Source: a virus. From it: 36,729 bases of DNA. A program made the translations under genes and the position numbers. The notes beneath the pieces are model-generated. The model saw only the letters and a list, made by a program, of their open reading frames with translations. It did no database searches and was not told where the DNA came from. The DNA lies in the IMG/VR virus record IMGVR_UViG_3300031660_000017, positions 1-36,729 of that record; one strand, 5' to 3'. Below, one piece after another: positions 1 through 36,729 of the stretch (position 1 is the stretch's first letter; every line of letters starts with the position of its first letter).

Positions 1-181
1 TGGCTGGATCCTTGATGACGGCGATGACGGCGCTAGTGCTTTCCTTTATAAAGATGGTGAAATGATCGAGATTCACTCCCTTGTAGGTAAATGGACTTGT
101 ATATCAGTTAACAACCTATCTTTTATTTCCGAAAGGCTAGGTGACTTTGCCCTACAGATTGAAGAGTTTGAGCACGATTTG
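1..181. repeat. Left copy of terminal redundancy
   Basis: Bases 1-181 match 36549-36729 with one mismatch (128 T versus 36676 G). This is what a circular or permuted genome gives when an assembly runs past its start. The mismatch changes Ser to Ala in the gene that crosses the junction, so it is either a sequence error or a variant in the population. Confidence 0.95.
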
Positions 182-286
182 GAACTAAGGGGATGGCCCG
201 ATGATGATAGCTGCATACATCCTGAACACGATGAAATCTTAACAGAGTTTGACCAAGCACAAATAAACTGGAGAAATAAAGCATGA
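2..286 (+). CDS. Hypothetical phage protein, C-terminal part (gene crosses the junction)
   Basis: The reading frame is open from base 2 and has no start here. It is the same frame as the gene that begins at 36490, and joining them gives 114 residues. An ATG at 62 is internal, not the true start. The protein is acidic, rich in Asp, Glu and Trp, with no signal peptide or membrane segment. Its stop overlaps the next ATG by four bases (ATGA), which suggests translational coupling. I do not recognise the family. It is the third gene of the rightward operon. Confidence 0.8.
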   Translation, partial: GWILDDGDDGASAFLYKDGEMIEIHSLVGKWTCISVNNLSFISERLGDFALQIEEFEHDLELRGWPDDDSCIHPEHDEILTEFDQAQINWRNKA

Positions 287-630
287 GCATCATATTTAAG
301 TCTAAGATAGCAGAGAACTACGATTACCTTAAGCCAGAGAAGGCCACTGCCGCTGTAGCTAAGGTGATAAAGACTGCATTTAGTTTTGGTAGTGGTAAAC
401 GCGGCCCTGCTGTTAAGACCGTTCCCCGTGAAACCATAATAATATGGCCTAAATCAGACCTCGCCATACTGGTTAACTTGAGAGCTATTGGTGTTACCTA
501 TAAAGTATGTGGCGTAACTCTTGGTAGGTCAGCTAACTCATGCGGTAGTGCTATCCAGACGAATAACCTTTATAGTGCTGTCCAGACTAGACGAGACCAA
601 CTAATTAAAGAGGCATTAAATGACACTTAA
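283..630 (+). CDS. Small basic protein, possible helix-turn-helix DNA binding
   Basis: This 115-residue basic protein has a C-terminal half (about residues 60-105) with an LRAIGVTYKVCGVTLGRS-type pattern followed by predicted helices. That pattern is like the short helix-turn-helix of GcrA or Myb-like phage regulators, in which an LGRS segment leads into the recognition helix. The N-terminal part is Lys-rich. It overlaps the previous gene by ATGA and the next by 11 bases, so all three are probably translated together. DNA binding is inferred from the pattern only. Confidence 0.6.
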   Translation: MSIIFKSKIAENYDYLKPEKATAAVAKVIKTAFSFGSGKRGPAVKTVPRETIIIWPKSDLAILVNLRAIGVTYKVCGVTLGRSANSCGSAIQTNNLYSAVQTRRDQLIKEALNDT

Positions 631-787
631 AGAGAAACTACTGATTCAGAAGAAGCTGGATTATGTGAAGAATGAAATAGCTAATTACGAGCATGCTGTC
701 AAAGTAGGCAAGAACCAGACGTTCAATACCTACAATGAAATGCGTATAGCACTATTAAATGAAGAGCTTAATTCTATTTTAGCTTGA
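620..787 (+). CDS. Small hypothetical protein, 55 aa
   Basis: A 55-residue helical, Lys/Glu-rich protein starts with ATG inside the end of the previous gene (11-base overlap). It is the last gene of the rightward operon. Its last 14 bases overlap the end of the leftward holin-like gene, so the two transcription units converge with no room for a spacer terminator. The length and even charge pattern look like a real coding sequence. No family is recognised. Confidence 0.6.
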   Translation: MTLKEKLLIQKKLDYVKNEIANYEHAVKVGKNQTFNTYNEMRIALLNEELNSILA

Positions 788-1217
788 GGCCACCAAACTT
801 GCCAGACATCAGCTTGGTGAGCATACCCCTCATACCGAACTTAACAACGTAAACACCAATAACTAAGTACTGATACCATTCAGGCATAGCAGCAAATGAT
901 TCAAATGCTGCTGTTATCTCTGTTTGGTAGCCAAGGAATGATGCCGCTATAGGAATCAGCAGCAAGGCTATCATAATCTCATCTAAGAAAGACTTATCCA
1001 TCTGCTTCATGGCTACCAGATCTAGGTTAAACTCTTGAGTCTGACCGTTATCTGCTAGCTTGTTAGCTGCCCGTACACCTGCCACTTTAACGTCAGCTTC
1101 TGCTTGTACGCTTATGATGGCTGCTGCTTGCTTGGCCTTGGCAATGTCATTCTTGCCGCTCAAATAGGTCTTGCCTAGATCAGCTATTGGCCCAACGATT
1201 GATGAGAAAATACCCAT
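774..1217 (-). CDS. Holin-like membrane protein
   Basis: This 147-residue protein has a helical, Ala-rich N-terminal half (about 1-75) and two hydrophobic segments near residues 80-97 (MIALLLIPIAASFLGY) and 112-128 (WYQYLVIGVYVVKFGMRG), followed by a basic tail. Size, topology and position directly after the endolysin gene (TAA then ATG, no gap) fit a holin that permeabilises the inner membrane at lysis. It resembles the GTA-type three-helix holin family in outline, but I cannot confirm the family. It is the last gene of the leftward late operon. Confidence 0.6.
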   Translation of the reverse strand: MGIFSSIVGPIADLGKTYLSGKNDIAKAKQAAAIISVQAEADVKVAGVRAANKLADNGQTQEFNLDLVAMKQMDKSFLDEIMIALLLIPIAASFLGYQTEITAAFESFAAMPEWYQYLVIGVYVVKFGMRGMLTKLMSGKFGGLKLK

Positions 1218-1604
1218 TTAATCCTCCAGTTCAAAGTGCGGCATATCTTGCCACGACTTCCAAAGCCCACCCCACTTCAACTTGTACCCTAGTTGGGCCG
1301 AGGCTTGAAGCATTGCGCTAGCGGCTAGAGCTAGGTGGATTGTATCCCAACTGGCTTTGCCGTCAACGTAAGCGTACAGGTCAAGTGCCTTGCCTGTTTG
1401 GTGGTATGATTTGTTTGTACGTCCGTCAGCCTTAGAGACTCCTGATGCGAACAATTCGGCTTGATCTTCAGCGGTGCGCAGGCCACCAGTAGAAGGAATA
1501 CCGAAGTCAATATTGGATATAGATATTGCAAGGTCACTTATCTCTATTAAGCGAGGGTCTACACCTGCACGATTGTTTAATGAGTTCTGGCCTAATCTAA
1601 ACAT
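1218..1604 (-). CDS. Endolysin, M15 family L-alanyl-D-glutamate / D-Ala peptidase
   Basis: This 128-residue zinc peptidase has the usual length of single-domain M15 endolysins. The zinc motif HxxGxAxD appears as HQTGKALD (His68, Asp75). The C-terminal PHFEL (His123, Glu125) supplies the third ligand and catalytic base. It should cut the peptide part of peptidoglycan. There is no signal peptide, so export depends on a holin, and the holin-like gene follows directly. Its ATG overlaps the preceding stop as TAATG. Confidence 0.9.
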   Translation of the reverse strand: MFRLGQNSLNNRAGVDPRLIEISDLAISISNIDFGIPSTGGLRTAEDQAELFASGVSKADGRTNKSYHQTGKALDLYAYVDGKASWDTIHLALAASAMLQASAQLGYKLKWGGLWKSWQDMPHFELED

Positions 1605-1825
1605 TACTTATCAGCCTTATTATCCAGTTTATCAAATATAGCGCCAAGCATCTTCTTGATTTCCAGCATATCGTCCCTGTGGTCTTCGCGCCTAATGTAA
1701 TTCCTAGGCAAATCCTTCTCTACCTCACGTATGGCTTCCCACATAGATCTAAGGAACCATCCCGCAACTGCCATTCCTGATGCAACTGCGAAGTTAAAAA
1801 CGATTTGCTCTTCCATGTGATTCAT
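1604..1825 (-). CDS. Small single-pass membrane protein of the lysis cassette
   Basis: A 73-residue protein has one N-terminal membrane segment (about residues 8-26) and a charged helical tail able to form a coiled coil (about 32-70). The layout recalls XhlA-type or holin-accessory proteins. A second ATG at codon 4 is an alternative start. It lies between the coiled-coil membrane protein and the endolysin, so a role in lysis is likely by context, but no family is certain. Confidence 0.6.
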   Translation of the reverse strand: MNHMEEQIVFNFAVASGMAVAGWFLRSMWEAIREVEKDLPRNYIRREDHRDDMLEIKKMLGAIFDKLDNKADK

Positions 1826-1826
1826 C

Positions 1827-2390
1827 TCAATTTGCTAACGGGTTATCTAAGGCCCGTTGTAGCTTTTTGTTTAACCGTGTTTCAAGATCGGTTAGTTTAC
1901 GTTCAACATCTTCCCGTATTGTATCAGACTTCTGCACATAATCCTTCTGTAGTTGATCACGCTTACTTTCAAACCTACCATCAGCAGTGTCTATAGTAGC
2001 CCTGACGTCACTCTCTATACCTGATATATCATCTTCTACCTTATCGATGATCTTCTCTTGGCGGTCAATGTCGTCACGTATGGACTGCTTTAAGTCCTTG
2101 ATGGTGACGTACTGCTTCTCTGTGTTCTCTTTAATCGAGGAGATTTCATCCTTTACTAAGGCAATGCCTCTGTCTATGACCGCGAACTTGTTCTCCATTA
2201 TAGCAATGCGCTTGTCGTAATCTGAGAGGTCTGGAGTAACGAACTCATTGATCCTAGCTTCCATACTAAGGTAGCGTTGATACGCCTCAAATCCACCATA
2301 CAGTCCACCTACGATAGTACCAATAAGTGGTACTATGAGTAGCAGCTTACTGCCACCTAACTTAACTCCACCGTACTCTATCTCTGCCAT
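1827..2390 (-). CDS. Membrane-anchored coiled-coil protein, spanin-like layout
   Basis: This 187-residue protein has an N-terminal membrane segment (about 13-32, KLLLIVPLIGTIVGGLYGGF) and a long charged helical region (about 40-185) with heptad-like Ile/Leu spacing. It would be anchored in the inner membrane with a long coiled coil in the periplasm. That is the layout of an inner-membrane spanin (Rz), although it is longer than most and no Rz1 gene overlaps it. A structural coiled-coil function cannot be excluded. Confidence 0.6.
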   Translation of the reverse strand: MAEIEYGGVKLGGSKLLLIVPLIGTIVGGLYGGFEAYQRYLSMEARINEFVTPDLSDYDKRIAIMENKFAVIDRGIALVKDEISSIKENTEKQYVTIKDLKQSIRDDIDRQEKIIDKVEDDISGIESDVRATIDTADGRFESKRDQLQKDYVQKSDTIREDVERKLTDLETRLNKKLQRALDNPLAN

Positions 2391-2391
2391 A

Positions 2392-2811
2392 CTATCCGTC
2401 CAACTGTAATCGTCTAAGTGCGTTTAGTTCAGTCTCTAGCTTCATGATCTCAAGACGCTTCTTGTGTAGTTCTAATAGGTACAACGTATTACAGTTGATC
2501 CTCTCCTCAGGTGCATTCAAAGGCATGATGATCCTAGCGTACACTCCAAGGTCTTTAGATTTAGGAGATGAATTAGATGAGTCAAATATACTAGTAGCAT
2601 TGTTAATGATACCGGTCATACCAAACTCTAGGTTGATCGTACCGCCTATAGCGTTAGAGCAATCCAGGTCACCTGCTTTAAACTTATCTGACTGATAGTT
2701 GTTACCACTGCTAGGTAGTTGCAGAGAAAGCGAATTACTCGCAAGTACAGTAGTGCTGAGCATCAGTAGTCCCAGAAAAACAGCATATGCCAGAAGTATG
2801 AGCTTACCCAT
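2392..2811 (-). CDS. Secreted hypothetical protein with C-terminal helix
   Basis: This 139-residue protein starts with a Sec signal peptide (about 1-24, cut after VLA). The mature part has two cysteines (about 50 and 107) that could pair in the periplasm. It ends in a Leu/Lys/Glu-rich helix (about 110-136) that could form a coiled coil. Its ATG overlaps the preceding stop (TAATG). It is the last of five consecutive secreted proteins. Function unknown. Confidence 0.65.
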   Translation of the reverse strand: MGKLILLAYAVFLGLLMLSTTVLASNSLSLQLPSSGNNYQSDKFKAGDLDCSNAIGGTINLEFGMTGIINNATSIFDSSNSSPKSKDLGVYARIIMPLNAPEERINCNTLYLLELHKKRLEIMKLETELNALRRLQLDG

Positions 2812-3185
2812 TACTTAACTCTCGAACATATCTTTGATGATACTGTAGTACCGTACTGTAGTTGTGACACGGAGCATATGTACTCAACAGAATCTAATGA
2901 CAGCTGACTTACATATACGTCAAACGATACTGTATCTAAGTACCTCATAGGGATCACCGTATATTGTGATACGAATGGGATAGGCTCCCACTCATCTGTA
3001 AATACCCCTATCTCATAGTATGAGACATCCTTTCTCTTGTTGAATATCTCCAACGTAGTGACGGATATACCCACCATAAACGATTGTTTAAAGGTAGGGT
3101 ATGTAGGTGTCATGTCATGTGAATACACAGGGGTACTGAGTGTAACCACTATGAGATAAAACAGTACTCTAATATTATTTAGCAA
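2811..3185 (-). CDS. Secreted beta-rich protein, periplasmic-chaperone-like
   Basis: I place the start at a TTG at 3185, because it gives a good signal peptide (MLNNIRVLFYLIVVTLS, cut after VYS) and 124 residues. The longer GTG frame from 3242 buries this signal and overlaps the upstream gene by 68 bases. The mature part alternates hydrophobic residues like an immunoglobulin-type beta sandwich and has two C-terminal cysteines (YICSV and KICSR). This resembles fimbrial chaperones in outline only. It overlaps the next gene upstream by 11 bases, so the two are probably translated together. Confidence 0.55.
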   Translation of the reverse strand: MLNNIRVLFYLIVVTLSTPVYSHDMTPTYPTFKQSFMVGISVTTLEIFNKRKDVSYYEIGVFTDEWEPIPFVSQYTVIPMRYLDTVSFDVYVSQLSLDSVEYICSVSQLQYGTTVSSKICSRVK

Positions 3186-3672
3186 TACACTCAGCCAATA
3201 CAAGTGCCGTATAGCTACCACCAGGGAATGACTTACTGCCACCGTACACTGCAGATGCTTCAGAAGAGAACCATGTAGATCCAGCGATAGTCAGGTCGTA
3301 CTGGGTAGTAGAACCGTATAGGATCTTACCTGTCTCATACGCAGTCATACCAGCATCAGTAGTTTTAGTAACTGTTGTAGAACCAGTCCATGTTACCGCA
3401 TCATTTAATGTAGGGCTTGAGATGAACGCAGTAGGAGTAGTTACCTTAGCTGTATACGAATCAGCCAGAGTTACGTCATATCGCACAATAGGTACAACAC
3501 CACCGTCAGCAGAAGCTGTACTTAGTTTACCGGGTAATGGGTTACCAAATACACCATTAGTGTCAGTTGTGATAAGACACCTAGTCTGAACATTACCCAC
3601 TATTGGGGTCTCTGTTGCATACGCTGGTGAGCAAGATGCAAGTGCTAGACTTACTATTAGTAACTTCTTCAT
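3175..3672 (-). CDS. Secreted beta-rich protein, spore-coat-U / fimbrial-subunit-like
   Basis: A 165-residue protein has a signal peptide and a Thr/Ser/Gly-rich beta mature part. Cys33 and Cys162 near the two ends could form one disulfide, as in small pilin-like or spore-coat-U-like domains. The signal is ambiguous. LASC at residues 11-14 fits a lipobox, which would make it a lipoprotein, while AYA then TE fits ordinary cleavage. A good SD (AAGGAA) lies before the ATG. The next gene is chaperone-like. Family assignment is an impression, not a proven match. Confidence 0.6.
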   Translation of the reverse strand: MKKLLIVSLALASCSPAYATETPIVGNVQTRCLITTDTNGVFGNPLPGKLSTASADGGVVPIVRYDVTLADSYTAKVTTPTAFISSPTLNDAVTWTGSTTVTKTTDAGMTAYETGKILYGSTTQYDLTIAGSTWFSSEASAVYGGSKSFPGGSYTALVLAECIAK

Positions 3673-3675
3673 GTG

Positions 3676-4536
3676 CTATTCCTTTGGTTCATACTGCATA
3701 CCCACCATTTTGGTGTGTAATATTTGCTGTGCCAGTCCTGCTCTAGCGCCTTTCTTGTTATCAGGCAGGTTACCTCCATCGAGAACAACTGTCTCTTTGT
3801 AGACACCACCTGCTAACTTCTTATCATAATATGGATTCATGTTACTGCTTCTAGTTAAAGCATACATTAATAGGTTTTGGGATATAACGTTAGCAGAGAG
3901 TACTGAATCATCCACACTGCTTAGTATCTTCTCTAATCTATCACTGTCTTCATCCTCGTCCTGCTCTTCATCTTCTTCCAGATCTGCCTTCTCTTCCAGC
4001 ACATCCGTAATATTCTTGTCGTCCATTGGGTCATAGACAGTATCGTCAATCTTACCCATCATACCTAACACTGCATCAGTGTAACCAGGACATGAAGGAT
4101 CTGACATAGGGGTTAAGCAATCGTTATTATACTTATAGCTATAAACTACATTAGCATCAACCACTGATCCAGTCCCTTCAACATCAATAGAACCATCACC
4201 CCATAACTCTATAGGTAGGTTATCTATGACGAAGCCCTTTGTAATAGGTATACCTCCCGGTAACCCACTCCAATCATCTGTCTCAGAGAAGATGTATCCT
4301 CCTCCTACCTTCTTGTTCCTAACATGGACTACCATGTCATCTTCTGTATTCTTTACAGGAGTGTATTGGTAGAACACACCATTGATTCTCATACCTCTTT
4401 GGTTACTAGGGCCTATACCGTTCATACCCCATGTATGGCCTGCTCCTGCCATGTTACCGCTAATCCCATACAGATACTCACTGTGAGCACTTGTAGCGTA
4501 GAGAGCTAGCAAGGCCACTACAGCGAGCTTCTTCAT
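3676..4536 (-). CDS. Large secreted protein with acidic coiled-coil segment
   Basis: This 286-residue protein has a signal peptide (about 1-19, cut after AHS). A Gly/Trp/Tyr-rich N-terminal domain (about 20-135) follows, then a short loop with two cysteines (NDCLTPMSDPSC, about 139-150). Next is a very acidic stretch (about 180-205, mostly Glu and Asp) and a helical C-terminus ending near residue 286. It is the largest of the secreted group. ATGA overlap with the preceding gene implies coupled translation. Function unknown; an exported envelope or virion-associated protein. Confidence 0.6.
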   Translation of the reverse strand: MKKLAVVALLALYATSAHSEYLYGISGNMAGAGHTWGMNGIGPSNQRGMRINGVFYQYTPVKNTEDDMVVHVRNKKVGGGYIFSETDDWSGLPGGIPITKGFVIDNLPIELWGDGSIDVEGTGSVVDANVVYSYKYNNDCLTPMSDPSCPGYTDAVLGMMGKIDDTVYDPMDDKNITDVLEEKADLEEDEEQDEDEDSDRLEKILSSVDDSVLSANVISQNLLMYALTRSSNMNPYYDKKLAGGVYKETVVLDGGNLPDNKKGARAGLAQQILHTKMVGMQYEPKE

Positions 4537-5060
4537 AAGAGTAGCAACAATCCTAGTAGAGATCCACCTAAGCCAAGAAGGAACCTTTTGGTACCATCCT
4601 CTTCCATTGCTTCAGGTTTAGGTACTGCACCTTCATCGTTCTCCCAAGCTATCTTAGCATCAGTACCTATAATACCGTTATAAGGGCAAGGAGTGCCTGC
4701 CATTATCATAGCATCAAAGACCCTAAGGTCTTGGCATAGGACTGATACTGCAGCTACCTTCATACCCATGTCGTACAGTGTCTTAGCATTCTTCAATCGT
4801 TCACAGTTAAGGTCACGAGTTGTAGTACCTGCTGAGATACCTAAGATCTGGGTTTGAACTGCACCTGCCACTCCGACTGTACATGAGTCAGAGTTACTAC
4901 CACCAAGGGACGGTGATATGGCAGAAGGAGGAGGCGACTTAAGTGTTGTAGTGACACTACCTGTCGTGTGGACTGTACTATTAGTAGTAGAGTCCGTCAC
5001 AATAGGTTCAGCCATAGCTAGTACAGGTAACAATAGGATAATCCATATAATCTTATTCAT
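4533..5060 (-). CDS. Secreted protein with C-terminal membrane segment
   Basis: A 175-residue protein has a signal peptide (about 1-18, cut after AMA), a Thr/Ser-rich linker (about 20-55), and a compact domain with four cysteines (SCTVG, NCER, LCQD, TPCPY). It ends in a hydrophobic tail (about 160-175, mostly Leu and Gly) that could anchor it in a membrane. The cysteine domain has a distinctive AGTPCPY motif that I believe recurs in marine phages, unverified. It is first of the secreted group; no clear SD is visible. Confidence 0.6.
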   Translation of the reverse strand: MNKIIWIILLLPVLAMAEPIVTDSTTNSTVHTTGSVTTTLKSPPPSAISPSLGGSNSDSCTVGVAGAVQTQILGISAGTTTRDLNCERLKNAKTLYDMGMKVAAVSVLCQDLRVFDAMIMAGTPCPYNGIIGTDAKIAWENDEGAVPKPEAMEEDGTKRFLLGLGGSLLGLLLLL

Positions 5061-5113
5061 TAGACGGTTTCAGCCATTTTAGTTAACCCTGTTTAGTAAT
5101 AATTAACGCTTAT

Positions 5114-5947
5114 CTAGATTTGTGTAACAGTGAATGAACTGGGATTATAGTACGTAGCTCCGCCAGCGCCTACGGTTCCAGAGGGGCCGTAATTTCCGTT
5201 TGGAGCAGCAGCAGCAGCAACACCTGAAGCTCCATAAGAACCTCCAGTTCCCCCACTGTGACTAGATCCACCGCCAGCGCCCCCAGCCGTCAGTGTTCCA
5301 TCACTGCCAGAGTAACCTGAAGAGTTAGAGCCATTTCCACCCCAACCATTATCTCCGTTAGGGGCACCGCCACCACCACCATTACCGCCTTTTCGATAGT
5401 AACCCCAACCATTGAAGTATGATACTCCACCAGTTGAACCACCACCACCACCACCACCACTTAAGATACCGTTGTTGTCTATCGTAACTGCGTGCTCTAC
5501 ATGTATAGCTTTACCGCCTGCTTCAGCAACCTTGCCAGTACCTTTTGCCCAGCTTGATGTAGAATTACCACCATGCCCACCTCGACCACCACGGCCTAAG
5601 ATCTTACCGTTATTCTGGATGGTGAGGCTCGCGGCCCAACCTGTTCCAGTTTTAAGGGCGTAGTTGGACACACTTGTAGCAACTAATACAGCCCCAGAAG
5701 GAATAACCACTAGTACATCTCCACCCTGAGCTATGCCCAAAGTGTCTAAATCTACATTTGTATGCGTAGCTACTGAAAATGTATAAACAGTTAAAGCTGA
5801 GGTTCCGTGGAAGTGAGATAGACTGATGGAACCACTTGATGGAACTGAGTCTGACCCATAGTACTCTGATATCGAGATTGGGTTACTGCCTCCGAACTCG
5901 GCTTGTATTTGAGATAGGCTTATAGCGCCTGAAGATGGTAAACCCAT
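5114..5947 (-). CDS. Glycine-rich tail adhesin (receptor-binding), copy 1
   Basis: This 277-residue protein has two short N-terminal repeats ending in YYG and HFHG (LPSSGAISLSQIQAEFGG type, about 1-47), a pattern common at the base of phage fibre proteins. A beta domain from about residue 52 follows, then a polyglycine domain (about 120-270) with Gly runs separated by variable loops, ending FTVTQI. Polyglycine tip proteins such as T4-like gp38 bind receptors through such loops. It is a paralogue of the gene at 10539 and follows the S74 fibre directly. Confidence 0.8.
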   Translation of the reverse strand: MGLPSSGAISLSQIQAEFGGSNPISISEYYGSDSVPSSGSISLSHFHGTSALTVYTFSVATHTNVDLDTLGIAQGGDVLVVIPSGAVLVATSVSNYALKTGTGWAASLTIQNNGKILGRGGRGGHGGNSTSSWAKGTGKVAEAGGKAIHVEHAVTIDNNGILSGGGGGGGSTGGVSYFNGWGYYRKGGNGGGGGAPNGDNGWGGNGSNSSGYSGSDGTLTAGGAGGGSSHSGGTGGSYGASGVAAAAAPNGNYGPSGTVGAGGATYYNPSSFTVTQI

Positions 5948-8340
5948 TACGCACCCCCTATTAGAGCCTTAAGTTCATCTATCTGAATCTGTTGTTCTTT
6001 CATGCCCTCAATAAGTAAGGCGACTAAGTTACCATAAGCTACTGAGTAGTGGTCATCTTCAGTTCCAGCCATACTGTTAGGGCCGCCTGTGACAGCTTCA
6101 GGGAGTACTTTAAGCACCTCTTGAGCTATTACGCCTACATGTCTGTTAGTTGGGTTGTGGTTGTAAGTTACTGCCGCTTCTTCAGGGGTTGCTAGTTCTT
6201 GGTCAGTCCTGTCGTAGGTGTAACCGTTGAGTTTCTTAACCTTGTCAATAGCGTTAGGTATTACTTCTAAGTTCTCTTTTACACGTATGTCTGAGTACGC
6301 AGTAACGTTACCCGAAGTCCAGATATTAGTACCTAGTGCAGCCTTACCACTACCGTTCTGGCACCAGACCATCATATGGCCACCTGCCATAGAGCCTCCA
6401 GTTCCATTATTGGTGTGCTTATAAGCTAGGCCGTAAAGGTTACCGAAGTTACTGCCTGATGCGTGATTACGGTAAGCTGAACCCATCGACCATATTTGAT
6501 CAGTCTTACTGGAACTATAACTACCAATCATACTCTGGTTACGTGTGGTAGATGTACCTATAAACGAACCAGTATGAGTACCGCCAGCCTTAGGCATAGC
6601 GTTATTAGCTGTAGTCGTTGTAGACGTAGGTGCGTAGCTATGCGTATGTGAGTTCTTAGTAGACCCTTGATTCAGTATGTGAGGTGCCAAACTAGCTGGT
6701 GTCATATACCTTATGTAGGCATCCTGTGAGCAATATATCCTAGTAGGTGTACTGCTTGTAACCCCAGAGACAGTGTTAATCCAGCCTGCATCAATGTATC
6801 CGCTACCGTTGGTACGTACTACTTGGTTAGCTGAACTATTCACACCAGTACCTAGTACAAGACCATCTAAGGTTCCCGCATTCAAACCACCAGAGCCATT
6901 ACCATCAACTGTCTTAAGAGCTGCAAGTAACTGTGCTGCTGACTGATCTGCTGTTGCGGAAGCTTCAATACCATTCAACTTATTATGATCAGCAGTAGTG
7001 AAGTTATGTGTGGTTAAACCACCATCACCTACTGAATACGTAGTATTAGGCCAAGACCTATCATAAGCAGCTTTAACCGCTGTCTGAGATGCAGAGATAG
7101 CTGCGTTAGTTGTACTTACACTGTCTGAGATACCACGCCAAGTATTGGTGTCCGTATTAGTAGTATATGAAGGTGTAGCCCACACTGCGGTACCTGAAGC
7201 TGAGTATTTAAGGAACTGACCTGCTGATCCTGCCGTAGGTATATGCTTATTACCTGCTGTTGTAGGGTGAGCATAATTATTAGCAGAAGTGGCTATGCCA
7301 TCCAACTTAGTGTTGTCTGCTGAGGTAAAGTTAATCTGTGATAGACCACCATCACCAACTGAGTATGTAGTGTTGTTATCAGGTACTACCACAGTGTCAG
7401 TAGTGCCATCACCACGATTTAACGTAATAGTATGCCCACTAATAGTCATAGCATCAGCAGCAGTGCTTAATGCTTGGTTAGTAGTCTTAGTTACCTTGGT
7501 ACCTAAAGCAGTAGTTAAAGTAGACGCATAAGTTGCATCATCATTAATAGCTGCTGCTAGTTCGTTAAGCGTATCTAGGGTACCTGGCGCTCCACCAATA
7601 AGATCAGTAAGCTCAGCCTGCACATAAGCCGTTGTGGCCACCTGCGTGGTATTAGTATTAGCTGCTGCTGTTGGAGCTGTAGGTGCTCCAGTTAATGCAG
7701 GACTGGCTAAGGGTGCTTTGGTATCTAATGCTGCTTGTAGACCAGTTGTGACAGAAATGGCATGGTTAGCTGGGTGAGTGTACACAGTGTCATTATCAGG
7801 AATAACCACTGTCTCTGTAGTAGAGTCGCCACGCTTTAATGTGATAGTGTGCCCTGATATTGATAGTGCATCAGTAGCATGCAACGCCCCAGATTCAGTA
7901 TCATTAACCACAGATGCTGGTAATGAGTAGTTATTTGCAGATGCCGCAATGCCATTTAATTTATTATGGTCAGCATCAGTGAAGTCATTAGTAGTTAAGC
8001 CACCGTCACCTACTGAATATGTGGTATCAATTACTGCTGCTGTAGCATCGCCTGCTGTCCAAGTCTGAACCGCGTTATTACCAACCGCAAAAGCAGAAGC
8101 TGTAGATGATTCAATGCCGCGAGTTACGCCAGTTAGAGTCCAGTACGTTGAGTTGTCAGTACGGCCTGTATAGCTTATTGTCTCGATCTTAGTAGGATTC
8201 GACAGGCTATCCATGATTGTTAGCTTGCCGCTTATTGGCGGGTCATTATATGGGCTGACAGCCTTGACTACCAATACGCTTGTAGCTGATGATGTTAGTG
8301 CTGCGTGAAGGTCAAGTTTTACATTGTTAATAAAGCTCAT
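5947..8340 (-). CDS. Tail fibre with C-terminal S74 self-cleaving chaperone
   Basis: This 797-residue trimeric-fibre-type protein is rich in Thr, Asn, Gly and Ala. It carries three copies of a YSVGDGGL...FT.AD..KL.GI unit and two copies of an SGHTITL.RGD unit. The last 115 residues (683-797) are an intramolecular chaperone of the S74 family: it opens with SDIRVKEN, whose Ser-Asp is the known cut site, contains GVIAQEVLKVLPEAV, and ends in a coiled-coil helix. After trimerisation the chaperone is expected to cut itself off. TAATG-type contact with neighbouring genes places it in the fibre operon. Confidence 0.9.
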   Translation of the reverse strand: MSFINNVKLDLHAALTSSATSVLVVKAVSPYNDPPISGKLTIMDSLSNPTKIETISYTGRTDNSTYWTLTGVTRGIESSTASAFAVGNNAVQTWTAGDATAAVIDTTYSVGDGGLTTNDFTDADHNKLNGIAASANNYSLPASVVNDTESGALHATDALSISGHTITLKRGDSTTETVVIPDNDTVYTHPANHAISVTTGLQAALDTKAPLASPALTGAPTAPTAAANTNTTQVATTAYVQAELTDLIGGAPGTLDTLNELAAAINDDATYASTLTTALGTKVTKTTNQALSTAADAMTISGHTITLNRGDGTTDTVVVPDNNTTYSVGDGGLSQINFTSADNTKLDGIATSANNYAHPTTAGNKHIPTAGSAGQFLKYSASGTAVWATPSYTTNTDTNTWRGISDSVSTTNAAISASQTAVKAAYDRSWPNTTYSVGDGGLTTHNFTTADHNKLNGIEASATADQSAAQLLAALKTVDGNGSGGLNAGTLDGLVLGTGVNSSANQVVRTNGSGYIDAGWINTVSGVTSSTPTRIYCSQDAYIRYMTPASLAPHILNQGSTKNSHTHSYAPTSTTTTANNAMPKAGGTHTGSFIGTSTTRNQSMIGSYSSSKTDQIWSMGSAYRNHASGSNFGNLYGLAYKHTNNGTGGSMAGGHMMVWCQNGSGKAALGTNIWTSGNVTAYSDIRVKENLEVIPNAIDKVKKLNGYTYDRTDQELATPEEAAVTYNHNPTNRHVGVIAQEVLKVLPEAVTGGPNSMAGTEDDHYSVAYGNLVALLIEGMKEQQIQIDELKALIGGA

Positions 8341-8609
8341 ATTTCTTCCACCGCCAGTTTAAACTCAAATTCTTTTGTACGACCACCAAGTGTTACGATA
8401 CCCATTGTTATCTTATACACGGATCCATTCACGCCCCCGCTAACCCACACTTTAGGCTCGCTTGTAGTCTCTTGTGTTACGAATGTCGTCAAGCCTGATG
8501 GGGTCGATGTGGCAGTTGCCGAAGTAACGGAATCTCCAGCATTGAGCCATTTAGTTAGGTCAACTCCATAGTCCAATACGTCTAAAGGTTGTTGGCTAAA
8601 GATATTCAT
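8337..8609 (-). CDS. Small fibre-tail adaptor-like protein
   Basis: A 90-residue beta-rich protein starts with a PLDVLDYGVDLTKWL segment and has a later VWVSGGVNGSVYKITMGI pattern, which fits the small Ig-like phage fibre-tail adaptor proteins. It lies between the repeat protein and the S74 fibre, overlaps the fibre by four bases (ATGA), and probably attaches a fibre to the tail. No signal peptide. The family name is from pattern memory. Confidence 0.6.
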   Translation of the reverse strand: MNIFSQQPLDVLDYGVDLTKWLNAGDSVTSATATSTPSGLTTFVTQETTSEPKVWVSGGVNGSVYKITMGIVTLGGRTKEFEFKLAVEEI

Positions 8610-10129
8610 TATGCAGCCCTTTTTAATTCAATTTGCATGGTTCTATTGCTCACTGCTATACGTATAGTACGCAAGTTTCTGGCTTTAATCATCCTGTTTA
8701 CATAAGGTATGTCAGAACGCCTATAGCTTGGAGCAGGAATATGATCGTTTACAAGGATGCGCTTTGTGCCAACCTCGGTTAATCCGCCCAGGATATCTGC
8801 AGTTAATGGCCTATTCCTATATATCCAACCCGTCATTAGACTATTGGCCGCTATTGCACCAATACCTGTAACGACACGGATACCCACGGCATCAGCTTCA
8901 CCTGAGCCATCCACGGCAGCATCTACAAAAGCTTCCGTATATAGTGAGGCTTGTGCTTCTGCACTACCAGCAACCACCGCGTCAACCATTGCGACAGTGT
9001 GAACTGTAGACTGAACTTGCGTAGATGTACTGGCATGACCATGGAATCTTGCAAATCTAGTTAGGTTCGCTGCTGCGAATGAAGCGCCAGCGATATCGCC
9101 AGATGATACCTTGTACGCAAAGCCTGTGGCGCTAGTGTTAAGCTCGCCCCATACCGAAGCATCAATAGACGCAATAACATTTACTGTAGCTTCTGTCTCA
9201 GCGTCAGCCGTAACCGATGCCCTGATAAAGGATCGATTGTGGCCAGCCGATACAGTTGCACCATAAGCGTTAACAATACCTGAGCCAAACGCTTGAGTAT
9301 GCACAGTTGAATCAATCGAACTGCTCGCGCTAATAGATCCATCAAACCAAGCAACAGTGTAAGCCTGAGAATTAACCGAGGCTGACGCAGTTACGCTTGA
9401 GTTAAGATCTACAACTCTGGTTAGGCTAGCTAAAACATTAGCCACAGCAGAAATACTACCACTCGGTATTGATACCGTATATCCAGCAGCTGTAGCCGAT
9501 GTCGCACCTGTAATAGATGCTGGGCTATAGACTAAAGTTCTTACAGTCGCAGTAACACCAACCGAACCAGCAATACCAGACGTTACATGGCTTCTAGAGT
9601 ACAGATTAGCACTAACGGAGCCTGACGCTACAATTGCAGCTGAGGATTCAGCCAACGTATTTACAGTGGCGCTAGTTGCACCACTAGACACTACAGCAGC
9701 AGATGCAGAGCTTAAGGTATGACCATCACCCAATACATAGGCAATACCAGAGACCGAAGCCTTTAAAAAAGTCCTTCTTGCTCCTGATGATACTGTCGCG
9801 CCAATAACATCTACAGCCGCAGACACATAACTTACTGAATGCGCTGACGCACTAGAAGAAGATGACCCGATGACTTGAGCATCAACCGAAACCGTTGTAC
9901 GGGCTGTAGCAGATACTGTAGCAGATACTAATATTTGAGATGTTAGCTCTACTCGCCTAACACCAACACCACTAACTGAAGAGGAGGCTGCAATAGCTCC
10001 CTCGACAGTACGTATCTTGCTAGAAGATGAGCTGACCGAACACGCACCACTAATGGTCGCACTTAAATAAACTAGCGATACTGCAGGATAACTACCCAGT
10101 GCATAACTGTTAAGTGCGCCAAAGTTCAT
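8609..10129 (-). CDS. Structural repeat protein with about 22 copies of a 20-residue unit
   Basis: A 506-residue protein very rich in Ser, Ala, Val and Thr. After a short head (MNFGALNSYALGSYPA), residues from about 17 to 450 are a tandem array of a roughly 20-residue unit of the form hydrophobic-SASISGSASVSATVHTV. Few residues are fixed, so copies have drifted. Such short regular units often build beta-solenoids or stalks. The C-terminal 50 residues lose the repeat and are Arg-rich. It sits among the fibre genes, so a virion or fibre stalk role is likely. No enzyme motif. Confidence 0.7.
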   Translation of the reverse strand: MNFGALNSYALGSYPAVSLVYLSATISGACSVSSSSSKIRTVEGAIAASSSVSGVGVRRVELTSQILVSATVSATARTTVSVDAQVIGSSSSSASAHSVSYVSAAVDVIGATVSSGARRTFLKASVSGIAYVLGDGHTLSSASAAVVSSGATSATVNTLAESSAAIVASGSVSANLYSRSHVTSGIAGSVGVTATVRTLVYSPASITGATSATAAGYTVSIPSGSISAVANVLASLTRVVDLNSSVTASASVNSQAYTVAWFDGSISASSSIDSTVHTQAFGSGIVNAYGATVSAGHNRSFIRASVTADAETEATVNVIASIDASVWGELNTSATGFAYKVSSGDIAGASFAAANLTRFARFHGHASTSTQVQSTVHTVAMVDAVVAGSAEAQASLYTEAFVDAAVDGSGEADAVGIRVVTGIGAIAANSLMTGWIYRNRPLTADILGGLTEVGTKRILVNDHIPAPSYRRSDIPYVNRMIKARNLRTIRIAVSNRTMQIELKRAA

Positions 10130-10130
10130 G

Positions 10131-10523
10131 TTAGCTTAATGTAACCGAAATACCGCCAGATGCTACAGACATAATATCGTCTACAGATAAGGTCTTGGCC
10201 AAATCTAATGGCGTATGGTAAAGCAGGTTACCAGCACTTGAGGCATCATAGATACCAATATGGCTGATAGTTACGTTAGAGCCAACTACTGCGGGGAATG
10301 CAATAGTACCACTAGACGAAACAGATCCTGCAGCAACAGTGCCGAACGTCATTGCCTGACGAACGTAGTTAGTCCAGCTACACTCAGTGCCAGAACCAGC
10401 ATCTGTAGGGTCGCTGCTAAATAATGCCAAATATGGAGTGGCTACGTTATAAGCAGTAGCTCCCTTTAATGTAATGTCTAGAAACTTATTTTCTAGGTGG
10501 TTCGATAATTCGCTCATGTTCAT
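10131..10523 (-). CDS. Tail fibre-associated structural protein
   Basis: This 130-residue protein has a pattern often seen beside tail fibres: SELSNHLENKFLDITLKG at the start, PYLALFSSDPTDAGSGTE, then YVRQAMTFG, and a beta C-terminus (HIGIYDASSAGNLLYHTPL). No enzymatic motif or signal. It lies between the second glycine-rich adhesin and the repeat protein. It is probably a virion protein; a Gp80-like family name is possible but not checked. Confidence 0.65.
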   Translation of the reverse strand: MNMSELSNHLENKFLDITLKGATAYNVATPYLALFSSDPTDAGSGTECSWTNYVRQAMTFGTVAAGSVSSSGTIAFPAVVGSNVTISHIGIYDASSAGNLLYHTPLDLAKTLSVDDIMSVASGGISVTLS

Positions 10524-10538
10524 TCCTTCCTTAATTAA

Positions 10539-11369
10539 TTAAATTTGGGTTACTGTGAAATTGCTTGGGTTGTAGTAAGTCGCGCCTGCTGCACCTGCTG
10601 CACCCGAACTACCGTAATTTCCATTAGGCGGAGCTTCACCTGCTATACCAGCGGAACCTACAGCGCCACCATTACCAGCAATGGGAGAAGTTGTTCCACC
10701 ACCAATTCCTATAGCTGTCAGCGTAGCATCTGTGCCATAACGGCCAGTGCTGTTAGTTCCAGTTCCTCCGATACCTTTAGTACCGTAGGGTACACCGCCA
10801 CCACCACCGTTGCCGCCAACATAAGCGTTACTTAAGCCAGCATAGTAGGAAACGCCTCCTGTGCCACCACCCCCTGACCCACCGCCAGATAAGGTGCTGT
10901 TATTGTCGATAGTTACAGCCGCTTCTATATGTATAGCGACACCACCATCAGTACCTGTTTTACCTGAGAGTCTAGGGTATGAAGAGCTAGAAGCGCCACC
11001 ATGTCCACCACGGCCACCGCGGCCTAGGATCTTACCGTTGTTCTCAATGGTTAACTTGCCGCTATAGCCAACGCCAGTTTTTAGGGCGTATGTGCTAGTG
11101 GTTGAAGCTACTAATACCGCACCACTAGGGATAACAACGCGAACATTGTGATACTTATCAAGGCCAAGCGCGTCTAAATCAACGTCAGTATGTGTATCAA
11201 CTGAGAATGTATAAACAGACTCGTATTCATAAGTGGTCTGCCATGTTCCAGCAACTTTAGCGTATGCTTTTTTAACCTTAGTCCAAGCGCCTGACACTTT
11301 AACTGAGGGAATTGAGCTAACCCATGAGCCGCCGACTTTGACTTTAATACTCAAACCAAACGTCCCCAT
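10539..11369 (-). CDS. Glycine-rich tail adhesin (receptor-binding), copy 2
   Basis: I start at the ATG at 11369 (276 residues); a longer frame from 11390 adds seven residues and more overlap with the next gene. The N-terminus has three VKVxGxW-type repeats (about 8-45) that probably attach the protein to the tail. From about residue 57 it matches the gene at 5114: beta domain, GRGGRGGHGG, polyglycine loops, and an identical type of ending (ATYYNPSNFTVTQI). Two copies with different attachment ends suggest two receptor-binding tips. Confidence 0.8.
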   Translation of the reverse strand: MGTFGLSIKVKVGGSWVSSIPSVKVSGAWTKVKKAYAKVAGTWQTTYEYESVYTFSVDTHTDVDLDALGLDKYHNVRVVIPSGAVLVASTTSTYALKTGVGYSGKLTIENNGKILGRGGRGGHGGASSSSYPRLSGKTGTDGGVAIHIEAAVTIDNNSTLSGGGSGGGGTGGVSYYAGLSNAYVGGNGGGGGVPYGTKGIGGTGTNSTGRYGTDATLTAIGIGGGTTSPIAGNGGAVGSAGIAGEAPPNGNYGSSGAAGAAGATYYNPSNFTVTQI

Positions 11370-11643
11370 TACTGCCGCCCGTTGCGGCACTACTGCTAAT
11401 AGTAAAGTTTGGCTGTCCTAGATTATTAGCATCTAAATCACCGATCACATTCCAAGCGTTATTAGCCCCTGTGCGCTGCTTTAACTTACCTGAGCTAGTG
11501 TCTGCCCACCATTGGTACGAAAAGGTTGGGGTCGGTGCGGTTGACCCGCTATTCTGGCTCACAATAGCATCAAGCACGTTGTTTATGTCGGTGCGTACTG
11601 CTGCTCCTGACCCGTCTGCTATATCATAATCATGCTGTGACAT
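11344..11643 (-). CDS. Small tail fibre-module protein
   Basis: This 99-residue protein has the MSQHDYDIADGSGAAVRTDINNVLDAI start and a YQWWADTSSGKLKQRTGANNAWNVIG middle. That module is common at the N-terminus of phage fibre proteins, where it attaches to the tail. Here it stands alone, overlaps the adhesin gene by 26 bases, and follows the J-like gene (stop and start meet at 11643). It probably links J to the adhesin. Confidence 0.65.
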   Translation of the reverse strand: MSQHDYDIADGSGAAVRTDINNVLDAIVSQNSGSTAPTPTFSYQWWADTSSGKLKQRTGANNAWNVIGDLDANNLGQPNFTISSSAATGGSNGDVWFEY

Positions 11644-14306
11644 TATACTGCCTCTTTCCCGTAACCGACTGCCTGCCAGTTAATTGACCTGACAATTCCA
11701 GTATCGAGTGCATTAAAACACCGAACCGTGAATCCTGTTCGTAATTTGGAGGTTACCCTAATGTAATCCCCACTATTAGCGTCTTGCATTGTTACTCCAA
11801 TAACAGGTACAGCCTTAAAGCTGCTACCAAACACCACTGAGGTACCGCCTGATGAGAGTGATAGGTCGTTAGATTTCTCAACCCTATCTGGCATATCTAC
11901 AGAAACAGAAAGCTCAGTTATGCTTATATTATACGATGAATCTGCATTAGTAACCACTACTCTAAATTGGTACCCCCTTGCATGGTAATCGCCTACTAAA
12001 AATGGCACCCAATCTGACCAAGTTGGGCTTGATGATGGATTATCATAGGTTGACCTTAATTGTAAAACTATCACTATTGCATCACTTGACTCACCATCGA
12101 AGGTAGGCCAAATGTCTATATTGTTTGTTCTATTATCAATAAGATCAGTAACTTCGGCAACTGATGATTTCATATTTGCAGTCAATCGGCTAGTGTAAGA
12201 TGCTCCGAAATCAATTGAATTAGAGAATATATAACTACCAGAACCTGCAACTGTTAACCCTCCAGTTAATATAAGCACGCCATTATCTACAACCATATTT
12301 GTTTTTGTGCCAGGAAATGATGAGTGTTCAGTCAGTGTCTCTACCGCGTTAAAGTCTACAATGTTTGGCACTGTTGTAGTGGAGAACTTAGCATTTGTGC
12401 TAAACCTACCGCCCTCGTCAACTGCCTTAGCCATATAAGTTCCAGCAAGCAAAGGGAGAACTGTGTATGTTTGACTACCAGCTATTGCTTCTCCAATGTC
12501 TTGCCCATTAGACCATGCTGCGCCAGAGGTGAGGGGAGTGTGACGTATGCGAACATACCCACCATTAATAACATCCAAATCAACGACTCTAGCCCAAGAT
12601 ATATGACACTGCCCATCCAATGCTCTTATTGTGAAGTTTGACAGATCACTTGGTATCGCAGTTAGTCCAGATATGGTCTTATTATATTGGTAAGCCCAAG
12701 CAGACTTTATGGCCATTGAGTTAACAGATCTAACTCTAAAGTCATACCTGCCAGCAGCAATATCCTCCACTCTTGCGCTAAGTGCGCTAGTTTTAGTTAT
12801 GAACGTAAAGCCAGCTGATCCGTTAATCTTATACTCGGCCTCATAATCACTAACAAACGCATCATTTGGTGCCGTCCAATTGAATATAGCCCTTGTTTGA
12901 GTGCCTTTTGAGTTTACTGTCGCATATAGCTCTTCTGTTACACTAAACGGAGTAGGAGCCAAGACACTAAATGGGTCTGGGAGATTCGTATCAGGTATAT
13001 TATCTGCTTCAGTTTTAAGCGACCATGGGTAGATACTATCTTGGTGCTCGATCAGATCTACAGACACGGCTCCTTCTGGTGACAGACCCAAATTAACGAC
13101 ACGGAATGGCTTATTAGACCAATCAGGGGTGCTATGGGTAACTCCTACAACCTGACCAACAACAACATTAAGTGCCTCACTTGTAGCATTAAAGCTAACA
13201 ACTAGGCCATTACGAGACCTATTTAGGACTATCTCTGCAATGTCTAACGCAGTATATTTGCTTGTTATTGTAGGCAAGACTATCCTGCTCTCTAATACCG
13301 TACCACCATCTTCAGCTAAGTAAGTAGCCTCTAGTGCAGATCCTGAAAGTGGATACTGAACCTGATCCTCTTGCCAGTTAGCTAGAGGGTTGGTGTAGGT
13401 AGCTATAACCCTATTAAACTTGGTCTTCTTTGTTTCACTGGTCAAAGAGAAGTTATCAATTATATTGCTCTCATCGAAGGTGAATGTTGAAGATCCTTCA
13501 TCTTCTATAATTAAACCGTACTGACCATCCTGATAAGGCATAAGGCCTCGCATACCAGAAAGAAGTTCTTTTACGTTATCTAGTATTTTTACGTTAGTGT
13601 CTATAACCGCGTTGCATGAGAATATTGGCTGTGCGCTTCCACCACTGTATGGAGTTACAGATTCATCGCATTTAGCTGCTGCAGATGCCACCAATGTGTC
13701 ATTGATAAAGCTCGTTGGTAGGCCTTTGCCATACCTAGAGTTAGTCATGTAATCTCTCCAGCACCACGCTGGATTAGCACTGTACTCAGTAGTAGATCCA
13801 GTAAATATCTTCTTCCCTTGAACTACAGCATTTATAGTTGGCACTGATGAGAATGCGTCAGTGTCCCACTTAAGCCTAACAGCCAAATATGCAGTGCCAC
13901 GAAGCCTATGAGCAGATGTCCACCCTATATTAGCAGCCATAAATGTAGGGTCTGCGACTTGCGTATCAGTACCTAAATACTTGGTTACTGTCACAAGGCC
14001 ACTGAACTTGCTATCTGTGGACAGGTCATCATTAAGATAGATATCGCCTATACTGCTAATCTCTCCCTCGCACAGCACAAGTATGATGTATATATACTTA
14101 TTATCTTCCCCGCTATTAGCTATAAATACGCGGGTGCCACCTACTTTACGCTCTCCGTATATAACTGCTATGGAAGCTACGTTAGAGTCTTTGTTCGCCA
14201 TCAACCCATTAGCTTGTTCAGCAGCACGTTTCGCTGCCTTCGCCAACTCGTCTGCTATTACATAAGAAACCACCAAAGAAGCTACAAACCAAAAAATCAT
14301 AGGCAT
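11643..14306 (-). CDS. Tail tip / host specificity protein, lambda gpJ-like
   Basis: This 887-residue protein starts at the ATG at 14306, overlapping the preceding stop (TAATG) with a GGGG run eight bases upstream; an ATG five codons earlier (14321) is an alternative. A hydrophobic start (about 1-20) is followed by a region typical of J-like tail tips (IAVIYGERKVGGTRVFI, GEISSIGDIYLND). Fibronectin-like beta domains (about 450-640) and a variable C-terminal part follow. It forms the central tip spike that contacts the receptor. Downstream genes supply fibres. Confidence 0.85.
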   Translation of the reverse strand: MPMIFWFVASLVVSYVIADELAKAAKRAAEQANGLMANKDSNVASIAVIYGERKVGGTRVFIANSGEDNKYIYIILVLCEGEISSIGDIYLNDDLSTDSKFSGLVTVTKYLGTDTQVADPTFMAANIGWTSAHRLRGTAYLAVRLKWDTDAFSSVPTINAVVQGKKIFTGSTTEYSANPAWCWRDYMTNSRYGKGLPTSFINDTLVASAAAKCDESVTPYSGGSAQPIFSCNAVIDTNVKILDNVKELLSGMRGLMPYQDGQYGLIIEDEGSSTFTFDESNIIDNFSLTSETKKTKFNRVIATYTNPLANWQEDQVQYPLSGSALEATYLAEDGGTVLESRIVLPTITSKYTALDIAEIVLNRSRNGLVVSFNATSEALNVVVGQVVGVTHSTPDWSNKPFRVVNLGLSPEGAVSVDLIEHQDSIYPWSLKTEADNIPDTNLPDPFSVLAPTPFSVTEELYATVNSKGTQTRAIFNWTAPNDAFVSDYEAEYKINGSAGFTFITKTSALSARVEDIAAGRYDFRVRSVNSMAIKSAWAYQYNKTISGLTAIPSDLSNFTIRALDGQCHISWARVVDLDVINGGYVRIRHTPLTSGAAWSNGQDIGEAIAGSQTYTVLPLLAGTYMAKAVDEGGRFSTNAKFSTTTVPNIVDFNAVETLTEHSSFPGTKTNMVVDNGVLILTGGLTVAGSGSYIFSNSIDFGASYTSRLTANMKSSVAEVTDLIDNRTNNIDIWPTFDGESSDAIVIVLQLRSTYDNPSSSPTWSDWVPFLVGDYHARGYQFRVVVTNADSSYNISITELSVSVDMPDRVEKSNDLSLSSGGTSVVFGSSFKAVPVIGVTMQDANSGDYIRVTSKLRTGFTVRCFNALDTGIVRSINWQAVGYGKEAV

Positions 14307-14860
14307 TATGTACGGCCCCATTTAACGTCTTTAATTATCTCGCTGGCAAATTCCATACCTTTGTCCCCGCTAAATGCCGATTGTTGAGAGTTGTCGTTAG
14401 TCCTTCGCCCATTAACCCGTTCAAAGTCTGCCCAGTGTGACGCCACACTAATCCTTACCACACTATCTGATCCGCTATCGGCAATATTGAACCCACTTAT
14501 ACGCCCTTCGTACAATATGAACGGTTCGCCAATTACAGCGCCTGTAGTAGTCAGCAAGGCCCGTTTAATGGTTACCCTGCGATCAATATAGTTACCACTA
14601 AGAAGTATTGAAATATACGCTTGCTCTACGCCTGACAGGTCAATGTTAATTGATCCTACCTGCAAGTCAGTTGACTCACTAACATCCCCCATTGAGAGTA
14701 GGTAGCTGCTTGATACGTAAGTATGGGAACTATCCACTAATTCGTGGCGGTAGTCTGTTAAGTACATGGGCGTAGCAAAGTCTATGTCTACTAAGTGAGC
14801 CATATTAAAGGCGTCTTTAGCCAACTCAGTGACAACGTCTGCGTGAATACCGCGACTCAT
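14306..14860 (-). CDS. Minor tail tip protein, DUF2163-like
   Basis: A 184-residue protein fits the family of tail-tip hub components (DUF2163-like, equivalent in place to lambda gpL), with DIDFATPMYLTDY, a GDVSESTDLQVGSINIDLSG middle, and a GRISGFNI stretch. The region around residues 150-155 (NGRRTNDNSQQ) is characteristic of the family. Position between distal-tail-like protein and gpJ agrees. It overlaps its neighbours by one base each. Confidence in the exact family is moderate. Confidence 0.7.
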   Translation of the reverse strand: MSRGIHADVVTELAKDAFNMAHLVDIDFATPMYLTDYRHELVDSSHTYVSSSYLLSMGDVSESTDLQVGSINIDLSGVEQAYISILLSGNYIDRRVTIKRALLTTTGAVIGEPFILYEGRISGFNIADSGSDSVVRISVASHWADFERVNGRRTNDNSQQSAFSGDKGMEFASEIIKDVKWGRT

Positions 14861-15426
14861 TAGATAGCCTCTACGAAGTCTACTTCGTTACTGAACATCA
14901 TATCCTTACCCACGCTGTAAGATTGAACATCGTTAGACATGCGTACCGTAAACGGCACCGATCCGTATATTAACTCTTCTGCACCTACCGCGCTAACTAA
15001 CTCAGGCACAATGCTAACAGCACCAGCGCCAGATCTATCTGCAGTTAAAGCGTACACCTTGTCGTGTCCAGCGAACTTAATGAAGTCTCCTGCCTTGAGG
15101 ACTCCACTTAAGCCAGAAACCGTCACCGAAGATACGCCAATTGCCGCTGCAGTTGTGGTAACTGTGCCAGTAGCTGTTCCGTTAGTAGTGCTTAACTCAG
15201 GCAATATAATCGTGAAGACGCCATGGCGACCTCTTTTACTTGCTAAGAATGCCCACACAGGAGCAAATTCACTACGTGTTAGGGGTGCGTATGAGGCAGT
15301 GAACTTCCACTTCTGGCTACCTATCTTACGGCTCTGAATACGCCCACTGAGCGCCTCAGATACCAGAGTAGGGTCAACTGATTCAATACCGACAGCGGTA
15401 AATTTAGGGGTTGTTGGATACGTCAT
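14860..15426 (-). CDS. Distal tail / minor tail protein
   Basis: This 188-residue beta-rich protein is encoded between the tape measure and DUF2163-like genes, the place of the distal tail protein or lambda gpM. The N-terminal part (AVGIESVDPTLVSEALSGRIQSRKIGSQKW) has the beta pattern of tube-to-tip connectors. A Thr/Val-rich insertion (about 80-130) follows. No enzymatic motif. It starts where the tape measure gene ends (overlap at 15426). Confidence 0.65.
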   Translation of the reverse strand: MTYPTTPKFTAVGIESVDPTLVSEALSGRIQSRKIGSQKWKFTASYAPLTRSEFAPVWAFLASKRGRHGVFTIILPELSTTNGTATGTVTTTAAAIGVSSVTVSGLSGVLKAGDFIKFAGHDKVYALTADRSGAGAVSIVPELVSAVGAEELIYGSVPFTVRMSNDVQSYSVGKDMMFSNEVDFVEAI

Positions 15427-17507
15427 TAAGCGACTCCCGCTCTACCGCGATTGTTCATGGCTTGGTTGATTATTCCAACGATTGTACCACGCCTTGAGGC
15501 TAGTAGCTGATCGAATCCTTTGGTGTCGTTGGCCTGTATGTTGAAGGTAACATTAACTGCTCTAGCGTCACCGCCCTTCTCCATATCTATGATCTTCTCG
15601 TTAGGGTGAACCATGGCGATCTTGCCGCCCTTACCATCTAAGCCACCAGCACGTATGCCATTGCCAGTGAAACCACCGCCTTCAAATGAGGCTAGAGCAG
15701 TACCAGCAACCACACCAGCAGAAGCATAACCTACCGCCCTTACTGCAGAAGAAGATGCCATAAAACCTAAGAACCCGCCCAACGCCGCGTCATTTGCTGC
15801 CGCAGCTATCGCCGCTTTCTCTGTATTGATTAGGATGGATGATATTGCCAGCACCTTCTCTATAGCGAACATCGCCTTTTGAGCCGCCGTACCTTGTTCC
15901 ATGGAAGATGAAAGAGAGGCGAACACGCCTTTTGCAGACTGTACGGTCTCTTGGCCTATGGCCTTCTTTGCTTCCAGTAATGCTAGGTCTTTTGCATGCT
16001 CTTCCTCACGCCTACGGTCTTTCTCTTCAGACGCTGCAAGCTGTATTGCGCCTATGTCCTCTAAGTACTTAGACTCTATAGCTAACAAAGACTGCTTATA
16101 TGTCTCTTCAGTAAGAAGCCCAAGCTCGTTATCACTCTCTATTTTATCCCTAGCATCTTCAGCTAACTGACCTACCTGCTTCATTTCACTCATTGCAGCT
16201 ATTATTATTCGGTGCGCTGCATTCTCGGCAGATTCAGACTTACGGGCATGTGATTCAGCAGCCCTCTTGTCTTCTTCAATTAACCTATCTGCCTCTTCCA
16301 TTAACGCTGATGATGTTAGTGCTCTATCATTAAACGCCTGATCAGCTAACTTCTTATCCGACCTTAACTTCTCCTCAGCTTGCTTCTTAGCTTCCTTATC
16401 CAACCTCTGAGATTCTTTGAGCAATAGCTGGGCTGAATCTAGGCGCTGCTTATTCCTGGCGTCCTCAAGCTTATCCTGCTTCTTCTTCTCTGCTATTTTA
16501 GCTAATATGTCTTCTTGCGGTGCCTTTAGCGCCTTCTTGAATCCCTGATCCTTACCAGAGCTATCCCAAATAGCCTCTTTTAACTCACCAGCCTTCCTTA
16601 TAGCTAAGTCAGTTGCCATTAGAAGTTCTGGTATCTGATTTATATAGGCGTCAAATACAGTATTCCCTTTAATGGTAGAAAGCGCCTTAGCCATTTCGCT
16701 AAATTCATCAGTAGGAGTGGCATTTTTTATACTAGATAGGGTCTCAAGTAGTAGTACAGCCTCAGTCTCATTAATCTTAAACTTACCCATAAGATCACCG
16801 AGGGCATCGTCAAGATCCCTCAGATCACCAACACTTGCTCTTTCCCCATCAAAATTTAACAGTGACTCTCTAGCGCCTTTTACGCCTGTTTCTAGCCTAA
16901 CAAGAAGCTCCATTGCTTGAGTTACGTCACTACCCCAATCAATCATATCTCCAGCAGCAACTTCCAACGAGTCTCTTATGGCTTGGACAGAAGCTCTAAC
17001 AGCGATAGCTGCATTATTTACAGCACTAGCTACTTGTAATTCAGCAATACCTGATGCAGCCCTAGAAAGAGCAAGGTACTCCTCCGTGATGGTGAATACG
17101 TCACCCTTACCTGTTTTAAATACCTTATTAAGAGAATCTTGAGCGTCTTTTAGCTCCTCAAGGGCATCCTTAGAGTCGAATATCGCAGGTAAAAGCGCAG
17201 TACTAAGAGCAGCACCAACAGCAAGGAACGCGCCTATGATGGCTCCGTGTGGGCCGAAGAGTGATGCTATTTGAGATCCCTGCTGTCCGAAGATAAGCAT
17301 AGCGTTTTGCCCCATTTGGAGCTGCACTGCTATATCCTGAACTTGATGTCCTACTTGGCCGAAACCGCCACGCATAAAGCGAAGCTGTTTGGTAGTCCCA
17401 GACATTTCCTTCTGGGTTTTACGCATACTTGCGTTGACGGAATTAAAAGCGCGGGAGGTTTCATCCTTGGCGCTAATTCTAATTACTGTTTCTGTGGTGC
17501 TCGCCAT
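15426..17507 (-). CDS. Tape measure protein
   Basis: The start is the ATG at 17507, which overlaps the stop of the gpGT extension (TGATG); a TTG one codon earlier is not used. The protein has 693 residues: a helical start, hydrophobic segments near residues 95-115, a long Lys/Glu/Ala coiled-coil middle (about 340-480), a hydrophobic stretch (about 560-615), and a GGGFTG...GGKIAMVHPNEKIID ending typical of tape measures. At about 0.15 nm per residue it predicts a tail near 100 nm. It sets tail length and is ejected with DNA. Confidence 0.9.
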   Translation of the reverse strand: MASTTETVIRISAKDETSRAFNSVNASMRKTQKEMSGTTKQLRFMRGGFGQVGHQVQDIAVQLQMGQNAMLIFGQQGSQIASLFGPHGAIIGAFLAVGAALSTALLPAIFDSKDALEELKDAQDSLNKVFKTGKGDVFTITEEYLALSRAASGIAELQVASAVNNAAIAVRASVQAIRDSLEVAAGDMIDWGSDVTQAMELLVRLETGVKGARESLLNFDGERASVGDLRDLDDALGDLMGKFKINETEAVLLLETLSSIKNATPTDEFSEMAKALSTIKGNTVFDAYINQIPELLMATDLAIRKAGELKEAIWDSSGKDQGFKKALKAPQEDILAKIAEKKKQDKLEDARNKQRLDSAQLLLKESQRLDKEAKKQAEEKLRSDKKLADQAFNDRALTSSALMEEADRLIEEDKRAAESHARKSESAENAAHRIIIAAMSEMKQVGQLAEDARDKIESDNELGLLTEETYKQSLLAIESKYLEDIGAIQLAASEEKDRRREEEHAKDLALLEAKKAIGQETVQSAKGVFASLSSSMEQGTAAQKAMFAIEKVLAISSILINTEKAAIAAAANDAALGGFLGFMASSSAVRAVGYASAGVVAGTALASFEGGGFTGNGIRAGGLDGKGGKIAMVHPNEKIIDMEKGGDARAVNVTFNIQANDTKGFDQLLASRRGTIVGIINQAMNNRGRAGVA

Positions 17508-17997
17508 CAAGTTTTCCCCTGTTGCCGTTCACCCTTTATTCTTAGATACGTAAACCAGTGATTGAATTCAGTCACTGTCATATCTAATATGGTCGATAGT
17601 GGTTGACCAAGGTGTTCGGCTAAATTGTACATTAAGTATAACTCAGTCGGGGTGCCTTGGTCATCTATCAGTTTTTTTCGCGGTCGGCCTCGGCCTTATC
17701 GGGTATAGCTAACACGAAGTTGGCTATACGTGAAACAAGATCTGGATTAACCTTGGTGCGAAGCAGGGTTTTTGCTGCAATATCAAATACTGGCTCCCCT
17801 TCTTTATCGGTAACACCGAAAATAACAGAGTAACATAAGTAATCTGTAGTATCGCCATCCGCACGACCAAGCCACTTGGCCTTGTCATCCAAAGTGAGAT
17901 TCTTCGCGTAAAGCGTAGTATCCCACTCTGGCATTTCTAATGTACGTATTACATGGCTACTAAAGTCCGCAACAGCTACATCAATTAGCTTGATCAT
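17507..17997 (-). CDS. Tail assembly chaperone gpGT, made by -1 frameshift
   Basis: The gpG frame ends GAA AAA AAC TGA at 17668. The bases A AAA AAC (17677-17671) are a canonical -1 slip heptamer in the correct phase. A -1 shift continues for 54 codons from CTG at 17671 (LIDDQGTPTELYLMYNLAEH...) to TGA at 17507, giving a 163-residue fusion. The extension contains a DMTVTEFNHWFTYL pattern like the T domain of lambda gpGT. Its stop overlaps the tape measure ATG. Efficiency cannot be seen from sequence. Confidence 0.85.
17668..17997 (-). CDS. Tail assembly chaperone gpG
   Basis: This 109-residue acidic protein is the zero-frame product. Position between tail tube and tape measure, size, and slippery end identify it as gpG. 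It should bind the tape measure and help tail tube assembly, with the longer gpGT made in smaller amount. Starts with ATG right after the tail tube stop. The last five residues are DREKN. Confidence 0.8.
   Translation of the reverse strand: MIKLIDVAVADFSSHVIRTLEMPEWDTTLYAKNLTLDDKAKWLGRADGDTTDYLCYSVIFGVTDKEGEPVFDIAAKTLLRTKVNPDLVSRIANFVLAIPDKAEADREKN
17671..17677 (-). promoter_or_regulatory. -1 ribosomal frameshift slip site A AAA AAC
   Basis: Seven A bases then C on the minus strand, in the phase xxA AAA AAC, two codons before the gpG stop. This heptamer slips well in bacteria. I did not identify a downstream pseudoknot. Confidence 0.85.
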
Positions 17998-17998
17998 A

Positions 17999-18391
17999 TT
18001 ACGCTACAGTGCCTTGGGTCAAAACGCCGTTACCAGTAAAGCTAACTGAAGCCTTAATGATTTCAGGGTTTGAACCAGTGCGGCTAACACCAGTAACTTG
18101 AATTGCACCAGAAAAGTACGCAAGTCCTGTAGTGTTGCCAAGAGGATACATGTTTAGGGTAACCTCATCGCCTTCTTTCAAGCCTTCCTGACCAGTAGTA
18201 TCAGAAGGATCCCACTGAACATTGATTGAGCCAGACCAAGCTTTTGTGGTGACTTTACTAGTCTCCCAAGAGTCGCCCATAACTGTGTCATTAACTGTAT
18301 TAGCAGTTGTGTCAACAGACCAATCTATCAACTCAGCGACTGCATTGCTACCAACGTAAACTGAACCGTCATTACCTGTATGGCTAGCCAT
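17999..18391 (-). CDS. Major tail tube protein
   Basis: This 130-residue protein has the beta pattern of tail tube proteins: NDGSVYVGSNAVAELIDWSVD start, a WSGSINVQWDPSD middle, and SVSFTGNGVLTQG end. The length and place just before gpG fit lambda gpV-type tube proteins, without the Ig extension. A clear SD (GGAGAAG) lies upstream of its ATG. It should polymerise into the flexible tail tube. Confidence 0.85.
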   Translation of the reverse strand: MASHTGNDGSVYVGSNAVAELIDWSVDTTANTVNDTVMGDSWETSKVTTKAWSGSINVQWDPSDTTGQEGLKEGDEVTLNMYPLGNTTGLAYFSGAIQVTGVSRTGSNPEIIKASVSFTGNGVLTQGTVA

Positions 18392-18439
18392 TTAACTTCT
18401 CCAATGCGCCACTGCGCGTTTATTTAAACTATTACTCTA

Positions 18440-18877
18440 CTACTGGCTTTGCGAGCCTTCAATAGACCTGTACCTAACCATTATTGATAAAGTACCTACA
18501 GCGATGGGCTGTTCACCTTCAACGCTAAAACTTGAGTCGAATCCCGTTACCTGAGTATCCAGTGCATAAGTGCCACGTTTTAAATCCGTGTACAAAGCTG
18601 CCTCTACCTGCTCAGATATTGCATCCAATGTATCATCATACCCTGTTGAGCCTTTGACGTAAATCTCCACACTCATATTCAATGTGTGCTGTATTGAACG
18701 CGGTGACCCAGCCGTGGAATAGTCTGATTCCTCGCCCTTTATAAATATACCTAGAGCTGGCAGCCTATCCGAAGTTAATGGATAGCTTTTGGATTTAAAT
18801 ACATTAGATCCTGTCGTAGATAGCCCTGTTAGGGTAGTAACTACGTTATCTCTGATCAACCTACGTAAATGCGCCAT
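18440..18877 (-). CDS. Tail terminator protein, lambda gpU-like
   Basis: This 145-residue protein lies before the tail tube gene, the place of tail terminators. It has an RRLIRDNVVTTLTGLSTTGSNVF start and a conserved-looking ALGIFIKGEE and SVEIYVKG pattern seen in gpU-like proteins. It caps the finished tail for head joining. The ATG at 18877 overlaps the preceding stop (TAATG). There is a 48-base gap to the tube gene. Confidence 0.75.
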   Translation of the reverse strand: MAHLRRLIRDNVVTTLTGLSTTGSNVFKSKSYPLTSDRLPALGIFIKGEESDYSTAGSPRSIQHTLNMSVEIYVKGSTGYDDTLDAISEQVEAALYTDLKRGTYALDTQVTGFDSSFSVEGEQPIAVGTLSIMVRYRSIEGSQSQ

Positions 18878-19167
18878 TACTTCAGCTCCAGAGCCAATTC
18901 AGTCATACCATTGCCATCGGGCATAGTTATACGGACGTAGTAGTCAACGCCTCCAACCTCTAGTTCATCACCATTAGATAGGCCGACTATGTCGCTGCTC
19001 TGGCAAAAGAATCTAGGCTGTGACATTGCAAACGCAGTACCACCACCACCATCATCGTCAGAGTAATAATTGTCGAATATACCAACAACAGTACCCCTAG
19101 ACCAGTTAGCAGTTACGCCAAAGTCTTGTAGCAATAGTAGACGCTCCGCCGATGTCTCTACTGCCAC
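18877..19167 (-). CDS. Head-tail joining protein, lambda gpFII-like
   Basis: A 96-residue protein with a central acidic-glycine loop (DDDGGGG) and a beta C-terminus (VDYYVRITMPDGNGMTELALEL), the pattern of gpFII-like head-tail joiners. It lies between the small gpFI-like gene and the tail terminator. It should make the interface between portal ring and tail. ATG at 19167 overlaps the preceding stop. Confidence 0.7.
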   Translation of the reverse strand: MAVETSAERLLLLQDFGVTANWSRGTVVGIFDNYYSDDDGGGGTAFAMSQPRFFCQSSDIVGLSNGDELEVGGVDYYVRITMPDGNGMTELALELK

Positions 19168-19382
19168 TATTTGCTCTTGCGGGAACGAGTCTTAGGCTTT
19201 TCGGAAGATACTTCCAATCCCATAGACCTGTTTTCCGTCTTTGTCTTTGGTTCGTCCTTATGAGCGATAACACGACCCATAGAAACTAAAATCTTTGCGG
19301 TATCTATACTAATCTCAGTAATAGAACCAGCTCTAAATGTCTTACCTGCGATTACACAACCGCTAATTACTTCATACTTCAT
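19167..19382 (-). CDS. Small head-maturation or connector protein
   Basis: This 71-residue protein has a short beta domain (about 1-45) and a basic, Lys/Arg/Ser-rich tail (KTRSRKSK at the end). Its position just after the capsid gene is that of lambda gpFI-type or small connector genes. It is the first gene after the post-capsid terminator, and a good SD (GGAG) overlaps the far side of that terminator. No firm family. Confidence 0.55.
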   Translation of the reverse strand: MKYEVISGCVIAGKTFRAGSITEISIDTAKILVSMGRVIAHKDEPKTKTENRSMGLEVSSEKPKTRSRKSK

Positions 19383-19383
19383 A

Positions 19384-19424
19384 ACAATACTCCAAAAATA
19401 AAAGGGGGCGTTTTACGGCCCCCT
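19384..19424 (-). terminator. Terminator after the major capsid gene
   Basis: On the minus strand a 7-bp stem AGGGGGC/GCCCCCT with an eight-base loop is followed by TTTTATTTTT. It lies 11 bases after the capsid stop and before the next SD. It probably ends part of the transcripts, so that capsid mRNA outnumbers tail mRNA. Confidence 0.85.
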
Positions 19425-19434
19425 ATCTTGGCTA

Positions 19435-20664
19435 TTAGCCATCGTTACCGAAAGCAAAGCTTTGAGCATGACGTACTGCTACGTCTACTGACTGCAACGC
19501 AACGATACGGATCGTACCAGAGGTGCTGTGAGTATACGGATCAACAGTAAGGTCAAGTCCGCCGAATAGGCCAATCAACAAGTCGTTGAAGTTACCGAAG
19601 TACATGTTGCCTGCCGTACCTTGGTTAGACACAATCGCCTTATAGCCGTTGATGTCACCACCACCAGCTACAAACTGAGCCGTACCAGAAGCCTTCTCAG
19701 TGGTCTTTAGAGCACCGTTCATTGCAGATGGTAAGATGTAGGCTAAGTTACCCATAAGGGCGTTGTCGTTAGCAATTGCAGATTCTAAGCTTACTGTTTC
19801 AGCAAACGTAGGGTTAGCAGCAGCAAACGCAGTAACTGTGTTAACACCAGTAGTATTCAAGATACCAGTTGGCTGACCGCTAGATCCAGAACCTTCCAAA
19901 CCAGCTAAGTCGATGGCAAGTGCCAAAGCTTGTGCTAGATCGTCACGGATCAAGTTCTCAACGTCCATGCTTGACTGAATCAATAGCTGGCGGGTTACGT
20001 CAGTAAATGCGCCTAAAGTCTTAGGTGTTAAACTAACCTGACCTACAGTCATTTCGCTTTCAGTGGCAGCGCCACCTTCAGTTGCGATCCAAGCAGCAGT
20101 TGCAGCAGCAGTCTTCTTAGGAATCTTAACGTCACCAGACAAACCACCTAGTACACGGGCACCAGCCTGCATAACAGAAGATGAGTTGCGTAGAACGTCA
20201 ATGAAGTCGCTAGCACGGAAGTCGTCAGTGAACAATTCTGATTCATCAGAAGAGTTCAAGTCACGTTTCTTCCAGTTGCGCATTACTTCAGCAGGAAGCA
20301 TGATGCCTTGTGCAGTGCGACCATAGCTTTCAGCAGCAGCGCGTGAACATTCAAATTCAAATGCAGCAGCTTCTTGAGCACGGCGATCAGTTGGGTTAGC
20401 AAGAGCGTGGATAGCGCGAACTAGAGAGAAGCGTTTAACTTCTTCCTTCTTCATGCCGATGTCCTTAGCTTCTAAGCCGCGAGTAGAACCAACACTCTCT
20501 AGTAATTCACCACGGAATTCTTCGATAGTAGTTCCATCAGCGATAGCTTTACGAGCCATATCACTCTTGTTATGTCGGGCACCTAGCTCAACAATTTGTG
20601 CTGCGTTACGTTGTGCGGATTTCATGGCGTCAGCCTTCACCGCTTCAATATCAATCTCGGACAT
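19435..20664 (-). CDS. Major capsid protein from internal start
   Basis: Codon 213 of the fusion is an ATG at 20664, preceded by a perfect AGGAGG (20675-20670) at a five-base spacing, the best SD in the late operon. It would give a 409-residue capsid precursor, close to HK97 gp5 length (385), including a helical scaffold-like N-terminal region that the protease would remove. Most shell protein probably comes from this start, with the full fusion as a minor product. This is inferred from the SD and domain border. Confidence 0.8.
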   Translation of the reverse strand: MSEIDIEAVKADAMKSAQRNAAQIVELGARHNKSDMARKAIADGTTIEEFRGELLESVGSTRGLEAKDIGMKKEEVKRFSLVRAIHALANPTDRRAQEAAAFEFECSRAAAESYGRTAQGIMLPAEVMRNWKKRDLNSSDESELFTDDFRASDFIDVLRNSSSVMQAGARVLGGLSGDVKIPKKTAAATAAWIATEGGAATESEMTVGQVSLTPKTLGAFTDVTRQLLIQSSMDVENLIRDDLAQALALAIDLAGLEGSGSSGQPTGILNTTGVNTVTAFAAANPTFAETVSLESAIANDNALMGNLAYILPSAMNGALKTTEKASGTAQFVAGGGDINGYKAIVSNQGTAGNMYFGNFNDLLIGLFGGLDLTVDPYTHSTSGTIRIVALQSVDVAVRHAQSFAFGNDG

Positions 20665-21300
20665 AGTGTCCTCCTTAAATGAAGTTTCTATAATAGGTAT
20701 GGGTGAAGGTTCGCTAGATCGACCAACTCCGACTGTCACATCGGCGGGGATAGATACCAAACTTGCTTCGACAGGTCGCCAAGATACGGCGCGATAAGTT
20801 GCCTCATCGTCTTTACCGCCTTTACTAACCATCTTTAATTCGTTGATACGGTAACCAACACTAATATTAGCCTTGATACCATCTACAACATCAGTAAATG
20901 CTTCTTTAGCAAGTACACCTTTTCCAAAGCGCACTGTCGCCCGTAGTCTTCGGGCCGAGCTATCCAAGCTTACAGATTCTATAACACCAATTTGCTTCTC
21001 TGGATCGTGATCCAATAGCAAAGGGGCGCGACCTGATGCCAAGAACTCCAAATCAATAGATTTCTTAGAATGGTCTAATATTTCATTACCGAAGTAACGT
21101 GATACAGGCTCTTCACTGGAAATAGCAATTTCAACAGTACGTGAGTCCTCATTAATGTGATCAGCCTGAGCAACACCAGCTCGATGCTGCACAATCGTAG
21201 TGTCGAAACGCTCTTCTACAGTGTCCTCGACTACCACTTCTTCAATTACTTCTTCGGAACGGATCTCTTCGACCACTTCCTCAGCTATTTCTTCGCTCAT
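19435..21300 (-). CDS. Prohead protease-major capsid protein fusion
   Basis: One open frame of 621 residues. Residues about 1-30 are almost all Glu, Val and Ile. Residues about 33-200 are an HK97-type (S78) prohead protease, with His98 in LLDHDP, Ser147 in ANISVGY and the WRPVEASLVSIPAD ending block. From residue 213 it is an HK97-fold capsid protein: helical delta-like region (about 215-330), then the shell domain. An AGGAG SD precedes the ATG. The fusion would bring protease into the procapsid in cis. Confidence 0.9.
   Translation of the reverse strand: MSEEIAEEVVEEIRSEEVIEEVVVEDTVEERFDTTIVQHRAGVAQADHINEDSRTVEIAISSEEPVSRYFGNEILDHSKKSIDLEFLASGRAPLLLDHDPEKQIGVIESVSLDSSARRLRATVRFGKGVLAKEAFTDVVDGIKANISVGYRINELKMVSKGGKDDEATYRAVSWRPVEASLVSIPADVTVGVGRSSEPSPIPIIETSFKEDTMSEIDIEAVKADAMKSAQRNAAQIVELGARHNKSDMARKAIADGTTIEEFRGELLESVGSTRGLEAKDIGMKKEEVKRFSLVRAIHALANPTDRRAQEAAAFEFECSRAAAESYGRTAQGIMLPAEVMRNWKKRDLNSSDESELFTDDFRASDFIDVLRNSSSVMQAGARVLGGLSGDVKIPKKTAAATAAWIATEGGAATESEMTVGQVSLTPKTLGAFTDVTRQLLIQSSMDVENLIRDDLAQALALAIDLAGLEGSGSSGQPTGILNTTGVNTVTAFAAANPTFAETVSLESAIANDNALMGNLAYILPSAMNGALKTTEKASGTAQFVAGGGDINGYKAIVSNQGTAGNMYFGNFNDLLIGLFGGLDLTVDPYTHSTSGTIRIVALQSVDVAVRHAQSFAFGNDG
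20665..20675 (-). promoter_or_regulatory. Strong internal ribosome binding site
   Basis: Minus strand AGGAGG then ACACT then ATG, inside the protease-capsid frame at the exact domain border. Confidence 0.85.
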
Positions 21301-21340
21301 AACATGCTCCTAAAGGCATTTAACCCGATTCTACCATTTT

Positions 21341-22819
21341 TTAGTCATCATCGGTAATATCTGGCGCTACTTTCTCTAAATTACCGCCAAATGGCTCCAT
21401 TGCGTACTTAATACCGAACTGTGAGGCCAAAGCCTTGTCACGTTTGATCTGCCCAAGTAGCTCCTCAACGTCCTTACCATACTGACTAGCGACATCATCT
21501 AACGACAATACACCATTCTTCAGTCCAGTAACTGCTGCGTTCATCTCCTTAAGAGGATCAACCCAGCTCCAAGCACGGCCTCTGAACTGAGCAGCGTCTG
21601 CAAAGTGGTCAAACCGTGATACAGGAATACCTAAAGTGCCCATTTCCATTGAAGATCCAAGCCAAGCCTCAAATACAGGCCTAACTAAGTGAGTAATCAG
21701 GAATTCTTGCACGTTTTCGTAGTAATCTCGCTCGTCTAACGCGCCTTGACGGATAGAACTGTAGCTCACTCCCTCTAAATCACCAGATAATGATGGGTAA
21801 CTTGGCCCTAAGCCTACAGCTACACCCTTTAGGACAGCTTTATGGAAGCCATCGAACTCATTGTTAGGGTATTGCGGGTCAAATGACTTAAAGTCCACGC
21901 CAACAGGTAGTTGGTGCATAGTGCCTGGTTCTACTTCCATAATAGGAATATCTTCAGCCATATCGTCTGGCACGAAACCATCACCGCCTGAAGAGGTGAA
22001 GAAACCCATCTTAGATGCGCCAATACGGGCATTTACAATAGCTGCCTCACGTAAAGCGCCTAACTGATTCATTGCCGCCATCGATGCAGTCAACCACGGC
22101 TCACCGCGAGTCTGACCTACGCGAGTAGGCTCAAGCAAGTGGATAACTTTATCGGCAGTGACGCGAGTGTATTTCTCTTTAACAGTCATTGAGGAGAAGT
22201 TGGCATCGCCAGGATGTGCCTGAAGGAAGTAATACGCAATAGGCTTCTTGAACTGGTTAAGCTCAACACCCATACGGATCTCATTGCCACCTTGAGCTTT
22301 GCGATTAAAGGCAACATCTACCTGATCAGACTCTACGAACTCAAGAGCGAACGAATCATGGAAGCTTGCACCACGGTGCTTGATAATAAACACTTCACCA
22401 TCACGGGCCAGTGTCTCGGTAGCCAACTTCTGTACATCGATCCATGATAGCTTACCATCTACCGTACAGTTACCTAACCTGCACCATCGGGCAAACTTAG
22501 ACTCAATTAGCTGGTTAGCAGGCTGATCCAACTTAGTGTCGCCTCCAAATGCCCTAACCTGAGTATTAAATCCATTCTTACCAATGACGTTGTTGCGTAG
22601 TAGCTTCATATACCGCTTGGCATACTCGTTATTACGAACCAAGTCCCTTGAGCGAGACCTTAGCTTAGGTAATGCTGACTGCAGTTCACTGTCTGCACTA
22701 CGCTCTGAGGAACCGAAACTGGATGAAAACAACCTTGATGTTGCCGCACCTGAGTAATTTCGTACTCGTCTAGGTTTAGCGTCTGTCTTTGTACTGCGGA
22801 ATATGTCTAGAATTCCCAT
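21341..22819 (-). CDS. Portal protein, lambda gpB type
   Basis: This 492-residue protein matches the lambda-type portal family: LVRNNEYAKRYMKLLRNNVIGKNGF near residues 60-85, LARDGEVFIIKHRG, and a region with GVSYSSIRQGALDERDYYE near residue 360, which is a family hallmark. It forms the dodecameric ring through which DNA enters and leaves. The C-terminus is unusually short after residue 470. ATG overlaps the preceding stop (TAATG). Confidence 0.9.
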   Translation of the reverse strand: MGILDIFRSTKTDAKPRRVRNYSGAATSRLFSSSFGSSERSADSELQSALPKLRSRSRDLVRNNEYAKRYMKLLRNNVIGKNGFNTQVRAFGGDTKLDQPANQLIESKFARWCRLGNCTVDGKLSWIDVQKLATETLARDGEVFIIKHRGASFHDSFALEFVESDQVDVAFNRKAQGGNEIRMGVELNQFKKPIAYYFLQAHPGDANFSSMTVKEKYTRVTADKVIHLLEPTRVGQTRGEPWLTASMAAMNQLGALREAAIVNARIGASKMGFFTSSGGDGFVPDDMAEDIPIMEVEPGTMHQLPVGVDFKSFDPQYPNNEFDGFHKAVLKGVAVGLGPSYPSLSGDLEGVSYSSIRQGALDERDYYENVQEFLITHLVRPVFEAWLGSSMEMGTLGIPVSRFDHFADAAQFRGRAWSWVDPLKEMNAAVTGLKNGVLSLDDVASQYGKDVEELLGQIKRDKALASQFGIKYAMEPFGGNLEKVAPDITDDD

Positions 22820-23388
22820 TAGAATCTTACCTTAACAGTTGCGCCACCTTTGCGGCCTTGTTTAGCATTAGATACTGCTTTTTCCCTAGCAGCCTCATTT
22901 CGGTAGTAATCTCTGGCCTGCAACATCTCAGTAAACGTCAGTTTAGTTAGTGACCTACCCGCAATGGAGTACTGAGCCACATCAGAGTCTGCTTTACCAG
23001 ACAACAATGACTCGATCTTACCAAGCATGATAGTTACATGAGTACGGGGATCTTCTTCTGAGTCTAGGTCAGCAAGCACAGTGAATGTGCCTCGGCCTAC
23101 AACAAGTCGCTCGTTATCAGAGTTGCGAAGAATCTCCAACTGCCACTGGTAATCACCCTTGGCGTAAGCAGATGAAGCGGAACTGCTAATTGCAGCCACA
23201 TATGCCGTCATTACTGTCTTGAACTCATTGTCACCGCCTAGTGCGGATCTTGCAATGTATGTTGCAGTATATAAAGCTGCGGGATAGTCACTCTCTAAGT
23301 CAGTGCGCTTCCACTGAATGAAGTCACCGACAACAATATCTTTAGGTTCGCCTTCGGGGGCATTTGCTACATCGAACGCGTTAGCCAT
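22819..23388 (-). CDS. gpW-like head-completion or connector protein
   Basis: This 189-residue protein sits between terminase and portal, where lambda has gpW. Its last 60 residues (GRSLTKLTFTEMLQARDYYRNEAAR and a basic end) have the helical pattern of gpW-like proteins. The N-terminal 120 residues are a beta-rich domain with DIVVGDFIQWKR and a VVGRGTFTVLADLD block. The two-part form is longer than lambda gpW (68). Role in closing the head by analogy. Confidence 0.55.
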   Translation of the reverse strand: MANAFDVANAPEGEPKDIVVGDFIQWKRTDLESDYPAALYTATYIARSALGGDNEFKTVMTAYVAAISSSASSAYAKGDYQWQLEILRNSDNERLVVGRGTFTVLADLDSEEDPRTHVTIMLGKIESLLSGKADSDVAQYSIAGRSLTKLTFTEMLQARDYYRNEAAREKAVSNAKQGRKGGATVKVRF

Positions 23389-23394
23389 ATATTA

Positions 23395-25224
23395 TCACCG
23401 CCATGAATTAAGGAATCCACCCTTGGTCTTTGGCACAAACGGTTTACGTGGGGCCGAATACTCTTCAGGTACTTTCTCAACATCAGACTCAACCGCTTCT
23501 TTTTCATGACGATCAGCCATAGTGTTGACATTTATATTCATAATAGCATATGCAGCGAGTGCGTACACCATGCAATCCAAAGCTTCGTTCCTTGGACGTA
23601 TCTTTTCAAACACTCTTTTAGAGTATCCACGGTGATATCGGGTGACAATCTTCTCTGCAGTGAGCTGCCTGAAGTATTCATTGTCTAAGGTATCATTGAA
23701 GTGAATATATCCTGGCCCCTCTTCAGCGATGCGCAACCGAGAGAACAACAAGTCCTTAACCGTGTTTACGCCAATAGGGAATAGTGGGCACCGTACAGTG
23801 TTATTCTTAGACGGTTTACCCGCTATCGCCCTGCCCTCACCACCAATACCCTTGATAGCGAACACTCTTCGCCCATAGTTCTTCTTACAGTAAGAATACA
23901 CCGAGTTAGTGAAGTGACCGCCTGAGTCAACGCAAGTGGCTCTAATTCCCATATCCCTGCCAGAAGCAGTCTCATACCTAGCAAACAGGAATGAATCAAG
24001 AGAAGTCCATAACTGAGGAGTCGAGGGGTCGCCATACAGTGTCTTATGGTCAATCACCCATGATTCGTCATCACGGCCCCAGCCAATCACTGACAGTTCA
24101 AGTCGGTTATCCTGTACGTCAACGCCACAGGTAAGGAACACCACATCGTCTGGCACGTACTTCATCTCTTCACGGCGCTCATACAGCAGATAATCATCTA
24201 CGGTCTCGCCCTGATCTTCCCAAGTCTCGCCTAAGTATGTATTAGTCCACACTCGCAATTGCTCAGGATTCTTCTTAACCAGCAGAAAGTCCCTAACTCC
24301 ATCAGGCAATGGTGTCCACGGTGAGTTAAGTGCTGATATGGCAAATCCAGCTACACCCTTCATCTCCTTAGTAGCATGCCATTCGCCGTTACGTATCCCC
24401 CACACTCTGTCAGCGTCAGTCCATAAGACAGCGCATTCCTCACATTCGTACTTAGCGGTGTCAGGGTCATCGTCAATCCACTTTACGTTCTTCCACTTCA
24501 TCACCTGTAGATGCTCGCAGTGCTTGCACGGTATGTAATACTTACGCTGGTCTGAGTTTTCGTATGCGAACTCGATTCGACTGTTGCCTTTGTTGGTCGG
24601 CGTAGACACCATCACGATCTTACGGTTCCAGAAGGTAGCCGCACGTTTCCTTGCTAGCTGAATAGGGTCACCCTCTGATCCAGCACTAGCGGGATAGCGA
24701 TCCACTTCATCGCAGAGTACTAATCGTATCGGACGACTCGCCAAACCTGAAGGTGAGTTAGCGCCCACTATCGATACAGAGCCACCAGGGAATAGCTTGT
24801 GCAGAGTTGTGTTGCCAGAATCACGCGAACGAGCTTCGTTAACCTTAGCAGTTAGACAGGGCGTAGATTTAATGAGGCCGTTGGCTACACGATCCTTAGA
24901 GAATGACTGTGCCATATCCAGCGTAGGCTGCAGAACAAGAATAGGACTCGGATCGTGATCCATGTGGAAGCCGATGATATTTAAGATAGCCTCGGTCTTG
25001 CCTAACTGAGCTGCCGCCATCACTACTACTTCAGGTATGGTCGGGTCAGAGCAAGCATCCATTATGCCGCGCTGGTATTCCGCTCTCGATGTGTACCACC
25101 TGCCAGGCTCGGCACTGGTTTGAGAGTCAAGGCGTCTTTCTTGATCGGCCCACTGACTTACGCTTAATTTTGGCGGTGGCTTTAGCACTTTCAGCGTGTT
25201 CAGCAACATCTGTTGTGGGGTCAT
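23395..25224 (-). CDS. Terminase large subunit, lambda gpA type
   Basis: This 609-residue protein has the gpA-type order: N-terminal SVSQWADQERRL, Walker A-like AAQLGKTE (about 72-79), Walker B LVLCDEVDRYP (about 168-178), two CxxC pairs (CKHC and CEEC, a zinc ribbon near 232-265), and a nuclease domain opening with TCGVDVQDNRLEL. It cuts and packages DNA with the small subunit. gpA-family enzymes normally make cohesive ends, so cos packaging is expected. It overlaps the small-subunit gene by 98 bases. Confidence 0.93.
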   Translation of the reverse strand: MTPQQMLLNTLKVLKPPPKLSVSQWADQERRLDSQTSAEPGRWYTSRAEYQRGIMDACSDPTIPEVVVMAAAQLGKTEAILNIIGFHMDHDPSPILVLQPTLDMAQSFSKDRVANGLIKSTPCLTAKVNEARSRDSGNTTLHKLFPGGSVSIVGANSPSGLASRPIRLVLCDEVDRYPASAGSEGDPIQLARKRAATFWNRKIVMVSTPTNKGNSRIEFAYENSDQRKYYIPCKHCEHLQVMKWKNVKWIDDDPDTAKYECEECAVLWTDADRVWGIRNGEWHATKEMKGVAGFAISALNSPWTPLPDGVRDFLLVKKNPEQLRVWTNTYLGETWEDQGETVDDYLLYERREEMKYVPDDVVFLTCGVDVQDNRLELSVIGWGRDDESWVIDHKTLYGDPSTPQLWTSLDSFLFARYETASGRDMGIRATCVDSGGHFTNSVYSYCKKNYGRRVFAIKGIGGEGRAIAGKPSKNNTVRCPLFPIGVNTVKDLLFSRLRIAEEGPGYIHFNDTLDNEYFRQLTAEKIVTRYHRGYSKRVFEKIRPRNEALDCMVYALAAYAIMNINVNTMADRHEKEAVESDVEKVPEEYSAPRKPFVPKTKGGFLNSWR

Positions 25225-25534
25225 AGCTCGATAATTCCTCTAGTGCTTCGTTGATCACATCTTCCAACACTGACTTACATCCTGCAGTGGTTGTCTCTGA
25301 TGCGAGAACGGGTGCTATCTTAGATGGCAGTGCTAGCAACTTGCCTTTTAGTGCTACCAGTACGCCTTCCCATTCTTTTATAACGTCCTCGGTTGGCATC
25401 AATCTACCATGTATGGTTTCTAGGTGCAGTTCTGCCACTTCGGCTTCAGCGTTTACCTTCCTTGTTCTAGCTTCGTCATACGTTGATCCTACTTTAACGC
25501 CACCTGTCGATCCTGTGGTCTTTTGATAGGCCAT
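25127..25534 (-). CDS. Terminase small subunit, Nu1-like
   Basis: I start at the ATG at 25534 (135 residues), which has a GGAGG SD four bases upstream; the frame from 25561 has none. The helical middle (EARTRKVNAEAEVAELHLETIHGRLMP..) matches the C-terminal part of Nu1-like small subunits, but the usual N-terminal winged helix is missing. Only a short Gly/Thr-rich lead remains, and the C-terminus is basic (KIKRKSVGRSRKTP). The 98-base overlap with gpA is unusual. Confidence 0.75.
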   Translation of the reverse strand: MAYQKTTGSTGGVKVGSTYDEARTRKVNAEAEVAELHLETIHGRLMPTEDVIKEWEGVLVALKGKLLALPSKIAPVLASETTTAGCKSVLEDVINEALEELSSYDPTTDVAEHAESAKATAKIKRKSVGRSRKTP

Positions 25535-25560
25535 ATTTCCTCCAACAATAGTTGAGTACA

Positions 25561-25566
25561 ATTATA
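25561..25566 (-). promoter_or_regulatory. Candidate late promoter -10 (TATAAT)
   Basis: A perfect minus-strand TATAAT lies 27 bases before the terminase ATG. At 15-18 bases upstream there is no good -35 (ATAGTA at 17). This would fit a promoter that depends on an activator. The first gene of the late operon follows. Confidence 0.5.
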
Positions 25567-26118
25567 CATAAAAATTAGGCATTTACTATGGTGAATTAGG
25601 TTTTGGTTATTATGTCGCTAAACTTAACGCGAGGTGCGAAATGACCCACGGGCCTCAGCCCCCAAAGAACCTAGCTCTTTTTGACTCCATCGAGGTGCCT
25701 GGCTGCCCCCTCACAGGCCGTCCTAGCCCCACCCCACGCAAAGTATAGGCATAACTATTGCGTCCCTTACACGCCCATACAGGAGGACAAACATTAAGTA
25801 TCACGCATACTGCATGTAAACACTTGGCACAATTCTTGCCAATCATTAGATAAATTCATGTAGTCCTGGCGGCCCTCACAAGCTGCAGGCATAGCGTATT
25901 AGCTACCCCACTACAGGGATATAGTTGGTGGTATTGATCGTCTAACCAGCTTAATGAGTGCTAGGCATTTATAGGCGCTAGGGCCAATAGATTAGAGGGG
26001 GGCATATATAACGGAATATATAATATAATTTTTAGGGGATTGCGTGGCGTTGCCATGGATCTAGGTAAATATGGGGCGCTTGGCGCGTGGATCTATAGCG
26101 GCGCATAAACTGCAGGCA
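25567..26118. other. Intergenic region, candidate packaging (cos) region
   Basis: About 550 bases hold no convincing gene. The part at 25640-25745 is C-rich on the plus strand, with several runs of four or five C. The region lies directly upstream of the small terminase gene, where lambda-type phages keep cos. I could not identify cosN or cosB. A direct repeat with 26110-26139 begins at 25883. The only long frame (25846-25655) is Cys-rich but has no SD and looks like chance. Confidence 0.4.
25883..25902 (+). repeat. Direct repeat CTGCAGGCATA plus GCGTATTAG, copy 1
   Basis: CTGCAGGCATA at 25883-25893 followed by GCGTATTAG. The same two parts recur at 26110-26138, there separated by the A-run and first stem half of the terminator. 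This suggests that the terminator was inserted into, or arose from, a duplicated segment. Confidence 0.55.
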
Positions 26119-26138
26119 TAAAAAAACCCGCGTATTAG
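26110..26138 (+). repeat. Direct repeat CTGCAGGCATA ... GCGTATTAG, copy 2
   Basis: CTGCAGGCATA at 26110-26120, then AAAAAACCC, then GCGTATTAG at 26130-26138, which is the far side of the terminator stem and loop. See copy 1 at 25883. Confidence 0.55.
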
Positions 26139-26143
26139 CGGGT
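26119..26143 (-). terminator. Terminator of the 26-28 kb leftward unit
   Basis: On the minus strand ACCCGC, loop TAATAC, GCGGGT, followed by six T. Stem GC-rich, tight six-base loop. It ends the small-gene block before the late promoter. Confidence 0.85.
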
Positions 26144-26163
26144 ATTGTGTGGCGTGGTGGTGG

Positions 26164-26265
26164 CTATCCTATGAGCAAGGCAAGGCCAAAACAAATAGAG
26201 ACCATTGTTAACGCGCCGCCGATTTGAGCGAGCGCGCTTCCATATATATCCTTGTCACTATACAT
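26164..26265 (-). CDS. Tiny predicted membrane peptide, 33 aa
   Basis: A 33-residue frame, MYSDKDIYGSALAQIGG then a hydrophobic stretch (residues about 15-33, ALTMVSICFGLALLIG). The start overlaps the end of the previous gene by eight bases and the stop lies 20 bases before the terminator. This placement at the end of an operon and the clean hydrophobic half suggest a real small membrane protein. SD is weak (a G-run). Function unknown. Confidence 0.45.
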   Translation of the reverse strand: MYSDKDIYGSALAQIGGALTMVSICFGLALLIG

Positions 26266-26515
26266 CGCATTCAGCCCCCGCATTATCTAAAGCCTCATTG
26301 ATCCACGCCATGGCTGTACATATGCCCCCCCATTGATCGTCATGGTGTTCTATGCCTTCAGGTATCAACAACTCCCGCGCCGCGTGTAAAGCCTCCCACA
26401 CTATGGCTTCAGCTTGAGTTGTATCAAAACTTGATAATGGCCCCTTAACTATAGTTTTAGTCACTGTTATTCCCTCAATATTATATTGCATTGCGCGCCC
26501 CTCATTATGATTCAT
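26258..26515 (-). CDS. Hypothetical small protein, 85 aa
   Basis: I start at the ATG at 26515, which overlaps the stop of the 54-residue gene upstream (ATGA). A second ATG at 26491 with a GAGGGG SD gives 77 residues and is also possible. The frame is open back to 26554. The protein is acidic with a helical middle (QAEAIVWEALHAARELL) and ends in AECDV. No recognised family. Confidence 0.6.
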   Translation of the reverse strand: MNHNEGRAMQYNIEGITVTKTIVKGPLSSFDTTQAEAIVWEALHAARELLIPEGIEHHDDQWGGICTAMAWINEALDNAGAECDV

Positions 26516-26676
26516 AAAACCACCACTCTTTGATTCATTGCGAAATAAAACCACGTCCCCGCATATGCTATCGGCTCTAATAAAACCGCCGTACGCGTTG
26601 AACGCTTAAGCCATTTATTGCCGCTGCTATTAAACTCAGCACCAACCTTTACCCGTTTAAACTCTATACGGCGCAT
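26512..26676 (-). CDS. Small basic phage protein, 54 aa
   Basis: This gene is short but convincing. It is linked to both neighbours by overlaps (TAATG at 26676, ATGA at 26515), and the protein has a beta-type pattern (KVGAEFNSSGNKWLKRSTRTAVLL...GTWFYFAMNQRV) like other small phage proteins that begin with a KVGxxF segment. Basic, no cysteine, no signal. Function unknown. Confidence 0.6.
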   Translation of the reverse strand: MRRIEFKRVKVGAEFNSSGNKWLKRSTRTAVLLEPIAYAGTWFYFAMNQRVVVL

Positions 26677-26936
26677 TATAGATCCCCTGCTAAATACTGC
26701 TTTTGTTCTCTATAGGCCGATATTTCCCATAGCTGGAATATTTTAAACCCGCCGAAATAATCAGCCGTTACACTTGCCACAACATCGGCCCACGTTTTAT
26801 CGGTGCGTGAGTCGTGCCAAGCCAAGAATATCGCCCCGTCATCATTCTGGCACCTGCAAACGCACTCACCATCCCACGGGCCAAAACAATCTATTACACT
26901 GCTTTGTGTATCGCTTTTAACGCTTATAGTTTCCAT
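26676..26936 (-). CDS. Hypothetical small protein, 86 aa
   Basis: This 86-residue acidic protein has three clustered cysteines (DCFGPWDGECVCRC, about residues 16-29) and a Trp-rich middle. The cysteines could bind metal. Linked to both neighbours by TAATG overlaps, so part of a tight operon of five tiny genes. No known family. Confidence 0.55.
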   Translation of the reverse strand: METISVKSDTQSSVIDCFGPWDGECVCRCQNDDGAIFLAWHDSRTDKTWADVVASVTADYFGGFKIFQLWEISAYREQKQYLAGDL

Positions 26937-27097
26937 TAATATTCCTCGCCTTCCATTTGTTCCGTTTCCGATTCATGGCGCGCCCACAATTGTTCCCAAT
27001 CTGCAGGCGTTAACAAACCCATTATTTCGACTAACTCTAACAACTCAGATTCGCGCTGCAGTAGCTCAAGATATGTTTTATCAATTAATACTTTCAT
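26936..27097 (-). CDS. Small acidic helical protein, 53 aa
   Basis: A 53-residue protein, Glu/Leu-rich (YLELLQRESELLELVEIMG), probably one long helix, then an acidic tail. A GGGGG run acts as SD seven bases before ATG. The stop overlaps the next ATG as TAATG. First gene of the tight run 27097-26164. No known family. Confidence 0.6.
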   Translation of the reverse strand: MKVLIDKTYLELLQRESELLELVEIMGLLTPADWEQLWARHESETEQMEGEEY

Positions 27098-27119
27098 ATT
27101 AAACCCCCTAAATTATCGT

Positions 27120-27974
27120 TTAAGCCGCTATAAAAACGGATTGATTGGCAGAGCGTACAAAGCCGCTTGCATCGCCTATAGCGTCACCCTTTGCGCGTAG
27201 GCCTACAATTACGCCTTGTTTATCGTCTGGCCTATAGTCGGTTTGATCCCCGTCAATAACGGGAATAATAACGCCGTTTATTGTGTGTTGACTTGGCAGC
27301 GGTTGGCCTCGCTTTGTATCGAATACGACCGCCACGTTATGGCCTCGTATGGCCTCGCTTGCGGCTAATTGATCATTGCATTCTGATAAACTAAACGTGA
27401 GGGAATAAAAACTAGGCGTGGTTCTATTTGGCAGCTTTGTATAGTCGTAAAATTTAGCTGCAGGTACCGCCGACTTAATAACATCAATAACGCTCATTCG
27501 TACGCCAACAAACTCAAGCTTTACGTTTTCCCATTTGATATCGCTAGTGGCGTTAAATCTAAATGCAATCGCCATGCTTTGTTTTTCCGCCTTATTACGC
27601 GCCGCTATAGCCTCTTTGTATAGAATGGCAATAAATAGCGCCCTATCATTAAAATATAAGCGGGTTTTGGCGATACGTGCAGAATTCTTGCCAGACATAT
27701 ACGCGGGATTGCCTGCAGTATGCAAACAAGCGGCCTTACAACCTGCAGAAGCCATGGCGCAAGTATTAAACCCGCTCAGATCTGCAGGCGCTAAATGTAA
27801 AGGGAATGTTAAAACGCCGTTTTCCTTGGCGTTCTTTGCTACTTTAGGATTGCTTAATGGATCCGCTAACAATGCCCCCTTTACGCCGTGCAAGTCACGC
27901 GCCAAGCGCATCAATGCGGCCTTTGTTAATAGGTTGTAGGTATCGAACTGGTTTAATTGCGTACGTTTTAACAT
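27120..27974 (-). CDS. GP88-like cysteine-motif protein
   Basis: This 284-residue protein has a distinctive C-x6-C-x3-C cluster (TCAMASAGCKAACLHTAG, Cys72, 79, 83), followed by ARIAKTRLYFNDRALF and, later, GVRMSVIDVIK. This order is like the GP88 family, named for mycobacteriophage gene product 88, of unknown function. The cysteines could bind a metal or Fe-S cluster. Base use (many GCG, CGC and CTGCAG) differs from the structural genes. Its mRNA starts from the promoter near 28307-28335. Confidence 0.65.
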   Translation of the reverse strand: MLKRTQLNQFDTYNLLTKAALMRLARDLHGVKGALLADPLSNPKVAKNAKENGVLTFPLHLAPADLSGFNTCAMASAGCKAACLHTAGNPAYMSGKNSARIAKTRLYFNDRALFIAILYKEAIAARNKAEKQSMAIAFRFNATSDIKWENVKLEFVGVRMSVIDVIKSAVPAAKFYDYTKLPNRTTPSFYSLTFSLSECNDQLAASEAIRGHNVAVVFDTKRGQPLPSQHTINGVIIPVIDGDQTDYRPDDKQGVIVGLRAKGDAIGDASGFVRSANQSVFIAA

Positions 27975-27995
27975 GGTATAAACTCCTAGATTTTA

Positions 27996-28268
27996 TTATT
28001 TAGATACTGAACAAGTGCCAGAAACGCGGATAATATCGGCACGTTCCACGCCTTGCGATATCCAATGCGCTATACATACGTTTTCGGCGTCATAGTTAGA
28101 TTGATGCATATTGAAGTTAACTGCAGCACTAACAGCAAATAGGCCTAGTGCAATAATGATCAAAACGCCTAGTACTGCTTTAGCAATAATCAAGCTAGTA
28201 GGATTAGCAGCGCGGCGCATTCTATCGGCGTTTCGTAGTCTAATTATTGTTCGGGTTTTGTTGCTCAT
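27996..28268 (-). CDS. Small membrane protein
   Basis: A 90-residue protein has a basic N-terminus (about 1-24, many Arg and Asn), one membrane helix (about 26-50, LIIAKAVLGVLIIIALGLFAVSA), and a short external part with two cysteines (VCIAHW and GTCSV). Basic residues inside suggest N-in, C-out. First gene of the leftward 28-26 kb unit. Function unknown. Confidence 0.6.
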   Translation of the reverse strand: MSNKTRTIIRLRNADRMRRAANPTSLIIAKAVLGVLIIIALGLFAVSAAVNFNMHQSNYDAENVCIAHWISQGVERADIIRVSGTCSVSK

Positions 28269-28306
28269 AATTCAGGCCTTCTTTGTTTGTTTACTTCAGT
28301 AAGTGC

Positions 28307-28335
28307 ATATTAGCGCCTATTGCTAGTTAGTGCAA
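28307..28335 (-). promoter_or_regulatory. Candidate leftward promoter of the 28-26 kb unit
   Basis: Minus strand TTGCAC (28335-28330), 17 bases, TAATAT (28312-28307). Spacing is ideal, boxes are weak. A direct repeat TATTAAACAA lies just upstream and could be an activator or operator site. Confidence 0.4.
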
Positions 28336-28340
28336 CAAAA

Positions 28341-28362
28341 TATTAAACAATATATTAAACAA
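28341..28362 (+). repeat. Direct repeat TATTAAACAA, two copies
   Basis: Copies at 28341-28350 and 28353-28362, 12 bases apart, directly upstream of the candidate leftward promoter. Possible operator. Confidence 0.55.
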
Positions 28363-28492
28363 GTCTAAATGAAACGGGGGCGCGTAAATACCACGCAAGC
28401 CAAACAAAAGGCAATAAATAAAAACGGGCCATATTATTTGGTATTTATTTAACTATAGGGATTTTAGGCGGGTTTAGGTCGATGCCTGGACG

Positions 28493-28508
28493 AAACGCCC
28501 ATATAGCT
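28493..28508 (+). repeat. Direct repeat AAACGCCCATATAGCT, copy 1
   Basis: Sixteen identical bases recur at 28641-28656. The second copy directly follows the four-unit array. Confidence 0.7.
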
Positions 28509-28594
28509 CACGCTTAGAGCATTTGGTATATTAGACTAGTTGAATACTGGTTAAAATGTGATCAAATGTGACCCAAATGGGGTCAAATGGACAC

Positions 28595-28638
28595 CCATGG
28601 GATAGCCGTGGGATAGCCATGGGATAGCCATGGGATAG
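28595..28638 (+). repeat. Four tandem CCRTGGGATAG units
   Basis: Units at 28595, 28606, 28617 and 28628, each 11 bp, alternating CCATGG and CCGTGG starts. The 11-bp step is about one helix turn, so bound proteins would face one side. Confidence 0.9.
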
Positions 28639-28640
28639 TA

Positions 28641-28656
28641 AAACGCCCATATAGCT
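28641..28656 (+). repeat. Direct repeat AAACGCCCATATAGCT, copy 2
   Basis: Matches 28493-28508 exactly. Confidence 0.7.
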
Positions 28657-28719
28657 GAGGATTGGGGGATTTGGGCCAGGATTCTACGGAACAATCACCA
28701 AACGGGGATTAAAAAACAC

Positions 28720-28773
28720 CCGTGGGATAGCCATGGGATAGTAAAATATATCCATGGGATAGCCGTGGGATAG
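28720..28773 (+). repeat. Four more CCRTGGGATAG units, two pairs
   Basis: Units at 28720, 28731, 28752 and 28763. The last one ends three bases before the stop codon of the gpZ-like gene. Confidence 0.9.
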
Positions 28774-28775
28774 TT

Positions 28776-29450
28776 TTACCTAGCGGTTTTCATTGCATGG
28801 TCTAGGCTTTTGCGCAAGATTGTGTCAGCTCTACGCCTAACATAGTTCTCGGCAATCTTATCAGCCTTCCATATAGCCTTCTGTGGGCGCTTACGCTTAC
28901 CCATGAATACAACCATACGTAAACCGCGTTTAGTTCTACGGTACATACCGAAGTTCTTATCAGTTGCCTTCTGTCCTGCTGGGTGCCCTATAAAGAACTT
29001 TGCATTAGGATTACTAGGCCCGACAAAAGAACCACCAGATCTTTCTGGCTTGCGGTTAGCTATGAAGTTCTTGGTTAAGTTACCATATTTATTGGTTTTC
29101 TGGCCCTGCCCAGGCATAACTAGAGTCTTTGCAGATCCCGTGCCTTTGAACTTACTGATACGTGGCTTAACCGTGCCACCTCGCATCAATGTCTTTAGGT
29201 AAGGGCGGTTAGCTTGGATGTAAACTTCGTTCCATAGGCGCTTCTTGCTATACCTAGCGAACCTAACCTTGAATGCCTTCTTGGTAAATGGAGTTGCGCC
29301 ACCATCAAACTGATCAACAGACTTCTTGATCACCTTATGAACGGCAAATGATAAGTTTTGAATAGTAATAGCCACGGCAAAAGGAACCTGATCTCTTTTG
29401 GCACCCATTTGCTGTTGCAGCTTATCTACATCAAACTCGATTGAAATCAT
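28776..29450 (-). CDS. gpZ-like / HK97 gp10-like tail completion protein, displaced
   Basis: A 224-residue basic protein with VPFAVAITIQNLSFAVHKVIKKSV near the start, a basic beta middle, and a helical C-terminus ending in basic residues (KSLDHAMKTAR). This outline fits lambda gpZ or HK97 gp10 tail completion proteins. In lambda-like phages that gene lies between gpFII and gpU, and here that slot is empty (FII 18877-19167 directly abuts U). It lies instead among early genes, with 11-bp repeats two or three bases beyond its start and stop codons. Identity moderate. Confidence 0.55.
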   Translation of the reverse strand: MISIEFDVDKLQQQMGAKRDQVPFAVAITIQNLSFAVHKVIKKSVDQFDGGATPFTKKAFKVRFARYSKKRLWNEVYIQANRPYLKTLMRGGTVKPRISKFKGTGSAKTLVMPGQGQKTNKYGNLTKNFIANRKPERSGGSFVGPSNPNAKFFIGHPAGQKATDKNFGMYRRTKRGLRMVVFMGKRKRPQKAIWKADKIAENYVRRRADTILRKSLDHAMKTAR

Positions 29451-29590
29451 ATCCGTGGGATAGCCGTGGTATAGCCTTCCTTCTCCTCGATAGCGTGACG
29501 GATCTTATGGGCCTTCTGACCCTTTAGCTTTTCAGCCGCCGCCTTAATTACCTTGAATCGCTTTGCTTCTTCTTCAGTCATTACTTTCAT
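29447..29590 (-). CDS. Small basic protein, 47 aa
   Basis: A 47-residue helical, Lys/Glu-rich protein begins with ATG at 29590, inside the end of the RHH gene (17-base overlap), and stops at TGA overlapping the next ATG (ATGA). Its last nine residues (GYTTAIPRI) are encoded by two CCRTGGGATAG-type repeat units on the opposite strand, so the repeats have become its C-terminus. Function unknown. Confidence 0.55.
   Translation of the reverse strand: MKVMTEEEAKRFKVIKAAAEKLKGQKAHKIRHAIEEKEGYTTAIPRI
29453..29474 (+). repeat. Two CCRTGGGATAG units upstream of the gpZ-like gene
   Basis: CCGTGGGATAG at 29453-29463 and CCGTGGTATAG (one change) at 29464-29474. Same orientation as the eight units on the other side of the gene. 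Confidence 0.85.
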
Positions 29591-29756
29591 TAGCATCGAT
29601 AATTCCTAACCCTATTTCTACTAATTGTAACAGAACAGCGTTAACCGATAAATCGTTTTCGTCTGCCACGGCTTTTACCCGTAGGTAGGTATCGTTAGGG
29701 AAGTAGATTGCTGAACGCTTTGCCTCTGGCCTGCGCTTTAGTTTAACAACACTCAT
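29574..29756 (-). CDS. Ribbon-helix-helix regulator
   Basis: I start at the ATG at 29756 (60 residues), with GAGAG upstream; an ATG five codons earlier is possible. RSAIYFPNDTYLRVKAVADENDLSVNAVLLQLVEIGLG fits the Arc/CopG ribbon-helix-helix fold: one strand and two helices. It probably dimerises and binds DNA in the leftward early operon. The nearby repeats are possible operator sites, but that is a guess. Confidence 0.65.
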   Translation of the reverse strand: MSVVKLKRRPEAKRSAIYFPNDTYLRVKAVADENDLSVNAVLLQLVEIGLGIIDANESND

Positions 29757-29828
29757 ACTGTGTACTCTCATTTAGTTACGGAAACTGATCATAACAATTT
29801 GTTTCAACAAGTACAACAGTATATGTAA

Positions 29829-30014
29829 TTAGGTTGCTGTTCCTACCCGCCTTAGCTCTTCTGACCACCTACGTGCTGCGTTATTAGCAGCGTTGCATGC
29901 AGTGATGATCGATGCCATATCTAACGAGCCAGTGGCCCTGTTGTATGCGTAGATCTGATCGTACTCATCAAATGCTTCTTTACGCTTAAGTGCTAACCTC
30001 TCTAATTCAGTCAT
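29829..30014 (-). CDS. Small helical protein, 61 aa
   Basis: A 61-residue charged helical protein (ELERLALKRKEAFDEYDQIYAYNRATG at the start, then Ala/Asn/Arg-rich). No cysteine or membrane segment. It lies between the CHC2 protein and the RHH regulator. No recognised family. Confidence 0.5.
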   Translation of the reverse strand: MTELERLALKRKEAFDEYDQIYAYNRATGSLDMASIITACNAANNAARRWSEELRRVGTAT

Positions 30015-30111
30015 AATATACTTTTACCTCGTTTTAACTCGTTTTGCCTTTTCAAGACCTTGATACATAAGGGTTAATTTGCCCCTATAATGCGGTTTGC
30101 TTTATTTTGCC

Positions 30112-30528
30112 TTATTGCGCATGAGGATCTAGGTAATCCTGCGGAACCATGGCCTGATGCCTTGCTCTGGCTAACTTATACCTACGGTAATCTGCGAGTG
30201 ATTGCTCACGACCTCCGCGCTGATCAGCTTGATAGATCATGATGATAACTTTATCCTGCTCAATTGTAGCCCTTTGCTCATTAGTAGGGCCAGCAGGCCT
30301 ATCTGAGTCTGGTGGGAATAGCTCACTAACATTAACTCCTGCTGCCTCAGCTATCTCCACTCCGTTAGCACCGCAAGCAAAGCAATTCATTAGCACCGTG
30401 CCATCATCACATTCCTTAATGCCCATGCTTGGCGATTTGTCACCATGTACAGGGCAAAGTGCCATCCATCTACCCTTACCGCTAGGCTTAACTCCCTCTA
30501 GCATCATCAATATTGCTTCTACGCTCAT
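30112..30528 (-). CDS. Stand-alone CHC2 zinc-finger (primase-like) protein
   Basis: A 138-residue protein with CPVH (Cys25, His28) and CFAC (Cys49, Cys52), the CHC2 zinc finger of DnaG-type primases, in an order that fits SGKGRWMALCPVHGDKSPSMGI. The TOPRIM catalytic core is missing. The C-terminal 70 residues are Arg/Lys/Gln-rich and helical. It probably binds single-stranded template or a primase partner. ATGA overlap with the helicase gene shows they are made together. Confidence 0.75.
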   Translation of the reverse strand: MSVEAILMMLEGVKPSGKGRWMALCPVHGDKSPSMGIKECDDGTVLMNCFACGANGVEIAEAAGVNVSELFPPDSDRPAGPTNEQRATIEQDKVIIMIYQADQRGGREQSLADYRRYKLARARHQAMVPQDYLDPHAQ

Positions 30529-32009
30529 GCGACCTTACCCCTTCCCTTTGCCCAACGTATTTGACTGCTTGTTATGTACTTCTGAGTATCATCAGAGATA
30601 CCGTTTACCATCTGAGGCTGGATTGCGTTAGGCCATACCCCATACCTTTCACGATACTTATGTGAGGCCCAGGAATCTTTGTAGTTCTTGCCCCTAGTGT
30701 ACAAAAGCAGCTCACTGTAGAACTTGGTTTTATCTTCCTTGGTATGCTTACGGTTACGTTGCTCAGGTGACAGCTTAGTCAACATCTCGTTAGTAGACTC
30801 CATCTCACGTTGCTTCATGGGCACCTCGTATCCACACTTACAACGAACGCCACACATCTGCTGCGTACACTGTGGGCACTGTCTAGCCTTGGTCTCCTTC
30901 TTGTTCTTAAGTAGATCCTTCTCGCTATACCGCTGATTACCGTCATCCAGTACGTCTGGCACAATCGATTCTGCTGGCCCGTGGCGTCCATAGTTACCTG
31001 CATGATCCAGTACTATAGCCTTTTCCTTGCCTTCTGATATTCTGAGCACACGGCCTATTCTCTGCTGGTACACAATTTTGCTGGAAGTTGGAAAACAGTC
31101 AATACAGCAACTAACCCTTGGTGCGTCATAGCCTGTGTTTAATAGCCGACTACATGACAGTATCATAAACTCACCGTTATCATGAGCCTTGTATATAACC
31201 TCACGCTCTTCTTCGTCCATGTACCCATCGATGTGCTCTGCAGTGATGCCAGCCTCGTTGAACTGCTTCACTAACTCCTTTGAGTGCCTGATACTAGGTG
31301 CGAACGCTATGCTTTGACGACCTTCAGCCCACTTAAGCCAGTTCTTGATGATGTCACCCACCAGCTTTTCGTCCTTCTCGGTAGCATCAGACAGTGACTT
31401 AGGGTCATAGTCAGTGCCACCCGTAGGAAGTGCCCTGCGAGTAACGCTATCTAGGTTAGCCTTACGACCTCCATAGTAATCCACTTCACATAGGTAGCCT
31501 TGGTCTATTAGCTGCTCTGTAGTGATTGGTACCAGTAGGTCATTGAAGTACTTGCCCAGCCCCTTAGAGTAAGGCGTAGCTGATAAGCCGATGAATGGCA
31601 GGTTGTTATACACTTCCATTAGGTTCTTATGCGCTTTATGTAGCGAGTGGATTTCATCCATGATGCAGATGTCGAATATAGGAAGGTGCTGCTTACGTGC
31701 TAGGGTCTGTATAGAAGCTATCTGTACAGGTGCGCTATGGTTAGTGCGCTCATGGTTACCCTGCATAACGCCAACATCGATACCGAATCTATCGAATGTC
31801 TCCAGTGTCTGTTGTACTAACTTAATGCGGTCACAGATAAACATCACTCGTTTACCCTTCTTTGCTGCCATCATTGCTATTTGTGCGGCTACTACCGTCT
31901 TACCAAATCCTGTTGGTGCTGCCAATAAAGGCCTGTTTAGCCCCTTACTGAGCGAGTTCCTAAGCATATCAATTGATTGCGTTTGGTGCGGTCTAAGATC
32001 CATCATCAT
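30525..32009 (-). CDS. Superfamily 2 DNA helicase with C-terminal zinc motif
   Basis: A 494-residue SF2 helicase: motif I APTGFGKT (31-38), motif II DEIH (118-121), motif III SATP (143-146), motif VI QRIGRVLR (316-323). Cys378, 381, 386, 390 and 392 (CPQC...CGVRCKC) form a small zinc site. It is SSL2/RadD-like in layout and probably opens or remodels DNA at replication or recombination. Three ATG in a row at the start; GGAG upstream suggests the first. Confidence 0.85.
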   Translation of the reverse strand: MMMDLRPHQTQSIDMLRNSLSKGLNRPLLAAPTGFGKTVVAAQIAMMAAKKGKRVMFICDRIKLVQQTLETFDRFGIDVGVMQGNHERTNHSAPVQIASIQTLARKQHLPIFDICIMDEIHSLHKAHKNLMEVYNNLPFIGLSATPYSKGLGKYFNDLLVPITTEQLIDQGYLCEVDYYGGRKANLDSVTRRALPTGGTDYDPKSLSDATEKDEKLVGDIIKNWLKWAEGRQSIAFAPSIRHSKELVKQFNEAGITAEHIDGYMDEEEREVIYKAHDNGEFMILSCSRLLNTGYDAPRVSCCIDCFPTSSKIVYQQRIGRVLRISEGKEKAIVLDHAGNYGRHGPAESIVPDVLDDGNQRYSEKDLLKNKKETKARQCPQCTQQMCGVRCKCGYEVPMKQREMESTNEMLTKLSPEQRNRKHTKEDKTKFYSELLLYTRGKNYKDSWASHKYRERYGVWPNAIQPQMVNGISDDTQKYITSSQIRWAKGRGKVA

Positions 32010-32107
32010 TATTATTCTCCACTTTCTTCAGGCAATACTTCTCATTAAGATGGTTAGGGACACCTATTAGATATACCTACCAACAATATGCTATTTGCTT
32101 GATCCAA

Positions 32108-32224
32108 TCACACAATTTGCCTAAACCATTTATCATCCGTGATGGGCTGGTCTGCCCCCTTCTGTGTGTGTCCGCTATCTAGGTTTGTATCTCGGCATTG
32201 CGCTGCGTTGATCAGTCCCATCAT
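32108..32224 (-). CDS. Possible tiny protein, 38 aa
   Basis: A 38-residue frame begins ATGATG and ends in PITDDKWFRQIV. An AGGA lies just before it, with very short spacing. The C-terminal pattern looks coding, but this could be the remains of a longer gene. Low confidence. Confidence 0.3.
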   Translation of the reverse strand: MMGLINAAQCRDTNLDSGHTQKGADQPITDDKWFRQIV

Positions 32225-32392
32225 TCCTGTGCGTGATTGCTATCCCACGTTTTAAGCCAGTGGTTGGCATGAGCTTTGTTTTTTCGAGTGGCAACGCTAA
32301 ATAAACCCACATATTATGTTGGTTCAAGCATGCGAAAATGAGAAGGGATTGCACCGCATAAGAGCGGATGATACACTACGCCTGTGTTGGCG

Positions 32393-32460
32393 CTAGTTTT
32401 CTTCTCTGACTTCGCTGGCTCGATTGGGGCTACAACCCCGTCACCAACACACCCATTCTA
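32393..32460 (+). ncRNA. Structured segment, possible ncRNA
   Basis: A 10-base segment TGTGTTGGCG pairs with CACCAACACA about 50 bases later (one wobble if read on the minus strand, one mismatch on the plus). Inside is a GGGG loop CCCC hairpin. A plus-strand terminator follows directly. Together these suggest a short rightward RNA. Strand is uncertain and it does not fold as a tRNA. Confidence 0.35.
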
Positions 32461-32496
32461 GCCTCTTGATCTTTTACGGTCAAGGGGCTTTTTTAT
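32459..32496 (+). terminator. Rightward terminator in an otherwise leftward region
   Basis: AGCCTCTTGA, ten-base loop, TCAAGGGGCT (one wobble), then six T. It points right although all flanking genes point left. It overlaps the end of the nuclease-like gene. Confidence 0.75.
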
Positions 32497-32969
32497 AGCT
32501 CCTTAAACCACATCGAATCAAGTACATACGATTCTTTGGCATTACCAGAGTTATCATTCACCCTTTCATTGTACGTATGCAACTTAGCAGCACCCCTAGA
32601 TATAGCCTTTTGTATATCCCTTATTGGCGCATAGCATAACCGAGCGAAATCATCGTACTTAACGTCAAATATGATGATGATATGCGGGTATTTAGATACA
32701 TACCTGTCAACATCCTTCTTGTTTAGCGTTATTGCTGAGTGACTATTGATACCATACCTGTCTGAAGTCCTAAACCTAGTCCTAATGGTCTTTAGGTCAG
32801 ATGGCATTACGATAAAGAAGTCATGTGTGTACTTATTCTCTGCCTTTGCAGGGTTCATAAATACAGAGCAATTCGATGCCAGCATCTTCGATACAAACTC
32901 AACCTCAGTCTTATCTCCGTACTCACACCATGCTGACTTGTCTTGGTTGTTGATTGGCTTGTCTATCAC
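32493..32969 (-). CDS. Nuclease-like (PDDEXK-type) hypothetical protein
   Basis: A 158-residue protein starting with GTG (SD AAGGGG). KTEVEF near 20-25, NKYTHDFFIVMPSDLKTI near 46-62 and PHIIIIFDVKYDD near 95-107 give a Glu...Asp...Lys order like the PDDEXK nuclease core, with a strand-rich centre. The place between ninG and a helicase fits a recombination or Holliday-junction enzyme, but the match is loose. It has its own promoter (33026-32998). Confidence 0.4.
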   Translation of the reverse strand: MIDKPINNQDKSAWCEYGDKTEVEFVSKMLASNCSVFMNPAKAENKYTHDFFIVMPSDLKTIRTRFRTSDRYGINSHSAITLNKKDVDRYVSKYPHIIIIFDVKYDDFARLCYAPIRDIQKAISRGAAKLHTYNERVNDNSGNAKESYVLDSMWFKEL

Positions 32970-32997
32970 GGTAACCCCTTCTTGTTAGTGTTAGGGT

Positions 32998-33026
32998 ATT
33001 CTATACAGTTCTGTATGTGATGTCCA
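32998..33026 (-). promoter_or_regulatory. Leftward promoter before the nuclease-like gene
   Basis: Minus strand TGGACA (33026-33021), 17 bases, TAGAAT (33003-32998); each box differs from consensus by one base. It would start a transcript of the helicase and CHC2 genes. Confidence 0.6.
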
Positions 33027-33049
33027 CACTTATGTATAGAACCTGTCCG

Positions 33050-33628
33050 TTAACTGTGCATTTTCTTCTTGAGCTTAAGTTTCCTGGTGAATATCTGCTT
33101 GACCCTTCTAAGGTATTTTATGTCATGCCTTACAATGTCGTTGTTGTGCTCCAGGCTTTCAGTGCGCTCGATGCCAATACGCTCTATAAGCTTGAGGCGA
33201 TACGCCACAATATTACCACCCAAATAACGGTTACATCGTGAACACTGCTTCGCGCAGTTGTGTAAATTAAAGCTCAGATGGCGAGAGGAGCCTCTTGATC
33301 GGTAGTGCCCAGCGTCAAAGTACCCGCCTAGACTGTCATTTGTACCCGTAACGTCACAACTTATGCAAGGTAAGTCCCTATCACGGTACCTGACGTATGC
33401 GTTAAAGGCTGTTTGAGCTTCTACGCGCCACTGTGAGGCTGTTTTAAGCTCTGTCTTTAACTTGGTCAGGGTTTCTTTCTTGCGCTTGTCTGAGGCTGCT
33501 CTAGCGCCCTTTTTACCATGTTCAATCACACAGGCCATAGAACAGAAAAAGCCGAGGGGGACTTTTACGCCCGACTCAGCTATGGAATACTGCTTACAGT
33601 GCCTACATTTCTTCTTAGCGTTCGACAT
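33050..33628 (-). CDS. ninG: NinG recombination protein
   Basis: A 192-residue protein with an N-terminal zinc finger (CRHC...FCSMAC, about 8-35), a Lys-rich helical stretch (about 45-60), and an HNH-like part: CISC (about 89), DAGHYRSRG (about 105), then CSRCNRYLGGN (about 128). This order is that of lambda NinG (Rap), which resolves branched DNA. Length close to lambda NinG. Overlaps the DUF551 gene by 14 bases. Confidence 0.85.
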   Translation of the reverse strand: MSNAKKKCRHCKQYSIAESGVKVPLGFFCSMACVIEHGKKGARAASDKRKKETLTKLKTELKTASQWRVEAQTAFNAYVRYRDRDLPCISCDVTGTNDSLGGYFDAGHYRSRGSSRHLSFNLHNCAKQCSRCNRYLGGNIVAYRLKLIERIGIERTESLEHNNDIVRHDIKYLRRVKQIFTRKLKLKKKMHS

Positions 33629-33806
33629 AAGGTGGTGGCGTAGGTAATATTTGCCAGTGAGTTATATCTTCGATCTCTATACCGTCATCTGTATATGTAC
33701 GCCCATTAATGACAAAACCACTAAAAAACCAGTCCATATCATTTACCATCAAAACACTTACACGCTCTTGAGGCATTACTTTTTCTATATCAATCCATGC
33801 GCTCAT
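33615..33806 (-). CDS. DUF551 small protein
   Basis: A 63-residue protein with the DUF551 pattern: start WIDIEKVMPQERVSVLM, end HWQILPTPPP. These proteins of unknown function are common in phage early regions. Overlaps NinB by four bases (ATGA) and NinG by 14. Confidence 0.7.
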   Translation of the reverse strand: MSAWIDIEKVMPQERVSVLMVNDMDWFFSGFVINGRTYTDDGIEIEDITHWQILPTPPPYVER

Positions 33807-34276
33807 TTCTTCGTTCCTATATAAGTTTCGTAATCAGCCATAGTCTTATCGGTAAACTCTACACTGTACTCAGTGCCTTTAGCGAACAGATACTCTATAA
33901 AGCCTGACCTAACATCTTTATCAAAGCTGCTAGTTGCTGGCCTGCTTGGTATCATAGCTGTACCACATAAACTAGGTATCCATGAATTACCCTCTTTAAG
34001 AGGCTCACCCATCGCTAGCTTCTCCCTAGCAAAGTCGAACACCAGCAGTTCCTTCCATGCTGCAATGCTGTGTTTATTTCCCATAGGAAACACCTGCTTG
34101 GCGAAATCAGCTATCTGAGCGTGATAACACCTAGACTGAGCATTACTACCCTTCACACGACCAAGAGTAAGAGCGACAGGCTCACCACTTCGTAAGCCCT
34201 TATTGGTGGTCTCCCACACTTCTACCATTTCACTCTTGACGTTATCCACCGTAATTAAATATTTAATGTCCGCCAT
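33803..34276 (-). CDS. ninB: NinB recombination protein
   Basis: I start at the ATG at 34276 (157 residues) because lambda NinB is about 146 and the longer frame adds a hydrophobic stretch from the upstream gene. It has R-x-S-x-x-Q-x-x-x-x(W/H) type RCYHAQIADFAKQV, WKELLVFDFAREKL, and a PSRPATSSFDKDVRSGFIEYL block typical of NinB. NinB (Orf) binds single-stranded DNA and helps annealing-based recombination with Erf/Bet-type proteins. Overlaps the regulator by 14 bases. Confidence 0.85.
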   Translation of the reverse strand: MADIKYLITVDNVKSEMVEVWETTNKGLRSGEPVALTLGRVKGSNAQSRCYHAQIADFAKQVFPMGNKHSIAAWKELLVFDFAREKLAMGEPLKEGNSWIPSLCGTAMIPSRPATSSFDKDVRSGFIEYLFAKGTEYSVEFTDKTMADYETYIGTKK

Positions 34277-34484
34277 CTTCTTCACCCAGTGCAAGAAACT
34301 CAGCAACTTCAATATTAAAATATTCAGCCAGCTTAATAGCAAGTGACACTTTCATATCCTTACCACTGCGCCACCTTTGCACCTGATGTGAATGCACTTT
34401 AAAGCTTCTCGCTAAAGAGATGTTACTTACCTTGCCTTTAGCTTGGGCTACCATTAAGCTAACCCCAGTATCTATCGTTTTCAT
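34263..34484 (-). CDS. Cro-like helix-turn-helix regulator
   Basis: A 73-residue protein starting at ATG 34484 (SD GAGGGG five bases upstream; ATG four codons earlier is weaker). SLARSFKVHSHQVQRWRSGKDMKVSLAIKLAEYFNI fits the Cro/C1 helix-turn-helix with a following helix. It is the only repressor-like protein seen, and too small for a CI with a cleavable domain. It may bind the inverted repeats at 34541-34564 or 35844-35880. Confidence 0.75.
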   Translation of the reverse strand: MKTIDTGVSLMVAQAKGKVSNISLARSFKVHSHQVQRWRSGKDMKVSLAIKLAEYFNIEVAEFLALGEEDGGH

Positions 34485-34492
34485 GGTTCCCC

Positions 34493-34633
34493 TCATGCGA
34501 TGTATTGATATAAGCCCACCTTAAACAAGTGGGCTTTTTTGGTACCCTTATCTACGAGGGTACCATATTGAATTAGGTGATGGGTTCTAGCGTTAACTAG
34601 GTTGGCTTTAACGTGACCATCACACGTTTTCAT
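34493..34633 (-). CDS. Possible small basic protein, 46 aa
   Basis: A 46-residue frame, basic and His-rich (ARTHHLIQYGTLVDKGTKKAHLFKVGLYQYIA), ends just before the SD of the regulator. The beta-like alternation looks coding, but the SD is weak. It reads through the hairpin at 34512-34540 and the inverted repeat at 34541-34564. Either the gene or the terminator is real, perhaps both. Confidence 0.4.
   Translation of the reverse strand: MKTCDGHVKANLVNARTHHLIQYGTLVDKGTKKAHLFKVGLYQYIA
34512..34540 (+). terminator. Rightward terminator-like hairpin
   Basis: AAGCCCAC, nine-base loop, GTGGGCTT, running into TTTT. It points right. On the minus strand there is no T-run. It lies inside the possible small gene 34633-34493. 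Confidence 0.4.
34541..34564. repeat. Inverted repeat GGTACCCT / AGGGTACC
   Basis: Eight-base arms with an eight-base spacer, directly beside the terminator-like hairpin and about 57 bases before the regulator start. Possible operator. Confidence 0.5.
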
Positions 34634-34772
34634 AACGGCTTACCCACTAGCCTACACGTCTTTCCGTAGTGTCATGCAAGCCCGATACCGAAGCAGAGCG
34701 GGGACTAAATGCCCACACAATTTGAGCTTCTACGAGAGGCTTGGTGGGCGTATTAATATTGTCGGTCACTAT

Positions 34773-35036
34773 TTAAAACGGAATGTCGCCATCTGCGTCA
34801 AAATCATTAACTGGAGCTACTGTTGGCTGAGACTTAGCTGTCTGCTGATCTTTAACAGTGAAACTAAACGACATAGCAGGCGCTTTAGGATTAGCATCTG
34901 CCTTACGTAACCAGCCAGATACCCAGTACTCAACGCCATTCACTTCAGCACTACCCTTAAACTGCGGGTGTGACTCAGACTTACGGTCTTCGTTCTTCCA
35001 AACTGATCCACGGTTGTTGTTATCATATCCACTCAT
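34773..35036 (-). CDS. Small protein with SSB-like acidic tail
   Basis: An 87-residue protein: N-terminal GSVWKNEDRKSESHPQFKGSAEVNGVEYWVSGWLRK (beta-type), a Pro/Ala/Thr linker, and an end of DFDADGDIPF. The last residues resemble the C-terminal tip of bacterial SSB (DDDIPF), which docks replication and repair partners. No OB fold is evident by eye. It directly follows Erf (one-base spacing), so a helper in annealing or replication is likely. Confidence 0.65.
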   Translation of the reverse strand: MSGYDNNNRGSVWKNEDRKSESHPQFKGSAEVNGVEYWVSGWLRKADANPKAPAMSFSFTVKDQQTAKSQPTVAPVNDFDADGDIPF

Positions 35037-35762
35037 TTACTTCCCCTTCCTATTTGATGCTGCTCTGATTTGAGTTTGTTGCTTACCATTAAAGAATCTC
35101 CAAACATGATCTTCTTCTTCGTCACTAAGGTCATCGAATATCTCACTGATTCCTGCATCGTCATTTGCGCCACACATAGCCACAAGTCCGATTACTACTT
35201 CCTGCATAAGCGCCTTATCAATACGCTTCTTCTTAGGTGGCTCAGATACCTTACCAGCCATACCCTCTAAAGTCATATCGGTACCGACTGCGACCTCAAT
35301 GTCCGCACCCTTATTATGTGCTGCAACTTGGTAATCGTTATCGATATCCATTTCAGATTCATCGATTGCGAACAGGCCGTTCAAACAATACTTACGTGCG
35401 TAGGAACTACATGAGCCAGAACCCATCGCTGGATCTTGACCCTTCTTAACTGATGCTTCACGGGCATACGCCGAGGTAACTATGGAATCCTTACCATCCG
35501 TTAGAGTGGCAGTAGCCTTAATGTAAGTGCGCTGGGTCTGAAGCTTAACCATCTTATCCCCACTACCTAATAGCTCGTCCTCCAATATGCCGCTAAATAC
35601 GATTTCATCGTTAAGTAGCAATACCAGATCACCTAACAAAGGCTTGACCGCTAATAGGATATCTTCGGCACTCCTATAGTTGAATCCACCGAACTTACTC
35701 ACCTTGCCTTTAGGTGCCTTTAGTTCTCGCTGAACCCTTCTTAGTTCTTCGTATATACTCAT
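35037..35762 (-). CDS. erf: Erf-type single-strand annealing protein
   Basis: A 241-residue protein with the Erf hallmarks: GKVSKFGGFNYRSAEDILLAVKPLL (about 19-43) and the GSGSCSSYARKYCLNGLFAIDE block (about 118-140). The C-terminal part is acidic and variable. It anneals single-stranded DNA for recombination and circularisation. AGGAG eight bases before ATG and a strong promoter (35825-35797) make it the first gene of the leftward early operon. Confidence 0.9.
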   Translation of the reverse strand: MSIYEELRRVQRELKAPKGKVSKFGGFNYRSAEDILLAVKPLLGDLVLLLNDEIVFSGILEDELLGSGDKMVKLQTQRTYIKATATLTDGKDSIVTSAYAREASVKKGQDPAMGSGSCSSYARKYCLNGLFAIDESEMDIDNDYQVAAHNKGADIEVAVGTDMTLEGMAGKVSEPPKKKRIDKALMQEVVIGLVAMCGANDDAGISEIFDDLSDEEEDHVWRFFNGKQQTQIRAASNRKGK

Positions 35763-35796
35763 ACTTACTGCTCCTAATTACTTATAGTGCCAAAGT

Positions 35797-35825
35797 ATTT
35801 TAATACTATGGGATCAATTAGTCAA
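35797..35825 (-). promoter_or_regulatory. Strong leftward early promoter (erf)
   Basis: Minus strand TTGACT (35825-35820), 17 bases, TAAAAT (35802-35797), each box one base from consensus. The erf ATG lies 34 bases downstream of the -10. Confidence 0.8.
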
Positions 35826-35843
35826 CAGTACGGTATAGCTAAT

Positions 35844-35880
35844 TAGACAAGTATGTATTGTAATGTTGTTGATTTGTCTA
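35844..35880. promoter_or_regulatory. Inverted repeat TAGACAA...TTGTCTA, candidate operator
   Basis: Seven-base arms at 35844-35850 and 35874-35880, with 23 bases between. The right arm overlaps the first two bases of the rightward -10. A protein bound here would control the rightward promoter and could also reach the leftward one. Confidence 0.55.
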
Positions 35881-35884
35881 TAAT
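35879..35884 (+). promoter_or_regulatory. Rightward early promoter -10 (TATAAT)
   Basis: Perfect plus-strand TATAAT. The -35 is weak (TTGTAA at 15 bases, TATTGT at 17). It starts the rightward operon; the ATG is 30 bases downstream. Confidence 0.55.
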
Positions 35885-35914
35885 ATAGATGTAGTTAATT
35901 AATTGGAGAGTTAC

Positions 35915-36208
35915 ATGAAAAGGTCTAACCCTGACTACAGCGAGCAAGATATATTAGAGGCCCAGGATGACTTGTTCTACGAGTTGCGTAGCACAGGCAG
36001 TGTTTATATATGCGAATCACTGTTCACCATATGGGAAGTTCTTGAAGAGGTTGATGAAGAGAGCAAGGATACTATTATCTCAATGCTGGTGATCGGCAAT
36101 GACGAGGCTAAAGAGTACGCCATAGAGGTACTATGGAATAAGTTTAAGTCTGACTTTGACTCCGAGGTTATAGCAGCTCACCTAACGAATAAAGGGGAGT
36201 CCTACTAA
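35915..36208 (+). CDS. Hypothetical acidic protein, 97 aa
   Basis: I start at ATG 35915 with GGAGAG upstream; a TTG frame from 35903 is less likely. The protein is acidic, helical, with YSEQDILEAQDDLFYELRS and a later LEEVDEESKDTIISMLVIGNDEAKEYAIEVLWNKF pattern. No cysteine cluster or membrane segment. First gene of the rightward operon. No known family. Confidence 0.65.
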   Translation: MKRSNPDYSEQDILEAQDDLFYELRSTGSVYICESLFTIWEVLEEVDEESKDTIISMLVIGNDEAKEYAIEVLWNKFKSDFDSEVIAAHLTNKGESY

Positions 36209-36477
36209 TGGCAACTAAGAATGACATCACAGGTGATTCATTAATCACCAAGCCAGCCACAGATAAATACCGTGACGGATGGAGTACAGCATTTACCAAG
36301 CCTCCAGTTGGCGAAGATGTTCGCCCTAAAGACCGTGTTAAGCAGGGCATTAGTGGTCACTGTGTCATAGAAGATTGGCCTGAATCAAAACCCAAGGGTC
36401 AGCGAATCGTCCTTAATATCAATGGGCAATACATATCCCTTGATCCAACAGATACCATCACAATTAAATACGAATAA
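36208..36477 (+). CDS. Hypothetical small protein, 89 aa
   Basis: ATG overlaps the preceding stop as TAATG. The 89-residue protein is mixed charge: a flexible N-terminus (DSLITKPATDKYRDGWSTAFTKPP), and a beta-type C-terminus (GQRIVLNINGQYISLDPTDTITIKYE). No recognised family. Second gene of the rightward operon. Confidence 0.6.
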   Translation: MATKNDITGDSLITKPATDKYRDGWSTAFTKPPVGEDVRPKDRVKQGISGHCVIEDWPESKPKGQRIVLNINGQYISLDPTDTITIKYE

Positions 36478-36489
36478 GGAGTTTTGGTT

Positions 36490-36729
36490 ATGAGTAAATC
36501 ATACGAAAGTAAGAATGACCTTGAAATGCACTGGATACCAGTACGCCATGGCTGGATCCTTGATGACGGCGATGACGGCGCTAGTGCTTTCCTTTATAAA
36601 GATGGTGAAATGATCGAGATTCACTCCCTTGTAGGTAAATGGACTTGTATATCAGTTAACAACCTATCTTTTATTGCCGAAAGGCTAGGTGACTTTGCCC
36701 TACAGATTGAAGAGTTTGAGCACGATTTG
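36490..36729 (+). CDS. Hypothetical protein, N-terminal part (continues at base 182)
   Basis: ATG 36490, with AAGGAG upstream. The frame runs to the window end, and joining at the redundancy continues to 286 for 114 residues in all. The N-terminal part is SYESKNDLEMHWIPVRHGWILDDGDDG. At 36676 this copy has G (Ala) where the left copy has T (Ser). No known family. Confidence 0.75.
   Translation, partial: MSKSYESKNDLEMHWIPVRHGWILDDGDDGASAFLYKDGEMIEIHSLVGKWTCISVNNLSFIAERLGDFALQIEEFEHDL
36549..36729. repeat. Right copy of terminal redundancy
   Basis: Equals 1-181 except for 36676. Shows the sequence is a closed unit of 36548 bp. Confidence 0.95.

Follow-up and report, generated by a model that had tools for sequence, protein, structure and literature searches.

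A Conserved Six-Gene Cassette of Exported Proteins With Predicted Chaperone-Like and Pilin-Like Folds in Lytic, Mostly Marine Phages

Introduction

Chaperone-usher systems of the FGL type (Caf1M-Caf1A-Caf1, Dra/Afa) pair a small Ig-fold chaperone with one major pilin-like subunit, the chaperone having two cysteines in the last two strands of its N-terminal domain and the subunit a donor-strand-like N-terminus. The disulfide of these Caf1M-type chaperones joins the two strands concerned (F1-G1), and known pilus chaperones consist of two Ig domains in an L-shaped arrangement. The phage cassette described here, six genes in the order A-B-F-E-D-C, resembles these systems in setting a small Ig-fold protein (E) beside one pilin-like protein (F), in the two cysteines that the model of E places in its last two strands, and in the donor-strand-like N-terminus of F. 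It differs in that its chaperone-like protein E has a single domain, in that no usher or adhesin accompanies it, in the extra genes A, B, C, and D, and in its occurrence in lytic phages only. The best fold matches of E (FimC, SfaE) and of F (PapG pilin domain, CfaB, FimG) also belong with type 1, P, and CFA/I pili. From these the cassette is set apart by the absence of a significant sequence-profile link after signal-peptide removal and by the disulfide of F, which would join the first and last strands, whereas that of pilins joins the first two.

Two types of phage system are also comparable. Gene C shares with the Rz/Rz1 two-component spanins an N-terminal membrane segment, a coiled coil, and, in siphophages, a location near endolysin genes, but the cassette has no outer-membrane lipoprotein partner. 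Known superinfection exclusion proteins are usually single genes. Among these, T5 Llp is a small periplasmic phage lipoprotein that blocks its receptor from the periplasmic side (PMC9586334). T5 Llp, T4 Sp and Imm, and P22 SieA are, like the cassette, phage-encoded, exported, and envelope-acting (for the cassette, by analogy), but they are one-gene inhibitors whereas the cassette is a conserved six-gene set.

The initial annotation of this DNA held that no known lysis or tail system uses such a set of proteins, and searches of protein families, phages, and papers agree with it. A literature search, in which subscription papers were thinly covered, returned no earlier description of the cassette, and the phiKp24 structure paper makes no mention of F-E-D-type proteins.

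Results and Discussion

Composition of the Cassette

The window, meaning the whole stretch of DNA analyzed, is a virus contig of 36,729 bases from a lambda-like siphophage. It has genes for a terminase large subunit (23395–25224), a portal and a major head protein, a tape measure (15426–17510), a J-like tail tip (11643–14321), and tail fibers that extend down to position 5114. Two same-type Gp38-like glycine-rich adhesin or tail-fiber proteins (10539–11390 and 5114–5947) occur together in this one phage. The cassette lies on the minus strand and is composed of five genes for secreted proteins (A, B, F, E, and D; 2392–5060) followed by gene C (1827–2390). Downstream on the same strand are genes for a small membrane protein (1604–1825), an M15-type endolysin (1218–1604), and a holin-like membrane protein (774–1217).

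The locus had been annotated as a cluster of five consecutive genes, all beginning with export signals. All five open reading frames were confirmed, with neighbors adjoining or overlapping, and the cluster had to be extended by gene C, which had been missed. The export signals were borne out across homologs, with signal-peptide-like starts in 188/189 A, 188/199 B, 198/198 F, 203/204 E, and 196/203 D proteins against 273/1733 of the other open reading frames of the same loci; the calls rest on a custom heuristic instead of SignalP, and family members were given more candidate start codons than the background. Invariant cysteines number four in A and two each in B, F, E, and D, with none in C, and even counts are expected of disulfide-bonded proteins outside the cytoplasm. 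Values of dN/dS against relatives are mostly 0.02–0.2 for all six genes, indicating purifying selection. Promoter and terminator scans stayed near chance level, and searches of Pfam, PHROGs, and PDB sequences gave no function for the cassette families.

Gene Order and Carriers

A search for the same gene order in relatives had been proposed at the outset, and the exact order A-B-F-E-D-C was found in 164 of 223 loci, these 164 encoding 109 distinct B proteins. In nearly all the other loci the block is cut by a contig end. Neighboring genes typically overlap or abut, with the D-C junction the loosest. Given this fixed order and the low dN/dS, the cassette is not a product of chance. Profile queries with F and E matched at least 588 and at least 569 viral contigs, respectively. 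The loci were collected with B, E, or F as bait, so that mutual co-occurrence is partly ascertained; against this concern stands the recovery of one and the same block with all three baits, as does the later search with D, which arrived at E and F independently.

The carriers are lytic, mostly marine viruses of bacteria. They include siphophages such as that of the window, podophages with a T7-type portal (L055, L070; L-numbers are labels of the viral loci and contigs compared), and contractile-tailed phages (L108, L139, L204, L205, L215). The exported proteins could be virion components that join the progeny, as tail-fiber or tip decorations, in the periplasm or at lysis, given that the window has them after tail-fiber genes, and T5-like Vibrio phages after large genes that probably encode tail proteins. 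This we consider very unlikely. Judging by Sec signals and paired cysteines the proteins leave the cytoplasm, yet tailed virions are not put together outside it, and the same cassette accompanies three tail types and lies far from tail genes in several phages.

When 84,980 cellular species genomes were scanned once, using one pattern derived from the marine E, the sole match was a phage-like contig of 7.6 kb in a Rhodobacteraceae bin, and this contig has a major capsid-like gene. The result suggests that the cassette serves lytic growth. The chaperone- and pilin-like folds would also suit a surface appendage for lysogenic conversion taken from a bacterial fimbrial operon. That origin is most improbable and is already largely refuted by the near absence of the cassette from cellular genomes, prophages included, and by the lack of an usher gene.

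Chaperone-Like Protein E and Pilin-Like Protein F

Genes E and F overlap and had been read as an Ig-like periplasmic chaperone and a small disulfide pilin or spore-coat-U-like domain. Gene E (2811–3185, minus strand) encodes 124 aa including the signal peptide. It has no ATG and probably starts with TTG at 3185, giving an 11-nt overlap with the end of F. The AlphaFold2 (AF2) model (pLDDT 90.9, pTM 0.77, five models in agreement) shows a single Ig domain, for which PDB matches at ranks 1–12 were all periplasmic pilus chaperones (SfaE, Caf1M, FimC, DraB), with E-values of 3.9e-4 to 1.2e-3 and TM-scores of 0.52–0.62, scaled by query length with the signal peptide included. Cys104 and Cys120 are invariant in 23/23 sequences and both lie in the last two strands of the model. 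The predicted structure thus supports a likeness of E to a pilus-chaperone N-terminal domain, and its two cysteines would correspond in position to those of the Caf1M type. In a viral structure library, proteins of Klebsiella phage Eowyn and Erwinia phage pEp_SNUABM_01 ranked third and ninth against E, their lengths being equal to those of the E-position proteins found in these phages by synteny.

E nevertheless departs from known chaperones in having one Ig domain only instead of two. The PapD_N family (PF00345) was found in none of six records at E ≤ 10 and in none of the members of alignment A1, and hhalign profiles of E and Escherichia coli chaperones with signal peptides removed gave a weak link (10%, E = 0.003; reversed control 0.1%). 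The Vibrio phage E proteins end in K[LV]RLYWP, which aligns with SRIKLYY of FimC and has no clear equivalent in the marine E. The conserved basic anchor residues of pilus chaperones are, in FimC, Arg8 and Lys112.

Gene F (3175–3672, minus strand) encodes a 165-aa putative pilin-like subunit with its second invariant cysteine at the C-terminus. In its AF2 model (pLDDT 78.8, two of five models confident) the best PDB match was the PapGII pilin domain (E = 8e-3, prob 0.99), followed at lower ranks by CfaB, FimG, CS17, and CsuA/B. The mature N-terminus carries a donor-strand-like motif, I-x-G-x-V-x3-C, whose general form (hydrophobic-x-[GS]-x-[VI]-x(3,4)-Cys) occurs in 193/203 F proteins against 2/273 other secreted open reading frames and in 11/17 pilins of E. 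coli K-12, a motif framed after seeing both the F and pilin families and counted over F proteins that are related to one another. A pilin-like fold with a donor-strand-like N-terminus is therefore a supported prediction for F. Profile comparison of F with E. coli pilins (hhalign) gave 63–88% at first and under 2% without signal peptides and with reversed controls, so no sequence-level link between F and pilins is claimed. Of the two readings first given to F, the pilin-like one is favored. Spore coat U was not supported, with CsuA/B at rank 43 (E = 0.11) and no Pfam match in 20 F members, and from its model F looks more like a classical or CFA-type pilin. For E, the Ig-like chaperone reading agrees with both the fold comparison and the conserved motifs, and these same two lines support E and F as a putative chaperone-subunit pair. 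Unrelated folds or an unconserved gene order would have spoken against the first annotation, and neither was seen.

The usher family (PF00577) was detected in 0/39 phage records and contigs, many of which are fragments, with a positive E. coli control; the host could supply an usher. With none found, there is no known route to the surface. It is conceivable that E and F are instead periplasmic beta-sandwich binders that form no polymer and that inhibit or sequester a host envelope factor (a protease, stress sensor, or defense protein) or protect phage envelope proteins. Ig folds are common as binders, and the missing usher, one-domain E, and weak F-pilin profile link all fit such a role. We nonetheless judge it rather unlikely, because the top twelve matches of E all come from one chaperone family rather than a mixture of Ig proteins, and because of the donor-strand-like motif of F and the pairing of F with E across distant phages.

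Genes A, B, D, and C

The remaining secreted products had been described as a protein with a four-cysteine domain and a C-terminal anchor, a 286-residue protein with an acidic coiled coil, and a protein with a C-terminal helix, and these features were all found again, in A, B, and D, respectively. Gene A (4533–5060, minus strand; 175 aa) encodes a signal peptide, a Ser/Thr-rich linker, the domain with four cysteines (invariant in 22 sequences), and a hydrophobic C-terminal anchor. It matches phrog_20531 (1.3e-12) and has relatives of 32–58% identity in pelagi- and roseophages. Gene D (2392–2811, minus strand; 139 aa) encodes a signal peptide, a beta hairpin-like region, and a C-terminal amphipathic helix; it has two invariant cysteines, and 20/20 members match phrog_37374. 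Gene C (1827–2390, minus strand; 187 aa), the last gene of the cassette, encodes an N-terminal membrane segment and a coiled coil, with a C-terminal LQRALDNPLAD conserved in the alignment. It follows D in 164 loci and has a homolog in pelagiphage HTVC115P (E = 6e-48).

Gene B (3676–4536, minus strand; 286 aa) encodes a signal peptide, a beta-rich domain with two invariant cysteines, an acidic helical stretch, and a C-terminal LH..MV..QY motif conserved in the alignment. Searches recovered B at 73 IMG/VR loci with 36–100% identity. A relationship of B to the acidic secreted proteins beside A in pelagiphages was considered and set aside for lack of a profile link. One such protein beside A, gp53 of HTVC115P (L075, 7476–8876), ends in HNELVDMQYR, almost the C-terminal motif of B; the likeness is confined to this ELVDMQY end, and the rest could not be aligned. 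Possibly the B family evolves quickly but keeps a constant C-terminal tag. B is broken into three pieces in L068 and L070, where the rest of the cassette is intact, which suggests frameshifts or errors in sequencing.

Two Modules in Isolated Phages

Single-sequence tblastn searches of phage isolates with B, E, F, and D gave no matches, and it was a divergent D query that opened the link to Vibrio, Klebsiella, and Erwinia phages. The order is F-E-D in Vibrio phages PS14A.1, pVp-1 (T5-like), and vB_VhaS-tm, and E-D-F in Vibrio phages 2.275.O, 1.081.O, and D479, Klebsiella phages Eowyn, FBKp24, and Miami, and Erwinia phage pEp_SNUABM_01. The same F and E occur in Vibrio phages D81 and 1.205.O, where either D or E lacks a gene annotation of its own. 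The annotations of all these isolate genes read hypothetical or coiled-coil protein. D is present in about 200 isolate records and the Vibrio F in 179.

All twelve F-E-D-type isolate records tested have D and lack A, whereas A is present, in several cases along with C, and D absent in all eight phages tested from the pelagi-, roseo-, and related groups. This distribution indicates that the marine cassette combines A-B...C with F-E-D, and the fact that F, E, and D adjoin one another as a separate group in phage isolates of Vibrio, Klebsiella, and Erwinia marks them as a unit. Profiles without signal peptides link the marine F to the Vibrio F (94%, E = 1e-7), and the marine E has a moderate profile link to the E of T4-like phages (54%); with the E of enterobacterial phages it is linked only by position, cysteine pair, and fold. 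The families concerned, PHROGs 37374 (D), 25895 (Vibrio F), 25455 (Vibrio E), and 20531 (A), have members in isolated phages and no assigned function, and as far as our searches show they had not previously been linked together, to a cassette, or to the fold of pilus chaperones.

A gene for a short lipoprotein overlaps D or comes directly after it in T5-like and related Vibrio phages (L228, 5053–5211; L231, 5275–5460; L235, 4068–4469, in the C-terminal part), the product having CTxNxxIDTDYAxQ after the lipobox. It is a possible outer-membrane partner of F-E-D.

Proposed Role

On fold evidence the cassette would work like the chaperone-subunit half of a chaperone-usher system, yet several features that define such a system, namely an usher, a PapD_N match, and a two-domain chaperone, were not found in it. 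We tentatively favor, as a real possibility, chaperone-assisted envelope assembly in the infected Gram-negative cell, changing its surface or receptor access. This reading is built on the fixed order, purifying selection, paired cysteines, the folds of E and F with the associated motif, and the F-E-D unit, and it is weakened by the one-domain E, the moderate F model, the weak or missing profile links to chaperones and pilins, the absence of an usher, the single-gene nature of most known exclusion proteins, and the siphophage position, which fits lysis equally well. E would bind nascent F in the periplasm and donate a strand completing its open Ig fold, after which F would be passed on to another F or to D. 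D may oligomerize through its C-terminal helix, and A, B, and C could tie the complex to the membranes. Less certain is that the product, by altering the surface or the access to receptors, would stop phage from adsorbing to the infected cell and to its debris, in effect superinfection exclusion by a built structure and not a single inhibitor. Such an assembly, for which T5 Llp is a precedent, would most likely act against re-infection.

A bolder form, which we consider quite unlikely, is a virus-only polymer machine that dispenses with the usher. D, with its membrane-type beta hairpin and helix, would oligomerize in the outer membrane and replace the usher, E would feed it F, and A-B-C would couple the device to the inner membrane. 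Late in infection the host would thereby be coated by a lytic phage with the phage's own fibers or a capsule-like polymer.

The cassette would appear to give the virus a hitherto undescribed means of rebuilding its host's surface. Its six-gene order persists among distantly related phages, with at least hundreds of marine viral contigs showing it, and F-E-D is present in about 200 isolate records, yet all of the genes carry the label "hypothetical". Should E and F prove to be a chaperone-subunit pair, lytic viruses would be altering the envelope of a dying cell by donor-strand-type assembly without an usher. This would be a new class of host remodeling and would allow a large part of marine viral dark matter to be read in terms that experiments can test. 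As F-E-D occurs in culturable Vibrio phages, the idea can be tested at once.

Genomic Context and Relation to Lysis

The main rival to envelope assembly is a lysis device, in which the exported proteins and the membrane coiled-coil protein C would form a complex across the envelope and, beside the holin and endolysin, weaken or open the outer membrane when infection ends. In siphophages the cassette lies between tail-fiber and holin/endolysin genes; that of the window is directly upstream of the membrane protein, endolysin, and holin-like genes, F-E-D of Vibrio phages pVp-1 and 1.205.O is flanked by tail genes on one side and an M15 endolysin on the other, and a lysozyme gene precedes A in L035. 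The layout of C, moreover, is spanin-like. Other contexts differ. The cassette is on the strand opposite to flanking replication or metabolic genes in the contractile-tailed L108, L139, and L205, and the genes of the T4-like Vibrio phage D479 are near rIIA/rIIB, indicating that it is not tied to lysis genes. In the Klebsiella and Erwinia phages F-E-D is found among thymidine kinase or tRNA genes (near thymidine kinase in Eowyn). Such varied contexts favor an independent envelope function and disfavor one bound up with lysis or with the assembly of virions. Further points against lysis are the missing lipoprotein, an o-spanin candidate of the window's own, and contig L048, where an Rz-like gene (phrog_739, 4.9e-9) with a lipoprotein gene after it exists in addition to the cassette. 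It was on account of this Rz-like gene that a spanin set was rejected as the main reading of the cassette. Taken together, a lysis device seems to us somewhat improbable.

The o-spanin candidate is a +1-frame open reading frame of 68 aa (1331–1537, minus strand) with lipobox LLLVAC, located inside the endolysin gene. Of the endolysin sequences tested, 8/8 keep this frame open together with its lipobox and start codon, against at most 0.2% of synonymous-codon randomizations, and 4-fold sites of the endolysin differ less inside the overlap (39% vs. 54%). From sequence, it is likely to be an overlapping gene for an o-spanin-like lipoprotein.

A small EF-hand protein, which contains membrane segments and may be a holin-like partner that responds to calcium, is encoded at the loci of 53/164 full cassettes, in 41 cases within 1.5 kb (for example L036, 9342–9659; L042, 10600–10911; L048, 7010–7375; L081, 3870–4226; and L083, near 6755). 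It also follows C in roseophage CRP-207.
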